From positions 496,001 to 560,000 of the forward strand of contig NZ_FNZG01000001.1 in assembly GCF_900109195.1 (NCBI RefSeq): a DNA stretch of 64,000 bases. Direction: 5' to 3'. The notes beneath the pieces are model-generated. The model searched no databases. It was not told where the DNA came from and saw nothing but the letters and a program-made list of their open reading frames with translations. The stretch is from Pseudooceanicola nitratireducens (GTDB lineage Bacteria; Pseudomonadota; Alphaproteobacteria; Rhodobacterales; Rhodobacteraceae). Below are positions 1 through 64,000 of the stretch, piece after piece; the first letter of the stretch is position 1; every line of letters starts with the position of its first letter. A program made the position numbers and the translations under genes.

Positions 1-2
1 CC

Positions 3-326
3 CTGACCGGTGGGCTGATTGCCGTGCTGGAACGCGACGGGGCGGCGCTGATGCGTCTGGATCCGGCTCTGGATCGTCAGCCGCTGGTGGCCGATCTGCT
101 ATCACCGCATTGGATGTTCGAAGGTCTACGCCCGCTGCGGGGGGCGGCCCCGTGGTACTATGACGGCCTGCCGGGCCTTGCGGATGCCACCCATCTGATG
201 GTGCCGGACTGCCCCGCAGATCCTTCTGCGCGGCGGCACTTCCTGTCCCTGATCGAGGCCCAAGATCTGCGCTTGGCTCCGGCCGGTCAGGCCGAGGGCT
301 TCACGCTATATCGTATTGAGCGGTAA
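3..326 (+). CDS. C-terminal part of an unidentified protein (5' end outside window)
   Basis: The frame is open from base 3 to a TAA at 324-326, so this is probably the last 107 residues of a longer gene. An internal GTG at 24 could start a 100-residue product, but it has no convincing ribosome binding site. The tail is soluble-looking, with Trp/Tyr-rich stretches (HWMFEGLRPL, APWYYDGLPG), and ends with a short strand before the stop. It converges on cpaA with only 6 bases between them. I do not recognise the family. A large membrane protein or glycosyltransferase tail is possible but unsupported. Confidence 0.5.
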   Translation: MTGGLIAVLERDGAALMRLDPALDRQPLVADLLSPHWMFEGLRPLRGAAPWYYDGLPGLADATHLMVPDCPADPSARRHFLSLIEAQDLRLAPAGQAEGFTLYRIER

Positions 327-332
327 GGGTTT

Positions 333-827
333 TCAGGAAAACGCCGCCAGCGCGACGTAAAGCGTCAACGCGGTCGACAGCGCCGTGCCCATGGGGAAAT
401 CCTTGTCCCGCCGCCAGCTTTCCCAATCCGGGGCCAGCCGGCGCAGCGGCGTGCGTTTGATCACCCGGTGCGTCACGAAAGCCGCCAGCATCGTGGCCGC
501 CAGCAGCATGAACATCAGCCGCAGATCGGCCAGCGCCACGAAGGGCGCGGCGGCCGCCAGGAACTTGGCATCGCCCGCCCCCATGACGCCCATGACCGAC
601 AGGGCAAAGCCCAGCACCAGGATCGCCACCAGGTGCAACAGCCGCGGCCCGTAGATGTCGAGAGGCAGGACAAAGGGCCCCAGCACGACAAAGACCCCGG
701 CCAGCAGCAGAACGCTGGCGTTCGGAATGCGCATGCCGCGCAGATCCGTCCAGGAGACGTAAAGCCCGATCAGGGCGACAAAGGGCAGGAACACCCGCGC
801 CGCATCCGGCGCAAGCCCCAGCATCAC
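333..827 (-). CDS. cpaA: Prepilin peptidase CpaA (A24 family), Tad pilus
   Basis: This membrane aspartyl protease would cleave the leader of Flp-type prepilins. The 164 residues are almost entirely hydrophobic helices. Both catalytic Asp motifs are visible: WTDLRGMRIPN (Asp28) and GAGDAK (Asp86). The N-terminal Cys-rich methylase domain of PilD is absent, as is normal for the short CpaA/TadV type. The start is GTG at 827 or the next codon, ATG at 824. It is the last gene of the minus-strand tad run, one base after the TPR lipoprotein gene. The small pilins at 10.5-11.1 kb are its likely substrates. Confidence 0.9.
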   Translation of the reverse strand: MMLGLAPDAARVFLPFVALIGLYVSWTDLRGMRIPNASVLLLAGVFVVLGPFVLPLDIYGPRLLHLVAILVLGFALSVMGVMGAGDAKFLAAAAPFVALADLRLMFMLLAATMLAAFVTHRVIKRTPLRRLAPDWESWRRDKDFPMGTALSTALTLYVALAAFS

Positions 828-828
828 A

Positions 829-1674
829 TCAGCTTTCGAGAGCGCGGAGCGAACGCACAGCGTCTTCGAAATGCTGCGGATGGGTGTCGATCGCCTCGCG
901 CAGCAGCGTCTTGCCGGTCTGCACGTCGCCCTGTTTCACCGCGCTCAGACCAAGCGTGTGCAAAAGCTGCGCCCGTTCGGTCTGTTGCATCGGGATCACC
1001 GGCAGCGTGTAGTTGCGCTGTGCCCCCCGCGCGAGAACCAGGTTGTTCTTGGCGGTGAACAGGTCGGGATCCTGCTGGATCGCCTGGGAAAACAGCTTTT
1101 CGGCCTCGGCGAAATCGCCGCGCGTCAGCTTGGAATAACCCCAGTTGTTCAGCACGCCGCCGGGGCGGGTCGTCAGACCCACGGCGGTTTCATAGAAGCT
1201 GTCGGACTTCTGCCATTCCTTGTTGCTGTCGGCGATCATCGCCTCAAGCCGGTAACGTTTGTAGGTCTCGTGGGTCGGCGGCACGCTGTCCAGCGTTGCA
1301 TCGGCCTTTTCCCACTGGCTGTCGCGGATCAGCGCATCGGCCAGATCAACGCGGTCTTCATCGGTGGCATCGGGGTGCTTGGACACGCGGGTCCAGGCGG
1401 TCACCGCCTCGGTCGGGCGCTTGGCCTTGACCAGGCTTTGCGCCAGGCCGCGCATCACGTCGATCCGGTCGGGATTATCCTCGAGCGTGCGCTGGAAATA
1501 CAGCACGGCCTCGTTCGGGTCACCGACGGTGAGCATGATGTCGTTGAGATTGCTTTCGTCCACCACGTTCACATCGCGGAAAGCGCGATTGACTTCGGTG
1601 TTCTTGGATCCGGTACAGGCGGACAGGGCCAGCGCCCCCGCCAGACAGGAGATCAGAAATCCAGAGTGGCGCAT
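829..1674 (-). CDS. TPR-repeat lipoprotein of the Tad locus (TadD-like)
   Basis: The N-terminus is a lipoprotein signal with lipobox LSAC (Cys at about residue 20), followed by roughly 240 residues of tetratricopeptide-like helices. Recognisable TPR stretches include NNWGYSKLTRGDFAEAEKLF. It sits between a second TPR lipoprotein and cpaA. TadD-type lipoproteins are thought to help secretin assembly in the outer membrane. This one is the longer of the pair (281 aa). The specific role of each paralogue is inferred only from position. Confidence 0.82.
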   Translation of the reverse strand: MRHSGFLISCLAGALALSACTGSKNTEVNRAFRDVNVVDESNLNDIMLTVGDPNEAVLYFQRTLEDNPDRIDVMRGLAQSLVKAKRPTEAVTAWTRVSKHPDATDEDRVDLADALIRDSQWEKADATLDSVPPTHETYKRYRLEAMIADSNKEWQKSDSFYETAVGLTTRPGGVLNNWGYSKLTRGDFAEAEKLFSQAIQQDPDLFTAKNNLVLARGAQRNYTLPVIPMQQTERAQLLHTLGLSAVKQGDVQTGKTLLREAIDTHPQHFEDAVRSLRALES

Positions 1675-1705
1675 GTGCCTGCGTCCTTTACTGCCGTCGC
1701 CCCAA

Positions 1706-2269
1706 TCAAGGTTCCATTTGGCGCAGCCGGTACAGGCTTTGGCCCGATCGAACCAGGTCGAGTTCTTTTTCTATCTCCGGATCATAGACTGTTTCGCTTT
1801 GCATTGCGAGTGCCAAGCGCAGATTGTCCCGGATTTCGTCATTTTCCCCATTGGATAGGGCAAATGCGCGACGCAGTATTTCGATGGCCTCGGGCAATTT
1901 CCCGGTGTCGAGAAGCACCATTCCGAGGTTGTTCCAGGTTTCGGGCGCGGCATTGTCGAATTCAATCGCCTTGCGCAATTGCTTTTCCGCCTGGCCCAAT
2001 CGCCCAAGGCCAAGGTTGGCGGCCCCGATGCCGGCGTAGATTTCGCCGGTCATGCCCTGGTCGGCGGCGGCGCGGGTGAAGGCATCCAGCGCCAGTTCGT
2101 ATTGCTTGGCCTCCAGCAGACGGTTGCCGACGATCAGCCCGTCCACGGCCTCTTTGCGGTGGTCGACGCCGGGGGCATAGCCATTGTCGCCGGTAGGCTG
2201 GCTAAGCCCGCCCGCGCAGCCGGGCAGGGTGGCCAGAAGGACAAGGGCGGCACAGGCCGCCCGGATCAC
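1706..2269 (-). CDS. tadD: TPR-repeat lipoprotein, TadD-like
   Basis: The protein has 187 residues. A signal peptide with lipobox LPGC is followed by at least three TPR units, including YAGIGAANLGLGRLGQAEKQL and the NNLGMVLLDTGKLPEAIEIL stretch. The start overlaps the stop of tadC by four bases (ATGA), so the two are translationally linked. It is likely an outer-membrane-anchored assembly factor for the Tad secretin. The neighbouring longer TPR lipoprotein may be a diverged duplicate, since the two share fold and lipobox but differ in length. Confidence 0.85.
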   Translation of the reverse strand: MIRAACAALVLLATLPGCAGGLSQPTGDNGYAPGVDHRKEAVDGLIVGNRLLEAKQYELALDAFTRAAADQGMTGEIYAGIGAANLGLGRLGQAEKQLRKAIEFDNAAPETWNNLGMVLLDTGKLPEAIEILRRAFALSNGENDEIRDNLRLALAMQSETVYDPEIEKELDLVRSGQSLYRLRQMEP

Positions 2270-3270
2270 TTCACCTGCTCCTTCGCGGATTGCTGGGTGG
2301 ACTCCGCCGTCATCTCGCCCATCTTGGTGATCCCGAGGATCGAGGGGCCGATCAGGATGATCAGCAGGGGCGGCACGGTCAGCATCATGGTGGCCAGCGT
2401 CATCTTGGTGGGCAGCTTGTTGGCCTTTTCCTCGGCCCGCATCACGCGCTTGTCGCGCATTTCCGCGGCATAGACCCGCAGCGCGTCCGCGACCGAGGTG
2501 CCGAACTGCGCCGATTGCACCAGCACGGTGACAAAGCTGGCGATGTCCGACACGCCGCAGCGTTCCGCCATGTCGTTCAGCACGTTGCCCTTATCCTTGC
2601 CAGCCTTGATTTCATGGCTGACCAGCGCGAATTCATCGGCCAGCGACGGATAGGAGATGCGGATTTCCTCGGACACGCGCAGGATCGCCTGGTCCATGGA
2701 TTGACCGGCCTCGACGCAGACCAGCAGCATGTCGAGCGCGTCGGGGAAGCCATTGGTGATCTCTTCCTTGCGTTCGGTCATCCGCTTGTTGATCCAGTAC
2801 TTCGGGATCATGTAGCCGACGCCGCCGGGGCCAAGGATGTAAAGAACCGTCTGCTGCGTGGTCGGATCGTTGCCGGCCATGGTGGCCATGAAATAGATCA
2901 CCCCGCCCAGCAGGCCGAAGATGCCAAGCGCGAACTGCGCAAAGTGGAAATAGCGAACGGCGTCCTTGTTGCGATACCCCGCCTGGAGCATCTTGACCCG
3001 CATCGCCGACATTTCCTTTTCGTCCTGCGGTTCCAGGAACGAGGAATAGCGATCCAGCCGGTTCGACCGTTTCTTCTGACGCAGACGATCCTTGGTGGTC
3101 GCGGCCTCGGCCCGACCAGAGTTCTGCTTCAGCTTCTCAAGCGGATCGACCTGCGTGCTCATCAGGAAGGGCAGGGTGCCCAGCACCATCAGCACGCCCA
3201 GGCCGCCCACGGCGATCAGGGGGCCAAGTGGTCCCATCAGGTCGGTCAGTATCTGCATCACTGCGTTCAT
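2266..3270 (-). CDS. tadC: Tad pilus inner-membrane platform protein TadC
   Basis: The protein has 334 residues and belongs to the type II secretion F family. It has an N-terminal membrane helix, a charged cytoplasmic part, a helix pair near residues 110-155, the conserved F-domain (FPDALDMLLVCVEAG, with AILRVSEE after it) and a C-terminal hairpin of helices. With TadB it should form the platform on which the CpaF ATPase acts. It lies 18 bases after tadB and overlaps the following TPR gene. The length is typical. Confidence 0.93.
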   Translation of the reverse strand: MNAVMQILTDLMGPLGPLIAVGGLGVLMVLGTLPFLMSTQVDPLEKLKQNSGRAEAATTKDRLRQKKRSNRLDRYSSFLEPQDEKEMSAMRVKMLQAGYRNKDAVRYFHFAQFALGIFGLLGGVIYFMATMAGNDPTTQQTVLYILGPGGVGYMIPKYWINKRMTERKEEITNGFPDALDMLLVCVEAGQSMDQAILRVSEEIRISYPSLADEFALVSHEIKAGKDKGNVLNDMAERCGVSDIASFVTVLVQSAQFGTSVADALRVYAAEMRDKRVMRAEEKANKLPTKMTLATMMLTVPPLLIILIGPSILGITKMGEMTAESTQQSAKEQVK

Positions 3271-3288
3271 GGTCCCCTCCCGACCCGA

Positions 3289-4269
3289 TCAGACCTTGAT
3301 GTCCACCAGCTTGCGCATGACGATCAGGTTCACACCCAGGAACGCCGCCACGGCAAAACAGGCCGGAATGAAGAACGGGTGATCCATCACCTCGTCGTAG
3401 TAATGCGGATCCATCACGTTGATGGCGACTAGCGCCACGATCGGGAAGGCGGACAGGAACATGCCGGACCACTGCGCCTCGGCGGTGATGGCCTTCACGC
3501 GGCGGAACAGGCGAAAGCGGGCGCGGATCACATTGGCCAGGCCGGCCAGGATTTCCGCAAGGTTGCCGCCCGACTGCTGCTGGATCGTCACGGCGACCGC
3601 AAGGAACCGCAGATCCTGAAGCCCGATGCGTTCGGCCAGGTCCTTCAGCGCCTCGCCCATGTCGCGGCCATAGGCGTTTTCATCCGCGATCACCCCGAAT
3701 TCGGATCCAAGCGGATCGGCCACCTCGCGGCTGACGATCTGGATCGCCGACGAGAAGGGGTGCCCCACGCGCAGCGACCGCACCATCAGCTCAACCGCGT
3801 CGGGCAGCTGTTCCTCGATCAGGGACATGCGCTTCTTGGCCTTCTGGTTGACCCAGAAATAGATCGCACCGACACCGATCACCGTCGACATCATCACCCG
3901 CAGCGGAAGCGAAGTCTGCGTCATGATCGTCAGCACCGAAAAGCCCACGAAGGACAGGCCCGCCATCAGCAGGATCAGCTGCTTGGGCGAAAAGGCGATG
4001 GCCGCCTTCTGCGCCTTGTCGGCCAGCAGGGAATACAGCGGCACGCGCTGTGCGGTCATGTGCTGCTGCATCTCCTTGCGCAGCACCTCCAGCACCTCTT
4101 CGCGGTTGCCGTTGGTCTTGTCGAGCATCTCGAGACGGCGGTTCACCTTCTTGTTCGAGCTGATCGATTTGCCGAACATCACCAGGTAGATGCCTTCGAC
4201 CAGCGCAAGCACGCCAACGAAGATCACCACGTAAATGATCGTATCTGGATTAACGGTCATTGGCGTCAC
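3289..4269 (-). CDS. tadB: Tad pilus inner-membrane platform protein TadB
   Basis: The protein has 326 residues and is a T2SSF-family paralogue of TadC. Its layout is one N-terminal helix, a helical linker (residues about 30-90), two membrane helices, then the F domain with LPDAVELMVRSLRVGHPF and QQQSGGNLAEIL, then two C-terminal helices. Its ATG overlaps the cpaF stop by four bases, as is standard in tad operons (tadA-tadB-tadC order). It probably forms the inner-membrane core of the machine with TadC. Confidence 0.93.
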   Translation of the reverse strand: MTPMTVNPDTIIYVVIFVGVLALVEGIYLVMFGKSISSNKKVNRRLEMLDKTNGNREEVLEVLRKEMQQHMTAQRVPLYSLLADKAQKAAIAFSPKQLILLMAGLSFVGFSVLTIMTQTSLPLRVMMSTVIGVGAIYFWVNQKAKKRMSLIEEQLPDAVELMVRSLRVGHPFSSAIQIVSREVADPLGSEFGVIADENAYGRDMGEALKDLAERIGLQDLRFLAVAVTIQQQSGGNLAEILAGLANVIRARFRLFRRVKAITAEAQWSGMFLSAFPIVALVAINVMDPHYYDEVMDHPFFIPACFAVAAFLGVNLIVMRKLVDIKV

Positions 4270-5774
4270 TCCACCCGGGTCGGATCAAAGATATGCGGCG
4301 GCAGGTCATAGCCCCACATGCGGAAGCGTTCCGAGAAGTTCGAGCGCACGCCGGTTGCCGTGAAATGCCCGATGATCTTGTTGTCGGGCGTCAGGCCGGT
4401 GCGCTGGAAGCGGAAGATTTCCTGCATGGAAATCACGTCGCCTTCCATCCCGGTGATTTCCGTGATCGAGGTCATGCGCCGCGTGCCGTCCTGCAGGCGC
4501 GAGGCCTGGACGATCAGATGCACGGCCGATGCGATCTGGCTGCGCATCGCCTTCAGCGGCATTTCTATCCCGGACATCGAGATCATGTTCTCCAGACGCG
4601 ACACGCCATCGCGGGCGCTGTTGGCGTGGATCGTGGTCATGGATCCGTCGTGGCCGGTGTTCATCGCCTGCAGCATGTCGATGACTTCCTCGCCGCGCGT
4701 CTCACCGACGATGATCCGGTCGGGGCGCATACGAAGGGCGTTCTTCAGACAGTCGCGCGGCGACACCGCGCCCTTGCCTTCGACGTTCGGCGGGCGGCTT
4801 TCCATCCGGCCCACGTGGGTCTGTTGCAGCTGAAGTTCGGCGGTGTCCTCGATCGTCAGGATGCGTTCGGCATCGTCGATGAAGGACGACAGGGCGTTCA
4901 GCGTGGTCGTCTTACCCGAACCGGTACCGCCCGAGACGATTACGTTCAGGCGGGTTGCAACCGCGGCTTGCAGATATGCGGCCATCTCTTCGGTGAAAGC
5001 GCCGAAATTGACCAGGTCGTCGATGCCCAGCTTGTCTTTTTTGAACTTACGGATCGACACCAGCGATCCGTCGACGGCAATCGGCGGCACCATGGCGTTG
5101 AAACGCGACCCGTCCTGCAGGCGGGCGTCGACATAGGGGTTCATCTCGTCCACGCGGCGACCCACGGCCGAGACGATTTTGTCAATGATCCGAAGCAGAT
5201 GCTTCTCGTCCTTGAAGGTCACGTCGGACAGCTGAAGCTTACCGTTGCGTTCAACGAAGATCTGGTGCGGACCGTTGACCAGAATATCGGAAACGGTGTC
5301 GTCCTTCAGCAGGCTTTCCAGCGGGCCAAGGCCTTTGACCTCGTCGTACAGTTCCTGGTTAAGGGTCGTGCGTTCCTCGCGGTTCAGCACGATGCCCTTT
5401 TCCTGAAGAACTTCGGTCGCGATCGAGTTGATCTCCAACCGCAATTCCTGTTCCGAGGCATTGTCCAGCGCGGCCAGGTTCAGGTTGTCCAGCAGGGCGC
5501 GGTGCAGCTCCAGCTTGATCTCGCCCAGGCGTTCCTTGCGCTTGCGGTTCTTGTCGGCCGCCACGGGGCTGGCCGCAACCTTGGTCGAGGGCTTGCGCAT
5601 CGTGGCCGCAGCGGGGCGCGGGGCCTCGTTCGAGACCTGCTGCTTGGGGGCGGCTTCGCGAACCGGAGTCGCAGCGCCGGCAGCCCCGCCTGCGGGGCGG
5701 GGGGCGGCGGCCGGCTTCGGCCGCGGGGCCGACGCAGCGGCGGGTGCGGCGTCCTTCTTGTAGCGTGAAAACAT
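4266..5774 (-). CDS. cpaF: Tad secretion ATPase CpaF (TadA)
   Basis: The protein has 502 residues and is a VirB11/PulE-type ATPase powering Flp pilus assembly. The first 75 residues are low-complexity and rich in Ala and Pro. The CpaF N-domain follows (about 80-260), then Walker [11 protein letters not shown] at 281-290, an Asp box ([11 protein letters not shown]), Walker B ([11 protein letters not shown]) and a His box ([14 protein letters not shown]). It lies 19 bases after cpaE. The Ala/Pro tail is common in alphaproteobacterial CpaF and may be a flexible tether. Confidence 0.96.
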
Positions 5775-5793
5775 CCCTGGCCCCCTTTACCCT

Positions 5794-7041
5794 CTATGCC
5801 GCTTCGGCATCCGTGTCCGAAACGCCGACCTCGAAGAGAGACCGGGCAAGTTTCTGGATTTCCTTCCGCATCGGGTTCTTGGCCGAGGTCATGGCCAGAG
5901 GCTGACCATGGTCACAGCTTTGCAGAACCTGACGGCCGCCATCGGGCAGCTGCAGTTCAATCGAAATATCAAGGCTTTCCGCCAGGCGCTTCACGCGGCC
6001 CTTGCCGTTCAGATCCAGCGACTTCGGCGCGCGGTTCAGCACGTAGCGCAGTTTTTCAACCGGCAGATCCTCGGCCTGGAGCGCACGCTTCAGGCGCTGC
6101 GCGTTCTGGGCGGACCGCATGTCCAGCTCCATCAGCGCGAAATATACATGGGCCGCGTTCAGCACGGTTTCCGACCACTGCACCAGGGTCGAGGGCATGT
6201 CGATGATGACGAAATCGAAATGCGACCGGGCCATGTCGATCAGCCGGGACACGTCGTCCGAGGTGATCAGGTCCAGCGGCAGCATCTCGGTCGGCGAGGT
6301 CAGCACATGGACCTTGCTTTCGAAATCCAGCAGCGCCTGCTTGAAGGCCTCGTCGTCCATCGACTCGGTGTCGGACAGAAGCTCATAGATCGCTTCGCGG
6401 CGGGGCAGGTCCAAATAGGTTCCCACGGCGCCAAATTGCAGGTCCAGATCGAGGATGCAGACTTTCGGGGGCTCTTCGCCCTTCTTGACCGACTGGGTCA
6501 GTTCCCAGGCCAGGTTGACGGCAAAGGTGGTCGCACCGACGCCACCGGCCAGCCCGTGGGTCACGAAGACCGCGCCTTCCTTGGTGCCCGCCGCCGCCTT
6601 GGGGCGGGGCATTTCGGCGGGAAGCTCGGGCTCGGGTTCCTGGATGCGTTCGATCGCCGCGGCCAATTCACCTTCGGGAAGAGGGTAGGGGACGAATTCG
6701 TCAGCCCCCTGGCGCAGCAGCTGGTGCAGGGCCGAGGGCGACACGTCTTCCGCGATCAGGATGACCTTGATCGCATTGTCGCGCGCCTGGCGGATGACTT
6801 CACCGACCATGCCGATGTTGTCTTCGTCCTCGTGGTCCATCGCGATTGCGATGAATTCCAGCGTCTGGGCTTCGGGTTGGTTGAAGAACATCAAGGCTTC
6901 GGCAAAGCCCAGGTCGCCCCAGGTGTCGCCAAGCACGGCCTCCATGTCCTCGATAAGCAGCTCGAACCCATCCGGCTCACGACGGATGGTGCAAGCTACG
7001 ATCGGCTCTTCGCCGGAGTGTCCAGTCTCTTCCGTAGTCAT
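5794..7041 (-). CDS. cpaE: Tad localisation protein CpaE (TadZ), ParA/MinD-like
   Basis: The N-terminal half (to about residue 140) resembles a receiver domain without a clear phosphoacceptor. The C-terminal half is a MinD-type domain with deviant P-loop GGVGATT at 166-172, in which the usual signature Lys is missing, as is common in CpaE. ILDLDLQFGAVG and DFVIIDMP follow. I start at ATG 7041 because GAGG lies just upstream. A GTG at 7062 would add seven residues. The role known for the family is polar positioning of the Tad machine. Confidence 0.92.
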   Translation of the reverse strand: MTTEETGHSGEEPIVACTIRREPDGFELLIEDMEAVLGDTWGDLGFAEALMFFNQPEAQTLEFIAIAMDHEDEDNIGMVGEVIRQARDNAIKVILIAEDVSPSALHQLLRQGADEFVPYPLPEGELAAAIERIQEPEPELPAEMPRPKAAAGTKEGAVFVTHGLAGGVGATTFAVNLAWELTQSVKKGEEPPKVCILDLDLQFGAVGTYLDLPRREAIYELLSDTESMDDEAFKQALLDFESKVHVLTSPTEMLPLDLITSDDVSRLIDMARSHFDFVIIDMPSTLVQWSETVLNAAHVYFALMELDMRSAQNAQRLKRALQAEDLPVEKLRYVLNRAPKSLDLNGKGRVKRLAESLDISIELQLPDGGRQVLQSCDHGQPLAMTSAKNPMRKEIQKLARSLFEVGVSDTDAEAA

Positions 7042-7191
7042 TGCCTCAAGTCCTGTAGTCACGCGCGTCCGGGTTTTCCGCCCGACGGCCCGGTTTGTCC
7101 GGGTTCTGACGCCGGCCCGAGTTATTCGGACCCCTGCTTGACCCCAAAGGTGACCGGAAATCTGGGCAATAGTAGGGCCAAATTCAAATTA

Positions 7192-7227
7192 TTGTGCGGC
7201 TCTGGTAAACGATCCGTCACCGCACAA
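7192..7227 (-). terminator. Possible terminator after the OmpA-like gene
   Basis: An 8-bp perfect inverted repeat (TTGTGCGG / CCGCACAA, loop 20) lies just past the stop of the OmpA-like gene. On the minus strand it is followed by the A/T-rich TAATTTGAATTT. The loop is long and the T run is broken, so it may attenuate rather than stop transcription before cpaE. Confidence 0.35.
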
Positions 7228-7232
7228 CAGAA

Positions 7233-7904
7233 TTAGCCACCGCTGCCCGACGCGGTCAGGTCCGTGCCGGTCAGACCGGTCGGCGGTGCCGCGCTTTCGA
7301 CATAACCGCGATAGATGACTTCGGCATATTTCCCGTCCAGAATCAGCGGGTTGTTCGCAACGAACCCGGTGACTTCGGTGACCGTGCGGCGGTTCTTGCG
7401 TTCCTGCCCCTGGGTGACGATCAGCGGCTGCGTCTCACCCTTGGAGACCAGCGCTTCAAGCCGGTGACGGCTGATGCCATGCGACACGAGGAAGTTGACC
7501 ACGGCCTGCGCGCGACGCAGCCCCAGGCGGTAGTTGTAGTTGTTCGATCCAACCAGGTCGGTATGGCCGTAGACCTTGAACCGGACCTCGGGGAACTGGG
7601 CGATCCAATGCGCCTGCTTCAGCAGGGTCTGGCGCGCCGACGCGTCCAGAACAGCCGAGTTGAAGGCGAAGGTGACCGTGCTGTCGACCTCTTCCGCAAA
7701 GCGCTTGGCCAGGTTCAGGACAAAGTCCCGTTCGCCCGACTGCACCAGCGTGTTGTTCATCGTCGCGTTGCCAAAGCCCACGTCGTTGATGCCGCCGGCC
7801 TCGGAATAGAAGGACCGGGCGCTTTCCTGCGTGCAGGCCGCGATGGCGGTGATCCCCAGGGACCCTGCCAGGATCAGTTTTGCAAACCGTACCATCACCC
7901 TCAC
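7233..7904 (-). CDS. OmpA-like peptidoglycan-associated lipoprotein of the Tad locus
   Basis: The protein has 223 residues. The signal peptide ends in lipobox AIAAC. An OmpA C-terminal domain (about residues 65-180) follows, with FAFNSAVL, VYGHTDLVGSNNYNYRLGLRRAQAV and the NRRTV ending typical of peptidoglycan binding. A Gly/Ser/Thr-rich tail follows the domain. It overlaps the cpaC stop by four bases. An OmpA protein between secretin and CpaE is a standard part of Rhodobacteraceae tad loci. It probably anchors the secretin complex to the wall. Confidence 0.88.
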   Translation of the reverse strand: MRVMVRFAKLILAGSLGITAIAACTQESARSFYSEAGGINDVGFGNATMNNTLVQSGERDFVLNLAKRFAEEVDSTVTFAFNSAVLDASARQTLLKQAHWIAQFPEVRFKVYGHTDLVGSNNYNYRLGLRRAQAVVNFLVSHGISRHRLEALVSKGETQPLIVTQGQERKNRRTVTEVTGFVANNPLILDGKYAEVIYRGYVESAAPPTGLTGTDLTASGSGG

Positions 7905-9322
7905 TCCATCACGTAGCCATAGGACCCGGTGAAGTCCTGTTTCGCCACTTCCTTGGCTGCGCCGCGCAGCTTGGTGTTGTCCTTGGACGTCTTGCCAAAG
8001 AGGAACAGATCCTTCTCGGACGGCGGCCGGAGCCGGTCTGTAGGCAGCGCCAGCGCCTCGCCCCGCGTCGGGGACACAAGATGCGCGGTGATGATGATGA
8101 CCAGTTCGGATTGTTCGCGCTGGTAATCTGCGCTGCGGAACAGGGCGCCCAGAACCGGGATGTCGCCCAGCCAGGGCACCTGGCTGTTGGTGTCGCGGAA
8201 GTCGTCCTGCAGCAGGCCCGCGATGGCAAAGCTGTCGCCGTCGCGCATCTCGACCGTGGTCGAGGTTTCGCGGCGCTTGAAGGCATCGATCCGGAAGGCG
8301 TTGAGTTCAAAGCCATTGTTCGGGTCGATGGCCGAAACGGCGGCCTTCAGTTCCAGGTTGATGATGTCCCCATCCACCACGCGAGGGATGAAGTTCAGCT
8401 CAACCCCGAAGGGTTTGAATTCGACCGTGACGGTGCTGTTGTCCTGCGCCACCGGCACCGGATATTCGCCGCCCGCCAGGAACTTGGCTTCCTGACCGGA
8501 GAGGGCGGTCAGGTTCGGTTCGGCCAGCGTGCGCACGACGCCCTTGGATTCCAGCGCCTCGAGCAGAACGCCGACCTGAACGGCCCCGGCGTTGAAGCCC
8601 AGCATGGTCGCGCCGGCATTGGTGTTGGATGCGGGCAGGGTGCCCGCCAGCCCGTTGGCCTGGTTGCCCGCGTTGGAATAGCGGCCGTTGCCGCTGTTCA
8701 GGGCCAGGTTGCCCAGCAGGTTGCCATTGGTCGCCAGCGAAGCCGACAGCGATTTCGAGACCGAGCGCTGCATTTCGGCGAAGCGGACCTTCAGCATCAC
8801 CTGCTGCACGCCGCCGACCGACATCAGGTTCGACACCCGTTCCGGCGCGTAGCGTTCGGCCAGGTCCAGCGCGCGCTGCAGCTTCTGCGGCGACGACACG
8901 ACACCCGACAGCACGATGCCGTCGTTTGCGGTGCGCACCTCGATCTTCTCGCTTGGCAGGATCTGCCGCAGCCGTTCCTTGAACTCCGAGATGTCGGCCG
9001 AAACGACCACATCCACGTTCGAGATCAGCGTGCCCTGCGCATCCAGAAGCGTCAGTGTCGTCGTGCCGGGCTGCTTGCCCAGAACATAGATCGACCGGTC
9101 AGACAGGGACGAGATGTCCGCGATCTGCGGGTTGGCGATCGACAGTTCCGCAAAGGGCACGTCGCTTTCCACGACCACCGCGCGGTTGATCGACACCTTC
9201 AGCTGGCTATCGGAATTGCGGTTCACGATTGTCAGACGCTCCGCCTGGGCGGGGGTGACAATGCTAGTGGTTGCAAGGGTCAGCCCCAACAGGGCGACCC
9301 CAAGAAGTCTTCTATTGCTCAT
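7901..9322 (-). CDS. cpaC: Tad outer-membrane secretin CpaC (RcpA)
   Basis: The protein has 473 residues. The signal peptide ends at PAQA. The N-terminal pilus-CpaC domain (VNRNSDSQLKVSINRAVVVE), a BON-like domain (EVRTANDGIVLSGVVSS) and the secretin domain (LAEPNLTALSGQEAKFLAGG, PWLGDIPVLGALFRS) follow in order. I start at ATG 9322, preceded by GAGAGGCAGG. A longer open frame to 9472 runs through a hairpin and lacks a signal peptide at its N-terminus. It forms the outer-membrane pore for the Flp pilus. Confidence 0.94.
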   Translation of the reverse strand: MSNRRLLGVALLGLTLATTSIVTPAQAERLTIVNRNSDSQLKVSINRAVVVESDVPFAELSIANPQIADISSLSDRSIYVLGKQPGTTTLTLLDAQGTLISNVDVVVSADISEFKERLRQILPSEKIEVRTANDGIVLSGVVSSPQKLQRALDLAERYAPERVSNLMSVGGVQQVMLKVRFAEMQRSVSKSLSASLATNGNLLGNLALNSGNGRYSNAGNQANGLAGTLPASNTNAGATMLGFNAGAVQVGVLLEALESKGVVRTLAEPNLTALSGQEAKFLAGGEYPVPVAQDNSTVTVEFKPFGVELNFIPRVVDGDIINLELKAAVSAIDPNNGFELNAFRIDAFKRRETSTTVEMRDGDSFAIAGLLQDDFRDTNSQVPWLGDIPVLGALFRSADYQREQSELVIIITAHLVSPTRGEALALPTDRLRPPSEKDLFLFGKTSKDNTKLRGAAKEVAKQDFTGSYGYVME

Positions 9323-9440
9323 GTGACCTGCCTCTCGGATCACGCCTCGGTTCGGGTCTTTTTGCCCGTAATTGCCGCCATACTGCGGCATTTGCCTTTT
9401 TTGTGCAACATTCTTCACGCTTTGCATGGGCGCTGATGCA

Positions 9441-9472
9441 ATGAAGCCGCAGGGCATTGCCTGCGGCTTCAT
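9441..9472. terminator. Strong 13-bp hairpin between cpaB and cpaC
   Basis: ATGAAGCCGCAGG and CCTGCGGCTTCAT form a perfect 13-bp stem with a six-base loop. Neither strand has a proper T run after it. It lies 45 bases past the cpaB stop and about 120 bases before cpaC. It could therefore be an attenuator or RNA-stabilising element that sets different levels of cpaB and of the downstream machine genes. Confidence 0.45.
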
Positions 9473-9517
9473 CGGGAATTCTGCGGTCCGGGGACATGTG
9501 CCGGACCGATTGGCGGG

Positions 9518-10378
9518 TCACTTGCAGGCGATCGGGGTCTCCACGACCTCGGCGCCGCGGCGGGTCCGGATGGTGCAGACCTGCTGTCGCGGGGCTTCGC
9601 GGACCTCCTGGATCTGCGGGGCCTCGGCCAGGCCAAGCAGGGACCGCTGGTCAACCTCGATGGCCTCGGCAACGGTGTCGTCCAGGTTCCCGACCAGCGA
9701 CAGCGACAGGCTGCCGGTGGACTGGGCCTGGGCCAGCGCGCCAACCTGCTGCGGGTTGACGGCGACGGTGACGGTCCGGGCGATCATCGCCTCGGAGTGG
9801 TCGCCATTGGCCATCTGGTCCACGGCGATCAGCTGCACGCCGGTTTCGATCAGTTTCGTCACCTCGCCCGAGCTGTTGCGGTCCATGCCGCTGACACGGC
9901 CGGTCCAGTAGACGTCGACCCGGTCACCGGGGCGCAGGAAGCCCGACACGCCCGATGCCACGTCGACCTTGATGGCAAAGGCGCGCATGCCCTTTTCCAG
10001 GCGCGAGGTCAGGCCGGCATCTTCGCCGGGTTTGGTAACCTTCACTTCCATGACGGCCTCGTTCTCCTCCATCGCGCGCAGCACGAACCGGGGGCGGGGG
10101 TCATTATCAGAGAACAGCGGGTTCTCTTCCGAGAAAAAGCCTTCGGGCAGGGCGGCGGCGGGCCATTCGATCTGACGCACGTCTTCGCCGGTGATTTCTT
10201 CGCCATATTTCAGGCTGCGGCTGGCGATATAGACCATCTTGGTCGGCACCTTGACCGGCTCGGCCACGCTGGCCTGTGCCATCTGGGCCTGCTGCGCCAG
10301 GTAGTCCTTGACCATCATGACCGCGAACCCGGCAAGGCCAAGGCCAACGGCAAGTACAATTCCGAAAACTGCTCTCAT
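9518..10378 (-). CDS. cpaB: Flp pilus assembly protein CpaB (RcpC)
   Basis: The protein has 286 residues. An N-terminal membrane helix (VFGIVLAVGLGLAGFAVMMV) is followed by a SAF/CpaB domain (GEEITGEDVRQIEWP) and the RcpC/CpaB domain with the FLRPGDRVDVYWTG motif. Two C-terminal Cys lie near the end. AAAGGACAAG precedes the ATG. CpaB proteins sit in the periplasm and help build or gate the secretin. The gene follows the two pilin-like genes and precedes cpaC, the usual order. Confidence 0.93.
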   Translation of the reverse strand: MRAVFGIVLAVGLGLAGFAVMMVKDYLAQQAQMAQASVAEPVKVPTKMVYIASRSLKYGEEITGEDVRQIEWPAAALPEGFFSEENPLFSDNDPRPRFVLRAMEENEAVMEVKVTKPGEDAGLTSRLEKGMRAFAIKVDVASGVSGFLRPGDRVDVYWTGRVSGMDRNSSGEVTKLIETGVQLIAVDQMANGDHSEAMIARTVTVAVNPQQVGALAQAQSTGSLSLSLVGNLDDTVAEAIEVDQRSLLGLAEAPQIQEVREAPRQQVCTIRTRRGAEVVETPIACK

Positions 10379-10548
10379 TTTCTTGTCCTTTCACTGCAGC
10401 CCGTTCGGGGCTGCCCCACCTCTCCTCCGGGTGGACGCCGGGGGATATTGCCTGAAGCTACCGGGGGAATATGGCGAAATCTGGGGGTCGGCGGGGTTGT
10501 TGTTTGGCGTTTTCCGCGCCGTCCCGAGTGGTGCCGCCCCTATTGCCG

Positions 10549-10719
10549 TTACTGGCTGGCCATATAGGTGCTGAGGTTCGTCGACAGATCCACTGTGCCC
10601 GTGCGCACGGCCCCGAAGGCGACGCCCATCAGGATGATGACGCTGGCGGTCAGAACGACCCAGTCGACGGTTACGGCACCGGAGTCATCGCGGAAGAAAG
10701 TCTGTAAAACACGCTTCAT
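10549..10719 (-). CDS. Small Flp-like pilin, second copy (56 aa)
   Basis: This short gene runs from ATG at 10719 to TAA at 10549 and encodes 56 residues. It has a basic leader (MKRVLQTFFRDDSG), a predicted cleavage site after Gly and a hydrophobic helix starting AVTVDWVVLTASVIIL. The DSGAVTVDWVVLTA block is nearly identical to that of the 59-aa pilin upstream, so the two are paralogues. The tails differ, with LSTNLSTYMAS here. It lies beyond the terminator of the first pilin and 170 bases before cpaB. It could be a minor pilin or an alternative major subunit. Confidence 0.8.
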   Translation of the reverse strand: MKRVLQTFFRDDSGAVTVDWVVLTASVIILMGVAFGAVRTGTVDLSTNLSTYMASQ

Positions 10720-10858
10720 CGTACTGTCCTGCTTTGCGGGCCAGGGGGCCGGCCTCTTGTGCTGATCTACCTTCCCCCATGCGGGCTATTGCTGCCCATG
10801 CCGGCCCTGGTCTGGCGATGCCAGGTGGTCCGGTTCTTCTGCTTCGGGGGGTTAGAAA

Positions 10859-10885
10859 GGCCGCGCCCATCATCTGGGCGCGGCC
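10859..10885 (-). terminator. Rho-independent terminator after the flp pilin
   Basis: GGCCGCGCCC and GGGCGCGGCC form a 10-bp all-GC stem with a seven-base loop. On the minus strand TTTCTAAC follows. It lies 30 bases past the stop of the 59-aa pilin and before the second pilin-like gene. Most transcripts from the first pilin promoter should end here. Confidence 0.75.
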
Positions 10886-10914
10886 TGTTTCATAAGGTCA
10901 AGCCGGGCATGACC

Positions 10915-11094
10915 TTAGTTCGGGTCGATGGAGCCCATGTAGGTGGAGACCTTTCCGGTCAGCGTGGTCGCGCCGGTTTCGATGGTGCCGTAAGCAGCAA
11001 CGCCCAGGCCAACCACGGCTGCGGTCAGGACAACCCAGTCAACCGTGACTGCGCCGTCTTCGTCTTTGCGGAAGTTCTTGATAAACTTGGTCAT
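10915..11094 (-). CDS. flp: Flp-type pilin (59 aa)
   Basis: The start is ATG 11094 with GGAGGG upstream. An in-frame start 24 bases earlier lacks a ribosome site. The product has a 14-16 residue basic/acidic leader (MTKFIKNFRKDEDG), then AVTVDWVVLTAAVVGLGVAAYG and a short polar tail. In classical Flp pilins the residues at +5/+6 after the cleaved Gly are Glu-Tyr. Here they are Asp-Trp. The hydrophobic helix, size and position ahead of cpaB support a structural subunit cleaved by CpaA. It has its own terminator, which fits high expression. Confidence 0.85.
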   Translation of the reverse strand: MTKFIKNFRKDEDGAVTVDWVVLTAAVVGLGVAAYGTIETGATTLTGKVSTYMGSIDPN

Positions 11095-11426
11095 GTCGTC
11101 GTCCCTCCAGAGGATCAAATGCTATATGCGTCCGCTTGGGATGCACGATGCCGGGCTCTCTCTTCCGACATCTCCTTTGCGGTACGGGGCTATATAGCCT
11201 GTACATTTGGGCAGGATTTGGGCGCGATTGCAGCGAAGTGAAAGAAATTTTAAATTTCTGACGGCGAGTTGCTAAGTCTCTGTTTTCGAATTGAAAGAGA
11301 CATGTGTGCAGGTGTTTTTCCAGGGGATTTGGGGCAAAATTACCCGCAAATCCGGGCAAGACTTCCCAGATGCCGTGGATTCTGCGACACTTCGGGGAAA
11401 CAAAACCGAAGCAGAGCAGGCATTTC
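11095..11426. other. Divergent intergenic region between flp and the transglycosylase pseudogene
   Basis: About 330 bases without a gene. It should contain the promoter of the tad pilins (minus) and that of the transglycosylase (plus). A 12-base palindrome GGCTATATAGCC lies at 11188-11199 and contains a TATATA that could act as a -10 in either direction. No good -35 was found beside it. The stretch from 11225 to 11300 is more A/T-rich than its surroundings. Confidence 0.4.
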
Positions 11427-12329
11427 ATGCGATCGGATTCCAATTCCCGGCCCCGCGCCGCCCCTGCGCGTGCGGTCCGGCCGTCTGTGCGGCCCCCCTT
11501 GGCCCTGCGCTGCGGGCTTGTGCTGATCGCCCTGTGTCTTGGCGGGCTGTTGGCGCTTCCGGCCCCGGCCCAGGCACAGGTGCAGCCCTATGAGGATTTC
11601 ACCTTCAAGCGGGTGAAGCCGCCCGGGGCGTCTTCGGGCAAGCGGATCGACATCCAGATCACAGAGCCCCTGCCGGCCCCGCGCAAATCCCCGAAACCCA
11701 CTGAGGAGGGTGCCACTAACGCCGCGCCCGCCGCCCCGCTGGCGCGCTACGAGTGGTTCTGGGAGGGTGTCTCGGACCAGTTGGCGGATGCGGGCCCGGA
11801 GAGGCTGGATCCCGCGCTGCAACGGTTGTCGAACCCGCCCGGCGGGCAGGGGGTCCCGGCCCCCCGGCTGGACACGCTGCTGGCCATCACCCGGGACCAC
11901 GGCGCGCACATCCTGATGTCCACGATCGGCACCCAGGTGTCCCCGGCGCTGGCCCTGGCGGTGATCGCGGTGGAATAGGGCGGGCGTGCCGATGCGGTCA
12001 GCCATGCCGGGGCCGAGGGCGTCATGCAGCTGATGCCCGCCGCCGCCGCGCGCTTTGGCGTGAGCGACCGGCTGGACGCGGGTCAGAACATCCGCGGCGG
12101 GGTGCAATACCTTGACCGGCTGATCAGCGATTTCGATGGCGATCCGGTGATGGTCCTAGCGGGCTACAACGCCGGAGAGAACGCGGTGCGCAAGCACGGC
12201 GGCGTGCCGCCCTTTGCCGAGACGCGGGATTACGTGCCCAAGGTGCTGGCGGCCTTTGCGGTGGCGCGGGGGCTGTGCCTGACGCCGCCCTTGCTGATTT
12301 CGGACGGATGCGCCTTTCGCCAGCCCTGA
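11427..12329 (+). pseudogene. Lytic transglycosylase (SLT family) interrupted by an in-frame amber codon
   Basis: The frame runs from ATG 11427 (AGCAGG upstream) through a signal peptide (LPAPAQAQ) and a Pro-rich linker to ALAVIAVE, then TAG at 11976-11978. It continues in the same frame as GGRADAVSHAGAEGVMQLMP, AGYNAGENAVRKHGG and YVPKVLAAF to a TGA at 12329. These are the blocks of a Slt70/MltE-type domain. The family normally has ES at the catalytic Glu, so TAG stands where the Ser codon (for example TCG) is expected. One base change explains it. The truncated product would be 183 of about 300 residues. A sequencing error or readthrough cannot be excluded. Confidence 0.85.
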
Positions 12330-12387
12330 TCGTGGGTCTTTGGGCGGGGGAGGCCGCGCCGGGGCATCGAGCCCCGCCACGGCCTTG

Positions 12388-12420
12388 TGCCTCCGGCGGG
12401 AGTATTTTTGGCAAAATGAT
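12388..12420 (+). repeat. Intergenic repeat, copy 1 (CTCCGGCGGGAGTATTTTTG type)
   Basis: TGCCTCCGGCGGGAGTATTT followed by TTGGCAAAATGAT lies 58 bases after the transglycosylase stop. A close copy is at 29684-29716 and a diverged one near 42186-42214. The conserved core is CCTCCGGCGGG-A/G-TATTTT followed by GCAAAATGA or GCAAGA. It is non-coding and of unknown function. Confidence 0.6.
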
Positions 12421-12461
12421 CAGGGGGCGCGGGTTTGGTCGCGGCCGTTCGGGCAAAGAAA

Positions 12462-12486
12462 AACGGGCGGCTGAGGGCCGCCCGTT
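12462..12486 (-). terminator. Rho-independent terminator of the CoA-transferase operon
   Basis: AACGGGCGGC pairs with GCCGCCCGTT (10 bp, loop five). On the minus strand it is followed by TTTTCTTTGCCC. It lies 14 bases beyond the stop of the beta-subunit gene. Confidence 0.85.
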
Positions 12487-12499
12487 GGGTTTGGTATGA

Positions 12500-13123
12500 T
12501 CAGACGATCGTGGCTTCGGTGGCGGCGCGAAGGTCCGCTTCGGTCACGCCGTCAGCCAGTTCGACGATCTTCAGCCCGCCCTCGACCACGTCGAGCACGC
12601 CGAGGTTGGTGATGATGCGGTCCACCACGGCGGCCCCGGTCAGCGGCAGGGTGCATTTCTTCAGCACCTTGGTCTCACCCGCCTTGTTGGTGTGATCCAT
12701 CACCACGATGACGCGCTGCACGCCCGCGACGAGGTCCATCGCGCCGCCCATGCCCTTGACCAGCTTGCCGGGGATCATCCAGTTCGCCAGGTCGCCGTTT
12801 TCGTCGACTTCCATCGCGCCGAGGATCGCCGCGGCGATCTTGCCGCCGCGGATCATCCCGAAGGAGGTCGCAGAGTCGAAATAGGCGGTGCGGGGCAGTT
12901 CGGTGATTGTCTGCTTGCCGGCGTTGATCAGGTCGGGGTCCTCGTCGCCCTCGAAGGGGAAGGGGCCCATGCCGAGCATGCCGTTCTCGGACTGAAGGGT
13001 GATGTCCTTGTCGCCCACGTAGTTCGACACCAGCGTCGGGATGCCGATCCCGAGGTTCACATAGGTGCCGTCTTCGAGTTCCTGGGCCGCGCGTTCGGCC
13101 ATCTGGTTACGATCCCAAGGCAT
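12500..13123 (-). CDS. scoB: 3-oxoacid CoA-transferase subunit B
   Basis: The protein has 207 residues. The catalytic Glu is visible in QSENGMLGMG (about residue 46), the Glu that forms the CoA thioester in this family. GIGIPTLVSNYV and GAMDLVAG are also characteristic. With subunit A it would move CoA between succinyl-CoA and acetoacetate or a similar 3-oxoacid. Related transferases use other acyl donors, so the substrate is not certain. It lies 61 bases after scoA and ends the two-gene operon at a clear terminator. Confidence 0.92.
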   Translation of the reverse strand: MPWDRNQMAERAAQELEDGTYVNLGIGIPTLVSNYVGDKDITLQSENGMLGMGPFPFEGDEDPDLINAGKQTITELPRTAYFDSATSFGMIRGGKIAAAILGAMEVDENGDLANWMIPGKLVKGMGGAMDLVAGVQRVIVVMDHTNKAGETKVLKKCTLPLTGAAVVDRIITNLGVLDVVEGGLKIVELADGVTEADLRAATEATIV

Positions 13124-13184
13124 TATGCGTCCTCCCGAAATTTAGACTGGTCGCCGCGCGGGCATGAAAACCGGGTCCCACGTT

Positions 13185-13892
13185 TCATTGCGCGTCCTCC
13201 CGGCTGCGAACAGTGCGCTGTTCGATGCGTTTCTCATGCTCGCCCTGCACGATGCGGTGCACGTAGACGCCGGGCAGGTGGATGTTATCGGGATCCAGCG
13301 ATCCGGTCGGCACGATTTCCTCGACCTCGACCACGCAGACCTTGCCGCAGGTGGCGGCGGGCGGGTTGAAGTTACGGGCGGCCTTGCGGAAGATCAGGTT
13401 GCCGGTCTCGTCGGCCTTCCAGGCTTTGACGATCGACAGATCCGCGAACATGCCGGTTTCAAGGATGAAGGTTTCGCCGTTGAAATCCTTGTGTTCCTTG
13501 CCCTCGGCCACCTGGGTGCCGACGCCGGTCTTGGTGTAGAATCCGGGGATCCCCGCGCCACCGGCGCGCATGCGTTCGGCCAGGGTGCCCTGCGGGTTGA
13601 ACTCCAGCTCGAGCTCTCCCGAGAGATACTGGCGCATGAATTCCTTGTTCTCGCCCACGTAGGACGAGATCATCTTCTTCACCTGTTTGGTCTGCAGCAG
13701 GATGCCGATGCCGAAATCGTCGACGCCCGCGTTGTTGGACGCAAAGGTCAGGTCCTTGGTGCCGGCCTGCTTGATGGCGTCCAGCAGCAGTTCGGGAATG
13801 CCGCAAAGCCCGAAACCGCCCGACGCGATGAACATCCCGTCGAACAGCAGCCCGTCGAGGGCCTCTGCCGCGGATCCGTAGATCTTATTCAT
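13185..13892 (-). CDS. scoA: 3-oxoacid CoA-transferase subunit A
   Basis: The protein has 235 residues. The glycine-rich GGFGLCGIPE near the N-terminus and the SNNAGVDDFGIGILL block mark the alpha subunit of SCOT-type transferases. The ATG at 13892 follows AGGAGGACTCC, an excellent ribosome site. It pairs with scoB downstream. The product should be cytoplasmic and act in ketone-body or polyhydroxybutyrate carbon turnover. The N-terminus is of the ScoA rather than the AtoD type. Confidence 0.92.
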   Translation of the reverse strand: MNKIYGSAAEALDGLLFDGMFIASGGFGLCGIPELLLDAIKQAGTKDLTFASNNAGVDDFGIGILLQTKQVKKMISSYVGENKEFMRQYLSGELELEFNPQGTLAERMRAGGAGIPGFYTKTGVGTQVAEGKEHKDFNGETFILETGMFADLSIVKAWKADETGNLIFRKAARNFNPPAATCGKVCVVEVEEIVPTGSLDPDNIHLPGVYVHRIVQGEHEKRIEQRTVRSREDAQ

Positions 13893-14045
13893 GGAGTCCT
13901 CCTGATTACTGCCTTCGTCATGGCGGCTGCGATGGCCTGTGTCAACAATTTGCCGCAGTGCGGAATTCAGCGCAGGTGGCGCAGCGCGCGGGCCTGCATG
14001 ACCCAGGGACAGGTTAGGGCGGTTTCAGAGGGGCACAGATGCGGA

Positions 14046-14078
14046 CCGGGGCCTGCCGCCGATGCGGACAGGCCCCGG
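14046..14078. terminator. Long GC hairpin after the L,D-transpeptidase gene
   Basis: CCGGGGCCTG/CAGGCCCCGG forms a 10-bp stem, continued by CCGC/GCGG around a CGAT loop. It lies 61 bases past the L,D-transpeptidase stop. There is no T run on either strand, so termination may be inefficient or Rho-assisted. Confidence 0.4.
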
Positions 14079-14138
14079 AAGGTCAGGTTGAAATGGGTCA
14101 GGCCCGGGGGCGGGGCGCGGCGCGGATCCGGGCCCCGA

Positions 14139-14768
14139 TCAGATCACGCGGACCTGGGTGCCGATCGGAGTGATGGCAAAGAGTTCCTCGATCGAGGGGT
14201 TGAACAGGCCGATGCAGCCGTCCGAGCTTTGCCGTCCGATCTTGCGCGTGTCATGGGTGCCGTGGATCAGGTAGGCGGGCCAGGCAAGATACATGGCGTG
14301 GCTGCCAAGCGGGTTGTCCGGCGCACCGCCCGGAACCGGTTTCCAGTCGGGGAAACGCTCCATCTGGCTGGCGGTCGGGGTCCAGGAGGGGCCGACCTTC
14401 TTGCGCACGATTTCGGTGTAGCCGCGCTTGGTCAGCTCGTCCGTGCGCGGCACGGAGGTCGGGTAGATGCGGTAATCGCCGTCCTGGGACCAGAAATGCA
14501 ACGCGCGAGAGGAGGTGTCGCAGACGATCGCCGCCGCGCCGAGCGTTTCGAAATGGTCCTGCCAGTCCTGGCGCACGAAGCTGGAAGTGTTCCGGCGCAC
14601 GCCGGGCTCATCCTCGACGACGCCCTCGGGCAGGGCGGTGTTCGCGGCCTCTGCGGTGGTGGCGGTGTCCTGGGCGCGCAGCAGGCGCGGGGTCGACAGC
14701 ACGGCGGCCCCTGCGATCCCGGTCAGGATCAGGCCACGGCGCGTTAGCGGGAATTTGGGGGATGTCAT
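14139..14768 (-). CDS. L,D-transpeptidase (YkuD fold), exported
   Basis: The protein has 209 residues. The N-terminus has a twin-Arg-like signal (LTRRGLILTGIAGAAVLSTP) and a cut after RAQ. The YkuD domain shows HGTHDTRKIG and SSDGCIGLFN, in which Cys is the catalytic nucleophile and the upstream His its partner. These enzymes make 3-3 peptidoglycan crosslinks or attach proteins to the wall. I start at ATG 14768 (GGAG upstream) rather than the longer frame to 14825, which buries the signal. It stands alone between scoA and topA. Confidence 0.88.
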   Translation of the reverse strand: MTSPKFPLTRRGLILTGIAGAAVLSTPRLLRAQDTATTAEAANTALPEGVVEDEPGVRRNTSSFVRQDWQDHFETLGAAAIVCDTSSRALHFWSQDGDYRIYPTSVPRTDELTKRGYTEIVRKKVGPSWTPTASQMERFPDWKPVPGGAPDNPLGSHAMYLAWPAYLIHGTHDTRKIGRQSSDGCIGLFNPSIEELFAITPIGTQVRVI

Positions 14769-14949
14769 TGCTCTGCTCCGTTGCGGTTTCCCGTCTATCT
14801 GCGGCAAGGCAGGGCGCAGGGCCAATCACATATGCTTTATACGCGATATATCCCCGCAAGGCCGGGTTTGCCCGCCGCGAAAGGGCGGGGTCTGGTCTTG
14901 CGGGTCTGATCGGGCGGGCGGATCGGAGAAGGTCCGGGGCGGTGGCGGA

Positions 14950-17625
14950 TTACTCCGCCGCGTCGTCCTTGTCCGATGCCTTGGCGGCCGGTTTCTTGGC
15001 TGCCGTTTTCGCCGTCGTCTTGGCCGGGGCTTTCTTGGCAGCAGGCTTCTTGGCTGCGGTTTTCTTTGCCGGAGCTTTCTTCGCCGGGGCTTTTTTCTTG
15101 GTGACCTTCTTGCCGGATTTCGCGGCGCGTTCGGCGATCAGTTCAACCGCCTGCTCCATGGTGACCGTCTCGGGATCGGTCTCTTTCGGCAGGGTGGCGT
15201 TGATTTTTTCCCACTTCACGTAAGGCCCGTACTTGCCTTCCATCAGCGAGACCGGTCCGCCGGCTTCGGGGTGATCCCCCAGTTCTTTCAGGGTCTTGGC
15301 CCCACGGCCCCGGCCACCACGGCTGGCCACCTTTTCGGCGATCAGCTGCACGGCGCGGTTCATGCCGACGGTCCAGACCTCGTCGATCCCGTCGAGGTTG
15401 GCATTGGTACCGCCCCGGTCCGAGGTCGACTCGGCGTGTTTGATATAAGGCCCATAGCGCCCGATGTTCGCCCAGACGTTCACGCCATCTTCGGGGTGGG
15501 TGCCGATCAGGCGCGGCAGCTGCAGCAGCATGACGCCCTGTTCCAGGCTCAGATCCTCGGGCACCCAATCTTTGGGGACCGACTGGCGCGGCGGCTTCTT
15601 GTTCTCTTCCGTGACTTCGCCGCGCTGGACGTAAGGACCAAAGCGGCCCTTGAACACGCGGATCTCGTCGCCGTCGTCATTGCCCAGCAGCTTGCCTTCG
15701 GGCGGGATGGCCGAGGCCTCGGCTTCCGCATCGGGGGGACCGAAGGGGCGAGTGTAACGGCACTCGGGGTAGTTCGAACAGCCGATGAAGGCCCCGCCCG
15801 AGCGCGCGGTGCGCATCGACAACCGGCCCGCGCCGCAGTTGGGGCACAGGCGCGGATCGCCGCCATCCTCGGTCGGGGGGAACAGATGCGGTTCCAGCAC
15901 CTCGTTGATCTTGTCGAGAACCTCGGTAATCCGAAGCTCGGACGTCTCGGCGATCGCGGCCGAGAAATCGCGCCAGAACCGGCCCAGCACGTCCTTGTAA
16001 TCGCGATCCCCGGCCGAGACATCGTCCAGCTCGCCTTCCAGGTCGGCGGTGAAATCGTATTCCACGTAGCGGCGGAAGTAATTCTCAAGGAAGACCGTTA
16101 CCAGGCGGCCCTTGTCCTCAGGCAGCAGGCGGTTCTTGTCCTTGCGCACATAGCCGCGGTCCTGGATCGTCGTCACGATCGACGCATAGGTCGAGGGCCG
16201 GCCGATCCCCAGTTCTTCCATGCGCTTGACCAGCGTCGCCTCGGTATAGCGGGGCGGGGGCTGGGTGAAATGCTGTTCGGGCGAGACCTTGCGCTTGTCC
16301 ATCTTGTCGCCCGAGGAGATCTGCGGCAGGCGCTTGTCATCCTCGTCCACGACATCGTCGCGGCCTTCCTCATAGACCCGCAGGAACCCGTCGAACAACA
16401 CCACCTGACCGGTGGCGCGCAGGCCGACCTGTTCGTCGCGGCTGCCGATTTCAACGGTGGTGCGTTCCAGGCGCGCGCTTTCCATCTGGCAGGCCAGGGT
16501 GCGCTTCCAGATCAGATCATACAGCTTCTTCTGATCGCTTTCCGTCAGGCGCAGGCTGTCCGCATCGGCGGCCATATCCGTGGGGCGGATACATTCGTGC
16601 GCTTCCTGTGCGTTCTTCGCCTTGTTCTTGTAGACCCGCGCACTGGACGGCACGTAGTCCTTGCCATAGCGGTCGCCGATGGCGGCGCGGCAGGCCTCGA
16701 CCGCCTCGGGGGCCATGTCGATGCCGTCGGTCCGCATGTAGGTGATGTGCCCGGCTTCATACAGCCGCTGCGCCGCCTGCATGGTCTGGCGCGCGCCCAT
16801 GCCGAACTTGCGGCTGGCTTCCTGCTGCAGGGTCGAGGTCATGAAGGGCGGCGAGGGGTTCCGCGTACCCGGCTTCGCCTCGACCGACTGGACCGTCAGA
16901 TCGCGCGAGCTGACGGCCTGAACCGCCAGTTCCGCCGCCGTGGCATCACTGATGTCGAACTTGTCCAGCTTCCTACCGCCCAGCACCGTCAGGCGGGCCT
17001 CGAACTCCTGCCCGCGCGGCGTCGCCAGAAGCGCGGTCACGGACCAGTATTCCCGGGCGCGGAAGGCCTCGATCTCCATCTCGCGCTCGACGATCAGGCG
17101 CAGGCAGACCGATTGCACACGACCGGCCGAGCGCGACCCGGGCAGTTTCCGCCACAGCACGGGCGACAGGTTGAAGCCCACAAGGTAGTCCAGCGCGCGG
17201 CGGGCGAGGTAGGCCTCGACCAGGTCGCCATCGACCTGGCGCGGGTTCTGCATCGCCTCGGTCACGGCGTTCTTGGTGATCGCGTTGAAGACCACGCGGC
17301 TGACCGGGGTGTCCTTCTTGATCGCCTTGCGGGCGCGCAGCGCCTCTTCCAGGTGCCAGGAAATTGCTTCGCCTTCGCGATCGGGGTCGGTCGCGAGGAT
17401 CAGTGCGTTGTCGTCTTTCAGCGCGTCGGCGATCGCCTTGACGTGCTTTTTGCTGTCGCTGGCGATCTCCCATTTCATGTCGAATTCATGCTCGGGATCG
17501 ACCGATCCGTCCTTGGGCGGCAGGTCCCGGACGTGGCCGTAGGACGCCAGAACCGTGTAGTCCGGCCCCAAATACTTGTTGATTGTCTTGGCCTTAGCTG
17601 GGGATTCGACAACAACGACTGGCAT
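14950..17625 (-). CDS. topA: DNA topoisomerase I
   Basis: The protein has 891 residues from ATG 17625, which has GAGAGGAT upstream. A frame extending 15 residues further lacks this. The TOPRIM domain has VESPAKAKTINKY at the start and TDPDREGE at about 79-86. The catalytic Tyr is in HITYMRTD (about 296). One C4 zinc-binding motif (CPNCGAG with CSNYPEC) is visible, followed by repeated topoisomerase C-terminal modules (GRFGPYVQRG, YGPYIKHA, YGPYVKWE). The last 60 residues are a Lys/Ala/Pro tail (KKAPAKK repeats). It relaxes negative supercoils. It lies downstream of dprA, as in many Rhodobacterales. Confidence 0.97.
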   Translation of the reverse strand: MPVVVVESPAKAKTINKYLGPDYTVLASYGHVRDLPPKDGSVDPEHEFDMKWEIASDSKKHVKAIADALKDDNALILATDPDREGEAISWHLEEALRARKAIKKDTPVSRVVFNAITKNAVTEAMQNPRQVDGDLVEAYLARRALDYLVGFNLSPVLWRKLPGSRSAGRVQSVCLRLIVEREMEIEAFRAREYWSVTALLATPRGQEFEARLTVLGGRKLDKFDISDATAAELAVQAVSSRDLTVQSVEAKPGTRNPSPPFMTSTLQQEASRKFGMGARQTMQAAQRLYEAGHITYMRTDGIDMAPEAVEACRAAIGDRYGKDYVPSSARVYKNKAKNAQEAHECIRPTDMAADADSLRLTESDQKKLYDLIWKRTLACQMESARLERTTVEIGSRDEQVGLRATGQVVLFDGFLRVYEEGRDDVVDEDDKRLPQISSGDKMDKRKVSPEQHFTQPPPRYTEATLVKRMEELGIGRPSTYASIVTTIQDRGYVRKDKNRLLPEDKGRLVTVFLENYFRRYVEYDFTADLEGELDDVSAGDRDYKDVLGRFWRDFSAAIAETSELRITEVLDKINEVLEPHLFPPTEDGGDPRLCPNCGAGRLSMRTARSGGAFIGCSNYPECRYTRPFGPPDAEAEASAIPPEGKLLGNDDGDEIRVFKGRFGPYVQRGEVTEENKKPPRQSVPKDWVPEDLSLEQGVMLLQLPRLIGTHPEDGVNVWANIGRYGPYIKHAESTSDRGGTNANLDGIDEVWTVGMNRAVQLIAEKVASRGGRGRGAKTLKELGDHPEAGGPVSLMEGKYGPYVKWEKINATLPKETDPETVTMEQAVELIAERAAKSGKKVTKKKAPAKKAPAKKTAAKKPAAKKAPAKTTAKTAAKKPAAKASDKDDAAE

Positions 17626-18088
17626 GAAACATCCTCTCGACTCTGGGTCGGCTATATGGCGGCGGACCATGTGTCCCGCAAGGGGGGATTGTCAATCAGA
17701 CCATCAGGCCCGCGTCAATCCTGCGTCGTTTCGACCTTTTGGGGGCCTTTTTCTCGTGCATTTGCTTGTCGGCGGGATCGCCCATGGCGGACAGATGGGG
17801 CGGATTGCTGCGCAGCCAAGGGCAGGGCGGTGGATTGTCGTGTAGCGCACGGGACATCGGCGGGAGGGTGCCGGAAGGGCGGCGGTCTTTGGGTATTGGT
17901 CTACTTGCCGCGGGCGGACAGTTTCCCCTGTATCCAAAGTGTCGGCGTCCTCTCTTTGTTCCAATCGCTTGGGCGGGGTTGGTGGCCACGCTGCCAAAGC
18001 AATCGTCCCGAATTTCTCTCCTTCCCCTCTGGCCTGCTTCCCTCTCGCTATGAGCCTCTCAACCCAAACCCAAACCCAAGCCCAAGCC
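17626..18088. other. Intergenic region between topA and dprA, no convincing gene
   Basis: About 460 bases. Open frames exist on both strands but none has a ribosome site, domain or normal codon pattern. The topA promoter must lie close to 17640-17700 on the minus strand. The dprA-proximal end holds a five-fold CCCAAA/CCCAAG repeat, listed separately. Several C- and T-rich tracts around 17990-18050 set it apart from coding DNA. Confidence 0.5.
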
Positions 18089-18089
18089 C
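18063..18089 (-). repeat. Hexamer repeat capable of forming a G-quadruplex at the dprA stop codon
   Basis: Five CCC tracts at 18063, 18069, 18075, 18081 and 18087 are spaced exactly three bases apart (AAA, AAA, AAG, AAG). On the dprA coding strand this reads as GGG tracts beginning within the stop codon and separated by CTT or TTT. That fits the G3-N3 pattern of a parallel quadruplex in RNA or DNA. Confidence 0.7.
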
Positions 18090-19324
18090 TACCGGGCCAG
18101 GGCCAGCAATCCACCGGCCTGGCGCTGCAGGCGGCCGTCCAGTTCCAACCGGGTGATTTCGGGCGTGACCAGGTGCGGTGCGCGGGCGAGGTCGCGGATC
18201 AGCTGATCCTCGGCCATGGGGGCGGGGCCAAGACGCCCCAGGATTTCCGTGTGCAGCTGAGCGGTTTCCTGAAGGCTGCGGCGATCCGGTGGCGGAACGG
18301 GCGGGGTTTTGGCCACCGTGTTGACCCGAGAGCTGGCCGGGGCGGCAGAGGTCGCGTTGTCCGAAGTCATATCTGACGGGCGCGCAGCCTGACCCTCAAT
18401 GGGCGCGCGCAGGTCGAACTCTCCCTGCCGGGCGGAAATGGCGGGCAGGGCATCCAGCACATCCCTGGCGGACCGCACCAGAAGCGCCCCGTCGCGGATC
18501 AGCATGTTGCAGCCGGCGGCGCGGGCGTCGAAGGGGTGGCCGGGCACGGCCAGAACCTCACGCCCCTGATCCAGGGCGGCGCGGGCGGTCAGAAGGCTGC
18601 CGGATTTCGCCGCCGCCTCGACCACGACAAGCGCGCGGCCAAGACCGGCGATGATGCGGTTGCGCCGGGGGAAATGGCGCGCCTGCGGTTGCAGGCCCAT
18701 GGGCATTTCCGACACCCGCACGCCGCTGTCCAAAAGCGACTCGGCCAGGGCGGCATTTTCAGCCGGATAAAGGGCATCGACCCCGCCGGCCATCACCGCG
18801 ACGCCGCCCGTGGCAAGGCTGGCCTGATGCGCCGCCGCGTCGATCCCGCGCGCCAGTCCCGAGACGACGACATAGCCGCCGGCCGCCAGATCTTCGGCTA
18901 CCCCGCGCGCCATCCGCAGCCCCAGGGAGGAGGCATTGCGCGCCCCGACGATGGCGATCATCGGCCGTTTCAGAACCTCGGCCCGCCCCATGAGCCAGAG
19001 CATCGGCGGCGGGTCGGCCAGATCAAGCAGCTGCGTGGGATAGTCGGGCGTGCCCAGATAGATCAGCCGCGCACCGGCGGCCCGCCCGGCCCGCAGTTCC
19101 GCTGCCACGACGCCTTCGGGGCAGATGCGATAGTCGGGAACACCCGCCTGGGCGGCAATCTCTGGCAGGGCATCCAGCGCCGCGTGCGCCGTGCCGTGAT
19201 CGTTCAGAAGCCGGTAAAAGGTCGAAATACCAACCCGGTAAGAGCGCAAGAGACGAAGCCACGACAGCCGTTCATCTTCCGTGGTGGGTGGGAGTGGGGG
19301 GTGAGTGGAAGGATGTAGTTCCAC
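18089..19324 (-). CDS. dprA: DNA-processing protein DprA
   Basis: The protein has 411 residues. It has an N-terminal helical region, a Rossmann-like DprA core (GARNASSLGLRMA, VSGLARGIDAAAH, GGVDALYPAEN, FPRRNRIIAGL, KSGSLLTA) and a C-terminal winged-helix segment (AEDQLIRDLARAP, ITRLELDGRLQR). DprA binds incoming single-stranded DNA and loads RecA in natural transformation. The start is GTG 19324 with GGAGG ten bases upstream. The Pro-rich first 15 residues are unusual. It probably has its own promoter in the 160-base gap shared with the divergent TetR gene. Confidence 0.94.
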   Translation of the reverse strand: MELHPSTHPPLPPTTEDERLSWLRLLRSYRVGISTFYRLLNDHGTAHAALDALPEIAAQAGVPDYRICPEGVVAAELRAGRAAGARLIYLGTPDYPTQLLDLADPPPMLWLMGRAEVLKRPMIAIVGARNASSLGLRMARGVAEDLAAGGYVVVSGLARGIDAAAHQASLATGGVAVMAGGVDALYPAENAALAESLLDSGVRVSEMPMGLQPQARHFPRRNRIIAGLGRALVVVEAAAKSGSLLTARAALDQGREVLAVPGHPFDARAAGCNMLIRDGALLVRSARDVLDALPAISARQGEFDLRAPIEGQAARPSDMTSDNATSAAPASSRVNTVAKTPPVPPPDRRSLQETAQLHTEILGRLGPAPMAEDQLIRDLARAPHLVTPEITRLELDGRLQRQAGGLLALAR

Positions 19325-19485
19325 GACCGTCGCGCCTCCGCCTACTTGCGGAATCAGGTATAGGGTCGACCCGGTTAATTAAGAGTGAATATGATGGTTA
19401 ACATCAGCCTTTAGTTGGTTTGGCTGTCAGTTTGTCAGTGGTTGACGTATGGTAAGCCCGAATGGGTGTGGTTAGGGGGTAGCGA

Positions 19486-20124
19486 ATGGCACAGACAGAT
19501 AGCGCGGCACGGCGCAGACAAATCGTGGAAGGGGCCTTTGCCGCCCTGCAGGCCCATGGGCTGCCTCACATCAGTTATGACAGGATCGCGGAATTCGCCG
19601 GGGTGACCCGCCAACTGATGCGCTATCACTATCCCGACCCGGATCTATTGATGAAGGATGTCTGCGACCTTCTGGCCGCCCGCTACCGCGAGGCGCTGGT
19701 CAGCACGGCGGGAAAACTGGATGGACCCGCGCGGCTGAATGCCTTTCTCGACTATTTCTTCGACCTGCTGGACGGCACACCCAAGCCACGCGACGACCGC
19801 GCCTATGATGCGCTGATGTCGCTCTCGGCCAGTTCCGCCACGGTCCGGGGAGAGCTTGCCGGGCAGTACCGCCTGCTGGGCGAGGTGCTAACCCACGAAT
19901 TCAGCCTGCAGTTCCCCGACCTGACCGCCCGCGCCGCCGAGGAGCTGTCCTGGCTGTTCGTCTGCCTGATGTATGGCCATTGGAAAATGGTCGCCTCGCT
20001 TGGCTATGACGAAAGCCACAAGCATGTCACGCGGGCGGCCATGGACCGCTTGATCCAAAGCTACCGGCAGCAACCCGACACGCCGGGCCGCACCACGGGC
20101 ATCTGGCTGCGCGGTGCCGAGTAG
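19486..20124 (+). CDS. TetR/AcrR-family transcriptional regulator
   Basis: The protein has 212 residues. The N-terminal HTH has the TetR pattern RRRQIVEGAFAALQAHGLPHISYDRIAEFAG followed by VTRQLMRYHYPD (helix 3 region), at about residues 9-55. The C-terminal domain is all-helical and would bind an unknown ligand. It is transcribed divergently from dprA. The downstream neighbour is not co-directional, so the regulated genes cannot be inferred here. TAGGGGG precedes the ATG. Confidence 0.85.
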   Translation: MAQTDSAARRRQIVEGAFAALQAHGLPHISYDRIAEFAGVTRQLMRYHYPDPDLLMKDVCDLLAARYREALVSTAGKLDGPARLNAFLDYFFDLLDGTPKPRDDRAYDALMSLSASSATVRGELAGQYRLLGEVLTHEFSLQFPDLTARAAEELSWLFVCLMYGHWKMVASLGYDESHKHVTRAAMDRLIQSYRQQPDTPGRTTGIWLRGAE

Positions 20125-20266
20125 CCGTTTTTCGAACCGAAAAAGTTAATCAGGCAAACTCCCGGCAAGGCTCAATTTTTTGGTGTTTTCGCATCAGAAA
20201 CCACTACCTCTGGGTATTTCTGCGCTGCGGCGGAATTTTCGGAATGAAAATCGTTCGACGCCTGAA

Positions 20267-20295
20267 TTGACACTAGGGAAACTTCTGCCACATCA
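20267..20295 (+). promoter_or_regulatory. Candidate sigma-70 promoter of an intergenic RNA
   Basis: A perfect -35 TTGACA at 20267-20272 is followed after about 18 bases by CATCAT (20291-20296), which matches TATAAT at four positions. A start near 20303 is expected. No gene begins downstream. Confidence 0.4.
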
Positions 20296-20302
20296 TGCAC
20301 TT

Positions 20303-20451
20303 ACCCCGAATGGAAGCGTGAATTTGGTCCCCGCCCAGGTCTCCTTCCCGATCCGGAACCGCTTGTGTCTTGTTTTTGATTGTCCCGGTTACGCGGTTCC
20401 TCACAAGTCGACCAGCCTGGTGCCTACACACCGGGCTGGTCGCACGTTTTT
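20303..20451 (+). ncRNA. Candidate small RNA of about 150 nt
   Basis: The 380-base gap between the TetR gene and tldD (20125-20507) has no believable gene. It does contain the ordered parts of an sRNA gene. These are a TTGACA promoter, an internal hairpin (GGAACCGC 20355-20362 with GCGGTTCC 20393-20400) and a strong terminator ending in TTTTT. A second possible pairing, CTTGTG with CACAAG, overlaps the same loop. The rest of the gap, 20125-20266, shows nothing clear. The element could also be a 3' UTR fragment of the TetR transcript. Confidence 0.4.
20409..20451 (+). terminator. Strong Rho-independent terminator
   Basis: CGACCAGCC pairs with GGCTGGTCG (9 bp) and the stem continues as GGTG/CACC around a CCTACA loop. 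CACGTTTTT follows on the plus strand. It would end transcripts from the TetR gene or the candidate sRNA before the convergent tldD. Confidence 0.85.
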
Positions 20452-20507
20452 CAGGATCGGTATGAAGGACCGGGCGGGGCATCGCTGCCCCCCCTGACCG
20501 GAAACGC

Positions 20508-21926
20508 CTAGGCCGAGCCGCCGACGGTCAGACCGCCGATCAGCACGCTTGGCTGGCCGACGCCCACGGGCACCCATTGCCCCTGCTTGCCGCAATTGCC
20601 CAGGCCCGGATCCAGCGCCATGTCGTTGCCAAGCGCGCGGATGCGGGTCAGGGCCTGCGGGCCGTCGCCGATCAGGGTCGCGCCCTTGACCGGGGCGCCG
20701 CGCTTGCCGTCCTTGACCAGATAAGCCTCGGTACAGGAGAACACGAACTTGCCAGAGGTGATGTCGACCTGGCCGCCGCCAAAGCCGACCGCATGGATAC
20801 CGTCCTTCATCTCGGCCACGATTTCATCGGGGGTGGCGTCGCCGCCCAGCATGTAGGTGTTGGTCATCCGGGGCATCGGCGCATGGGCATAGCTTTCGCG
20901 CCGCCCGTTGCCCGTGGGCTCGACCCCCATCAGGCGGGCGTTCTGACGGTCCTGCATGTAGCCGACCAGCACGCCATCCTCGATCAACACGTTCTTGCCC
21001 GAGGGCGTGCCTTCGTCATCCACCGAAATCGACCCGCGCCGGTCGGGGATCGTGCCGTCGTCCAGCACGGTCACGCCCTTGGCCGCGACCTGCTTGCCCA
21101 GTAGCCCGGCAAAGGCCGACGATCCCTTGCGGTTGAAATCGCCCTCAAGCCCGTGACCGATCGCTTCATGCAGCAGGATGCCGGGCCAGCCCGGGCCCAG
21201 CACGATATCCATCACACCGGCGGGCGCAGGCACCGCATCCAGGTTCACCAGCGCAATGCGCAGCGCCTCGCGCGCTTTGGCCTGCCAGTCGGCGGGGTCC
21301 AGCAGCCCGTCCAGCCCAAGGCGCCCGCCGCCCCCGGCGGTGCCGGATTCGCGCCGGCCGTTCTGTTCGACGATGACCGAGACATTGACCCGCACCATGG
21401 GCCGGGCGTCGCGCACGATGCCGCCCTCGGGGCGCAGGATCTCGACCTCTTGCAGCGAGGCCATGATCGTGGCCGAGACCTGCACCACCCGGGGATCCAG
21501 ATCGCGGGCAAAGGCGTCGATCTCGCGCAGGGTTTCGACCTTTACGGGGAAATCCGCCCCGGCAATGGGGTCTGCGTCGGTATAAAGCCGGGCGTTCGTG
21601 GCGCGCGGGGCAGGGGCCAGCGCCCCGCCACCGTCCCCGACCGCCAGCCGCACGGTTTCCGAGGCGCGCTTCAACGCCGCCTCGGTCACGTCGGTGCCAT
21701 GGGCATAGCCGGTGACTTCCCCCGCGACGGCGCGCAGGCCGAAGCCTTCGCTGGCGTCATAGCTGGCGGTCTTCACCCGACCATCGTCGTAATGCACCAT
21801 CTCGGACCGCTTGCGTTCCAAAAACAGCTCACCATCGTCGCCGCCGGCGACCGCATCGCGCAGGATCTGCAGGGCCCGGCCTTCGTCCAAAAGGGATTCG
21901 AAGGGGCGGAAAGGGGTGTCTGACAT
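20508..21926 (-). CDS. tldD: Metalloprotease TldD
   Basis: The protein has 472 residues from ATG 21926. The zinc motif HEAIGHGLEGDF (HExxH) lies near residue 250, and the glycine-rich C-terminal half (RESYAHAPMPRMTNTYM, GGGQVDITSGKFVF) is typical of PmbA/TldD proteins. TldD with TldE/PmbA trims leader peptides of modified peptides and degrades CcdA. The partner is not in this window. A longer frame to 22082 would run through the FNR-type box and was rejected. It is divergent from coxB. Confidence 0.93.
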   Translation of the reverse strand: MSDTPFRPFESLLDEGRALQILRDAVAGGDDGELFLERKRSEMVHYDDGRVKTASYDASEGFGLRAVAGEVTGYAHGTDVTEAALKRASETVRLAVGDGGGALAPAPRATNARLYTDADPIAGADFPVKVETLREIDAFARDLDPRVVQVSATIMASLQEVEILRPEGGIVRDARPMVRVNVSVIVEQNGRRESGTAGGGGRLGLDGLLDPADWQAKAREALRIALVNLDAVPAPAGVMDIVLGPGWPGILLHEAIGHGLEGDFNRKGSSAFAGLLGKQVAAKGVTVLDDGTIPDRRGSISVDDEGTPSGKNVLIEDGVLVGYMQDRQNARLMGVEPTGNGRRESYAHAPMPRMTNTYMLGGDATPDEIVAEMKDGIHAVGFGGGQVDITSGKFVFSCTEAYLVKDGKRGAPVKGATLIGDGPQALTRIRALGNDMALDPGLGNCGKQGQWVPVGVGQPSVLIGGLTVGGSA

Positions 21927-21969
21927 GGCTCGGGCCTCCTGTCGCCGGGCTGCTTCGGGGCGGTTTTTC

Positions 21970-21983
21970 TTGATTTGGATCAA
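21970..21983. promoter_or_regulatory. FNR/FnrL-type box between tldD and coxB
   Basis: TTGATTTGGATCAA is a perfect match to TTGAT-N4-ATCAA, the site bound by FNR/FnrL proteins. It lies 44 bases upstream of tldD and 144 bases upstream of coxB. It could affect either gene. For cytochrome aa3, used at high oxygen, repression by FnrL under oxygen limitation would make sense. Confidence 0.75.
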
Positions 21984-22126
21984 AAAAGCGTCCGTTTGCC
22001 GCAAGCGTGATTGTTGTGGTGTTGCAAAGAATATGGTTTTAAACGTCCGCAAACAACGGGAGGCCGTCGGATTCCGGCCCATGCCCCCGTGAACGGATCA
22101 CGAGACTTAACCGATCAGGGTGTCAT

Positions 22127-23032
22127 ATGCGTAAAATCACCAGCCTTTCGGCCCTCCTGGGCTCTTTCGCCGCCCTTCCTGCGATGGCGCAGGAGCTTGA
22201 GACCATCGGCAAGCCGACCCCCGGTGGCATTGGGTTCCAACAGGCCGTGACCGAAATCGCGCGCGACCTGCAGTGGCTGGATCACATGATCCTCTACATC
22301 ATCACCGCGATCGTCATCCTGGTGACCGGCCTGCTGATCTTTGCGATCCTGCGTTTCAACCGCAAGGCCAACCCGGTTCCCGGCACCTTCACCCACAACT
22401 CCCCGCTGGAAGTGGCCTGGACGATCGTTCCGATCCTGGTGCTGGTCTTCATCGGGGCCTTCTCGCTGCCGACGCTGTTCAAGCAGCAGACCTTCCCCGA
22501 AGGTGACATCCACATCAAGGTGACCGGCTACCAGTGGTACTGGGGCTACGAGTACACCGACACCGAATCCGGCCTGGCCTTCGACAGCTACATGATCGGT
22601 CAGCCGGCGACGATGAACGCCGACGACGAAGCCGCCGGTGCCGCAGCCTACGTCAACTCGGACGCGATGGCCGCCAAGCTGGCAAGCTATGGCTACAACG
22701 CCGACGAATTCCTGCTGGCCACCGACACCGCCGTTGTCGTGCCCGTGGGTGCCACCGTTGTCATGACCGTGACCGGCGCCGACGTGATCCACTCCTGGAC
22801 CATCCCGGCCTTCGGCGTGAAACAGGACGCCGTGCCCGGCCGTCTGGCCCAGCTGTGGTTCCAGGCCGACAAGGAAGGCATCTTCTTCGGCCAGTGTTCG
22901 GAACTCTGCGGCAAGGACCACGCCTACATGCCGATCACCGTCAAGGTCGTTAGCCAGGAGGCCTATGACGCCTGGCTAGCCGCCAGCGAAGAAGCCGGCG
23001 AATACGTCGATCCTTCGCAGCTGAACGGCTGA
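22127..23032 (+). CDS. coxB: Cytochrome c oxidase subunit II
   Basis: The protein has 301 residues. The signal peptide ends at AMAQ, and two membrane helices lie at about 45-70 and 90-115. The CuA domain has [13 protein letters not shown], then [13 protein letters not shown], which together supply the two Cys, two His, Glu and Met ligands of the binuclear copper site. It accepts electrons from cytochrome c for the aa3 oxidase. It is first in the ctaB-ctaG-ctaE cluster. Subunit I is not in this window, as is usual in Rhodobacterales. Confidence 0.97.
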
Positions 23033-23111
23033 CCCTTCTGCGTCCGGTATGGTCCGGGCGCATAGCGACGGCGCAGCGGCCCCCCGCTGCGCCTTGGCCA
23101 ACAGGACAGAC

Positions 23112-24050
23112 ATGACCGACGCGAGCATTCAGACACGGACCGACAGTGGTGACGCGCAGTTTGGCGACTATGTCGCGCTGCTGAAACCGCGCGTGATGTC
23201 CCTTGTCGTGTTTACCGCAGCCGTTGGCCTTCTGGCCGCGCCCGGCAGCGTGCATCCCTTCATCGCCTTCTTCGCGGTGCTTTGCATCGCCATCGGGGGC
23301 GGGGCCTCGGGCGCGCTGAACATGTGGTACGACGCCGATATCGACCTGATCATGAAGCGGACCCAGGGTCGTCCGATCCCCTCGGGCCGGGTCACCCGCG
23401 AAGAAGCCCTGGCCGTCGGCCTGACCCTGTCGGGCTTCTCGGTGGTGATGCTGGGCCTGGCGTCGAACTGGGTGGCCGCAGGGCTGCTGGCCTTTACCAT
23501 CTTCTTCTATGCCGTGATCTACACGATGTGGCTGAAGCGCTGGACGCCGCAGAACATCGTCATCGGAGGTGCGGCCGGTGCCTTCCCTCCGATGATCGGC
23601 TGGGCGGCGGTGACCGGTGACATCGCGCTGGAATCGGTGCTGATGTTCGGCCTGACCTTCCTGTGGACCCCGCCGCATTTCTGGGCGCTCGCCCTGTTCA
23701 TGAAGTCCGACTACAAGGACGCCGGCGTGCCGATGCTGACCGTGACCCACGGCCGCAAGACCACCCGCCGCCATGTCTTTGCCTATACCTTCCCGCTGGC
23801 CGTGCTGGCGATCGGCCTGGCCTTCACCAGTGTCGGTGGCCCGATCTACCTGACTGTGGCGGTGATCCTGAACGCACTCTTCGTCAAAGGTGGCTGGGAC
23901 ATCCTGCGCCGCGACGAACCGACGTCCGAGGCCGACGGCTACAAGGTCGAGAAGCGCTATTTCGCCTTCTCCCTGCTGTATCTCTTCCTGCATTTCGGCG
24001 CGATCCTGGCCGAAGCGGCGCTGCGGCCCTGGGGCCTGGGAGGCTGGTGA
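23112..24050 (+). CDS. ctaB: Protoheme IX farnesyltransferase (heme O synthase)
   Basis: The protein has 312 residues. It is a polytopic UbiA-family prenyltransferase with [14 protein letters not shown], the Asp-rich [20 protein letters not shown], and the second motif [12 protein letters not shown]. It converts heme B to heme O, the first step to heme A. I start at ATG 23112 with AGGACA upstream. The frame extends 63 bases further without a better site. Its stop overlaps the start of the next small gene (TGATG). Confidence 0.96.
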
Positions 24051-24220
24051 TGTCATTCCGTGAACCCCACGACCTGCACAAACGCCGCTGGAGCCGGAAC
24101 CTTGGCCTTGGCCTGGTCCTTGGCATCTTCGTCGCGCTGGTCTTTGGCCTGACGCTGGTCAAAGTGTCCCAGAACCCGATCCAGCTGCCCAACACTGCAA
24201 CCCAGGAAGGAGGCAACTGA
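24050..24220 (+). CDS. One-helix small protein of the oxidase cluster (56 aa, CoxF-like)
   Basis: This small gene overlaps the stop codons of both neighbours (TGATG with ctaB, and again with ctaG). The 56 residues comprise a basic N-terminus (HKRRWSRN), one membrane helix ([20 protein letters not shown]) and a short polar tail. A protein of this size and shape is regularly found between ctaB and ctaG in alphaproteobacteria. Its role in oxidase assembly is assumed from position. Tight coupling on both sides argues for a real gene. Confidence 0.85.
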
Positions 24221-24795
24221 TGGCTCTTTCCGGACCGCAGCGCACCGTGGCCACCACCGTGGGTGTCGTCGTCGTGATGGCATCGCTTGGTTTCGCATCG
24301 GTGCCGCTTTACGACCTGTTCTGCCGTGTCACCGGCTTTGGCGGTGTCACTCAGGAAGCCGACGCCGGATCCGACGTGATCCTGGAGCGCACCATCAAGA
24401 TCCGCTTCGATGCCAGCATCGACGCCGGCATGCCCTGGGAATTCAAACCCGTCCAGCGCGAGATGGAAGTCCGCATCGGTGAGACGGGCCTGGCCTTCTA
24501 CGAGGCGCACAATCCCACGGACCGTCCCATTGCCGGCACCGCCAGCTACAATGTCTTCCCCTACGAGGCAGGGGGATATTTCACCAAGATCGACTGTTTC
24601 TGCTTTACCGAACAGGTGCTGCAGCCGGGCGAGACGGTGCAGATGCCGCTGACCTTTTACGTCGACCCCGAAATGGTCGATGACCGCGACGCGAAACATG
24701 TCCAGACGATCACTCTGGGCTACACTTTCTACGAAACCGAGCTTCCCGAGCAGCAGGCACAGCTTGCGACGGATCAAGCGAAAGATGTAAACTGA
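24220..24795 (+). CDS. ctaG: Cytochrome c oxidase assembly protein CtaG (Cox11)
   Basis: The protein has 191 residues. A single N-terminal helix (VGVVVVMASLGFASVPLY) is followed by a periplasmic copper-binding domain with DLFCRVTGFGG and the hallmark DCFCFTEQ, in which two Cys bind Cu(I). It delivers copper to CuB of subunit I. GGAGGCAAC lies just upstream of the ATG. The last 20 residues are Gln/Ala-rich, which is common. Confidence 0.95.
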   Translation: MALSGPQRTVATTVGVVVVMASLGFASVPLYDLFCRVTGFGGVTQEADAGSDVILERTIKIRFDASIDAGMPWEFKPVQREMEVRIGETGLAFYEAHNPTDRPIAGTASYNVFPYEAGGYFTKIDCFCFTEQVLQPGETVQMPLTFYVDPEMVDDRDAKHVQTITLGYTFYETELPEQQAQLATDQAKDVN

Positions 24796-24827
24796 AGACC
24801 TCACGGTGAGGGAACGAGGGCCCCAAT

Positions 24828-25628
24828 ATGGCGCATGAGAAAAACCACGACTATCACATCCTGACCCCGTCGATCTATCCGTTCCTCGGTGCGGTTGCGG
24901 CGTTCGTCATGCTCTTCGGGGCGGTGCAGTGGATGCACGACAGCGGTCCTTGGATGTTCCTGATCGGCTTTGTCGCCGTTCTGTACACCATGTTCGGGTG
25001 GTGGGGCGAAACGATCAAGGAAAACAAGGCCGGCGATCACACGCCCGTCGTCCTGATCGGCCTGCGCTACGGCTTCATCCTGTTCATCATGTCCGAGGTG
25101 ATGTTCTTCTCGGCCTGGTTCTGGACCTTCTTCAAGCACGCCATGTACCCGATGGGCGAAATGTCCCCCATCAAGGACGGCGTCTGGCCCCCCGCCGGTA
25201 TCGAAACCTTCGACCCCTGGCACCTGCCGCTGATCAACACGCTGATCCTGCTGTGCTCGGGCTGTGCCGCGACCTGGGCGCACCACGCATTGGTGCATGA
25301 AAACAACCGCAAGGACATGAAGTCGGGCCTGATCCTGGCCGTGGCCCTGGGCGCGCTGTTCACCGTGTTCCAGATCTACGAATACGGCCACGCGGCCTTT
25401 GGCTTCTCGGGCAACATCTACGGCGCGACCTTCTTCATGGCGACTGGCTTCCACGGCTTCCACGTCCTGGTCGGCACCATCTTCCTGCTGGTCTGCCTGT
25501 TCCGCGTCTACGCCGGTCACTTCACCCCGGAAAACCACGTCGGTTTCGAAGCGGCGGCCTGGTACTGGCACTTCGTCGACGTCGTGTGGCTGTTCCTCTT
25601 TGCAGCTGTCTACATCTGGGGCGGCTGA
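24828..25628 (+). CDS. ctaE: Cytochrome c oxidase subunit III
   Basis: The protein has 266 residues and seven predicted membrane helices. It has the COX3 signatures [29 protein letters not shown]-type FHGFHVLVG and [16 protein letters not shown]. It supports proton uptake and stability of subunit I. It lies 32 bases after ctaG. Two strong hairpins follow the stop, so part of the transcript probably ends here and thrC and the peptidase gene are read at lower level. Confidence 0.97.
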
Positions 25629-25634
25629 CCCTGC

Positions 25635-25697
25635 GGCGGGCTGACGCCCGCCCTTTGACCTGATTGAAAGGGCGCGGGGCTGATGCTTCGCGCCCTT
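25635..25697 (+). terminator. Double hairpin after ctaE, probable attenuator
   Basis: GGCGGGC/GCCCGCC (25635-25652, loop TGAC) is followed by CTTT. AAGGGCGCG/CGCGCCCTT (25668-25697) is followed by GGCTTTG. Neither has a long T run, so partial termination is likely. The downstream SURF1 gene begins 21 bases later. Confidence 0.5.
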
Positions 25698-25717
25698 GGC
25701 TTTGAAAAGGCGAATAG

Positions 25718-26404
25718 ATGCTGAGAAAACTGATCGGACCCGTCATCTTCGGGATTGGCGGCGCGGCTGTCCTTGTGTCCCTGGGGATGTGGCAGGTCCG
25801 GCGGATGGAGTGGAAGGAAGGCGTGCTGTCCGCGATCGAGGCGCGCATCGCCGCCGCCCCCATTGCCCTGCCGCAGAACCCGACCGAGCAATCCGACCAA
25901 TACCTGCCCGTCACCCTGTCCGGGCATTTCGGCGAAACCGGCCTGCGGGTCCTGTCCTCGCGCAAGCAGGTCGGCCCGGGCCACCGCCTGATCCACCGTT
26001 TCGAAACCGGCGACAGGTCGATCATGATCGACCGGGGGTTCCTGCCCAATGCCGACACCGCCCCCGCCCTGCCAAGCGGAGAGGTCACGATCACCGGCAA
26101 CCTCGCCTGGCCGGATGAAACCGACAGCTTCACGCCGGAACCGGACATCACCGGCGGCCTGTGGTTCGCCCGCGATGTCGCCGCGATGGCCGCCGCCCTG
26201 GGCACGGAACCCGTTCTGGTCGTGGCCCGCGACACCAGCTATGACGCCGGGGCCGTCGGCCCGATGCCGGTGACCACGGTCGGAATTCCGAACGATCACC
26301 GCGAATATGCCATCACCTGGTTCTCTCTGGCCGCGATCTGGCTGGCCATGACCGGCTATCTGTTCTATCGCACCCTGAGACCGCAGAAAGGTGAAGCGAC
26401 GTGA
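25718..26404 (+). CDS. SURF1-family oxidase assembly protein
   Basis: The protein has 228 residues with membrane helices near both ends and a periplasmic domain between them. Family marks are LGMWQVRRMEWKE, the VTLSGHF block, IDRGFLPNA and YAITWFSLAAIWL near the C-terminus. SURF1 helps insert heme a into subunit I. Its stop overlaps the GTG start of thrC. It is sometimes called shy1. Placement directly after ctaE is standard in this group. Confidence 0.92.
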   Translation: MLRKLIGPVIFGIGGAAVLVSLGMWQVRRMEWKEGVLSAIEARIAAAPIALPQNPTEQSDQYLPVTLSGHFGETGLRVLSSRKQVGPGHRLIHRFETGDRSIMIDRGFLPNADTAPALPSGEVTITGNLAWPDETDSFTPEPDITGGLWFARDVAAMAAALGTEPVLVVARDTSYDAGAVGPMPVTTVGIPNDHREYAITWFSLAAIWLAMTGYLFYRTLRPQKGEAT

Positions 26405-27789
26405 AATATATCTCGACGCGGGGCCAGGCCCCGGATCTGACCTTTGAACAGGCGATGCTGACCGGCCTGGCGCGTGACGGCGGGCTGTATGTCCCCGAAA
26501 CCGTGCCGACCCTCACCAGTGATGAGATCGCGGCGCTGGCGGGTCAATCCTATGAAGAGGTCGCCTTCCGCATCATGCGCCCCTTCATCGGTGACACCTT
26601 CACCGATGACGAATTCCGCGAGATCATCGCCAAGGCCTATGCCGGCTTTGCCCATGACGCCCGCGCGCCGCTGGTCCAGCTGGCCCCGGGCCACTTCCTG
26701 CTGGAACTGTTCCACGGCCCCACGCTGGCCTTCAAGGATTTCGCCATGCAGCTGATCGGTCAGCTGTTCCAGGCCTCCCTGTCGCGGTCGGGCGAGCGGG
26801 TGACCATCGTCGGCGCGACCTCGGGCGATACCGGGTCGGCGGCGATCGAGGCCTTCAAGGGCCTTGATGCGGTGGATGTCTTCATCCTCTTCCCGCATGG
26901 CCGCGTGTCCGAGGTGCAGCGCCGCCAGATGACCACCCCGTCCGAGGCCAACGTGCACGCCCTGTCGGTCACCGGCCACTTTGACGATTGTCAGGCCCGC
27001 GTGAAGGACATGTTCAACGACTTCGACTTCCGCGATGGCGTGCGCCTTGCGGGCGTGAACTCGATCAACTGGGCGCGGGTGCTGGCGCAGGTCGTCTATT
27101 ACTTCACCTCGGCCGTGGCGCTTGGTGCGCCGCACCGCAAGGTCAGCTTTACCGTGCCCACGGGCAACTTTGGCGACATATTCGCGGGCTATATCGCGCG
27201 CAAGATGGGCCTGCCGATCGACAAGCTGGTCGTGGCGACGAACCAGAACGACATCCTGCACCGCTGCCTGACAACGGGCAAATACATCCCCGATGGCGTG
27301 ATCCCCTCGATCAGCCCGTCGATGGACATCCAGGTGTCGTCGAACTTCGAACGCGTGCTGTTCGATGCCTATGGGCGCGACGGCGCGGCGGTGTCCCAGC
27401 TGATGGATGAACTGAAATCCGGCGGCTTCACCGTCAGCCAGGGCGCGCTGCAGCACCTGCAGGACCTGTTCCTGTCCGGCCGCGTCTCGGAAGAGGAAAC
27501 CACCGCCACCATCAAGGCCCTGCGCGCCACCACCGGAGAGATCCTGTGCCCGCACAGCGCCGTAGGGGCCAAGGTCGCCGCCGATCACCTGGATCCGGCG
27601 GTGCCCATGATCACCCTGGCCACCGCCCATCCGGCGAAATTCCCCGACGCGGTCGAGGCCGCAACGGGCATCCGCCCGGGCCTGCCGCCGCATATGGCCG
27701 ATCTGTTCGACCGGGACGAAAAAGTCACCCGCGTCGAAAACGACCTGGCCGAAATCGAACATTTCATTCGGGAAAACATCGCGAATTGA
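26401..27789 (+). CDS. thrC: Threonine synthase
   Basis: The protein has 462 residues and is a PLP enzyme making threonine from O-phosphohomoserine. The PLP Lys is in TLAFKDFAMQ (about residue 112). GATSGDTGSAAIEAF and VPTGNFGDIFAGY bind phosphate and cofactor. The length fits the long bacterial type. The start is GTG 26401, preceded by AAGGTGAAGC and overlapping the SURF1 stop. It is fused transcriptionally to the oxidase cluster, an arrangement common in Rhodobacterales. Confidence 0.96.
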   Translation: MKYISTRGQAPDLTFEQAMLTGLARDGGLYVPETVPTLTSDEIAALAGQSYEEVAFRIMRPFIGDTFTDDEFREIIAKAYAGFAHDARAPLVQLAPGHFLLELFHGPTLAFKDFAMQLIGQLFQASLSRSGERVTIVGATSGDTGSAAIEAFKGLDAVDVFILFPHGRVSEVQRRQMTTPSEANVHALSVTGHFDDCQARVKDMFNDFDFRDGVRLAGVNSINWARVLAQVVYYFTSAVALGAPHRKVSFTVPTGNFGDIFAGYIARKMGLPIDKLVVATNQNDILHRCLTTGKYIPDGVIPSISPSMDIQVSSNFERVLFDAYGRDGAAVSQLMDELKSGGFTVSQGALQHLQDLFLSGRVSEEETTATIKALRATTGEILCPHSAVGAKVAADHLDPAVPMITLATAHPAKFPDAVEAATGIRPGLPPHMADLFDRDEKVTRVENDLAEIEHFIRENIAN

Positions 27790-29048
27790 CGATCAATCTT
27801 CACACCCTCGCCAATGGGTTCCGCATCGTGACGGAACGGATGCCGGGGCTGCAGTCGGCCTCGGTCGGGGTCTGGGTCGCCGCTGGCGGCCGTGACGAGG
27901 CCCTTGAACAGAACGGCATTGCCCATTTCCTGGAACACATGGCGTTCAAGGGCACCACGACCCGCAGCCCCGTGCAGATCGCCGAGGCGATCGAGGACGT
28001 GGGCGGCTATATGAACGCCTATACCTCGCGCGAGGTGACGGCCTATTACGCCCGCGTGCTGGGCGGCGACGTGCCCCTGGCGCTTGAGGTGATTGCCGAC
28101 ATCCTGCGCAACTCGACCCTCGATGCGCACGAGCTTGAGGTCGAGCGGGGCGTCATCCTGTCCGAAATCGGCCAGGCGCTGGACACCCCCGACGACATCA
28201 TCTTCGACTGGCTGCAGGAACAGGCCTATCCCGATCAGCCCCTGGGCCGCACGATCCTTGGCCCCGCCGAACGCATCCGCAACGTGCAGCGTGCCGATCT
28301 GGCGCGGTTCGTCGATGAAAACTATGGCCCCGAACAGATGATCCTGTCGGCCGCCGGCGATGTGGATCACGACGCCATCGTCGCCATGGCCGAACAGCTG
28401 TTCGGCGACATGACGCCCGTGAACCAGCAGCAGGCCGGGGCGGCGCGGTTCATCGGTGGCGAGGCCCGGGTGGTCAAGACACTGGAACAGGCGCATCTGG
28501 CCATCGGTTTCGAAAGCCCCGATTACAAAAGCGCCGACGCCTATGTGGCGCAGATCTATGCCGCAGCACTTGGCGGTGGCATGGCGTCCCGCCTGTTCCA
28601 GGAGATCCGGGAAAAGCGCGGGCTTTGCTACACGATCTTCGCCCAGGCCGGGGCCTATACCGACACCGGCATGACGACGATCTACGCCGGCACCTCGGCC
28701 GAGAAGGTCGGCGACCTGGCCCGCATCACCATCGACGAGATGAAGCGCGCCGCCGGCGACTTCACCGAAGAGGAAACCGCCCGCGCCAAGGCGCAGATGA
28801 AGGCGGGGATGCTCATGGGGCTGGAGGGCCCGTCCTCGCGCGCCGAGCGCATGGCCCGCATGATCCAGATCTGGGGCAAGGTGCCGCCGCTGGAAGACGT
28901 CGTGGCCCGCATCGACGCGGTGACGCGCGACCAGCTGCGCAGCTATGCCGAGGGCATGGCGACCCGCGCCCCCATGGCGCTGGCGCTCTATGGCCCGGTC
29001 GAGGGCGCGCCGGATCACGCTCAGCTGAGCCAGGCACGGGCGGCCTGA
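27786..29048 (+). CDS. M16-family zinc peptidase (processing-peptidase type)
   Basis: The protein has 420 residues. The inverted zinc motif HFLEH (in NGIAHFLEHMAFKG) plus the downstream Glu in VERGVILSEIG define M16. The second half is the usual inactive repeat (REKRGLCYTIFAQAG). The start is TTG 27786, overlapping the thrC stop by four bases. No ATG or GTG lies close, and homologous products start at this LxNGFRIVTE stretch. Bacterial relatives of the mitochondrial processing peptidase are cytoplasmic or periplasmic. No signal is seen here. Confidence 0.92.
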   Translation: MTINLHTLANGFRIVTERMPGLQSASVGVWVAAGGRDEALEQNGIAHFLEHMAFKGTTTRSPVQIAEAIEDVGGYMNAYTSREVTAYYARVLGGDVPLALEVIADILRNSTLDAHELEVERGVILSEIGQALDTPDDIIFDWLQEQAYPDQPLGRTILGPAERIRNVQRADLARFVDENYGPEQMILSAAGDVDHDAIVAMAEQLFGDMTPVNQQQAGAARFIGGEARVVKTLEQAHLAIGFESPDYKSADAYVAQIYAAALGGGMASRLFQEIREKRGLCYTIFAQAGAYTDTGMTTIYAGTSAEKVGDLARITIDEMKRAAGDFTEEETARAKAQMKAGMLMGLEGPSSRAERMARMIQIWGKVPPLEDVVARIDAVTRDQLRSYAEGMATRAPMALALYGPVEGAPDHAQLSQARAA

Positions 29049-29632
29049 TGCTTCTGACCCGGCGCAAGGTGAAGATCGAGACCGAGCGGCTGACGCTGCG
29101 CCCGCCGGTCCACGCCGATCATCGCCCCTGGGCCGACCTGCGCCGGGACAGCGAAGCCTACCTGCGGTCCTGGGAGCCGTCATGGGCTGCGGACCACCTG
29201 TCGCGCCGGGCCTTCACCAACCGGGTCTACTGGGCGCAGCGCTCGATCTCGAACGGGTCGGCGGTGCCGCTGTTCCTGATCCGCCGCGAGGACGAGACGC
29301 TTTTGGGCGCGATCACCCTGGACAACATCCGCCGCGGCCCCGCCCAGGCCGGCACCATCGGCTATTGGACCGGTGAACGCTTTGCCCGCCAGGGCTATAT
29401 GCGCGAGGCGATCGAGGCCGTTGTCCACCACGCCTTCCACCGCATGGACCTGAGCCGGGTCGAGGCCGCCTGCCTGCCGGAAAACACGCCCTCGCGCGGG
29501 GTGCTGGAGAAATGCGGCTTCAAGTATGAAGGCGTCGCGCAGAGCTACCTGCAGATCGACGGGCGCTGGCGCACCCACGTCCTGTATGCGGCGCTGCGCA
29601 TGGACCGGCGGGGGCGCACGGACGTCGGTTGA
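29048..29632 (+). CDS. GNAT acetyltransferase, RimJ/RimL type
   Basis: The protein has 194 residues, and its ATG overlaps the stop of the peptidase gene (TGATG). It shows ETERLTLRPPVHADH at the N-terminus, then GYWTGERFARQGYMREAIEAVV, the acetyl-CoA loop, and NTPSRGVLEKCGFKYEG. Family members acetylate N-termini of ribosomal proteins S5 or L12, or other acceptors. The exact target is not shown by sequence. It is the last gene of the coxB-thrC run. Confidence 0.88.
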   Translation: MLLTRRKVKIETERLTLRPPVHADHRPWADLRRDSEAYLRSWEPSWAADHLSRRAFTNRVYWAQRSISNGSAVPLFLIRREDETLLGAITLDNIRRGPAQAGTIGYWTGERFARQGYMREAIEAVVHHAFHRMDLSRVEAACLPENTPSRGVLEKCGFKYEGVAQSYLQIDGRWRTHVLYAALRMDRRGRTDVG

Positions 29633-29683
29633 TCGGGGTTTGCCCCCGGTTTTCTGATCTGTGCGCTTGTGACAGGGGTGGGA

Positions 29684-29716
29684 TGCCTCCGGCGGGGATA
29701 TTTTCAGCAAGAGGAT
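29684..29716 (+). repeat. Intergenic repeat, copy 2
   Basis: TGCCTCCGGCGGGGATATTT followed by TCAGCAAGAGGAT matches the copy at 12388-12420 through the CCTCCGGCGGG core and the following TATTTT. It lies 51 bases after the acetyltransferase stop, in the same orientation relative to the preceding gene as copy 1. Confidence 0.6.
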
Positions 29717-29809
29717 GGAGGGGCGCGCGCGAAATTGGCGGGCTGACGTCTTTGTGAGCGAAGGGGCGGGCGCGGGTCTGCTAGCCTCGGTGTCCAAAGG
29801 AGGCCCTTC

Positions 29810-30655
29810 ATGCGGGGATGGATCTTTGGAGCGGCGCTGGCTTTGGTGGCGGGCGCGGGGGACGAAGCGGGCGCGCAGGTGCAGCCGAGGGCCGAGGCGC
29901 GGGCGAGCCATTGCATTGCCATCGCAGACGCGGCCCCGGGGCTGCAGTATCTGCACAAGGCGTCCTTTCGCGATCCCGTGCCGGAGTATTCCGTGCGGAT
30001 CTCATACGTGGCGCATTCGGCCTATCTGATCCAGACGCGGGGCGGGCTGTCGGTGGTGACGGATTATCCGGGCTTCATCGGATCGGCCGATTTCATTCCC
30101 GACGTGGTCACCATGAACCACGCCCATTCCAGCCATTTCACCCCTGTGCCGGATCCGGCCATCCCCCATGTGCTGCGCGGCTGGTCCGAGACCTTCGGGC
30201 AGCCGGCCGATCATCACCTGGACCTGGGCGAGATGCTGATCCGCAACGTGCCCACGGATATCCGGTCCATGGGCGGGGTCGAGGAAAACGGCAATTCGAT
30301 CTTCATCTTCGAGGTCGAGGGGCTGTGCATCGGCCACCTGGGCCATCTGCACCACGAACCGAATGACGACCAGTACGCCGCCATCGGGCGGCTGGACGTG
30401 GTCATGGTGCCGGTTGATGGGGGGATGACGCTGGACACGGCCTCGATGGTGCGGGTGGTGAGCTGGCTGAAATCCTCGATTGTGCTGCCGATGCACTGGT
30501 TCTCGGGGGCCTCGCTTGGCTGGTTCCTGGATGGCGTGGCGGAAGAGTTCGATGTCGACGTGCGCGATGCCTCAAGCCTGACGCTGTCGCTGCGCGACCT
30601 GCCGCAGCGGCGCACCGTCATCGTCCTGCGGCCGGACTGGTTGCGCGACGACTGA
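29810..30655 (+). CDS. Exported metallo-beta-lactamase-fold protein (UlaG-like)
   Basis: The protein has 281 residues. It starts with a short hydrophobic signal (FGAALALVAGAG), and AAAGGAGG lies just before the ATG. The fold is seen in YVAHSAYLIQTRGGLSVVTDYPG, VVTMNHAHSSHF, IGHLGHLHHE and VLPMHWF. The metal motif is HAHSSH (104-109), whereas HxHxDH is usual: the Asp is Ser. This could change the metal site or the reaction. The substrate is unknown. It stands alone with its own ribosome site. Confidence 0.8.
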   Translation: MRGWIFGAALALVAGAGDEAGAQVQPRAEARASHCIAIADAAPGLQYLHKASFRDPVPEYSVRISYVAHSAYLIQTRGGLSVVTDYPGFIGSADFIPDVVTMNHAHSSHFTPVPDPAIPHVLRGWSETFGQPADHHLDLGEMLIRNVPTDIRSMGGVEENGNSIFIFEVEGLCIGHLGHLHHEPNDDQYAAIGRLDVVMVPVDGGMTLDTASMVRVVSWLKSSIVLPMHWFSGASLGWFLDGVAEEFDVDVRDASSLTLSLRDLPQRRTVIVLRPDWLRDD

Positions 30656-30769
30656 TGCCTGGCGGGGCGGGCACCGCCGGTGCGGGCCCGTGCTGATCGG
30701 CCAGGGGCCGGAAGGGGCGCGCGCGATTTTCACTGGGCGTGGCTGTGGGCGGGTGCTAGCACTTGGCGC

Positions 30770-32209
30770 ATGATGGATACTGCGACCCCCATGCCCGCGC
30801 TGGCCCCCGCCGATGATGCCTTTGCCGACCGCCTTCGTGGCCTGATCGACCCGCGCGGGCTGCGCCCGGCGGATGCGCGATACCTGGAGGAACCGCGCGG
30901 CACCTGGGTGGGCGTCGGATACTGGGTCGCCGCCCCCGCCAACGTCGGCGAAGTCGCGGCCGTGCTGAGCGCCGCGCATGAGGCGGGCGTGGGCGTCGTG
31001 CCCTATGGCGGCGGCACCGGGCTGGTCGGCGGCCAGACCCAGCCCGAGGGCGCGCCCCCGCTGATCCTGTCGCTGGAGCGGATGACCGCCATCCGCAGTC
31101 TGGATCCGGTGGAAAACGTCGCCGTGGTCGAGGCCGGCGTGATCCTGGAGGATCTGCACCGCGCCGCCGAGGCACAGAACCGGCTGTTTCCGCTGACCCT
31201 GGCGTCGAAGGGCTCGGCCCGGATCGGCGGGCTTCTGGGAACCAACGCGGGCGGGGTCAACGTGCTGCGCTATGGCAATGCGCGCGACCTTGTGCTGGGG
31301 CTCGAGGCGGTGCTGCCCGACGGGCGGATCTGGAACGGGCTGACCCGGCTGCGCAAGGACAACACCGGATACGACCTGCGCAACCTTCTGGTCGGCTCCG
31401 AAGGTACGCTTGGGGTGATCACCGCCGCCGCGCTGAAACTGTCGCCGATCCCGGCGGGGCAGGGGGTGGCGCTGGCCGTGGTGCCGAACCCGCGCGCCGC
31501 GCTGGACCTTCTGTCCCTGACCCGCGACCGCGTCGGTGAAGCGGTATCCTCGTTCGAGCTGATCGCGGGCGAGGGGCTGCGGTTCCTGGAGGAAAAGCTG
31601 CCGCAGATCCGCCGTCCCTTTGCCGAAGCCCCCGAATGGATGGTGCTGATCGACCTGGGCCTGCCCGCGGGGCTGGACCCCGAGGCCGCCCTGGCCGGCA
31701 TCCTGGAAGAGGCCTTCGAGAAGGAGCTGGTGAGCGACGCGCTGATGGCGCAGTCCCTGGCCCAGGCGACCGAGTTCTGGGAGGTTCGCGAACAGATCCC
31801 CGAGGCCAACCGCCTGATCGGATCGGTCAGCAGCCATGACATCAGCCTGCCGCTGTCGAACCTGCCCGGTTTCATCGACCGCGCCGGGGCGATCTTGCGC
31901 GACATGGGGCCCTTCCGGATCAATTGCTTCGGCCATCTGGGCGACGGCAACCTGCATTACAACGTCTTCCCCCCGAAGGGCGGCGACCTGCAGGAATGGC
32001 GCGCCCATACCAAGGCGGTGAAGCGCACCGTGCACGACCTGGTGCACGAGATGGAGGGATCGGTCAGCGCCGAACATGGCATCGGCCGCCTGAAGGTCGA
32101 GGATCTGGAACGCTATGGCGATCCGGTCAAGCTTGAGGTCATGCGCGCGCTGAAACAGATGTTCGACCCCAAGGGGATCATGAACCCCGGCACGATGCTG
32201 CGCCGCTAA
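30770..32209 (+). CDS. FAD-binding oxidase, GlcD / D-2-hydroxyacid dehydrogenase type
   Basis: The protein has 479 residues. The N-terminal PCMH FAD domain has VVPYGGGTGLVGGQT and LLGTNAGGVNVLRYGNARD. The C-terminal domain has NCFGHLGDGNLHYNVFPP and SAEHGIGRLK, whose His and Asp residues bind substrate or metal. Relatives oxidise D-lactate, glycolate or D-2-hydroxyglutarate. I cannot choose between them. The start is ATG 30770 or the next codon. It ends in a convergent gap with the EcsC gene. Confidence 0.9.
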   Translation: MMDTATPMPALAPADDAFADRLRGLIDPRGLRPADARYLEEPRGTWVGVGYWVAAPANVGEVAAVLSAAHEAGVGVVPYGGGTGLVGGQTQPEGAPPLILSLERMTAIRSLDPVENVAVVEAGVILEDLHRAAEAQNRLFPLTLASKGSARIGGLLGTNAGGVNVLRYGNARDLVLGLEAVLPDGRIWNGLTRLRKDNTGYDLRNLLVGSEGTLGVITAAALKLSPIPAGQGVALAVVPNPRAALDLLSLTRDRVGEAVSSFELIAGEGLRFLEEKLPQIRRPFAEAPEWMVLIDLGLPAGLDPEAALAGILEEAFEKELVSDALMAQSLAQATEFWEVREQIPEANRLIGSVSSHDISLPLSNLPGFIDRAGAILRDMGPFRINCFGHLGDGNLHYNVFPPKGGDLQEWRAHTKAVKRTVHDLVHEMEGSVSAEHGIGRLKVEDLERYGDPVKLEVMRALKQMFDPKGIMNPGTMLRR

Positions 32210-32265
32210 CGGCACCGGCTGCGGCGTGCCGGGCGCGCGGGCAAGCGGGGCGTCAGGCCCCCTTG

Positions 32266-32296
32266 CCGGACCCGGAAACCGGACCCGGAAACCGGG
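32266..32296. repeat. 13-bp tandem repeat (2.4 units)
   Basis: CCGGACCCGGAAA occurs twice in succession (32266-32278 and 32279-32291), followed by CCGGG. It lies between the convergent FAD oxidase and EcsC genes. Confidence 0.6.
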
Positions 32297-32312
32297 CGCA
32301 ACGGTGACCCTG

Positions 32313-33113
32313 TCAGGACCGCTTCAGCCGGGGTTTGGCCACGCGGGCCTGAAGGTCGGCCACAAGGTCGGCATGGTCGTGATCCGTCTCGATCGCCAGC
32401 TTGCGCAGGCGGAAATGGATATGCGCCATCTCCTGATAATAGCTTGTGTAGGCGTAATTGGTCAGCGCCCCGGCAAAGGCCCCCAGGACCGGCATCGTCT
32501 GCGCCGCCAGCTTCTGCCCCAGCACGGTGGCCAGGCGGGGCGCGACCTTTGCGACCAGACCGTGCACGGCCGTGCCCGAAACGGCCACCCGCGTCGTCAG
32601 GAACGCCAGGTCGGTGCCGTCGTCCTGCGCCAGCGGCCCGGCCGAGGCGAAGACGCGGATGCAGTCGAATTGCACCCCGTCGCTTTCGGGATCGAAACCG
32701 TGTTCCACCGCCACGCCCTGGATGGTGCGCAGCAGGATCGTCGTGGTCACCGGCAGTTCCGCCAGGGCCGAGGGCAGCCCGCCAAAGCCGCCCGCCGCCC
32801 CCATGGAGGTCGTCACCACGCGGTTCACCCAGTCCGGCTGATCCGAGACATAGCGCCGCGATCCATGCGCCGCCTGCATGGCGGTGGTCAGCGCGGCCTC
32901 GGTCGTCTGGTCCAGTCGGGACCGCACACCCGAGGGCAGGCGTTTCAGCAACCCCTCGGCGCTGTCCCCCACGATGTTGAGGATCTGCAAGCCCACGCCA
33001 CCCGCGCGGCGATAGCGCCGGGCGAGAAGGTCCAACTCTGCGCCAAGGTCGATCGTCTGTGCCTGGTCGTCCGTCAGCAGAATGGTCTGCGCACTGGTGC
33101 TGGGCTTGGTCAC
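32313..33113 (-). CDS. EcsC-family protein
   Basis: The protein has 266 residues. It has GVGLQILNIVG, a central Gly-rich hydrophobic stretch (TTSMGAAGGFGGLPSALAELPVTTTILLRTIQ), IRVFASAG and GAFAGALTNYAYT, as in EcsC proteins. In Bacillus, EcsC is encoded with an ABC exporter. In proteobacteria it is usually alone, and its role is unknown. The start is GTG 33113 with AGGAGG upstream. No ABC genes are adjacent here. It may be associated with the membrane through the hydrophobic stretch. Confidence 0.85.
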   Translation of the reverse strand: MTKPSTSAQTILLTDDQAQTIDLGAELDLLARRYRRAGGVGLQILNIVGDSAEGLLKRLPSGVRSRLDQTTEAALTTAMQAAHGSRRYVSDQPDWVNRVVTTSMGAAGGFGGLPSALAELPVTTTILLRTIQGVAVEHGFDPESDGVQFDCIRVFASAGPLAQDDGTDLAFLTTRVAVSGTAVHGLVAKVAPRLATVLGQKLAAQTMPVLGAFAGALTNYAYTSYYQEMAHIHFRLRKLAIETDHDHADLVADLQARVAKPRLKRS

Positions 33114-33263
33114 GGGGGTGCCTCCTGCTGTGTCCCTGGGCCTTATCTATAGATTTGGGCGCAATGGGATCAGATCAAGGGCCAAAGCGAAGGGGCCGGG
33201 CCGATGCCCCGGACGAAGGGGGACCGAACAGGCCGAAGCAAAGGGCGGCACAGGGACCGCCGG

Positions 33264-33758
33264 TTAGCCCGCAGGCAGATCGCGTTCGACGGCCCCGGTG
33301 ATCCCGTCCCAGGCACCATCGCTCAGCTCCAGCCCCAGAACCCGGTCGGGGTTGGTGGGGGGCGGCATGACCACGCCGGGCAGATGGGAAAAGCCGAACC
33401 GCGAATAATAGGGCGGGTCGCCGACCAGCATGACGCGGTCCCAGCCGATGTCCTGCGCCTTGTTCAGCGACTGCGCAATCAGCAGCGCGCCGACCCCTTC
33501 GCCCTGATGCGTCGGGTGCACGGCCACCGGCCCCAGAAGCAACGCCCGATGGCCGGAGATCCGCACAGGCCAATAGCGGATCGCGCCGCCGATCACGCCG
33601 CTGGCGTCCCGCGCCACAAGGCATAGCGCCGCGACCTTCGGAACCTCGTCCCGCAGGCGATAGGACGACAGCGCCTCGCGACCGGGGGCGAAACACAGGT
33701 CATACAGTGCCTCGACCTCCCACCAGTCGTCCGGGGTCTCTTCCCTCAGCTCGAACAC
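33264..33758 (-). CDS. GNAT-family N-acetyltransferase
   Basis: The protein has 164 residues. The acetyl-CoA motif is LLLGPVAVHPTHQGEGVGALLIAQSLNKA (about 74-102), followed by VMLVGDPPYYSRFGF. This is the YhbS-like type often found alone. The start is GTG 33758 preceded by GAAAGAGG. It is divergent from the flavin reductase gene. The substrate is unknown. Note the final helix with GLELSDGAWDG, typical of YhbS-type members. Confidence 0.88.
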   Translation of the reverse strand: MFELREETPDDWWEVEALYDLCFAPGREALSSYRLRDEVPKVAALCLVARDASGVIGGAIRYWPVRISGHRALLLGPVAVHPTHQGEGVGALLIAQSLNKAQDIGWDRVMLVGDPPYYSRFGFSHLPGVVMPPPTNPDRVLGLELSDGAWDGITGAVERDLPAG

Positions 33759-33836
33759 GCGCCGCCCTCTTTCCTCTTTCGGGGTTTTGTCCGGGTTAAC
33801 ATGACGATACCACTAGGGCAAATGAAGGAGAGAGCG

Positions 33837-34442
33837 ATGTTCTACGAACCCAAGGACGGCCATGGCCTGCCCCATAACCCCTTCAACGCGATCGTCACGC
33901 CGCGCCCGATCGGATGGATTTCGACCCGGGGCAGCGATGGCGCCGACAACCTTGCGCCCTACAGTTTCTTCAATGCCGTGGCCTATGTGCCGCCGCAGGT
34001 GATGTTCGCCTCGACCTCGTCGAAGGACGACCGCGAGTTCGGCAAGGACAGCACCGAGAACATCCGCGACACCGGCGTCTTCTGCGTGAACATCGTCGAA
34101 TATGCCGCGCGGGACGTGATGAACACGACCTCTGGCACCTGGGACAAGGGCGACGACGAATTCACCCGCGCCGGGATCGAAAAGGTCGACTGTTCGCTGA
34201 TCGACTGCCCCCGCGTGGCCAATGCGCCCGCGTCGCTGGAATGCCGCATGACCCAGATCGTCAAGCTGGAGGGCGAGGCGAACTACCTGGTCCTGGGCGA
34301 GGTCATCGGCGTGCATATGCGCGACGATTGCCTGACCGACGGGATCTTCGACGTGACCAAGTTCAACCCGCTGACCCGGCTGGGCTATCGCGACTATTCG
34401 GTCGTGCGTGAGGTCTTTTCGCTGGCTCGCCCGGATGATTGA
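33837..34442 (+). CDS. Flavin reductase family protein
   Basis: The protein has 201 residues with an FMN-binding split-barrel fold: FNAIVTPRPIGWIST, APYSFFNAVAYVPPQVMF and DTGVFCVNIVEYAARD. These proteins reduce FMN or serve as the reductase of two-component monooxygenases. Some bind FMN tightly. I start at ATG 33837, because AAGGAGAG lies seven bases upstream. The frame extends to 33801 without such a site. A terminator follows at 34506. Confidence 0.9.
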   Translation: MFYEPKDGHGLPHNPFNAIVTPRPIGWISTRGSDGADNLAPYSFFNAVAYVPPQVMFASTSSKDDREFGKDSTENIRDTGVFCVNIVEYAARDVMNTTSGTWDKGDDEFTRAGIEKVDCSLIDCPRVANAPASLECRMTQIVKLEGEANYLVLGEVIGVHMRDDCLTDGIFDVTKFNPLTRLGYRDYSVVREVFSLARPDD

Positions 34443-34505
34443 AACCAAATGATGGTCCCGCCGCGTGACCGGCGCGGGCAGGCGGTGCAACCCTGACCGC
34501 CCCTG

Positions 34506-34534
34506 CGGCCCCGACACCGGGGCCGTTCCCCTTT
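34506..34534 (+). terminator. Rho-independent terminator after the flavin reductase gene
   Basis: CGGCCCCG/CGGGGCCG forms an 8-bp stem with an ACAC loop, followed by TTCCCCTTTT. It lies 63 bases past the stop. Confidence 0.65.
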
Positions 34535-34636
34535 TGCGCGAATCTTGTGACTATCCTTCGTGCAATCCTTAACGCGCCTTAAATCCGGCCCGCCAATCTT
34601 ACCTCAAATAATACTAATCCTTGGGGTAAGAGGAAA

Positions 34637-35380
34637 ATGCACAGACATTTGCTGGTGACGGGCCACAATCGCGCGGGGTCGACCCTGCTGTATTCCATGC
34701 TGCAGCGCAGCCTGTCGGGGTTCAACATACCCGGCCCGGAATTCCCCGCCCGTGCCGTGCTGCACATGCCCGGCAACACCTGTTCGCGCCGGGGCTACGA
34801 CATCTTCGACTTCGACAAGATCGTGCGCGCCGCCGAAGGCCGCAAGCGTCTGGACATGGTGGTCATGCTGCGGGACCCGCGTGACATCCTGACCAGCTAT
34901 GACCCCCGCATGCCCGAGGACTACGCCTGTTCCGCCGACAAAAGCTATTTCGTGGCTTCTCAGGGCAAGCCGGAACAGATCCTGCCCGGCATCCTGCAAA
35001 CCCACGAGCAGATCGAAAAGGTCATCGCCTCGGGGCAGCTTCCCGACGGCGTGGTGATGCTGAAATACGAACACCTGGTCGAGAACCCGCGCCGCATCCA
35101 GAACCTGCTGTCGGCGGGGCTGGAGCTGAGCTTCTCCGGCGATTTCGGCGACTTCCACAAGCGCGAGATTGCCAGCCACGGCAGTGACCTGATGGGCACC
35201 CGCGCGCTGGACACCTCGCGGATTGAAAAGTGGCGCGCGCCGCATCACCGCGACCGCATCATCGACCAGTTCACCCGCTTCCCGGCGCTGAACGACATCC
35301 TTGTTTCGCTTGGATACGAGGAAGACGCCAGCTGGTTCGAGGCCTTCAAGAACGGCGGCGATCTGGCCCTGACGGCCTGA
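34637..35380 (+). CDS. Sulfotransferase-family protein
   Basis: The protein has 247 residues. The PAPS-binding 5'-phosphosulfate loop is seen at the N-terminus (VTGHNRAGSTLLYSML) and the 3'-phosphate motif as VMLRDPRDILTSYDP (about 75-90). A Leu-rich middle and a C-terminal helix (RDRIIDQFTRFPALNDIL) fit the family. The acceptor is unknown. Candidates include capsule, lipid or glycan sulfation. It is close to a SulP sulfate transporter across a shared terminator, which is suggestive but not proof of a link. Confidence 0.82.
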   Translation: MHRHLLVTGHNRAGSTLLYSMLQRSLSGFNIPGPEFPARAVLHMPGNTCSRRGYDIFDFDKIVRAAEGRKRLDMVVMLRDPRDILTSYDPRMPEDYACSADKSYFVASQGKPEQILPGILQTHEQIEKVIASGQLPDGVVMLKYEHLVENPRRIQNLLSAGLELSFSGDFGDFHKREIASHGSDLMGTRALDTSRIEKWRAPHHRDRIIDQFTRFPALNDILVSLGYEEDASWFEAFKNGGDLALTA

Positions 35381-35429
35381 TCCCGGCGGTCCCGGCCCGA
35401 TTGGTCTGGACCGAACAACCGGAAACGAA

Positions 35430-35456
35430 AAAGGGCGGCCCCGAAGGCCGCCCTTT
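35430..35456. terminator. Bidirectional terminator between sulfotransferase and SulP genes
   Basis: AAAGGGCGGCC pairs with GGCCGCCCTTT (11 bp, loop five). On the minus strand TTTTTCG follows. On the plus strand CTGTTGG follows. It serves the two convergent genes, more strongly for sulP. Confidence 0.8.
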
Positions 35457-35476
35457 CTGTTGGTCCCAGGGTCGGC

Positions 35477-37105
35477 TCAATGCCCGCCAAGGATCCCCGT
35501 GCGCACGTCATAATTGACGGCCAGCGCGTAATCGGGGTCATCCTCGCTATCCACGACCAGGTGGCCGGCCTTGGTCAGCAGGCGGTGACAGTCGCGGCTC
35601 AGGTGGCGCAGCTGGATACGCTTGCCGGCGGCTTCGTACTTGGCGGCCACGGCCTCGATCGCCTGCAGGGCGGATTGGTCCACCACGCGGCTGTCGGCAA
35701 AGTCCACGATCACCAGCCCGGGGTCGCCCGCCACGTCGAACATTTCCGCAAATCCGTCCGACGACCCGAAGAACAGCGGCCCCTGCACCTGGTAGACCTT
35801 CGCGCCCTCGGGGGTGGCATAGGTCTTGGCATGGATGCGCCGTGCGTTGTTCCAGGCATAGGCCAGGGCCGATACGATGACCCCCACGACCACCGCGACC
35901 GCAAGGTCGGAATAGACGGTCACCACGGTCACCAGAACGATGACGAAGGCATCGGTCAGCGGCACCTTGGCCAGGATCCGGATCGAGTTCCAGGCGAAGG
36001 TCCCGATCACCACCATGAACATCACGCCCACAAGCGCGGCCAGCGGGATCTGTTCGATCAGCGGTGCGGCAAACAGGATGAAGGACAGCAGGAACAGCGC
36101 CGCGGCCACCGCGGCCACCCGCGTCCGGCCGCCGGATTTCACGTTGATCATCGACTGGCCGATCATCGCGCAGCCGCCCATCCCGCCGAAGAACCCGGTC
36201 AGCACGTTGGCCGCGCCCTGGGCGACGCATTCCTGGCTGGCCCCGCCGCGCTTGCCGGTCATCTCGCCCACAAGGTTCAGGGTCAGCAGCGATTCAATCA
36301 GCCCGATGGCGGCCAGGATCACCGCATAGGGCAGGATGATTTCAAACGTCTCCCAGGTCATGGGCACCATGGGGATGTGGAAGGCCGGCAGCCCCCCCTC
36401 GATCGAGGCCATGTCGCCAACGCGCGGCACGTCCAGCCCGAAGGCGATCACGACCACGGCCACGATGCCGATGCCTGCCAGCGGGGCAGGGATCGCGCGG
36501 GTGATGCGGGGCATGACCCAGATGATCGCCATGGTCGCCGCCACAAGCGCCAGCATCGTCCACAGCGGCGCGCCGGACAGCCATTCACCGCCCGCCGTGC
36601 CATGGCCCGAGGCCTCGGCCGAGCCGGGCACCTTGAACTGCGTCATCTGCGCCAGGAAGATCACGATGGCCAGCCCGTTGACGAACCCCAGCATGACCGG
36701 ATGCGGCACCAGCCGGATGAACTTGCCCCATCTCATCACGCCCGCGATGACCTGCAGGATGCCCATCAGGACGACCGTTGCGAACAGGTATTCGACCCCG
36801 TGTTCCGCCACCAGCGCCACCATGACCACGGCCAGCGCGCCCGTTGCCCCCGAGATCATGCCAGGCCGTCCGCCGATCAGCGCGGTCACCAGCCCGACGA
36901 GGAAGGCGGCGTAAAGCCCGACCAGCGGGTGCACCCCGGCGACAAAGGCAAAGGCCACCGCTTCGGGCACCAGGGCCAGGGCGACGGTCAGGCCGGACAG
37001 AAGCTCGATCCGCAGGCGCGCGGGGGTCAGCTTTTCGTCCGGCGACAGGCGAAGATCGGGCAGATCGAGACGATTGGCAAAGGATGCCAGAATGGATCGG
37101 GGCAT
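35477..37105 (-). CDS. SulP-family anion transporter with STAS domain
   Basis: The protein has 542 residues. The transport domain has about 10-12 helices beginning ELLSGLTVALALVPEAVAFAF, plus GGMGGCAMIGQSMINVKSGGRTR, a SulP signature. The STAS domain occupies the last 110 residues (GLVIVDFADSRVVDQSALQAI). Likely cargo is sulfate or bicarbonate. The sequence alone does not decide. I start at ATG 37105. The open frame reaches 37255 through low-complexity Pro-rich sequence without a ribosome site. Confidence 0.92.
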   Translation of the reverse strand: MPRSILASFANRLDLPDLRLSPDEKLTPARLRIELLSGLTVALALVPEAVAFAFVAGVHPLVGLYAAFLVGLVTALIGGRPGMISGATGALAVVMVALVAEHGVEYLFATVVLMGILQVIAGVMRWGKFIRLVPHPVMLGFVNGLAIVIFLAQMTQFKVPGSAEASGHGTAGGEWLSGAPLWTMLALVAATMAIIWVMPRITRAIPAPLAGIGIVAVVVIAFGLDVPRVGDMASIEGGLPAFHIPMVPMTWETFEIILPYAVILAAIGLIESLLTLNLVGEMTGKRGGASQECVAQGAANVLTGFFGGMGGCAMIGQSMINVKSGGRTRVAAVAAALFLLSFILFAAPLIEQIPLAALVGVMFMVVIGTFAWNSIRILAKVPLTDAFVIVLVTVVTVYSDLAVAVVVGVIVSALAYAWNNARRIHAKTYATPEGAKVYQVQGPLFFGSSDGFAEMFDVAGDPGLVIVDFADSRVVDQSALQAIEAVAAKYEAAGKRIQLRHLSRDCHRLLTKAGHLVVDSEDDPDYALAVNYDVRTGILGGH

Positions 37106-37336
37106 GGGAAACCTGGAATGGGGATGGAATGCTGGCCCCCGGTTAGCGCAAGGGGGCCTTTGGGGCAAGGGCGGGGCGGGTTTCGGCCGCGTACTGTGGC
37201 CCTGCGGGCCGCGCTCGCCGGTCGTGGCGGGGCCGTGTTCAGGCCGCGGGCCCATCCGCCCGCTTTCGCCCTTGCCCCCGCCCGGCCCGGCGGGCAGGCT
37301 TTGACCTGAACCGGATCAAAGCAAGGACCCAGGCAC

Positions 37337-38209
37337 ATGAGCACCCCCTATCTGGCCGTGATCGGCGGCTCGGGCATCTATGACATCGACGGGCTGAAGG
37401 ACGCCGCTTGGCAGGCCGTCACGACCCCCTGGGGCGATCCATCCGAGCAGATCCTGACCGGCACTTTGGACGGGCTGCGCCTGGCCTTCCTGCCGCGGCA
37501 CGGGCGGGGCCATGTGCACAGCCCGACGGATGTGCCCTATCGTGCCAATATCGACGCGCTGAAACAGCTGGGCGTGACCCATGTGCTGTCGGTCAGCGCC
37601 TGCGGGTCCTTCCGCGACCACATGGCCCCGGGTGATTTCGTCATCCCCGACCAGTTCATCGACCGCACCGTTAATCGCGAAAAAAGCTTCTTTTCAAAGG
37701 GCTGCGTCGCGCATGTCTCTCTGGCGCATCCGACCTGCACCGTGCTGGGCGGCCTGGCTGCCGACGCCGCGCGCGCCCAGGGCGTGACGGTGCACGAAGG
37801 CGGCACCTACCTCGCGATGGAGGGGCCGCAGTTCTCGACCCTGGCGGAAAGCCGGATGTACCGCGAAAGCTGGGGCTGCGATGTGATCGGCATGACCAAT
37901 ATGCCCGAGGCCAAGCTGGCCCGCGAGGCCGAGCTGCATTATGCCACCGTCGCCATGGTCACCGATTACGACAGCTGGCACCCCGACCACGGAGAGGTCG
38001 ACGTGACCGAGATCATCAAGACCCTTGGCGCGAATTCTACCCATGCGCGCGGCATGATCGCCGGCATGCCCGCCCGTCTGGGCGCGGATACGGGCTGCGA
38101 TCAGGGCTGTGCCACGGCGCTGGACTTTGCCGTCATGACCGCGCCCGACAAACGCGATGCCGATCTGGTGGCGCGGCTGAACACCGTCGCGGGGCGCGTT
38201 CTGGGCTGA
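37337..38209 (+). CDS. mtnP: S-methyl-5'-thioadenosine phosphorylase
   Basis: The protein has 290 residues and belongs to the class II nucleoside phosphorylases. IGGSGIYDIDGL is at the N-terminus. LPRHGRGHVHSPTDVPYRANI, LSVSACGSFRDHMAPGDFVIPDQFIDRT, MEGPQFSTLAESRMYR and GCDVIGMTNMPEAKLAREAEL are the MTAP blocks. It cleaves methylthioadenosine to adenine and methylthioribose-1-phosphate in methionine salvage. It is divergent from sulP. The MTA-specific Asn/Asp in VTDYDSW supports MTA over plain purine nucleosides. Confidence 0.95.
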   Translation: MSTPYLAVIGGSGIYDIDGLKDAAWQAVTTPWGDPSEQILTGTLDGLRLAFLPRHGRGHVHSPTDVPYRANIDALKQLGVTHVLSVSACGSFRDHMAPGDFVIPDQFIDRTVNREKSFFSKGCVAHVSLAHPTCTVLGGLAADAARAQGVTVHEGGTYLAMEGPQFSTLAESRMYRESWGCDVIGMTNMPEAKLAREAELHYATVAMVTDYDSWHPDHGEVDVTEIIKTLGANSTHARGMIAGMPARLGADTGCDQGCATALDFAVMTAPDKRDADLVARLNTVAGRVLG

Positions 38210-38409
38210 TTTCTGGCGGGGCGAACGCTTTATTCACACTCTGCCGCTAGGCTGGCCGGGCTGTGTGGGACCGGCACTGCTTGCCTTCTGGTATCGCCGG
38301 CCTGGGGTCTGATCGCGGGATCTGCGCCGGCGGCACCTTCAATCCCGCAAGCTCGATCCCGCCAGTTTGATCCAAATTGGTCCGTTCCAAAGGGCGTGAC
38401 GGGCCGGGG

Positions 38410-40653
38410 TCAGCCCTGAGTGCGCAGGAACTCCATCACCGGTTCACGAACCGATTGCCGGCCCTCGTCGCGGGCCTTGTCGATCACCGACCGCAGCGCG
38501 CCCAGGTCGGTGCGCATCAGCAGCGACTTGACCGGCCCGATCGACGCCGGGCGCATCGACAGGGTACGCAAACCCATGGCGGCCAGGCAGATCGCCTCGA
38601 CCGGGCGGCCGGCGTCTTCGCCGCAGAAGCTTAGCTGCGTGCCGGTGCTGGCGCAGCGGTCGACGATGCCCTGAAGGAAGGTCAGGAAGGACACGTTCAG
38701 CGTGTCATACCGCCGCCGGACCCGTTCGTTTTCGCGGTCGGCCGCAAAGAAGAACTGTTTCAGGTCGTTGCCGCCGATTGACAGGAACTCGACCTCTTCG
38801 AAGAACTTGGTGGGGGCAAAGGCCAGCGACGGGGTCTCCAGCATGGCACCCAGTTCGACCTTCTCGGGCAGGGGATGGCCCAGGATCCGTTCCCGCTCCA
38901 GCGCCTTGTCCATCTCGGCCGAGGCGGCGCGGTATTCTTCGTATTGCGCGACAAAGGGGAACATCACCGTCAGCGGGCGACCATTGGCAGCCCGCACCAG
39001 CGCCTGAAGCTGCATCCGCATGACGCCGGGTTTGTCCAGCCCGACCCGGATCGCCCGCCAGCCAAGCGCGGGGTTGGGTTCGTCATTGGGCTTCATGTAG
39101 GACAGGACCTTGTCCGACCCGATGTCGAGCGTGCGGAAGACCACCTTGCGCCCCTCGGCCGCGTCGATCACACGGGCATACAGCGCCGAAAGCTCGGACC
39201 GTTTGGGCATCTGGTTGCGGATCAGGAACTGAAGCTCGGTGCGGAACAGGCCCACGCCCTCGGCCCCGGATCCCGCCAGCGACGGCAGATCGGCCATGAG
39301 GCCTGCGTTCATCATCAGGTGCACGCGCTGGCCGCACATCGACACCGCCGGAAGATCGCGGATCGAGGCATAGCGTTCCTGCGCCTTGGCCTGCATGGCG
39401 ATCTTGTCGCGGAAGGCGTTCACGACCGTGTCTTCGGCGCGCAGGTGTGCGATGCCGCCGTCGCCGTCGACCAGGATGTGATCACCGTTCAGCGCCTCGG
39501 TGGTGATGCGGCCGGCGTGGATGACCAGCGGAATGGCCAGCGCCCGCGCCACGATTGCCGCATGCGACCCGACCGACCCGCCTTCCAGCACGATGCCCTT
39601 CAGCGACCGGCCGTAATCCAGCAATTCCGCCGGACCGATGTTGCGCGCGACCAGGATCGGATCGGCGGGCATTTCCGCCCCCGTGGCCTTGCCCTGGCCC
39701 GACAGGATCCGGAGCAGACGGTTCGACAGGTCGTCAAGGTCATGCAACCGGTCGCGCAGGTAAGGATCGGTGATCGTTTCCATCCGCGCGCGGGCGGTGG
39801 ATTGTTCCTTTTCGACCGCGGCTTCGGCCGAAAGGCCGCGCGCCACGTCTTCTTCCATCCGGCGCAGCCAGCCCTTGGAGTTGGCGAACATCCGGTAGGC
39901 TTCCAGAACCTCAAGCTGTTCCTTGTCGTCATCGGCGATATTGGCCACCAGCGTATCGACGGCGTCGCGCAGCTGGTCCACGGCCTCGGCCAGACGCTCG
40001 CCCTCGCGGTGCGGATCCTCGGCAATCGGGTTGGTGATGACGACGCGGGGTTCGTGCAGCCAGACGTGCCCCTCAGCCGCGCCTTCCTGCCCGGTGGTGC
40101 CGCGAAACAGCACGGGCTTGGTGTGCAGGGCGGACAGCGCCGCGCCTTCACCGACAAAGGCCCCCAGTTCGGCCATCTCGGCCAGGACCATGGCGACCAC
40201 TTCCAGCGCGGTGATCTCGTCCTCGGAATAGCGGCGGGCGCGTTTCGACTGCACCACCAGAACGCCCAGCTTTTCGCCCAGGCGCTGGATCGGCACACCT
40301 GCGAAGGAGGAATAGATCTCTTCTCCGGTTTCAGCCATGTAGCGGAAGCCGGGTTCCGACGGCGCATCGGGGGTGTTGACGATCCGCCCGGTGCGGCCGA
40401 CGCGGCCCACAAGGCCTTCGCCCAGCTTCATCCGGGTCTGGTGCACGGCCTCGGGTTTCAGACCCTCGGTTGCGCAAAGCTCAAGCGTGTCGGCATCGCG
40501 GAACAGGTAGACCGAGCAGACCTCGGTCTTCATCGAATCCGCGATCAGATGGGTGATCTTGTCCAGACGCGCCTGGCCGGCCGCTTCCTCGGCCATGGCC
40601 GCGCGAAGCCGGGCCAGCATCTGCCGGCTGTCAGTCTGAAAATCGTTGCTCAT
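38410..40653 (-). CDS. ptsP: Phosphoenolpyruvate-protein phosphotransferase PtsP (EI-Ntr)
   Basis: The protein has 747 residues. An N-terminal GAF domain (about 15-165) precedes the EI domains. The phosphorylated His is in SVGSHAAIVARAL (about His364). The PEP-binding TIM barrel shows MMNAGLMADLP, GVGLFRTELQFL, FRTLDIGSDKVL and SIGGNDLKQF. It starts the nitrogen PTS, whose HPr- and EIIA-type partners are not in this window. It lies 147 bases downstream of lysC, a neighbour pair common in alphaproteobacteria. The GAF domain in NifA-like EI-Ntr proteins is thought to sense glutamine or 2-oxoglutarate. Confidence 0.96.
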   Translation of the reverse strand: MSNDFQTDSRQMLARLRAAMAEEAAGQARLDKITHLIADSMKTEVCSVYLFRDADTLELCATEGLKPEAVHQTRMKLGEGLVGRVGRTGRIVNTPDAPSEPGFRYMAETGEEIYSSFAGVPIQRLGEKLGVLVVQSKRARRYSEDEITALEVVAMVLAEMAELGAFVGEGAALSALHTKPVLFRGTTGQEGAAEGHVWLHEPRVVITNPIAEDPHREGERLAEAVDQLRDAVDTLVANIADDDKEQLEVLEAYRMFANSKGWLRRMEEDVARGLSAEAAVEKEQSTARARMETITDPYLRDRLHDLDDLSNRLLRILSGQGKATGAEMPADPILVARNIGPAELLDYGRSLKGIVLEGGSVGSHAAIVARALAIPLVIHAGRITTEALNGDHILVDGDGGIAHLRAEDTVVNAFRDKIAMQAKAQERYASIRDLPAVSMCGQRVHLMMNAGLMADLPSLAGSGAEGVGLFRTELQFLIRNQMPKRSELSALYARVIDAAEGRKVVFRTLDIGSDKVLSYMKPNDEPNPALGWRAIRVGLDKPGVMRMQLQALVRAANGRPLTVMFPFVAQYEEYRAASAEMDKALERERILGHPLPEKVELGAMLETPSLAFAPTKFFEEVEFLSIGGNDLKQFFFAADRENERVRRRYDTLNVSFLTFLQGIVDRCASTGTQLSFCGEDAGRPVEAICLAAMGLRTLSMRPASIGPVKSLLMRTDLGALRSVIDKARDEGRQSVREPVMEFLRTQG

Positions 40654-40800
40654 ACCGGCGCTGGCTGTCCTTTATCCTGTCCGTACGAATAGTACAGACG
40701 CGCAGGCAAGCCAAACGGTAATCTGGTCGCAGCCCGGGCGGCGGGCCGGGCGGGCGCGGAAAAGCGCCCGAAAACCGGGCACCTCAGGCCATCCGGGGGA

Positions 40801-42036
40801 TCAGGCTTTTTCCAGCTCGAAGGCGTCGTGCAGGGCCTGCACCGCCAGTTCCATGTACTTCCGGTCGATCAGCACCGAAATCTTGATCTCGGAGGTGGCG
40901 ATGACCTTGATGTTCACACCCTCGTCCGAGAGCGTCTTGAACATCTGCGCGGCAACGCCCGACTGCGACCGCATGCCGATGCCCACGGCCGAGACCTTGG
41001 CGACATTGGTGTCCGCCACCAGGTCGTGGAAGTTGATGTCGCCGCTGTCCTTGGCCGCGTTCAGCGCCTTTTCGGCACGCGCCACCTGATCGACAGGGCA
41101 GGAGAAGGTCATGTCGGTGCGACCTTCCTCGGCGATGTTCTGGATGATCATGTCGACGTTGATCCCCGCCTCGGCCAGGGGGCCGAAGATGGCGGCGGCG
41201 ATGCCGGGGCGGTCGGCGACCGAGATCAGCGTCATCTTTGCCTCATCGCGGGAATAGGCGATGCCAGAGACCGGGCGGTTTTCCATGATTTCCTCCTCGG
41301 CACAGACCAGCGTGCCGGCTTCATCAGATTGTTCTTCGAACGACGACAGGACGCGCAGGCGCACGCCGAACCGCATCGCCAGCTCGACCGAGCGGGTCTG
41401 CAGCACCTTCGCGCCCAGGGAGGCGAGTTCCAGCATCTCCTCGAAGGCGATCTTGTCGAGCTTGCGGGCCTTGTCGGTGATGCGCGGATCGGTGGTATAG
41501 ACCCCGTCCACGTCGGTGTAGATGTCGCAGCGTTCCGCACCGAAGGCGGCGGCAAAGGCGACGGCGGTGGTGTCGGACCCGCCACGGCCAAGCGTGGTGA
41601 TCCGGCCCTCGGGCGAGATGCCCTGGAAGCCCGCGACCACGGCGACCTTCATGCCTTCCGCGAACTTCGCGCTGATGTTGTCGGTCGGGATCTCTTCGAT
41701 CCGGGCCTGGGAATGGGCGCTGTTGGTTTTCAGCGGCACCTGCCAGCCCTGCCAGGAGCGCGCGGGCACGTCCATTTCCTGCAGGGTCAGGGCCATCAGC
41801 CCGGCGGTGACGTTTTCGCCCGAGGAGACCACGGCATCATATTCGCGGGCATCGTAGAATTTCGAGGTCTCGTTCACCCAGCCGACCAATTCATTGGTCT
41901 TGCCGGACATGGCCGAGACGATGACGATCACGTCATAGCCCTTGGCGACTTCGACGCCGACGCGCTTGGCGGCGCGTTTGATGCGATCCAGGGTGGCGAC
42001 CGAGGTGCCGCCGAATTTCATCACGAGAACGGGCAT
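40801..42036 (-). CDS. lysC: Aspartate kinase
   Basis: The protein has 411 residues. The N-terminal kinase domain has VMKFGGTSVATLDR, SSGENVTAGLMALTL, TLGRGGSDTTAVAFAAAF and DVDGVYTTDPR. Two ACT domains near 265-400 (ISVADRPGIAAAIFGPLAEAG and VSAVGIGMRSQSGVAAQM) give feedback control by lysine and/or threonine. It catalyses the first step from aspartate to lysine, threonine and methionine. The order lysC-ptsP on the minus strand may allow cotranscription. Confidence 0.97.
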   Translation of the reverse strand: MPVLVMKFGGTSVATLDRIKRAAKRVGVEVAKGYDVIVIVSAMSGKTNELVGWVNETSKFYDAREYDAVVSSGENVTAGLMALTLQEMDVPARSWQGWQVPLKTNSAHSQARIEEIPTDNISAKFAEGMKVAVVAGFQGISPEGRITTLGRGGSDTTAVAFAAAFGAERCDIYTDVDGVYTTDPRITDKARKLDKIAFEEMLELASLGAKVLQTRSVELAMRFGVRLRVLSSFEEQSDEAGTLVCAEEEIMENRPVSGIAYSRDEAKMTLISVADRPGIAAAIFGPLAEAGINVDMIIQNIAEEGRTDMTFSCPVDQVARAEKALNAAKDSGDINFHDLVADTNVAKVSAVGIGMRSQSGVAAQMFKTLSDEGVNIKVIATSEIKISVLIDRKYMELAVQALHDAFELEKA

Positions 42037-42185
42037 GGAACTTCCCAGAATTGTTCCGCGGCGGTCTAGAGGCCTTTGTGCAAAAGCGCAAGTGGCCTTG
42101 GCGCTGCTCCTCCGCCCTTATGAGCGTCCTCGCGTCCGGTCACCGGTCCGGTGCCCTTGTCCGGCGGCAGTGCGGGCGGCGGGCG

Positions 42186-42214
42186 GGGCGGTGAGTATTT
42201 AAGGCAAGATGATG
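42186..42214 (+). repeat. Intergenic repeat, diverged copy 3
   Basis: GGGCGGTGAGTATTTAAGGC followed by AAGATGATG shares the GGCGGG-AGTATTT-GGCAA-GATGA layout with the copies at 12388 and 29684. The CCTCC part is degraded. It lies between the SDR stop and lysC, close to the lysC promoter region. Confidence 0.4.
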
Positions 42215-42218
42215 GGGA

Positions 42219-42881
42219 TCAGAAGGGGACGGGCTGGCCATCCCAGGTCTCGAAGGTGCCGGTGGTGTCGGGGGTGAGGAGGTCGAAGCGCGCGGCCAGG
42301 CCGTTGACCGAGGTGGTGACGTCGATATCGGCCGCGGATCCGCCCATGTCGGTCTGCACCCAGCCCGGGTGATAGGCCCCGACGGCGATGGCATCGGCGG
42401 CGAGGTCGCAGGCAAGGTTGCGCGCGACATTGGCGGCACCGGCCTTGGAGGCGCGGTAGACGTAGGAGCCGCCGGGCGCGCGGGCCTGGCTGCCCATGGC
42501 TGAGGAGATGATCGCGACCCGTCCGGCCGTGGATTTGCGAAGCGCCGGCAGCAGCGCCTGGGTGGTCAGAAAGGGGCCCGCGACGTTCACCGCCATGGTG
42601 GTGGCCCAGGCGGCGGCCGGGAATCCGGTGTCGAGGTCGTGCCCCTTGTCGAGGTAGACGCCGGCGTTGCAGATCAGCAGGTCGACGGGATCCGCGCCCA
42701 GGGCCTCTTTCAGGGCGGTGAAATCCGGGGTGCCGGTCAGGTCAAGCGGCACGAGGCTGTCGGACCCGGTGGTCGAGGTGCCGATGACACTATCGCCACG
42801 GTCCCGGTAGAGATCGGCCAGGGCGGCACCGATGCCGCGGCTGGCCCCGGTGATCAGAACGCGTTTTGCCAGGGTCATCAA
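42219..42881 (-). CDS. Short-chain dehydrogenase/reductase
   Basis: The protein has 220 residues. The NAD(P)-binding motif is TGASRGIGAAL (about 11-21), NNAG is present as CNAGVYLD, and the catalytic Ser and YxxxK appear as ISSAMGS and YRASK. This is the short CsgA-like type. Its ATG overlaps the DUF1178 gene by four bases (ATGA). The substrate is unknown. Pairing with DUF1178 is positional only. Confidence 0.9.
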   Translation of the reverse strand: MMTLAKRVLITGASRGIGAALADLYRDRGDSVIGTSTTGSDSLVPLDLTGTPDFTALKEALGADPVDLLICNAGVYLDKGHDLDTGFPAAAWATTMAVNVAGPFLTTQALLPALRKSTAGRVAIISSAMGSQARAPGGSYVYRASKAGAANVARNLACDLAADAIAVGAYHPGWVQTDMGGSAADIDVTTSVNGLAARFDLLTPDTTGTFETWDGQPVPF

Positions 42882-43345
42882 TTGGCCTTTCGGTTCGTCA
42901 GGAAGGGCAGGGGGGTGATGGGGATGCCGTCTTCGATCAGCTGGCGGGCGTCTTCCAGCCGGGCCTCACCATGGATGGCGCGGGCATCGCTGTCGCCGTC
43001 GTGGATGCGCCGGGCCTCTTCCACGAAGCGGTCGCCGACGTAATCCGATTCCGCCTCGATCTTGCGGCGCAGGTCAGCCAGGGCCTGTTCGGCAGCAGAG
43101 GCGGGTGCGGACAGGGGGCGGTTGGCGTTGGTCTTGGGCCGGTCCCGGTCCTGACCCTGATCGTGAACCGTGGCGGTGTCGCGCGTCGAGACACGCGGGG
43201 CCATCATCGCCTTTTCCACCCGGGGCGAGCCGCAGATCGCACAGCTGACATGGCCCCTGGCCTGCAGGTCGTCGAATGCGGCTGAGGATTTGAACCAGCT
43301 GTCGAACCGGTGGTCATTGTCGCATTTCAGGCTGAACTGGATCAT
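42878..43345 (-). CDS. DUF1178 family protein
   Basis: The protein has 155 residues. It begins MIQFSLKCDNDHRFDSWF, followed by a CAICGSPRVEKAMMAP zinc-ribbon-like segment (Cys8 and His with CxxC at about 36-39), then a polar, Ala/Pro-rich linker and a C-terminal helical part (LIEDGIPITPLPF). DUF1178 is widespread in alphaproteobacteria and of unknown function. The visible Cys pairs suggest metal binding. It is the first gene of a two-gene unit with the SDR. Confidence 0.88.
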   Translation of the reverse strand: MIQFSLKCDNDHRFDSWFKSSAAFDDLQARGHVSCAICGSPRVEKAMMAPRVSTRDTATVHDQGQDRDRPKTNANRPLSAPASAAEQALADLRRKIEAESDYVGDRFVEEARRIHDGDSDARAIHGEARLEDARQLIEDGIPITPLPFLTNRKAN

Positions 43346-43471
43346 CGCCTTCCCATCCGTGGAACTGACCTATTACATAGCCACCCCTGAGGGCGATGCA
43401 AGCGCAGCAGGATCACGGTTCAGGTTGGCAAATCAACAGGCTGTCAGGTGGCTGGGCATGCGCAGGGGGCG

Positions 43472-43945
43472 TCAGCCCAGCTGCCTGGGGTCGAAAGTGC
43501 GGATCAGCGCGGCCAGGTCGGGTTCGTCGACCCGTTTCGCCGCCTTCTTGCGGCTGAACCACTTGCGGTCGCGTTCATTGGCCTCGGGGTATTCGGTCTT
43601 GAGCAGCCGGGTGTGCACCGCGAAGAGCAGCCCGATGCAGGGCACTTCGACCCCGTTGTCGAGCAGTTTCATATAGCTGTACTGGCCAAGCGGGTCTGGA
43701 TAGGCGCGGCCGATCACCCCGGCTTCTTCCCGGGCTTCCTGCAGCGCGGCCTCGTGCGGGGCCTTGCCGCGCATCGGCCAGCCCTTGGGCACGATCCAGC
43801 GCTTGGTGCCGCGGCTGGTGATCAGCAGGACGCGGATCTTGTCGTTCACCACGCGATAGCACAGCGCCGCATATTGCGTGCGGATGTCCTTTGGGTCGAA
43901 GGATTCGAAAGCCGGCGGAAGTGGCAAGTTTCGCTGAAAACTCAC
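43472..43945 (-). CDS. NUDIX hydrolase
   Basis: The protein has 157 residues. The Nudix box GKAPHEAALQEAREEAGVIG (about 56-75) fits Gx5Ex7REUxEExGU. It is preceded by RWIVPKGWPM, as in the diphosphoinositol/diadenosine-polyphosphate class. The start is GTG 43945 with a modest AGGGTA site. The exact nucleotide substrate is not shown. About 125 bases of unassigned DNA separate it from DUF1178. Confidence 0.9.
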   Translation of the reverse strand: MSFQRNLPLPPAFESFDPKDIRTQYAALCYRVVNDKIRVLLITSRGTKRWIVPKGWPMRGKAPHEAALQEAREEAGVIGRAYPDPLGQYSYMKLLDNGVEVPCIGLLFAVHTRLLKTEYPEANERDRKWFSRKKAAKRVDEPDLAALIRTFDPRQLG

Positions 43946-44105
43946 GCGGTACCCTGTGTCATGAAGCGCCTGCTGCGCGGTGTATGCTCGAAGATGGGTC
44001 TTGGGTCTTAACTTTCCATGAAGATCATAGCGCAGATTTGCCGAAAATTCCAGCGGGATCCGACGCCGGAGGGCGTCAGGGGCCGGGTGTCAGGAGGTCT
44101 GCACA

Positions 44106-44149
44106 AGGATTGAACTGGGATTGAACAGGGATTGCGCAGCGATTGGAGG
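44106..44149. repeat. 11-bp tandem repeat (4 units, decaying)
   Basis: AGGATTGAACT, GGGATTGAACA, GGGATTGCGCA and GCGATTGGAGG follow one another in register. The rest of the gap between the NUDIX start and tonB stop (43946-44212) shows nothing else clear. Confidence 0.6.
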
Positions 44150-44212
44150 CCGCGCAGGGGGGCAGAACAGCGACGCCCCCGGGAAGGGGGTGCCAGGCCG
44201 CGCCGGACAGGA

Positions 44213-45247
44213 TCAGCGCGTGAAGTCGATCGGGATGCGGAAGTCGCGCTGCGCCCCAGATGGCGGGTTCGGGAAGGGTGCGGCCCGGCGCACCATCGAA
44301 AGCGCCGCCTGGTCGATCTCGGCGCTGCCCGAGGACCGCGCGACCGAAAGCCCGCCCAGCCCGCCCGAGCCGGTGACCGAGAAGCGCACCGTCACGCTGC
44401 CCCGGCCGCGCACCTTTGGTTTTCGCACCCGCGACAGCTTGCGATAGACCTGGCCTGGGTAATTGCTGGCGCGGGCATTCCCGGCCTCGCGGGTCTTGCC
44501 GCCGCCCTGGCCCTTGGTCGTGGCCTGGGCGGTCGCCTTGCCGTCACTCGCGCCAGCGGTCGCCTCGATCTTCTGCTGCGTATTGCCCTGTTTCTGCGCC
44601 ACTTTCGGCTTGGGTTTCGGCGCAGGCTTGGGGTCCGGTCTGACCGGCGTCTCAAGCTGCGGATCACGCAGCATGGGCCGCTTGGAGCTTTCGGCAAGCG
44701 TCGGCTCGGCCTCGGCTTCCAGCACCTCGGTCACCTCGGGCGTCTCTGCGGTTAGGGGCTCGGGCGGCGGGGCCTCGGCCAGCTCTGTCACATCGGGCAG
44801 CACCTCGGGCAGCGGTTCGGGCTGCGTCTCAACCAGCTCGGGCTGCGGGGCGAGGGGGATCATCCCGTCGGGCGTCTGGGGGATCTGCGCGGTCAGGGGC
44901 TGGGTGTCGACGGGTGTCTCCACGGGCGTCTCGACAGGCACCTCGACGGGCGGTTCGATCGGCGCGGGTTCCGCCACTTCGGCAGTCTCGACCGGCTCGG
45001 GCTGATCCTGGGGGATCTCCTCGGGCGGTGTTTCCTCGGCCAGCTCCTCGGCGTCTTCCGGGGTCAGGGTGCCCTGGCTGACGTCTTCAAAATAGGACCC
45101 GATCCGGGCTTCTGCGGCGCCGGCGCTGCCTTCCAGCAGGATCTCGGGTTCACTGTAAAGTCCGCGGACGACCACGGCATGGGCGGCAACGGCCAGGGCG
45201 ATCGCGCTGACGGTGGCGAGGCGCGACATGGGAATGCTGCGGGACAT
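44213..45247 (-). CDS. tonB: Energy transducer TonB
   Basis: The protein has 344 residues. An N-terminal membrane helix (ATVSAIALAVAAHAVVV) is followed by a long Pro/Glu/Thr-rich periplasmic arm with repeated PVETPVE and PEP units, a Lys-rich section (KPAPKPKPKVA) and the TonB C-terminal domain (RKLSRVRKPKVRGRGSVTVRFSVTGSG, SSGSAEIDQAALSMVRRAAPFP). It links the inner-membrane ExbBD motor to outer-membrane receptors, here presumably the receptor at 51.9 kb. It is the last gene of the exbB-exbD-exbD-tonB run. Confidence 0.92.
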   Translation of the reverse strand: MSRSIPMSRLATVSAIALAVAAHAVVVRGLYSEPEILLEGSAGAAEARIGSYFEDVSQGTLTPEDAEELAEETPPEEIPQDQPEPVETAEVAEPAPIEPPVEVPVETPVETPVDTQPLTAQIPQTPDGMIPLAPQPELVETQPEPLPEVLPDVTELAEAPPPEPLTAETPEVTEVLEAEAEPTLAESSKRPMLRDPQLETPVRPDPKPAPKPKPKVAQKQGNTQQKIEATAGASDGKATAQATTKGQGGGKTREAGNARASNYPGQVYRKLSRVRKPKVRGRGSVTVRFSVTGSGGLGGLSVARSSGSAEIDQAALSMVRRAAPFPNPPSGAQRDFRIPIDFTR

Positions 45248-45248
45248 G

Positions 45249-45644
45249 TCAGTTCAGACCCTGTTCGGTGACGACGACGACGCGGGTGGCCCCGGCCTGG
45301 CGCAGATCGCGCGACAGGGCGACCAGCGCATGGGCCGGCGTGTCGCGATCGGGCACAAGGCGGACAAGGCCGGTCTGGCGGCCCGGAAGCTCGGCCATCG
45401 CGTCCATATAGGCCTGGGCCGAGGCAATGGGCGTGCCGCGATAAGACAGGCTGCCATCGTCGAACAGCACCAGCGCATCGGGCGGTGCCACGCTGTCTAG
45501 GTCGCGGGTGTCCACCAGTGTCAGTTTCTGGTCCAGCGGAGGGGCAAGGGCCCCGGCAACCATGAAGAAGACCAGCATCAGGAAGACGATGTTGATCAGG
45601 GCGATGGTCGGTTCGCGTTCGGACTTGCGCCGTTTGGGCTTCAC
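45249..45644 (-). CDS. exbD: Biopolymer transport protein ExbD, second copy
   Basis: The protein has 131 residues. A basic N-terminus (KPKRRKSERE) leads into a single helix (TIALINIVFLMLVFFMVAG). In ExbD/TolR an Asp lies in the helix at a position equivalent to PLIDVV. Here the matching position is Asn (LINIVF), so the proton-carrying Asp seems absent. The periplasmic domain (VDTRDLDSVAPPDALVLFDDG) is intact. The start overlaps the stop of the first exbD. It may form a mixed dimer with the first copy. Confidence 0.82.
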   Translation of the reverse strand: MKPKRRKSEREPTIALINIVFLMLVFFMVAGALAPPLDQKLTLVDTRDLDSVAPPDALVLFDDGSLSYRGTPIASAQAYMDAMAELPGRQTGLVRLVPDRDTPAHALVALSRDLRQAGATRVVVVTEQGLN

Positions 45645-46075
45645 GATGTGCCCCCCAGGACGGTCGGAAGAAAGCCGCGCACATCGCGCAGCACCACCAG
45701 TAGGTCGGTCAGACGCTGCGCGGTGACCTCGGGCGTCAGGGCGACAATCAGCGCGCGGGGCGGGGTGTCGCCATCGGCGGTTGGGCTGGCGTTGTCAGAG
45801 GGTGCCGTCCCGGAGGCCGTGTTCAGATCGGCCAGGGCCTGCGGCAGATCCTGCATCGCCACTTCACGGGCGTTCAGCATCAGCGCCTCGGGCGACAGCC
45901 GCAGGAACAGCGGCGGACGGTCCGAAGGGGCCGAGGCACTGGCCCCGGCGGCGGTCAGCTCGACCTCGGCAAAGCGCGAGAAGGTCGAGGACAGCATGAA
46001 GAACAGCAGCAGCAGGAAGATCACGTCGATCAGCGACGTCATCGACATGCGGCGGGCGCGACGCCCCCGGCGCAT
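45641..46075 (-). CDS. exbD: Biopolymer transport protein ExbD, first copy
   Basis: The protein has 144 residues. A basic N-terminus (MRRGRRARRMSMT) is followed by SLIDVIFLLLLFFMLSSTF, in which the conserved Asp of LIDVIF is present, as needed for proton coupling. A periplasmic domain follows. It starts five bases after exbB and overlaps the second exbD by four bases. Together with ExbB it should form the motor that drives TonB. Confidence 0.9.
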   Translation of the reverse strand: MRRGRRARRMSMTSLIDVIFLLLLFFMLSSTFSRFAEVELTAAGASASAPSDRPPLFLRLSPEALMLNAREVAMQDLPQALADLNTASGTAPSDNASPTADGDTPPRALIVALTPEVTAQRLTDLLVVLRDVRGFLPTVLGGTS

Positions 46076-46079
46076 TGGC

Positions 46080-46772
46080 TTAGGCCAGCGCGGGCTGGCC
46101 CGCGCCCCCTGCTTTGGCCGCCGCAGCGGGTTTGGACCCCATGGGGGCCAGCACCGTCTGGATGGCGCGTCCGGCGATCACGCGTTCGGCGTCCATGCGG
46201 CCTTCCAGCCAGCTCAGCGCGACCGAGGTCGGCATCGCCACCACAAGGCCCACGGCCGTGGTCAGAAGCGCGACCCAGATGCCTCCTGCCAGGACCGAAG
46301 GATCAACCTGCGAACCGGCGTCCTGCAGGGCCTGAAACGCCTCGATCATGCCCAGAACGGTGCCAAACAGCCCCAGCAAAGGGGCCAGCTGGGCCACGTT
46401 GTCCAGGTAGCGCAGCCCGCGTTCCAGCCGGGCAAAGCGGATCTCGGCTTCGGCCTCAAGCCGTTCCGAGGCCGAGGCCACGGCGATGTCGTCCCGCCCC
46501 TCGGCGTCCAGCGCCAGCGCCACGACCGGCGCCAGGTACGAGGTCGATTTGCCAAGCGCGGCCTTCGCGCCGGGGCGGTCGCCCGCATCCCAGGCGGTGA
46601 TCGCCTGGGTCAACGCCTTGTGGCGCCCCACGCCCGCGGCCGAGAACTGCCAGATCTTGTAAAGAACGACCGCAAGGGTCACCAGCGACACGGCCATCAG
46701 GGTCATGACGACGGGGCCGCCGACCTCTGCGATGTTCTGCAGGCTGGCGATCAGTTTGTTCAGGAAAGTCAT
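46080..46772 (-). CDS. exbB: Biopolymer transport protein ExbB (MotA/TolQ/ExbB family)
   Basis: The protein has 230 residues and three membrane helices, with the family motif APLLGLFGTVLGMIEAFQAL, then ALLTTAVGLVVAMPTSVALSWL. It forms the pentameric proton channel around ExbD. Its start overlaps the stop of the exported protein gene upstream (ATGA). Note the Ala/Gly-rich C-terminal tail (about 12 residues). Confidence 0.95.
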   Translation of the reverse strand: MTFLNKLIASLQNIAEVGGPVVMTLMAVSLVTLAVVLYKIWQFSAAGVGRHKALTQAITAWDAGDRPGAKAALGKSTSYLAPVVALALDAEGRDDIAVASASERLEAEAEIRFARLERGLRYLDNVAQLAPLLGLFGTVLGMIEAFQALQDAGSQVDPSVLAGGIWVALLTTAVGLVVAMPTSVALSWLEGRMDAERVIAGRAIQTVLAPMGSKPAAAAKAGGAGQPALA

Positions 46773-47245
46773 CCCAGGACCTCGATATCGGTACGGGTGG
46801 AAAGGCGCAGGTTGGACATGCAGGCCCCGGCGTCCTGGCCCTCGACCTGGCAGCTGTGCGCGCCGTTGAACAGAACCTGGCCGATGCCTTCGCAGGTGGT
46901 GCCGGGGATCACGAACTGACGCACGCGGGTCCGGCCCTGCGGCAGAGTGCCGAAATCGAACAGGGTCATGCGGTTCACCTGACCGGCGGCGTCGAAGATC
47001 ACGGTTTCAAGCACGGTCTTTGTGGCATCGGCACCATAGCCGTTCTGCACCACGAAGGAGAGCTTGCAGCCGGTTTCCTGCGCGGTGGCGGCGTTCAATT
47101 CGATGCTCAGGCCGGGTGTCGGGGCCGGGGTCGCCGCGTCCTGCCCGACGGCAGGTGCGGCGGTCACGGTCATGCAAAGGGCCAGCGCCGAGGCCAGCGC
47201 GGCAAAGGGCGCGCGCGGGGCGGTCAGGGTCATCTTGTCATCCAT
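46769..47245 (-). CDS. Exported protein of unknown function in the exb-tonB operon
   Basis: The protein has 158 residues. A signal peptide (AALASALALCMTVTAAPAVGQ) is followed by an Ala/Pro-rich stretch and a beta-rich domain with four Cys (GCKLSFVVQN, TTCEGIGQVLF, SCQVEGQDAGAC), so disulfides are likely. The start is uncertain: ATG 47245 or 47233, with a GTG at 47305 also in frame. It overlaps exbB by four bases. I do not recognise the family. Position implies a role with the ExbBD-TonB complex or heme/iron uptake. Confidence 0.7.
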   Translation of the reverse strand: MDDKMTLTAPRAPFAALASALALCMTVTAAPAVGQDAATPAPTPGLSIELNAATAQETGCKLSFVVQNGYGADATKTVLETVIFDAAGQVNRMTLFDFGTLPQGRTRVRQFVIPGTTCEGIGQVLFNGAHSCQVEGQDAGACMSNLRLSTRTDIEVLG

Positions 47246-47357
47246 CGGGGGGCTGCTTTCGTGCTGTAGCAATGGGCTGGGGCGCGGGGGCGGAAAGGGC
47301 GTCACAGCGCGGGCGGCAGGGCAGGGCGCGTATTCCCGCGCCCCCGCCCGGCAGGGG

Positions 47358-47537
47358 TCACTTGGTCAGGATCAGCTTGCCGGTCTTGGTGATCCGCAGG
47401 GTGTAAACCTGTTCGTCCAGCTCGATCTCGACGGTCGGATTGTCGCCCGTCAGCTCGCGCGCATTGTGGCGGCGGCGGGTCGCATCGCGGCCCGGCTCGC
47501 GTGTGGTCAGTTCGGGGTTGGGGGTCAGGTCGACCAT
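47358..47537 (-). CDS. hemP: Hemin uptake protein HemP (59 aa)
   Basis: This small gene runs from ATG 47537 to TGA 47358. The C-terminal half VYTLRITKTGKLILTK is the HemP signature. A His/Arg-rich segment (RRRHNARELTGDN) precedes it. HemP/HmuP proteins in other bacteria promote expression of heme receptor genes. It overlaps the 3' end of the DUF2218 gene by 13 bases and precedes the exb-tonB genes, an iron-regulated arrangement. No heme receptor or hmuSTUV genes are in this window. Confidence 0.92.
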   Translation of the reverse strand: MVDLTPNPELTTREPGRDATRRRHNARELTGDNPTVEIELDEQVYTLRITKTGKLILTK

Positions 47538-47809
47538 GTCAGTCCTTTCGGGTCTTCACGGAAGGCAAAGCGCATCAGGTGATCTTCGATGATGAATTTG
47601 GCGCGGGTCAGTCCGACGTCGTCCTGGGCCGTGACTTCGACATCAAGACCGGACGAATCGCTGCGCATATGGGCGGGGCCCGGGGGCAGATCCGCACGTG
47701 CCGTCGTGTCGTCGAATTCGACCGTGACCTTGTGCGCAAAGTGCTTGCAAAGCTGGTGCATGTACTTCGCGCCGTTGGGCGTTTCGAACCTGCAAGTGGC
47801 GGTTAACAT
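47525..47809 (-). CDS. DUF2218 domain protein
   Basis: The protein has 94 residues from ATG 47809 (a TTG two codons earlier is also in frame). The sequence LTATCRFETPNGAKYMHQLCKHFAHKV and the IEDHLMRFAFRED end match DUF2218, a small alpha/beta family found beside iron-uptake genes in alphaproteobacteria. It starts the minus-strand iron operon, divergent from the ABC binding protein gene, so one control region of about 115 bases may serve both. Function is unknown. Confidence 0.88.
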   Translation of the reverse strand: MLTATCRFETPNGAKYMHQLCKHFAHKVTVEFDDTTARADLPPGPAHMRSDSSGLDVEVTAQDDVGLTRAKFIIEDHLMRFAFREDPKGLTWST

Positions 47810-47925
47810 CTGCAATCCCGTTTTCCGATTCTTTTGGTAAGGTATTTTGTTGACGCAGATTTGCCAAGCCTCTAGCTGTCGAAAAAAACACGGAAGATCC
47901 CGGACGGGGTCGGATTGCCCAAAGA

Positions 47926-48867
47926 ATGGAAACTCGGATGTCCTTGTTTAAAAGCGCCTTTCTCGCCGGTCTTGTCGGTTTTGGTACAGTCGGTCTTGCG
48001 AATGCCGACCCGGTGACCTTCGCCACCGCCGCAGGTGAACAGACCCTGAAGGCCGTGCCCGACCGCGTCGTGGCGCTGGATGTGTCGGCCATGGATACGC
48101 TGGCCGCCCTGGGCGTGACGCCCGTCGGCGTGGTCAGCCCGACCTATGTGTCCTACCTGCCCGAAGACGTGGCCGGCGCGACCCCGGTCGGCACCTTCTT
48201 TGAACCGGACATGGAGCGGATCGCGGCCCTTGGCCCTGACGTGATTGCCGTGGGTGCACGGGCGCTGGCCATGGCGGATGCCCTGGGGCGGGTCGCCCCG
48301 GTCGCGGATATGAGCGTGGGCACCGACGCCTATGCCGACGGCCTGGCCCGCCTGCGCGGCTATGGCCAGATGCTGGGTCTGGAAGACAGGGCCGAGGCCC
48401 TGGCCCAAGGGCTGGAGGAAAAGGCCGCCGCCCTGCGCGCCCGGATCGAGGCCACGGGCGGCAGCGCGCTGATCCTGATGACGAACGGCCCCAAGCTGTC
48501 GGTCTTCGGTGCGCATAGCCGGTTTGGCTGGCTGCACACGGAACTGGGCTTTGCCCCGGCGGTCGAAGGCATCACCGAAAACCGCCACGGAGAGGCCGTG
48601 TCCTTTGAATACCTGGCCGAGGCCAACCCCGACTGGCTGCTGGTTGTTGACCGCGCTGCCGCCATTGCCGCCGCCACCGGCGACAGCGGAGACGGCGCGC
48701 GGGCCACGCTGGACACCCCGTTGCTGGCGCAGGCGGAGTTTTCGCGCAAGGGGCAGGTAATCTACCTTTCTCCGGCGGAACTGTACATCGCTTCGGGCGG
48801 CGCGACCTCGCTGGCGCGCACGATGGACGAAATCTCGGCGGCGCTGGACGCGGCGGCCACGCAGTAA
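47926..48867 (+). CDS. Siderophore ABC transporter, periplasmic binding protein
   Basis: The protein has 313 residues. A Sec signal (FLAGLVGFGTVGLANA) is cut before DPV. The class III binding-protein fold (FatB/CeuE/YclQ type) shows RVVALDVSAMDTLAALGV, FFEPDMERIAALGPDVI and GVFGA-like LSVFGAHSRFGWLH. No lipobox is present. The start could be ATG 47926 or 47938. It should bind a ferric siderophore, probably catecholate or carboxylate. The two permeases and ATPase follow after a hairpin. Confidence 0.9.
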   Translation: METRMSLFKSAFLAGLVGFGTVGLANADPVTFATAAGEQTLKAVPDRVVALDVSAMDTLAALGVTPVGVVSPTYVSYLPEDVAGATPVGTFFEPDMERIAALGPDVIAVGARALAMADALGRVAPVADMSVGTDAYADGLARLRGYGQMLGLEDRAEALAQGLEEKAAALRARIEATGGSALILMTNGPKLSVFGAHSRFGWLHTELGFAPAVEGITENRHGEAVSFEYLAEANPDWLLVVDRAAAIAAATGDSGDGARATLDTPLLAQAEFSRKGQVIYLSPAELYIASGGATSLARTMDEISAALDAAATQ

Positions 48868-48883
48868 CCGGGCGGTAAGGCAT

Positions 48884-48908
48884 CCCCGGAGGCAGTTCGG
48901 CCCCGGGG
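48884..48908 (+). terminator. Hairpin between binding-protein and permease genes
   Basis: CCCCGG/CCGGGG with a 13-base loop is followed by CTTTCCCC. Such hairpins between an ABC binding-protein gene and its permease commonly lower downstream expression or protect the upstream mRNA. Confidence 0.4.
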
Positions 48909-49024
48909 CTTTCCCCGCCAAGGCGCCGCTATCCCCTCCGGCACGCCACAACAAAGGGCCCGCAGGAAAGCGAACCCAGGACAAAAGGGCCGTCGGACGA
49001 TCCGGCCCACAGACGGACAGAGTG

Positions 49025-50050
49025 ATGACATTTCGAACGCCAAGCCGGATCTTCCTGTCCGGCCTAGCCCTGCTGATGATCCTTTCGGTCCTATCGATCG
49101 GCATCGGTGTCTCGGATCTCGGGATCTGGGGCACCTTCAGCGACCCGGACGCCCGGCAGATCCTGTGGGAGGTCCGCGTGCCCCGCACCCTGGCCGCGCT
49201 TCTGGCCGGAGCCGGGCTGGCGGTTTCGGGGCAGGCGATGCAGATCCTTGTCCGCAACCGGTTCATTGAACCGATGTCCGCAGGCGCGGGCCAGAGCGCC
49301 GCGCTTGGCGTGCTGCTGGTCACGCTTCTGGTGCCCTCGGCCGCGATCTGGGTCAAGATGGTCGGGGCCTCGCTGGCGGCGCTGACCGGGTCGCTGGTGC
49401 TGATGGCGATCCTGCGCCCGATGCCGCCGACCCAGCCGCTTTTGCCCGCGCTGGTGGCGCTGGTCTATGGCGGGGTGATCAGCGCGGTGGTCTCCTTCAT
49501 CGCGTTCCAGGGGGACCTGGCACAATTCCTCGGCTCCTGGCTGACGGGCGAATTTTCGGGCGTGCTGCGGGGGCGGTATGAACTGCTTTGGATCGCGGGC
49601 GGGGCCTCGGTCCTGATGTACCTGATCGCGGATCGCCTGACGCTTTTGTCCCTGGGCGAAGACGCGGCGCGCGCCCTGGGCGTCAACGTGGGCCTCATCA
49701 CGGCCACGGCGGTGGCGGGCCTGTCGGTGGTCACCGCGATGATCGTGGTCAGCGTCGGATCCATCCCCTTTGTCGGGCTGGTGGTGCCCAACCTGACGGC
49801 CCGGCTGACCGGAGACAACCTGCGCCGCGCCCTGCCGCTGACGGCCCTGTGCGGGGCGCTGATGGTTCTGGGCGCGGACATCCTGAGCCGGCTGATCCGC
49901 TTCCCCTATGAGATCCCGGTGGCCACAACCGTCGCAGTGATCGGGGCGGTGCTGTTCCTTGTGCTGATCAACCGTGACCCCCGGTCGCGTGGCGCCGCCG
50001 GGGTGAACCCTGCGGCCAGCGCGGACCGGAAAGGGGGCAGCCATGTCTGA
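49025..50050 (+). CDS. Siderophore ABC transporter permease (FecCD family), first
   Basis: The protein has 341 residues and about nine helices. Family motifs are WEVRVPRTLAALLAGAGLAVSGQAMQ, MSAGAGQSAALGVLL, SLGEDAARALGVNVG and GSIPFVGLVVPNLTARLTGDN. The coupling region GVNVGLIT contacts the ATPase. The frame includes a GTG one codon earlier. It overlaps the second permease by eight bases. Order binding protein, permease, permease, ATPase matches the Fat/Ycl importers. Confidence 0.93.
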   Translation: MTFRTPSRIFLSGLALLMILSVLSIGIGVSDLGIWGTFSDPDARQILWEVRVPRTLAALLAGAGLAVSGQAMQILVRNRFIEPMSAGAGQSAALGVLLVTLLVPSAAIWVKMVGASLAALTGSLVLMAILRPMPPTQPLLPALVALVYGGVISAVVSFIAFQGDLAQFLGSWLTGEFSGVLRGRYELLWIAGGASVLMYLIADRLTLLSLGEDAARALGVNVGLITATAVAGLSVVTAMIVVSVGSIPFVGLVVPNLTARLTGDNLRRALPLTALCGALMVLGADILSRLIRFPYEIPVATTVAVIGAVLFLVLINRDPRSRGAAGVNPAASADRKGGSHV

Positions 50051-51059
50051 TACGGCACTTGCCCCCGCCCGGTCCCGCCGCCGCATCCTGCCGCTGTCGC
50101 TGCGCCTGTGGGGGCTGCTGATCCTGCTTGTGGCCTGCGCGGCGGGCTACATGCTGATCGGGGCCGAGGCCCCCTGGTCCTTCCTGCTGCCCTATCGCGG
50201 CGCGAAACTGGCCGCGCTGGTGCTGGTCGGCGTGGCGCTGTCCGTGGCGACCGTGGTCTTTCAGACGCTGACCGCCAACCGCATCCTGACGCCATCCCTG
50301 ATGGGCTTCGATGCGCTTTATATCTTTGTACTGACCCTGATGGTGCACAGCCTTGGCGCGACGGCCTATGCGAACATCCCCGTGGGGCTGATCTTTACCA
50401 TCAACCTCGGGTCCATGGCGCTGTTGGGGCTGCTGCTGTTTGCCGTGCTGCTGCGGCTGGCGCGCGGCGACATGGTGCGGCTGGTGCTGACCGGCATCGT
50501 GCTGGGCCTGCTGATCCGGTCCATCACCGAATTCGTGCAGCGGCTGATCGATCCGAACGAATTCCAGACCGTGCAGTCGCTGTCGGTGGCGCGCTTCACC
50601 CAGGTGGACACGGGCCTTCTGGCGCTGTCCTCTCTTGCGATCGGGGTGGGGCTGGTGTTGGCCTGGCGGCTGCGGCTGCGTCTTGACGTCCTGGCCCTGG
50701 GCGACGCGGCGGCGACGGGTCTGGGCGAACCGCCCGCGAAGCTTCAGCGCCACGCCATGCTGGTGATCTGCCTTCTCGTGGCTTCGGCCACCGCTTTGGT
50801 CGGGCCGATGGCGTCGCAGGGCGCGGGGCCGTCCAGCTTTTTCGGGCTGATCGTCACCGCCATCGCCCATGTGCTGACCCCGACGCATCGCCATTCGGTG
50901 CTGCTGCCCTCGGCCGCGCTGATCGGCGGCATCATCCTGGTCGGAGGCCAGCTGATGGCCGAACGGGTCTTTGCCCTGGCCACCCCCCTGATCGTCGTGA
51001 TCGAGCTGATCGGCGGCGGGGTCTTCCTGATTGTCCTGCTGAAAAGGCGCGCCGCATGA
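50043..51059 (+). CDS. Siderophore ABC transporter permease (FecCD family), second
   Basis: The protein has 338 residues and about nine helices. TVVFQTLTANRILTPSLMGFDALY and LALGDAAATGLGEPPAKLQ (coupling helix) mark the FatC/YclO branch, whose GQ motif is weaker than in the first permease. GPMASQGAGPSSFFGLIV and the HVLTPTHRHSVLLPSAALIGG block follow. It overlaps the ATPase gene by four bases. Confidence 0.93.
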   Translation: MSDTALAPARSRRRILPLSLRLWGLLILLVACAAGYMLIGAEAPWSFLLPYRGAKLAALVLVGVALSVATVVFQTLTANRILTPSLMGFDALYIFVLTLMVHSLGATAYANIPVGLIFTINLGSMALLGLLLFAVLLRLARGDMVRLVLTGIVLGLLIRSITEFVQRLIDPNEFQTVQSLSVARFTQVDTGLLALSSLAIGVGLVLAWRLRLRLDVLALGDAAATGLGEPPAKLQRHAMLVICLLVASATALVGPMASQGAGPSSFFGLIVTAIAHVLTPTHRHSVLLPSAALIGGIILVGGQLMAERVFALATPLIVVIELIGGGVFLIVLLKRRAA

Positions 51060-51808
51060 TCCGTATCTCTGGCCTGTCCCATTCCATCGCCGGCACCCCG
51101 ATCCTGCGGGATATCGACCTGACGATCCCCAGGGGCGGCATCACCGCGCTGATCGGCCCGAACGGGGCGGGCAAATCGACGCTGCTGTCGCTGATCGCGC
51201 GGCTGCAGAAGATCCAGACCGGCACGATCACCGTGGGCGATCTGACCATCGGCACGGCCAGCGATCAGGACCTGGCCCGCACCCTGGCGGTCATGGCGCA
51301 AAGCAGCCATGTGCAGGCCCGCCTGCGGCTGTCCGAACTGGTGTCCTTTGGCCGCTATCCCTGGAACCGTGGCAGGCCGGGGCCGCAGGACCACGCCCGC
51401 GTCGAACAGGCGTTGGAGCGGTTCGGCCTGATCCCGCTGCGCGACCGCTTCCTGGACGAGATCTCGGGCGGGCAGCGCCAGCGCGCCTTTGCCGCCATGG
51501 CCTATGTGCAGGACACGCCCTATCTGCTGCTGGATGAACCGCTGAACAACCTGGACATCGCCGCCGCCCGCGATCTGATGTCCCTGGTGCGGGACATGGC
51601 CGATACCGATGGCCGCACGGTGGTGATCGTGCTGCACGACATCAACTATGCCACCGCCTTTGCCGACCACCTTGTGGTGATGAAGGACGGAGCCATCGCC
51701 GCCCAGGGCCGCCCCGATCAGACCGTGTCCGAGGCGCTGCTGGAACAGGTTTTCGGCACCCGCGCGCGGGTGGAAATTCTGCAAGACCGGCCTGTCGTTC
51801 TGGTGTGA
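51056..51808 (+). CDS. Siderophore ABC transporter ATP-binding protein
   Basis: The protein has 250 residues. Walker A is GPNGAGKST (about 37-45), signature ISGGQRQRAFAAMA, Walker B YLLLDEPLNNLD and switch His in VLHDINYATAF. This is the FepC/YclP branch. It energises import by the two permeases. It is the last gene of the four-gene importer. About 110 bases with an iron box separate it from the receptor. Confidence 0.95.
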   Translation: MIRISGLSHSIAGTPILRDIDLTIPRGGITALIGPNGAGKSTLLSLIARLQKIQTGTITVGDLTIGTASDQDLARTLAVMAQSSHVQARLRLSELVSFGRYPWNRGRPGPQDHARVEQALERFGLIPLRDRFLDEISGGQRQRAFAAMAYVQDTPYLLLDEPLNNLDIAAARDLMSLVRDMADTDGRTVVIVLHDINYATAFADHLVVMKDGAIAAQGRPDQTVSEALLEQVFGTRARVEILQDRPVVLV

Positions 51809-51819
51809 TCACGCATAGT

Positions 51820-51834
51820 TGACAAAATTTATCA
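51820..51834 (+). promoter_or_regulatory. Iron-Rhodo-box-like operator and promoter of the receptor gene
   Basis: TGACAAAATTTATCA fits TGA-N9-TCA, the site described for the iron repressor RirA in alphaproteobacteria. It is nearly a full palindrome (TGA-C-AAA-A-TTT-A-TCA). It overlaps TTGACA (51819-51824), a perfect -35, so a bound repressor would block the promoter. The -10 is less clear (TATCGC at 51842). Confidence 0.55.
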
Positions 51835-51919
51835 GACTTACTATCGCGATCCCGGTCGCCAGCCGGAACCTCCCTCGTATCCCGCCAGCCAACACATTCA
51901 GAGACTTGGGATATGGGAT

Positions 51920-53905
51920 ATGACACTTTCAACAAAGGCGCGGGCAAAAAAGGCGCGGGCCAGAAAGGCGCTGATACTGCTGGGTGCCACCGCCATCACA
52001 CCTGTGGCCATGCCAGCCGTTGCGCAGGACGTGGTTGACCTGAACGCGATCCGGATTCAGTCCGACGCCGCGCAGGACCTGCTGGGCAACACCGAAATCA
52101 CCGAAGAGGAACTGGAGGACCGCAATCCCCAGACCATGGCCGACGTCTTTGCCGGCGAAACCGAGGTCACCGCATCCGGCGGCGCCCCGATCGCGCAAAA
52201 AGTGTTCGTGCACGGGGTCGAGGAAAGCCTGCTGAGCGTCACCATCGACGGCGCGCGCCAGAACAAGGCCGCCTTCCACCATGCCGGCAACGTGCTGATC
52301 GACCCGACGCTGCTCAAGCGGGTCGAGGTCTCCTCGGGGCTGGCCCCCGCAGATGAAGGCCCCGGCGCGCTGGCAGGTTCGATCGCCTATGAAACCAAGG
52401 ACGCCCGTGACCTGCTGCAGCCCGGCGACACCTTTGGGGGCCGCGCCTCGATCGGCTATTCCTCGAACAGCAACACCTTCCACCGCAGCCTGACCCTTTA
52501 TGGTCAGCAGGGCGGTTTCGAATACCTGCTGTCCGGCACCAAGGCGACCGGCGACGATTACAAGGACGGGTCGGGCACGCAGATGATCGGCACCGGTGCC
52601 GGCCTGTCGAATTACGTGGCCAAGTTCGCCTATACCAGCGACACCGGCAAACGGCTGGAATTCAGCGCCGACTATACCGAAGACGCGGGTTATCGCGCCG
52701 GTCAGGCGGGGGGTGCGGGCAATTACATCCGCCCCGACTTTGCCAATGTGCGCGGCAACGTGATCCCGGTCTGGGCCGTCTCGACCCGCCGGTCCTTCAA
52801 CTTCACCTACACCGACGAAGCCCCCGAGGGCATCTGGGCCCCGGTGCTGCAACTGTCCTATAACGAGCAGGAGCTGGAAGGCGACATCGTCACCGAAGGC
52901 ATCAACACCAGCCTGTCGGGCAAGGTGCAGAACGACTTCATGATCGGCAACGGCATCCTCAGCGCCGGCGTGGATTTCTTCCACGACACCGCCGAGGGCA
53001 CCGGCCTGGCCAACACCGGCACCGCATCCAAGGAAACGCTGAACAACATCGGTGTCTTCGCCCAGATGCGCCAGGACGTCAGCGACCGGCTGTCGCTGTC
53101 CTACGGTGTGCGCGCCGACTTTCAGGAGTTCTCGACCCCCGATGGTCAGACCTTCCGCGACGGTGGCGTCAGCGTGAACGCCTCGGCCGACTTCGTGCTG
53201 ACGGAAAACCTGTCGCTGAACATCGGTGCGGCCTCGGTCTGGGGTGGCTACGAGCTTAGCGAAGCCTCGCTGATCAACACCTCTGCCGGCGCGTCGACCT
53301 TCACGCCCTGGACCTATTCCTCGATCACCGCGTCGCGCGCGAACAACGCCCGAGTCGGTCTGCGGTACGAATCCGGCAACTGGGTTGCGGATGGTGCGCT
53401 GTTCTACACCCAGATCCGGAACGCGCCCTACCTCTTCTCCGGGGATCGGTCCAACAGCCCGACGATCACGTCGCGCGGGCTTGACGCCTCGCTGCGCTAT
53501 TCCACGGGCGCGGGCTATGTTCAGGCGAACTATACCTACGCCAAGGTGCAGCTGGACGGCGCGCAGATCGGCACGACCGATTACTACTGGGGCCGTCCCA
53601 TGGGCCACATTTTCGGTCTGTCCGCAGCCTTCGAGGTCGCTGACGGTCTGACCCTGGGCGGGACTGCGGAAATCGCGCTGGACAACAACGAAGGCGCGTC
53701 GACCCTGCCGGGCTACGAGGTGCTGAACGTTTTCGCCAGCTACACGCCCAAGCAGTACGACAACGTCGAGGTCCGCCTGGATGTGCGCAACGTCTTTGAC
53801 CAGACCTACACGCGCCGCAGCGCCGATGGCATGGGCTTTGGCCCCGTCACCCCGCTGACCGAGCCGGGTCGCACCATCGCCCTGATGGTGACGACCAAGT
53901 TCTGA
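51920..53905 (+). CDS. TonB-dependent outer-membrane siderophore receptor
   Basis: The protein has 661 residues. A basic signal (KARAKKARARKALILLGATAITPVAMPAVAQ) is followed by a plug domain (VFVHGVEESLLSVTIDGARQ, KRVEVSSGLAPADEGPGALAGSI) and a 22-strand barrel ending in PGRTIALMVTTKF, with the terminal Phe needed for assembly. The TonB-box region would be near DVVDLNAIRI. It resembles heme/siderophore receptors (HGVE and NVFDQTY motifs). A ligand cannot be assigned. It is probably iron-repressed through the upstream palindrome. Confidence 0.93.
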   Translation: MTLSTKARAKKARARKALILLGATAITPVAMPAVAQDVVDLNAIRIQSDAAQDLLGNTEITEEELEDRNPQTMADVFAGETEVTASGGAPIAQKVFVHGVEESLLSVTIDGARQNKAAFHHAGNVLIDPTLLKRVEVSSGLAPADEGPGALAGSIAYETKDARDLLQPGDTFGGRASIGYSSNSNTFHRSLTLYGQQGGFEYLLSGTKATGDDYKDGSGTQMIGTGAGLSNYVAKFAYTSDTGKRLEFSADYTEDAGYRAGQAGGAGNYIRPDFANVRGNVIPVWAVSTRRSFNFTYTDEAPEGIWAPVLQLSYNEQELEGDIVTEGINTSLSGKVQNDFMIGNGILSAGVDFFHDTAEGTGLANTGTASKETLNNIGVFAQMRQDVSDRLSLSYGVRADFQEFSTPDGQTFRDGGVSVNASADFVLTENLSLNIGAASVWGGYELSEASLINTSAGASTFTPWTYSSITASRANNARVGLRYESGNWVADGALFYTQIRNAPYLFSGDRSNSPTITSRGLDASLRYSTGAGYVQANYTYAKVQLDGAQIGTTDYYWGRPMGHIFGLSAAFEVADGLTLGGTAEIALDNNEGASTLPGYEVLNVFASYTPKQYDNVEVRLDVRNVFDQTYTRRSADGMGFGPVTPLTEPGRTIALMVTTKF

Positions 53906-53960
53906 TTGGCCCCGGTCTAGTCGGCCCCGGTCTGATTGGCCTGGGTCTGATTGGCTGGAT
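53901..53960. repeat. 15-bp tandem repeat, four units, starting at the receptor stop codon
   Basis: Units TCTGATTGGCCCCGG, TCTAGTCGGCCCCGG, TCTGATTGGCCTGGG and TCTGATTGGCTGGAT run from 53901 to 53960. The first unit contains the end of the receptor gene (Phe-TGA). A partial CTGATCC follows. Confidence 0.75.
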
Positions 53961-53998
53961 CTGATCCGTTTCCCTCGATGCCCCCTGCGGGGCGTCCC

Positions 53999-54027
53999 GG
54001 CCCGGTCCCCGTTGCGGGGGCCGGGCC
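53999..54027 (+). terminator. GC-rich terminator of the receptor gene
   Basis: A 12-bp stem with one G-U pair (GGCCCGGTCCCC with GGGGGCCGGGCC) is closed by a five-base loop and followed by TCTTG. It lies 94 bases past the stop, after the tandem repeat. Confidence 0.6.
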
Positions 54028-54163
54028 TCTTGCTGCCCTGCCGCGCGATCTGCCTGTTGGCTGCACAACAAATGTGCAACTGCGCCTTTTCTGTGCGCCT
54101 GATCCGCCCCGACAGCGCCCCGACCCTTGCCAGCCCGCCCCCGCCATGGCGATTGGCAAAGAC

Positions 54164-54748
54164 ATGAGCGGGACACTTACCATTGTAGTCGTCGAAGAGG
54201 ACCGGGATCGGGCCGTGGCCATCGTGGATGCGCTGATGGACAGCGGCGACCACGAGGTCCACGTGATCGCCGACCCTTCCGGGCTGGCGCGCAAGATCGC
54301 GGCCCATGCGCCTGACATCGTGCTGATCGACATCGACCATCCGACCCGCGACATGATGGAGGAGCTGACGCTTGCCTCCGGTCCGCTGGACCGACCCGTG
54401 GCCATGTTCGTGTCCGGCGCGGCGGGCGGTCTGGCGCAGGCCGCCATCGAAAGCGGCGTGTCGGCCTATGTGGTCGACGGGCTGGCCCCCGACCGGCTGA
54501 AGCCTGTCATCGACACCGCCATCGCGCGCTTCCGCATGTTCCGCCAGATGCGCACCGAACTGGCCGAGACGCGCCGCGCCCTGGAAGAGCGCAAGGTGAT
54601 CGACCGCGCCAAGGGCCTTCTGATGAAGGCCAAGGGAATCGACGAGGACGCGGCCTATGCCCTGCTGCGCAAGACCGCCATGGATCAGGGCCGCCGCGTC
54701 GCCGAGGTCGCCGAGGCGCTGGTCACCGCATCGGGGCTGTTGTCATGA
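54164..54748 (+). CDS. nasT: Nitrate-responsive ANTAR antiterminator NasT
   Basis: The protein has 194 residues. The N-terminal receiver-like domain has VVVEEDRDRAVAI and LIDIDHPTRDMMEEL (Asp near 56). A coiled coil (MRTELAETRRALEERKV) leads to the C-terminal ANTAR RNA-binding domain with DRAKGLLMKAKGIDEDAAYALLRKTAMDQGR. NasT binds leader RNA to prevent termination, and NasS holds it inactive until nitrate is present. The start is ATG 54164 or 54146. The stop overlaps nasS by four bases. Confidence 0.95.
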   Translation: MSGTLTIVVVEEDRDRAVAIVDALMDSGDHEVHVIADPSGLARKIAAHAPDIVLIDIDHPTRDMMEELTLASGPLDRPVAMFVSGAAGGLAQAAIESGVSAYVVDGLAPDRLKPVIDTAIARFRMFRQMRTELAETRRALEERKVIDRAKGLLMKAKGIDEDAAYALLRKTAMDQGRRVAEVAEALVTASGLLS

Positions 54749-55935
54749 TCCCGGTCAGCCTTCCCGTCGCCTATGTGCCACTTGTCGATGCCGCGCCGCT
54801 GATCATCGCCCAGGACATGGGCTTTGCCGCGGCTGAAGGCATTTCGCTTGATCTGGTCTCTGCGCCCTCCTGGTCCTCGGTCCGGGACATGCTGGCCTTT
54901 GGCCGGGTGGACGCCGCGCATCTTCTTTCGCCCATGCCCGTGGCCATGGGGCTGGGACTGGGCGGCGTGACGACCGAACTGGTCGCGCCTTATGTCCTGT
55001 CGGCCAATGGCAACGTGATCGGTGTCGGCCGCACGCTGGAGGCCCGCCTGCGCGAGGCAGGCTATGGTTTCGACTTCACCGATGCTGCCGCTGCCGCCAC
55101 GGCCCTGGCCGCCGTGCTGAAACAGGGCGGCAATGCGCCTGTGACCTTCGGCGCGCCCTTTCCCTTCTCGATGCACGTCGAACTGCTGCGCTATTGGTTC
55201 GACAGCACGCCGCTGCGCGAGTGCCGGATCGACATCCGCGTGGTGCCGCCGCCGATGATGGCGCAGGCCCTGGCCGATGGCGATGTGGATGCCTTCTGCG
55301 TCGGCGAACCCTGGGGGTCGGTCGCGGTCGAACAGGGGGCAGGGGCCCTGATGCTGCCGGGCAAGGCGATCTGGGAATTCGCACCGGAAAAGGTGCTGGC
55401 CGTGCGCCGCGCCTGGGCCGAGACCGAACCGCATCTGCTGTCGCGCCTGATGCAGGCGCTGTGGCGGGCCGGGCGCTGGCTGTCGCAGCCCGACAGCCGC
55501 ACCACCGCCGCCGAGATCCTGTCGCGCCCGGAATGGCTGGGCATTCCGCCCGAACTGATCGACCGCGCGCTGTCGGGCCGGTTCACCATTTCCACCCGCG
55601 CCGAACAGCGCGAGGTCGAGGGGTTCCTGAACTTCCACGACGGTGCGGCGAACTTCCCCTGGCGCAGCCAGGCCAAGTGGATCGCCGACCGCATTGCCTT
55701 GGCCAACGGTTTGGACCGCGCCGAAGCACAACGCATCGCCGGCGGCATATTCCGCGCCGACCTGTACCGCGAACACATGGCCGGCGGCGACGTCGATCTG
55801 CCCGGGGCGTCAGAAAAGCTGGAAGGCTCGATTCGTCACGGAACCGCGGTGGCGTCGCACAAAGGCGGGCTGATCCTGCAGCCGGATCGGTTCTTCGACG
55901 GGCGCATTTTTGACCCCATCCCGGACGAGTGCTGA
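54745..55935 (+). CDS. nasS: Nitrate sensor NasS (NrtA-like, cytoplasmic)
   Basis: The protein has 396 residues. It has the nitrate-binding fold of NrtA/CmpA (VPLVDAAPLIIAQDMGFAAAEGI, VDAFCVGEPWGSVAVEQG, QAKWIADRIALANGL) but no signal peptide, so it should stay in the cytoplasm. This is the mark of NasS, which binds NasT and lets it go on binding nitrate or nitrite. The last 40 residues include a Tyr-Arg-rich segment (IFRADLYREHMAGG). A leader region follows before nrtA. Confidence 0.94.
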   Translation: MIPVSLPVAYVPLVDAAPLIIAQDMGFAAAEGISLDLVSAPSWSSVRDMLAFGRVDAAHLLSPMPVAMGLGLGGVTTELVAPYVLSANGNVIGVGRTLEARLREAGYGFDFTDAAAAATALAAVLKQGGNAPVTFGAPFPFSMHVELLRYWFDSTPLRECRIDIRVVPPPMMAQALADGDVDAFCVGEPWGSVAVEQGAGALMLPGKAIWEFAPEKVLAVRRAWAETEPHLLSRLMQALWRAGRWLSQPDSRTTAAEILSRPEWLGIPPELIDRALSGRFTISTRAEQREVEGFLNFHDGAANFPWRSQAKWIADRIALANGLDRAEAQRIAGGIFRADLYREHMAGGDVDLPGASEKLEGSIRHGTAVASHKGGLILQPDRFFDGRIFDPIPDEC

Positions 55936-55981
55936 AAAAAGCGTCACTCTGCCCCGCATTTCGGTGCAATCCGCCCCGAAA

Positions 55982-55997
55982 TGGCGCTGCAGCGGCA
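55982..55997 (+). promoter_or_regulatory. Weak sigma-54-like promoter before the nitrate leader
   Basis: TGGCGCTGCAGCGGCA has GG and GC spaced by ten bases, as sigma-54 promoters need. The -12 part is GGC rather than TTGC. A start near 56008 would place both ANTAR hairpins in the transcript. A sigma-70 promoter is not evident instead. Confidence 0.25.
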
Positions 55998-56042
55998 AAC
56001 CCCTCTTTTCGCAACTGCAGCAATGCGTCATCAATAAGACAT

Positions 56043-56108
56043 CGAAGCACAATGGCGTGCTTCGTAACGAATTCTCCCGACGCTTGGGATCCTTGAGCAA
56101 GGCTGCTC
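56043..56108 (+). promoter_or_regulatory. Two-hexaloop ANTAR (NasT) recognition element in the nrtA leader
   Basis: First hairpin: CGAAGCAC 56043-56050, loop AATGGC 56051-56056, GTGCTTCG 56057-56064 (8-bp perfect stem). Second hairpin: GAGC 56095-56098, loop AAGGCT 56099-56104, GCTC 56105-56108. Both loops have six bases with A at position one and G at position four, the signature of RNAs bound by ANTAR proteins. The element lies between nasS and nrtA, and nasT is two genes upstream. The second stem is short (4 bp plus one G-U), so it is the weaker call. Confidence 0.75.
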
Positions 56109-56160
56109 GCATCGTGTTGACCTCCTCCCTGTCAGCACGCGCGGCGACCTTATGTTTTTG

Positions 56161-56182
56161 GTCCGGGCGTTCTTTCCCGGAC
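56161..56182 (+). terminator. Probable leader terminator controlled by NasT
   Basis: GTCCGGG/CCCGGAC (7 bp, loop eight) lies 53 bases after the second ANTAR hairpin and is followed by TTCATGG, just before the nrtA ribosome site AAGGAAAG. The U run is short. Another hairpin, CGTGTTGAC/GTCAGCACG at 56113-56139, lies between and could be part of the switch. Confidence 0.45.
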
Positions 56183-56201
56183 TTCATGGAAAGGAAAGAG
56201 A

Positions 56202-57569
56202 ATGAAGAAATTGCTACTTTCGCTGGCAGCGACGACCGCCCTGACCGCACCGGCCTTTGCCGAGATGCTGGAACTGGAAAAGGACGAGCTGACCTTTGGC
56301 TTCATCAAGCTGACCGACATGGCCCCCCTGGCCGTGGCCTATGAGCAGGGCTTCTTCGATGACGAAGGCCTGTTCGTGACGCTGGAAGCCCAAGCCAACT
56401 GGAAGGTCCTGCTGGACGGCGTGATCGACGGCACCCTGGACGGCGCGCATATGCTGGCCGGTCAGCCCCTGGCGGCCACGATCGGGTTCGGCACCGAAGC
56501 GCATATCATCACCCCCTTCTCCATGGACCTGAACGGCAACGGCATCACCGTCTCGAACGAGATCTGGGAACAGATGAAGCCGAACATCCCGACCATGGAA
56601 GACGGCCGCCCGCAGCACCCGATTTCCGCCTCGGCCCTTGCCCCGGTGGTCGAAAAGTACAAGTCCGAAGGCAAGCCCTTCAACATGGGCATGGTCTTCC
56701 CCGTGTCGACCCACAACTATGAACTGCGCTACTGGCTGGCCGCCGGCGGCCTGCACCCGGGCTATTACTCCACCGACAACATCACCGGCCAGATCGGCGC
56801 CGACGTGCTGCTTTCGGTGACGCCCCCGCCGCAGATGCCTGCCACGCTCGAGGCCGGCACGATCTATGGCTACTGCGTGGGCGAACCGTGGAACCAGCAG
56901 GCTGTCTTCAAGGGCATCGGCGTTCCGGTCATCACCGACTATGAGCTGTGGAAGAACAACCCGGAAAAGGTCTTTGGCATCACCGCCGAATTCGCCGAGG
57001 AATATCCCAACACCACCAAGGCCGTGGTCAAGGCGCTGATCCGTGCAGCCCAGTGGCTGGACGAAAACGACAACGCCAACCGTGAAGAAGCGGTCGAGAT
57101 CCTGTCCCGTCCCGATTACGTCGGCGCGGATTACGAGGTCATCGCGGCCTCGATGACCGGCACCTTCGAATACGAAAAGGGCGACAAGCGCGAAGTCCCC
57201 GATTTCAACGTCTTCTTCCGCTACAACGCGACCTATCCCTACTACTCGGACGCGATCTGGTACCTGACCCAGATGCGCCGCTGGGGCCAGATCGCCGAGG
57301 CCAAGTCGGACGAATGGTATGACGAGGTCGCCAAGTCGGTCTATCGCCCGGACATCTACCTGGAAGCCGCCCGCCTGCTGGTCGACGAAGGCCTGGCGAA
57401 CGAGGCCGACTTCCCCTGGGACAGCGACGGCTACAAGGCACCGACCCCGGCCGCCGACATCATCGACGGCATCCCCTACGACGGGAAAGCCCCGAACGCC
57501 TACCTGGAAAGCCTGCCGATCGGCCTGAAGGGTGCGCAGATCGTCGAAGGCTCTGAAGTCAAAGGCTGA
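56202..57569 (+). CDS. nrtA: Nitrate ABC transporter, periplasmic binding protein
   Basis: The protein has 455 residues. A Sec signal ([17 protein letters not shown]) is followed by [26 protein letters not shown], then [25 protein letters not shown] and [13 protein letters not shown], the NrtA/CmpA nitrate/bicarbonate-binding fold. Compared with NasS it is exported and longer. AAGGAAAG precedes the ATG. It is first in the nrtA-nrtB-nrtC-GAF-nirB-nirD transcript, and probably read only when NasT relieves the leader terminator. Confidence 0.95.
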
Positions 57570-57576
57570 ATTGGAT

Positions 57577-57658
57577 GGGGTGGGCGAATGCTCACCCCGC
57601 CCTGACCACCGCAAGACACAACCGCCACAGGGCGGGCCCGGTTCGAATGCCCGGCCCG
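57577..57658 (+). terminator. Two hairpins between nrtA and nrtB
   Basis: GGGGTGGGC/GCTCACCCC (57577-57598, loop GAAT) and a bulged CGGGCCCGG/CCGGCCCG stem (57633-57658) lie in the 168-base gap. Neither has a T run. They probably protect the nrtA message or reduce read-through. Confidence 0.45.
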
Positions 57659-57737
57659 TTCCCACCCGAACTGTACCTCGCGTCCCGCTGACAGGGCCGC
57701 CCCCGATAGATCCCAGCCGCCCGCAAGGAGCCGCCCC

Positions 57738-58820
57738 ATGACCACCGCAGACCCGAATTTCAGCGAAAGCGCCGAAAGAGAGGCCCGCCGGGCCCGGCTG
57801 TTCACCCGTATCAACAAGGCCGACGCCTGGTTCCAGGTCCTGGGCCTGGCCTGGATCACGCCGATCCTGCGCGCCGCCGCCGGTGACAACCCCCGCGCGC
57901 AACTGAAAGAAATCTGGCGTCTGCTGGCGGTGCCGGTCATCGCCATCCTCGCCTTCCTGCTGCTGTGGGGCACGCTTGCGCCGAAGGTGCAGACCTCGCT
58001 TGGTGCGATCCCCGGACCCTCCGAGGTCTGGACCGAAGCGGTCAACCTGCACGAGGATGCGCAGGCCAAGGCCGCCAAGGAACAGCAGCACTATGACCGG
58101 GTCGAGGCCCGCAACCAGCGCTTCATCGACCGTGGCCAGCCGGAAAAGGTCAAGGATATCCCCTATACCGGTTCGCCCAGCTACTACGCGCAGATCTGGA
58201 CCTCGATCAAAACCGTCTTCTTTGGCTTCCTGATCGCCTCGGCCGTGGCCATCCCGCTTGGCATCCTGGCCGGCCTGTCCGCCACCGCCAATGCCGCGAT
58301 CAACCCGCTGGTGCAGATCTTCAAACCCGTCTCGCCGCTGGCCTGGCTGCCGATCGTGACCATGGTCGTCTCGGCCGTCTATGCCACGAACGACGGGCTG
58401 TTTTCGAAATCCTTCCTGGTCTCGGCCATCACCGTGACGCTGTGTTCGCTGTGGCCCACGCTGATCAACACCGCGCTTGGCGTGGCCTCCATCGACAAGG
58501 ATCTCGTGTCGGTTTCCAAGGTGCTGAAGATGAACACCTGGACCAAGATCACCAAGCTTGTTCTGCCCTCGGCCCTGCCGCTGATCTTCACCGGTCTGCG
58601 CCTGTCGCTTGGTGTGGGCTGGATGGTTCTGATCGCCGCCGAAATGCTGGCCCAGAACCCTGGTCTTGGCAAATTCGTCTGGGATGAATTCCAGAACGGC
58701 TCGTCGCAGTCGCTGGCCAAGATCATCGTCGCGGTGCTGACCATCGGCATCATCGGCTTCCTGCTGGATCGGGTGATGTTCGCGCTGCAATCCCTCTTCA
58801 CCTTCTCGAACAATCGGTGA
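57738..58820 (+). CDS. nrtB: Nitrate ABC transporter permease
   Basis: The protein has 360 residues. A long cytoplasmic N-terminus (to about 50) and one helix (VPVIAILAFLLLWGTLAPKV) precede a charged insert (EQQHYDRVEARNQRF) and a five- to six-helix BPD transport domain. The coupling loop is ALGVASIDKDLVSVSKVLKMNTW, followed by LPLIFTGLRLSLGVGWMVLIAAEMLAQNPGLG. It would form a homodimer in the inner membrane. Confidence 0.95.
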   Translation: MTTADPNFSESAEREARRARLFTRINKADAWFQVLGLAWITPILRAAAGDNPRAQLKEIWRLLAVPVIAILAFLLLWGTLAPKVQTSLGAIPGPSEVWTEAVNLHEDAQAKAAKEQQHYDRVEARNQRFIDRGQPEKVKDIPYTGSPSYYAQIWTSIKTVFFGFLIASAVAIPLGILAGLSATANAAINPLVQIFKPVSPLAWLPIVTMVVSAVYATNDGLFSKSFLVSAITVTLCSLWPTLINTALGVASIDKDLVSVSKVLKMNTWTKITKLVLPSALPLIFTGLRLSLGVGWMVLIAAEMLAQNPGLGKFVWDEFQNGSSQSLAKIIVAVLTIGIIGFLLDRVMFALQSLFTFSNNR

Positions 58821-58825
58821 GCGAT

Positions 58826-60535
58826 ATGACCAAGCAACCGATCATCCAGTTCAAGAATGTCCACAAAAGCTTTGGCGAGGGCATCCACGCCAAGCACGTG
58901 CTGAAAGACGTCGATCTTGCGGTGGAAGAGGGCGAATTCCTTGTGCTGCTGGGCTTCTCGGGTTCGGGCAAGACGACGCTGATCAACCTGATGGCCGGGT
59001 TGGAAATGCCCACGAAAGGCGAAGTCACCTACAAGGGCAAGCCCGTCACCGGGCCGGGGCCGGAACGCGGCGTGATCTTCCAGTCCTATTCGCTGATGCC
59101 CTGGCTGACCGTGAACGGCAACGTCGGGCTGGCGGTGGACACGATCTTCCCCGATCTGCCCAAGGCCGAACGTGCGAAGAAGGTCGCCCATTACGTCAAG
59201 ATGGTGGGCCTGTCGCACGCCACCACCCGCCGCCCCGCCGAGCTTTCGGGCGGCATGCGCCAGCGGGTCAACGTGGCCCGCGCCCTGGCCATGAACCCCG
59301 AGGTGCTGTTGCTGGACGAGCCTCTGTCGGCGCTGGACGCGCTGACCCGCGCCAATCTGGCCGACGAGATCGAGGCGATCTGGAACGAGGAAAAGCAGAC
59401 CTGCGTGCTGATCACCAATGACGTGGACGAGGCGATCCTGCTGGCCGACCGCATCATCGCGCTGAACCCCGATGGCACCCTGGGCGAGGAATTCCGCGTC
59501 ACCCTGCCGCGTCCGCGCGACCGGTCGGCCATGAACACCGACGATACGTTCAAGACGCTGCGCGCGAAGGTCACCAACTATCTGATGGACGCGGGCATTC
59601 AGGCCAAGGCCGAAGGCAAGCGGGTGCTGCCGGATATCGAACCCAACCACCTGCCCTCGGCCGTTGTGGATGCGCAGAAGGGCATGATCGACAACAACTT
59701 CCTGTCCTTCGATCACCTGCACAAGATCTATCCCACGCCCAAGGGCCCGCTGACCGTGGTCGAGGATTTCAACCTCAAGCTCAACCGGGGCGAATTCATC
59801 TCGCTCATCGGGCATTCGGGCTGCGGCAAATCCACCGTGCTGACCATGGTCGCCGGTCTGAACGACGTGTCCAAGGGCGTCATCAAGCTGGACGGATACG
59901 AGGTGCGCGGGGCCGACCCGGAACGCGCCGTGGTCTTCCAGTCGCCGAACCTCTTCCCCTGGCTTTCGGCCAAGGAAAACGTCGCGATCGGGGTCGAGAA
60001 AGTCTATCCCAAGGCCTCGATGCAGGAACGCCAGGACGTGGTGGAATACTACCTTGAACGTGTCGGCCTGGCCGATGCCATGGACCAGCCCGCGTCCTCG
60101 ATGTCCAACGGCATGAAACAGCGCGTCGGCATCGCCCGGGCCTTTGCCCTGTCGCCGAAACTGCTGCTGCTGGATGAACCCTTCGGCATGCTCGACAGCC
60201 TGACCCGCTGGGAATTGCAGGAAGTCCTGATGGAGGTCTGGTCGCGCACCAAGGTGACCGCCGTCTGCGTCACCCACGACGTGGACGAGGCGATCCTGCT
60301 GGCTGACCGCGTTGTCATGATGACCAACGGCCCGCAGGCCACGATCGGCAAGATCACCAACGTCGACCTGCCGCGCCCGCGCACCCGCAAGGCCCTGCTG
60401 GAGCATCCGGATTACTACAAGTACCGCCAGGAAGTTCTGGATTTCCTTGAGGAATACGAACACGGCGCAAAGCCCAAGGCCAAGCCCGCAGCTGTTGCCG
60501 CCAAGGGCACCACCAAAGGCAAGGAAGCCGCGTGA
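58826..60535 (+). CDS. nrtC: Nitrate ABC transporter double ATPase (NrtC/NrtD fusion)
   Basis: The protein has 569 residues with two full ABC domains. Domain 1: Walker A GFSGSGKTT (43-51), signature LSGGM (140-144), Walker B LLLDEP and Asn at the switch position in LITNDVDEA (198). Domain 2: Walker A GHSGCGKST (329-337), signature MSNGM (426-430), Walker B LLLLDEP and His in VTHDVDEA (484). So one composite site looks degenerate and one canonical. The start is ATG 58826. A GTG at 58817 is also in frame. There is no NrtA-like C-terminal domain, unlike cyanobacterial NrtC. Confidence 0.94.
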   Translation: MTKQPIIQFKNVHKSFGEGIHAKHVLKDVDLAVEEGEFLVLLGFSGSGKTTLINLMAGLEMPTKGEVTYKGKPVTGPGPERGVIFQSYSLMPWLTVNGNVGLAVDTIFPDLPKAERAKKVAHYVKMVGLSHATTRRPAELSGGMRQRVNVARALAMNPEVLLLDEPLSALDALTRANLADEIEAIWNEEKQTCVLITNDVDEAILLADRIIALNPDGTLGEEFRVTLPRPRDRSAMNTDDTFKTLRAKVTNYLMDAGIQAKAEGKRVLPDIEPNHLPSAVVDAQKGMIDNNFLSFDHLHKIYPTPKGPLTVVEDFNLKLNRGEFISLIGHSGCGKSTVLTMVAGLNDVSKGVIKLDGYEVRGADPERAVVFQSPNLFPWLSAKENVAIGVEKVYPKASMQERQDVVEYYLERVGLADAMDQPASSMSNGMKQRVGIARAFALSPKLLLLDEPFGMLDSLTRWELQEVLMEVWSRTKVTAVCVTHDVDEAILLADRVVMMTNGPQATIGKITNVDLPRPRTRKALLEHPDYYKYRQEVLDFLEEYEHGAKPKAKPAAVAAKGTTKGKEAA

Positions 60536-61464
60536 TGGACGGAGCGACGGATATGACGACCCGGCCTTTCATCGAGGTCTCAGAGGTCTGGGTGCCCGAA
60601 GGCGACAGGCTGGTCCTGTCCAAGGGCACCTATGGCGACCTGGCCGAATTTGCCTCGGTTTCGGAACGCGAAAGCTTTGCCCGGGGCGAAGGCCTGCCGG
60701 GCAAGGCCTGGGACGAAGGCCGCCCCGTGGTCCTGAAAGAATTCGACGGCAGCTATTTCAAGCGGACCGAGGCCGCCAAGGCCGCAGGTCTGACCGCCGC
60801 CGTGGCCATCCCGGTCTTTGCCGGCACGCAGCTGAAGGCCGTGCTGGTGACGCTGTGTTCGGATGACGACAGCCGCATGGGCGCGATCGAGGTCTGGTCC
60901 GGCGAAGGCAACATGCTGACCCTGGAAGACGGCTATTACGGGGCGGCGAAACAGTTCGAGTTCGTCTCGCAGCACGTGCATTTCCAGCGTGGCCAGGGCC
61001 TGCCCGGCGGCGTCTGGGGGGCCAATACCCCGCTGCTCTTCCGGGATCTTGGCGCGGGCTACAAGTTCGTGCGCTCGGAAAGTGCGGGGCGTGCCGGTCT
61101 GACCTGGGGCCTGGGCCTGCCGCTGCCCTCGCCCACGGGGCGGCCCTATGTGCTGACCCTGCTGACGGCCACGGGCACCCCGCTGGCCCGCCGGTTCGAA
61201 ATCTGGGACGCCCGCGCCGCCCGCGTCGGCACCGCCAACGAAGCGGTGCTTATCGACGGCATCTGCGCCCGCGAAGGAAGCCTGTACGACCACGACACCG
61301 AACGCCGGATCAAGGCGTTCCAGGGCCCGATCGGCCAGGTGCTGGGCACCGGCCTTCCTGTCGTCGACGCCAGCGCGGCAGGCCAGCACGGCTATCGCAC
61401 GCTGGTGGCCCTGCCGATCCATTCATCCCGCGAAGTGACGCATGTCGTCGCCTGGTATTGCTGA
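60535..61464 (+). CDS. Triple GAF-like repeat protein of the nitrate cluster
   Basis: The protein has 309 residues, and its ATG overlaps the nrtC stop (TGATG). Three related units are visible. Unit 1 (about 13-108) has GEGLPGKAW and AVAIPV. Unit 2 (about 117-211) has GQGLPGGVW and GLGLPL. Unit 3 (about 221-309) has GQVLGTGLPV and LVALPI. The spacing and G-x-G-LPG followed by a beta strand with P are typical of GAF domains. No enzyme, DNA-binding or membrane part follows. It may bind a small nitrogen compound or FeS-like cofactor. Its function is unknown. Confidence 0.8.
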   Translation: MDGATDMTTRPFIEVSEVWVPEGDRLVLSKGTYGDLAEFASVSERESFARGEGLPGKAWDEGRPVVLKEFDGSYFKRTEAAKAAGLTAAVAIPVFAGTQLKAVLVTLCSDDDSRMGAIEVWSGEGNMLTLEDGYYGAAKQFEFVSQHVHFQRGQGLPGGVWGANTPLLFRDLGAGYKFVRSESAGRAGLTWGLGLPLPSPTGRPYVLTLLTATGTPLARRFEIWDARAARVGTANEAVLIDGICAREGSLYDHDTERRIKAFQGPIGQVLGTGLPVVDASAAGQHGYRTLVALPIHSSREVTHVVAWYC

Positions 61465-61475
61465 AAGGTGAACCT

Positions 61476-63914
61476 ATGAAGAAACTTGTTGTTATCGGGG
61501 CCGGGATGGCATCGGGCCGGATGCTCGAACATCTTTTTGATGCCGATCCCGCGGCCTACGAGGTCACGCTGTTCAACGCCGAGCCGCGCGGGAACTACAA
61601 CCGCCTGATGCTGTCGCCGGTGCTGTCGGGTGAAAAGACCTATGAGGAAATCGTCACCCACGATGAGGCCTGGTACGCGGATCACAAGGTCACCTGCCGC
61701 TTTGGCGAAAAGGTCACCGGCATCGACCGCGACCGCAAGGTCGTGATCGGCGAAAAGGGCGAGGTGGCTTATGACAAGCTGGTCATCGCCACCGGGTCCA
61801 ACCCCTTCATCATCCCGCTGCCCGGGCATGATCTGGAAGGGGTGATTGCCTATCGCGACCTTGAAGACACCAATCGGATGATCGACCTGGGGGCGCAGCC
61901 CGATGCCAAGGCGGTCGTCATCGGCGGAGGCCTTCTGGGGCTTGAAGCCGCGGCCGGCCTGCGCCTGCGCGGCGTCGATGTCACCGTCGTGCATATCATG
62001 GGCCACCTGATGGAACGTCAGCTGGACGAGGCGGCGGGTTACCTGCTGCGCAAGTCCCTGACGGAAAAGGGCATCAAGGTGATGTGCAAGGCCAACTCCA
62101 AGGAGATCCTGGGCGAAGACGGCAAGGTCCGCGCCCTGCTTCTGGACGATGGCACCGAACTGCCCTGTGACCTGCTGGTCATGGCCGTGGGCATCCGCCC
62201 CTCGACCGCGCTGGCGTCCGAGGCCGGGCTGGCCGTCGGCAAGGGCGTGCACGTGGACGACCAGATGGTGACCTCGGACGCCGATATCCTGTCGCTTGGT
62301 GAATGCGTCGAACACAACGGCGCAATCTTCGGCCTGGTCGCGCCGCTTTACGATCAGGCCAAGGTTCTGGCCAACACCCTGCTGGGCAAACCCGATACCT
62401 TCGTGAACAAAGAGGTCTCGACCAAGCTGAAGGTCACGGGCTGCGATCTGTTCAGCGCCGGCGACTTTGCCGAGGGCGAGACCCGCGAAGACATCGTTTT
62501 CCGCGATCCCGCGCGCGGTGTCTACAAACGCCTGGTGCTGGAAGGCAACCGCATCGTCGGGGCCGTCATGTACGGTGACACCGCCGACGGGGCCTGGTTC
62601 TACAGCCACATCAAGGACGCCACCGACGTGGCCGAGATGCGCGACACCCTGATCTTTGGCCCGGCGTTCCAGGGGGGCGGCACTGCGGACCCTTTGGCGG
62701 CCGTTGCAGCCTTGCCGGATGATGCGGAAATCTGCGGCTGCAACGGCGTTTGCAAGGGAACCATCGTCGACGCCATCAAGGGGGGGGCAGGGGATCTGCC
62801 CAGCCTGAAGGCCCAGACCAAGGCCAGCGGATCCTGCGGGACCTGCACCGGCCTGGTCGAACAGCTGCTGGAACTGACGCTTGGCGACAGCTACGCGGCA
62901 CCGGCCGCCCAGCCGATCTGCGCCTGCTGTGACCTGACCCACGAAGATGTCCGTCGCCTGATCAAGTCGAAAGAGCTGAAATCCCAGCCCGCCGTCTGGC
63001 AGGAACTGGGCTGGAAGACCCCGAACGGCTGCCATGTCTGCCGCCCGGCGGTGAACTTCTACCTGCTGGCGGACTGGCCGCTGGAATATCAGGACGACCT
63101 GCAGTCGCGCTTCGTCAACGAACGCAAGCACGCCAACATCCAGAAGGACGGCACCTTCAGCGTCATGCCGCGCATGTGGGGGGGCATCACCACGCCCGAC
63201 GAATTGCGCGCCATCGCCGATGCCGCCGACAAGTTCAAGGTGCCGACCGTCAAGGTCACCGGCGGCCAGCGCATCGACCTGCTGGGCGTGAAAGGCGAAG
63301 ACCTGCCCGCCATCTGGGCCGATCTGAACCGCGCCGGCATGGTCTCGGGGCATGCCTATTCCAAGGGTCTGCGCACGGTGAAGACCTGCGTCGGCACCGA
63401 TCACTGCCGGTTCGGCACGCAGGACAGCACCGGGCTTGGCATCAAGCTGGAAAAGCTGCTGTGGGGGTCCTGGACGCCGCACAAGGTCAAGCTGGGCGTT
63501 TCGGGCTGTCCGCGCAACTGCGCCGAGGCCACCTGCAAGGATGTCGGTATCGTCTGCGTCGACAGCGGCTATCAGGTCGGTGTCGCGGGGGCTGCGGGCA
63601 TGGACGTGAAGGAAACCGAACGTCTGGCCGATGCCACCACCGAGGAAGAGGCGATCGAACTGACCACCGCCTTCATCCAGCTCTATCGGGAAAACGCCAA
63701 ATACCTCGACCGGCCCTACAAATGGGTCGCGAAAGTGGGGCTCGACTGGGTCAAGGAACGCGTGGTCGACGACCTGGACAGCCGCCGCGCCCTGGTCGAA
63801 CGGTTCGAGATTTCCCAATCCGTCTATCGCAAGGATCCCTGGGCCGATCACGTTGAAAACGAACGCAAACGCTATGCCCCCCTTGCAGATCTAACCCTGG
63901 AGGCCGCGGAATGA
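61476..63914 (+). CDS. nirB: Assimilatory nitrite reductase (NADH), large subunit
   Basis: The protein has 812 residues from ATG 61476 (AAAGGTG upstream). An N-terminal FAD/NADH domain (VVIGAGMASGRML, VIGGGLLGLEAAAGL) is followed by BFD-like [2Fe-2S] segments (CGCNGVCKG with CGTCTGLV, and CACCDL). The siroheme domain comes last, with TCVGTDHCRFG and GCPRNCAEATCKD binding the 4Fe-4S cluster and siroheme. It reduces nitrite to ammonium with NADH, paired with NirD. The start of nirD overlaps its stop by four bases. Confidence 0.97.
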   Translation: MKKLVVIGAGMASGRMLEHLFDADPAAYEVTLFNAEPRGNYNRLMLSPVLSGEKTYEEIVTHDEAWYADHKVTCRFGEKVTGIDRDRKVVIGEKGEVAYDKLVIATGSNPFIIPLPGHDLEGVIAYRDLEDTNRMIDLGAQPDAKAVVIGGGLLGLEAAAGLRLRGVDVTVVHIMGHLMERQLDEAAGYLLRKSLTEKGIKVMCKANSKEILGEDGKVRALLLDDGTELPCDLLVMAVGIRPSTALASEAGLAVGKGVHVDDQMVTSDADILSLGECVEHNGAIFGLVAPLYDQAKVLANTLLGKPDTFVNKEVSTKLKVTGCDLFSAGDFAEGETREDIVFRDPARGVYKRLVLEGNRIVGAVMYGDTADGAWFYSHIKDATDVAEMRDTLIFGPAFQGGGTADPLAAVAALPDDAEICGCNGVCKGTIVDAIKGGAGDLPSLKAQTKASGSCGTCTGLVEQLLELTLGDSYAAPAAQPICACCDLTHEDVRRLIKSKELKSQPAVWQELGWKTPNGCHVCRPAVNFYLLADWPLEYQDDLQSRFVNERKHANIQKDGTFSVMPRMWGGITTPDELRAIADAADKFKVPTVKVTGGQRIDLLGVKGEDLPAIWADLNRAGMVSGHAYSKGLRTVKTCVGTDHCRFGTQDSTGLGIKLEKLLWGSWTPHKVKLGVSGCPRNCAEATCKDVGIVCVDSGYQVGVAGAAGMDVKETERLADATTEEEAIELTTAFIQLYRENAKYLDRPYKWVAKVGLDWVKERVVDDLDSRRALVERFEISQSVYRKDPWADHVENERKRYAPLADLTLEAAE

Positions 63915-64000
63915 GCTGGATCGACATCGGATCAATCGAGGACATCCCCCTGCGCGGGGCCCGCGTGGTCAAGACGCCCAGGGGCTGCATCGCGGTCTTC
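63911..64000 (+). CDS. nirD: Assimilatory nitrite reductase (NADH), small subunit, 5' part
   Basis: ATG 63911 overlaps the nirB stop (ATGA), and the frame is open to the end of the window (30 codons). The residues MSWIDIGSIEDIPLRGARVV, followed by TPRGCIAVF, resemble the start of the Rieske-like NirD subunit. Position right after nirB supports this. The nitrate reductase catalytic gene nasA is expected beyond the edge. Confidence 0.85.
   Translation, partial: MSWIDIGSIEDIPLRGARVVKTPRGCIAVF

Follow-up and report, generated by a model that had tools for sequence, protein, structure and literature searches.

What kind of switch occupies the gap between nasS and nrtA in Pseudooceanicola nitratireducens, and how many RNA hairpins does it use? 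An earlier note on this DNA had read the gap as an ANTAR element with two hexaloops, followed by a candidate terminator. We analysed the whole 64,000-nucleotide stretch (the window) together with the same gap in related genomes, and we read the gap as a nitrate-responsive NasT antitermination leader with its terminator at 56099-56151, a reading to which we give a probability of about 0.85. The element itself is of a known kind; its layout, with three hairpins that we call P1, M and P2, is a new variant. In the excerpts of the literature on which we draw throughout, known ANTAR elements are described as dual-hairpin RNAs with a short linker, and the nitrate-using family members here appear to have three hairpins.

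Three genes frame the gap.

54164-54748, plus strand: nasT, ANTAR antiterminator protein (open reading frame with translation; Pfam ANTAR; PDB relatives)
54745-55935, plus strand: nasS, nitrate/nitrite-sensor protein (PF13379; role from the excerpt of PMC3795266)
56202-57569, plus strand: nrtA, nitrate-binding protein, first controlled gene (PF13379; tblastn in relatives)

The genome that carries them comprises 4.06 Mb in 32 contigs. Behind nrtA lie an ntrB-like permease (its score is under the curated cut-off), a protein that has two NtrCD-type ATPase stretches, a GAF-domain protein and nirB. The place of the GAF-domain protein (60532-61461), between the nitrate ABC genes and nirB, is an observation made in passing. 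For nasT we chose the ATG at 54164 as the start; the listed reading frame opens at 53951.

The earlier note had put a NasT gene with a C-terminal ANTAR domain two genes upstream of nrtA, and that is its position: nasT is followed by nasS, and the ANTAR domain of its product scores 77.9 bits against a Pfam cut-off of 27.3. The receiver-like domain scores under its cut-off. PDB entries related in sequence to NasT are 1s8n (a putative antiterminator), 4akk (a nitrate regulatory protein, which we take to be NasR), 6wsh and 6ww6 (EutV) and two weaker ones. Entry 6WW6 is EutV according to the excerpt of PMC8934654, and 6wsh is taken likewise. When NasT is aligned with EutV, a comparison read by eye with chain numbering shifted by 2, residues K143, R168, M172 and R177 are kept, N173 becomes D and R175 becomes G. 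An ANTAR target is expected to share its genome with an ANTAR protein, and NasT is the one such protein found in this genome.

The leader contains the following elements.

56043-56064, plus strand: hairpin P1, loop AATGGC at 56051-56056 (hairpin search; conserved and covarying in relatives)
56075-56089, plus strand: middle hairpin M, loop 56079-56085, G4 at 56082 (hairpin search; conservation in relatives)
56094-56109, plus strand: hairpin P2, the predicted antiterminator, loop AAGGCT at 56099-56104 (hairpin search; conserved in relatives)
56099-56151, plus strand: terminator hairpin with core 56113-56139; it and P2 cannot form together (lowest-energy fold; kept in relatives)
56150-56159, plus strand: terminator U-tract TTATGTTTTT (directly read; T-run in relatives)
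56161-56182, plus strand: GC-rich hairpin between the U-tract and the ribosome site, without a U-tract after it (hairpin search; fold)

An ANTAR target has a pair of hairpins, each with a stem of 3 or more pairs and a six-base loop with A at position 1 and G at position 4, and P1 and P2 form such a pair upstream of nrtA, as the earlier note had said. P1 is CGAAGCAC-AATGGC-GTGCTTCG, with the perfect 8-bp stem claimed for it, and P2 is GAGC-AAGGCT-GCTC at 56095-56108, with four pairs (56095-56098/56105-56108) and a further T-G pair (56094/56109). No other A1/G4 hexaloop on either strand of the 64 kb has as long a Watson-Crick stem as P1 (8 pairs; the runner-up has 6). When both stems must have at least 4 pairs and the loops must lie 25-65 nt apart, P1/P2 is the sole pair on the plus strand of the 64 kb, and the minus strand yields one pair, neither stem of which reaches 6.

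A first search with the leader DNA within the genus matched 3 of 22 genomes, including its own, and these were too few, so loci were taken via NasT. We used the best 80 of 364 NasT relatives from named genomes, and the leaders are thus near ones; the closest NasT among them is that of Primorskyibacter flagellatus (NZ_BMFJ01000001.1). A nasS match and an nrtA match occurred together in 78 of the 80 loci (L040 and L045 were dropped), and with two loci from the genus (L003, L004) and the window added we obtained 81 leaders, 79 of them distinct. In L055, L077, L084 and L086 the rule put no nasS stop before nrtA, so the distance from nrtA was used to delimit leaders. Of the 79, 77 are in the alignment; L075 and L099 were left out for their long linkers.

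All 79 distinct leaders have both P1 and P2 upstream of nrtA. P1 has G4 in 79, A1 in 77 and a C-G closing pair in 79, counts that are partly due to selection where the search pattern demands G4 and the C-G pair. P2, searched by its own GAGC/GCTC stem 80-150 nt before nrtA, is found as GAGC-N6-GCTC at 99-141 nt in 79/79 leaders, with G4 in 79, A1 in 75 and A2 in 67. In the 77-row alignment, which was built without the loop pattern, the closing C and G of P1, the G4 of P1, the P2 stem and the G4 of P2 are invariant.

The P1-M-P2 structure is paired in 92.0% of the cells of these 77 sequences, against 22-47% when the partners are slid. Cells changed on both sides number 124 against 37.0 in shuffles, and the covariation score is 0.304 against 0.130 shuffled, with 0/500 shuffles as high in either case and 8 pairs with changes on both sides; a caveat to this analysis is that related sequences may outscore shuffles. 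Nearly all of the covariation resides in P1, where both sides change in 6 of 7 pairs, and a little in M (2 of 3 pairs). P2 adds none because its stem never varies in the 77 aligned rows. A comparison of the same gap in related genomes had been set beforehand as the test of the ANTAR element upstream of nrtA, and the conserved A1/G4 loops and compensating changes in the P1 stem bear that element out.

The two-loop account holds for P1 and P2, but it is incomplete: it missed a conserved third hairpin, M, between them, and also the U-tract at 56150-56159. In the window M reads TCCC-GACGCTT-GGGA, with a seven-base loop, G1 and G4, and thus fails the strict hexaloop/A1 rule. A C-G pair closes M in 78 of 79 leaders, and the remaining one, L095, has a T-A-closed hairpin. 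Loops of seven bases are the most frequent among the 78 (67 leaders), followed by six (7) and eight (4); the most conserved position of the seven-base loops is G4, kept in 64 of 67, and the other positions are kept in 35-52. Position 1 of these seven-base loops is A in 51 and G in 9. We searched the 79 linkers for a hairpin with three G-C pairs, a 6- or 7-base loop, a purine at position 1 and G4: 62 have one, whereas 200 shuffled sets average 1.1 and never exceed 5. When the rule on the loop is dropped, the count is 72, with a shuffled mean of 8.7 and a maximum of 15. M is well supported as a conserved structure.

M can also appear as an A1/G4 hexaloop on other stems, in L200, L201, L203, L156, L158 and L175; L156 and L158 come from the same family as the window and L175 from another family of the class. 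We examined five plasmid loci (L200-L204). The loops are AATGGC, AATGAT and AAGGGC in Paracoccus ferrooxidans (L203), AACGGC, AATGAT and GACGAT in Paracoccus denitrificans HAMBI_2443 (L200), and AACGGC, AAGGAC and, in a third hairpin whose 3-pair stem was identified by eye, AATGAC in Rhodobacter sp. CZR27 (L201). For P. yeei (L204) the rule gave two hairpins, not three, and Ensifer adhaerens (L202) shows two loops with a spacing of 21.

Does NasT bind M, or does M only shorten the distance between P1 and P2? On the second view the leader is a plain two-loop element in which P1 and P2 alone bind NasT, and M is a spacer that folds the 30-nt linker without contacting the protein. Folding M does leave 15 unpaired linker bases (10 + 5) rather than 30 in the window, P2 is the one paired part that varies less than the M stem, and the seven-base loop with G1 in the window suits a spacer. 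A spacer, however, needs no conserved loop, and yet G4 stands out from the other loop positions, some relatives present the A1/G4 hexaloop on a different stem, and a G4-bearing M-like hairpin is kept, as read by eye, in 3 of 4 cysG-linked elements (L234, L235, L237) among the further matches described below. We consider the spacer view unlikely, if serious, and on balance we favor M as a putative NasT site. We also weighed, by eye, a pseudoknot that would join the M loop (UGAC in relatives) to the terminator, and dropped it. Separately, AATT is found between P1 and M (56065-56074 in the window) in 59 of 78 leaders, in a segment that is single-stranded in our model.

Linker lengths bear on the same question. 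Linkers in eut leaders measure 5-12 nt, and lengths of 3 or 14 nt drastically cut induction (excerpt of PMC3369931); 20 added nt abolish eut antitermination (excerpt of PMC8934654), and a survey of actinobacterial ANTAR targets accepted 2-25 nt (excerpt of PMC8164766). From P1 to P2 the linker measures 30 nt in the window and between 28 and 50 nt in 78 leaders, and in all of them it lies outside both published ranges. If M is counted, the linkers of the window fit, with 10 nt from P1 to M and 5 nt from M to P2 (28 and 20 from loop to loop). The M-P2 linker, 4-9 nt in 78 leaders and 5-6 nt in 68 of them, fits the eut range. The P1-M linker fits in about half of the leaders: it is 9-12 nt in 37/78, 13-18 nt in 39/78 and 29-30 nt in 2/78, as measured on unbroken stems with mismatches disallowed, which lengthens some. 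Because this linker exceeds 12 nt in 41/78 leaders, we lowered our trust in the switch model from 0.9 to 0.85.

Outside the family, where results vary, hairpins were called by a rule that misses elements (29/76 loci called) and may pick the wrong P1. Two loops 18-27 apart were found elsewhere in the class in L128-L130, L137, L138, L144, L149, L151, L152 and L155 and further in L160, L161, L165, L166, L168, L169 and L173. In other classes 12 of 20 loci were called, six with the 18-27 spacing (L181, L183, L185, L196, L197, L198) and the other six at 37-67. A spacing of 18-27 is roughly one rung of the ladder formed by P1, M and P2 in the window, and we therefore read this leader as two overlapping ordinary motifs.

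Where, then, does transcription stop? In the lowest-energy fold of 56036-56160, the P2 loop and the P2 3' arm become part of one long hairpin at 56099-56151, and 56113-56139 makes up its inner nine pairs. The earlier note had described 56113-56139 as an extra hairpin outside the classic picture. The hairpin exists, but as the core of the terminator; the full terminator hairpin spans 56099-56151 and, in keeping with the classic arrangement, shares bases with P2. The fold with P1, M and the terminator has an energy of -41.1 kcal/mol in the window, against -34.0 kcal/mol for P1, M, P2 and the core, and in the P2 state the remaining core ends 10 nt before the U-tract. Overlap of the second hairpin with the 5' arm of a U-tract intrinsic terminator, a mark of ANTAR targets, is found in the window and in 79/79 relatives.

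By rule, a terminator T-run is present in 79/79 distinct leaders, and the U-tract of the window is the poorest of them, with 6 T in 12 against a median of 9. All six bases of loop 2 pair into the terminator in 67 of 79 leaders and at least three in 79 of 79. Position 3 of this loop and its terminator partner form A-T in 35 leaders, G-C in 38, G-T in 5 and a mismatch in 1. Pairs between loop 2 and the terminator arm average 6.84 of 7, against a mean of 6.58 and a maximum of 6.68 in 500 arm shuffles, a margin that is small because the arms are alike. A terminator scan of the window listed two sites, both on the minus strand (one of them P1 read backwards), and 56099-56151 was not among them; the rule takes loops of 3-8 and a T-tail 0-2 bases past the stem, and the core loop here has 9. 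That core loop (56122-56130) reads CTCCTCCCT, which resembles an anti-Shine-Dalgarno sequence, and CTCCTCC also occurs in the terminator core loop of some relatives, e.g. L077, L081, L090 and L095.

A covariance model of P1-M-P2, R1, matches 125 of 394 family genomes (E 0.01), NasT is found in 160 of them (E 1e-20), and 123 have both, in a set that includes the source genomes of R1, with strict filters that lose weak matches and with relatedness uncorrected. The two genomes with R1 and no NasT have weak matches; NasT occurs without R1 in 37 of its 160 genomes. The genome of the window has one strong match, the nrtA leader, and the next reaches 19.1 bits (E 0.16). Across the class 5 of 385 genomes matched, and R1 is close to family-specific.

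These results bear on the idea that the hexaloops are incidental to a protein-independent terminator or another leader device, such as a riboswitch or translational attenuation. A strong terminator that could fold without protein is indeed present, yet the whole window gives 0 matches to Rfam release 15 at the gathering score, and the near-invariant loop bases together with NasT in 123 of the 125 R1 genomes point to an ANTAR reader, which makes this idea very improbable. Within 55500-56700 Rfam gives three matches below threshold; the one that covers the gap is anti-hemB, at 17.4 bits where 49.5 are required, and we judged these matches to be chance.

The inverted repeat at 56161-56182 is present, and its last base is the end coordinate of the earlier note. 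If the candidate terminator of that note is 56161-56182, the next bases are TTCATGG and form no U-tract, and this hairpin is unlikely to be a terminator. That 56161-56182 is the regulated terminator or a mask of the ribosome site, with 56113-56139 an unrelated extra, is hardly credible. In 63 of 79 leaders (a count without shuffle control) the stretch from the T-run to the start codon does hold a hairpin with 5 or more Watson-Crick pairs, but its sequence, length and place differ, and by this rule 16/79 leaders are without it while the upstream T-run terminator is in all 79. The hairpin may shield the end of the mRNA or affect initiation.

We return to the NasT antitermination leader and to how it would work. 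From published work on P. denitrificans, nitrate or nitrite dissociates NasS-NasT, and NasT binds the nasA leader (excerpt of PMC3795266); by analogy we infer that the same switch operates in P. nitratireducens. Without nitrate, NasS would hold NasT, and the nascent leader would fold P1, M and then 56099-56151, sequestering the P2 loop and 3' arm. The terminator with UUAUGUUUUU would then halt RNA polymerase ahead of nrtA. With nitrate or nitrite, NasS would free NasT, which would bind the A1/G4 loops and keep P2 closed. What then remains of the terminator would be its core (56113-56139), separated from the U-tract by 10 nt, and polymerase would continue into nrtA and the later genes. M would relay NasT from P1, the recruiting hairpin, to P2, the antiterminator hairpin, with P1-M-P2 acting as two overlapping dual-hairpin motifs.

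Tentatively, and short of even odds, we propose that in Rhodobacterales NasT occupies all three hairpins of its target, which would form a three-rung ladder with a NasT dimer on each loop. It is speculation that three loops with one dimer each match the NasT of P. denitrificans, roughly a hexamer of about 130 kDa (excerpt of PMC3795266). Walshe and co-workers proposed that EutV visits two hexaloops in turn (excerpt of PMC8934654), and by analogy an extra rung would fit such turn-by-turn visiting. If the ladder is real, ANTAR regulators are not limited to dual-hairpin RNAs, and spacing limits act from rung to rung. The three-hairpin layout also offers a way to test how two loops can serve an ANTAR dimer that reportedly does not hold both at once (excerpt of PMC8934654). 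Among the open-access papers listed, judged by title, by the opening of the abstract or by the excerpts consulted, we found no account of a third ANTAR hairpin.

Among the closest known systems is the nasA leader of P. denitrificans, which shares the NasS/NasT pair and the place behind nasTS (excerpts of PMC3795266, PMC5424462). The spacing is similar as well, with HI and HII reported 46 bp apart in PD1222 and P1 and P2 loops 48 apart in HAMBI_2443. Unlike the window, where nrtA follows, the next gene there is nasA, and the excerpts name HI and HII and no middle hairpin, whereas HAMBI_2443 has one with the loop AATGAT. No T-run follows P2 in the leaders of P. denitrificans HAMBI_2443 (L200) and P. 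ferrooxidans (L203); in these Paracoccus nasA leaders, with three ANTAR-type hairpins and no T-run, termination may be different, perhaps by Rho. Mutation of HI severely lowered transcription on nitrate, and a 3-base change in HII left nitrate induction relatively unaffected and raised expression on ammonium 2-fold (excerpt of PMC5424462). If HI corresponds to P1 and HII lies in P2/terminator, these mutants would fit our model in part; if HII is P2, the P2 loop would count for less than the model says.

Other ANTAR systems resemble parts of this leader. The Klebsiella NasR-nasF leader shares the nitrate signal, A1/G4 loops in P1 and P2 and a P2 that overlaps the terminator, but has a one-protein sensor, NasR, with a NIT domain, and two hairpins (excerpt of PMC3369936). 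The EutV-eutP leader of Enterococcus faecalis likewise has dual A1/G4 hairpins with the second inside the terminator stem (excerpts of PMC3369931, PMC8934654), whereas its linker is short (5-12 nt) and the 30 nt between P1 and P2 in the window are bridged by M. Bradyrhizobium diazoefficiens shares NasT antitermination, at the nosR leader, but the target there is denitrification (excerpt of PMC6759348).

Upstream of P1, a sigma-70 scan for a promoter gave 0 matches and a sigma-54 fit by eye failed. A block at about 55940-56040 is patchily conserved in relatives and is perhaps the promoter.

Besides correcting the termination site in the leader, the analysis yields further candidate targets through the covariance model, e.g. 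sirohaem synthase genes. We fetched 14 R1 matches, chosen by eye because they lie away from nasTS, opposite to it or in a genome without NasT. Six precede a PF13379 binding protein (NrtA/NasS-like) and four precede sirohaem-synthase (CysG-like)/methylase genes; L242 has no open reading frame by rule, and L238, L246 and L247, which have no T-rich tail in the next 60 bases, look like chance. Sirohaem synthase and methylase products make the cofactor of nitrite reductase. In L234, L235, L236 and L237 (genomes G092, G109, G282 and G113), second copies of the element with a T-rich tail lie before genes for CysG or tetrapyrrole-methylase-domain proteins, and NasT may run a small regulon in these genomes.
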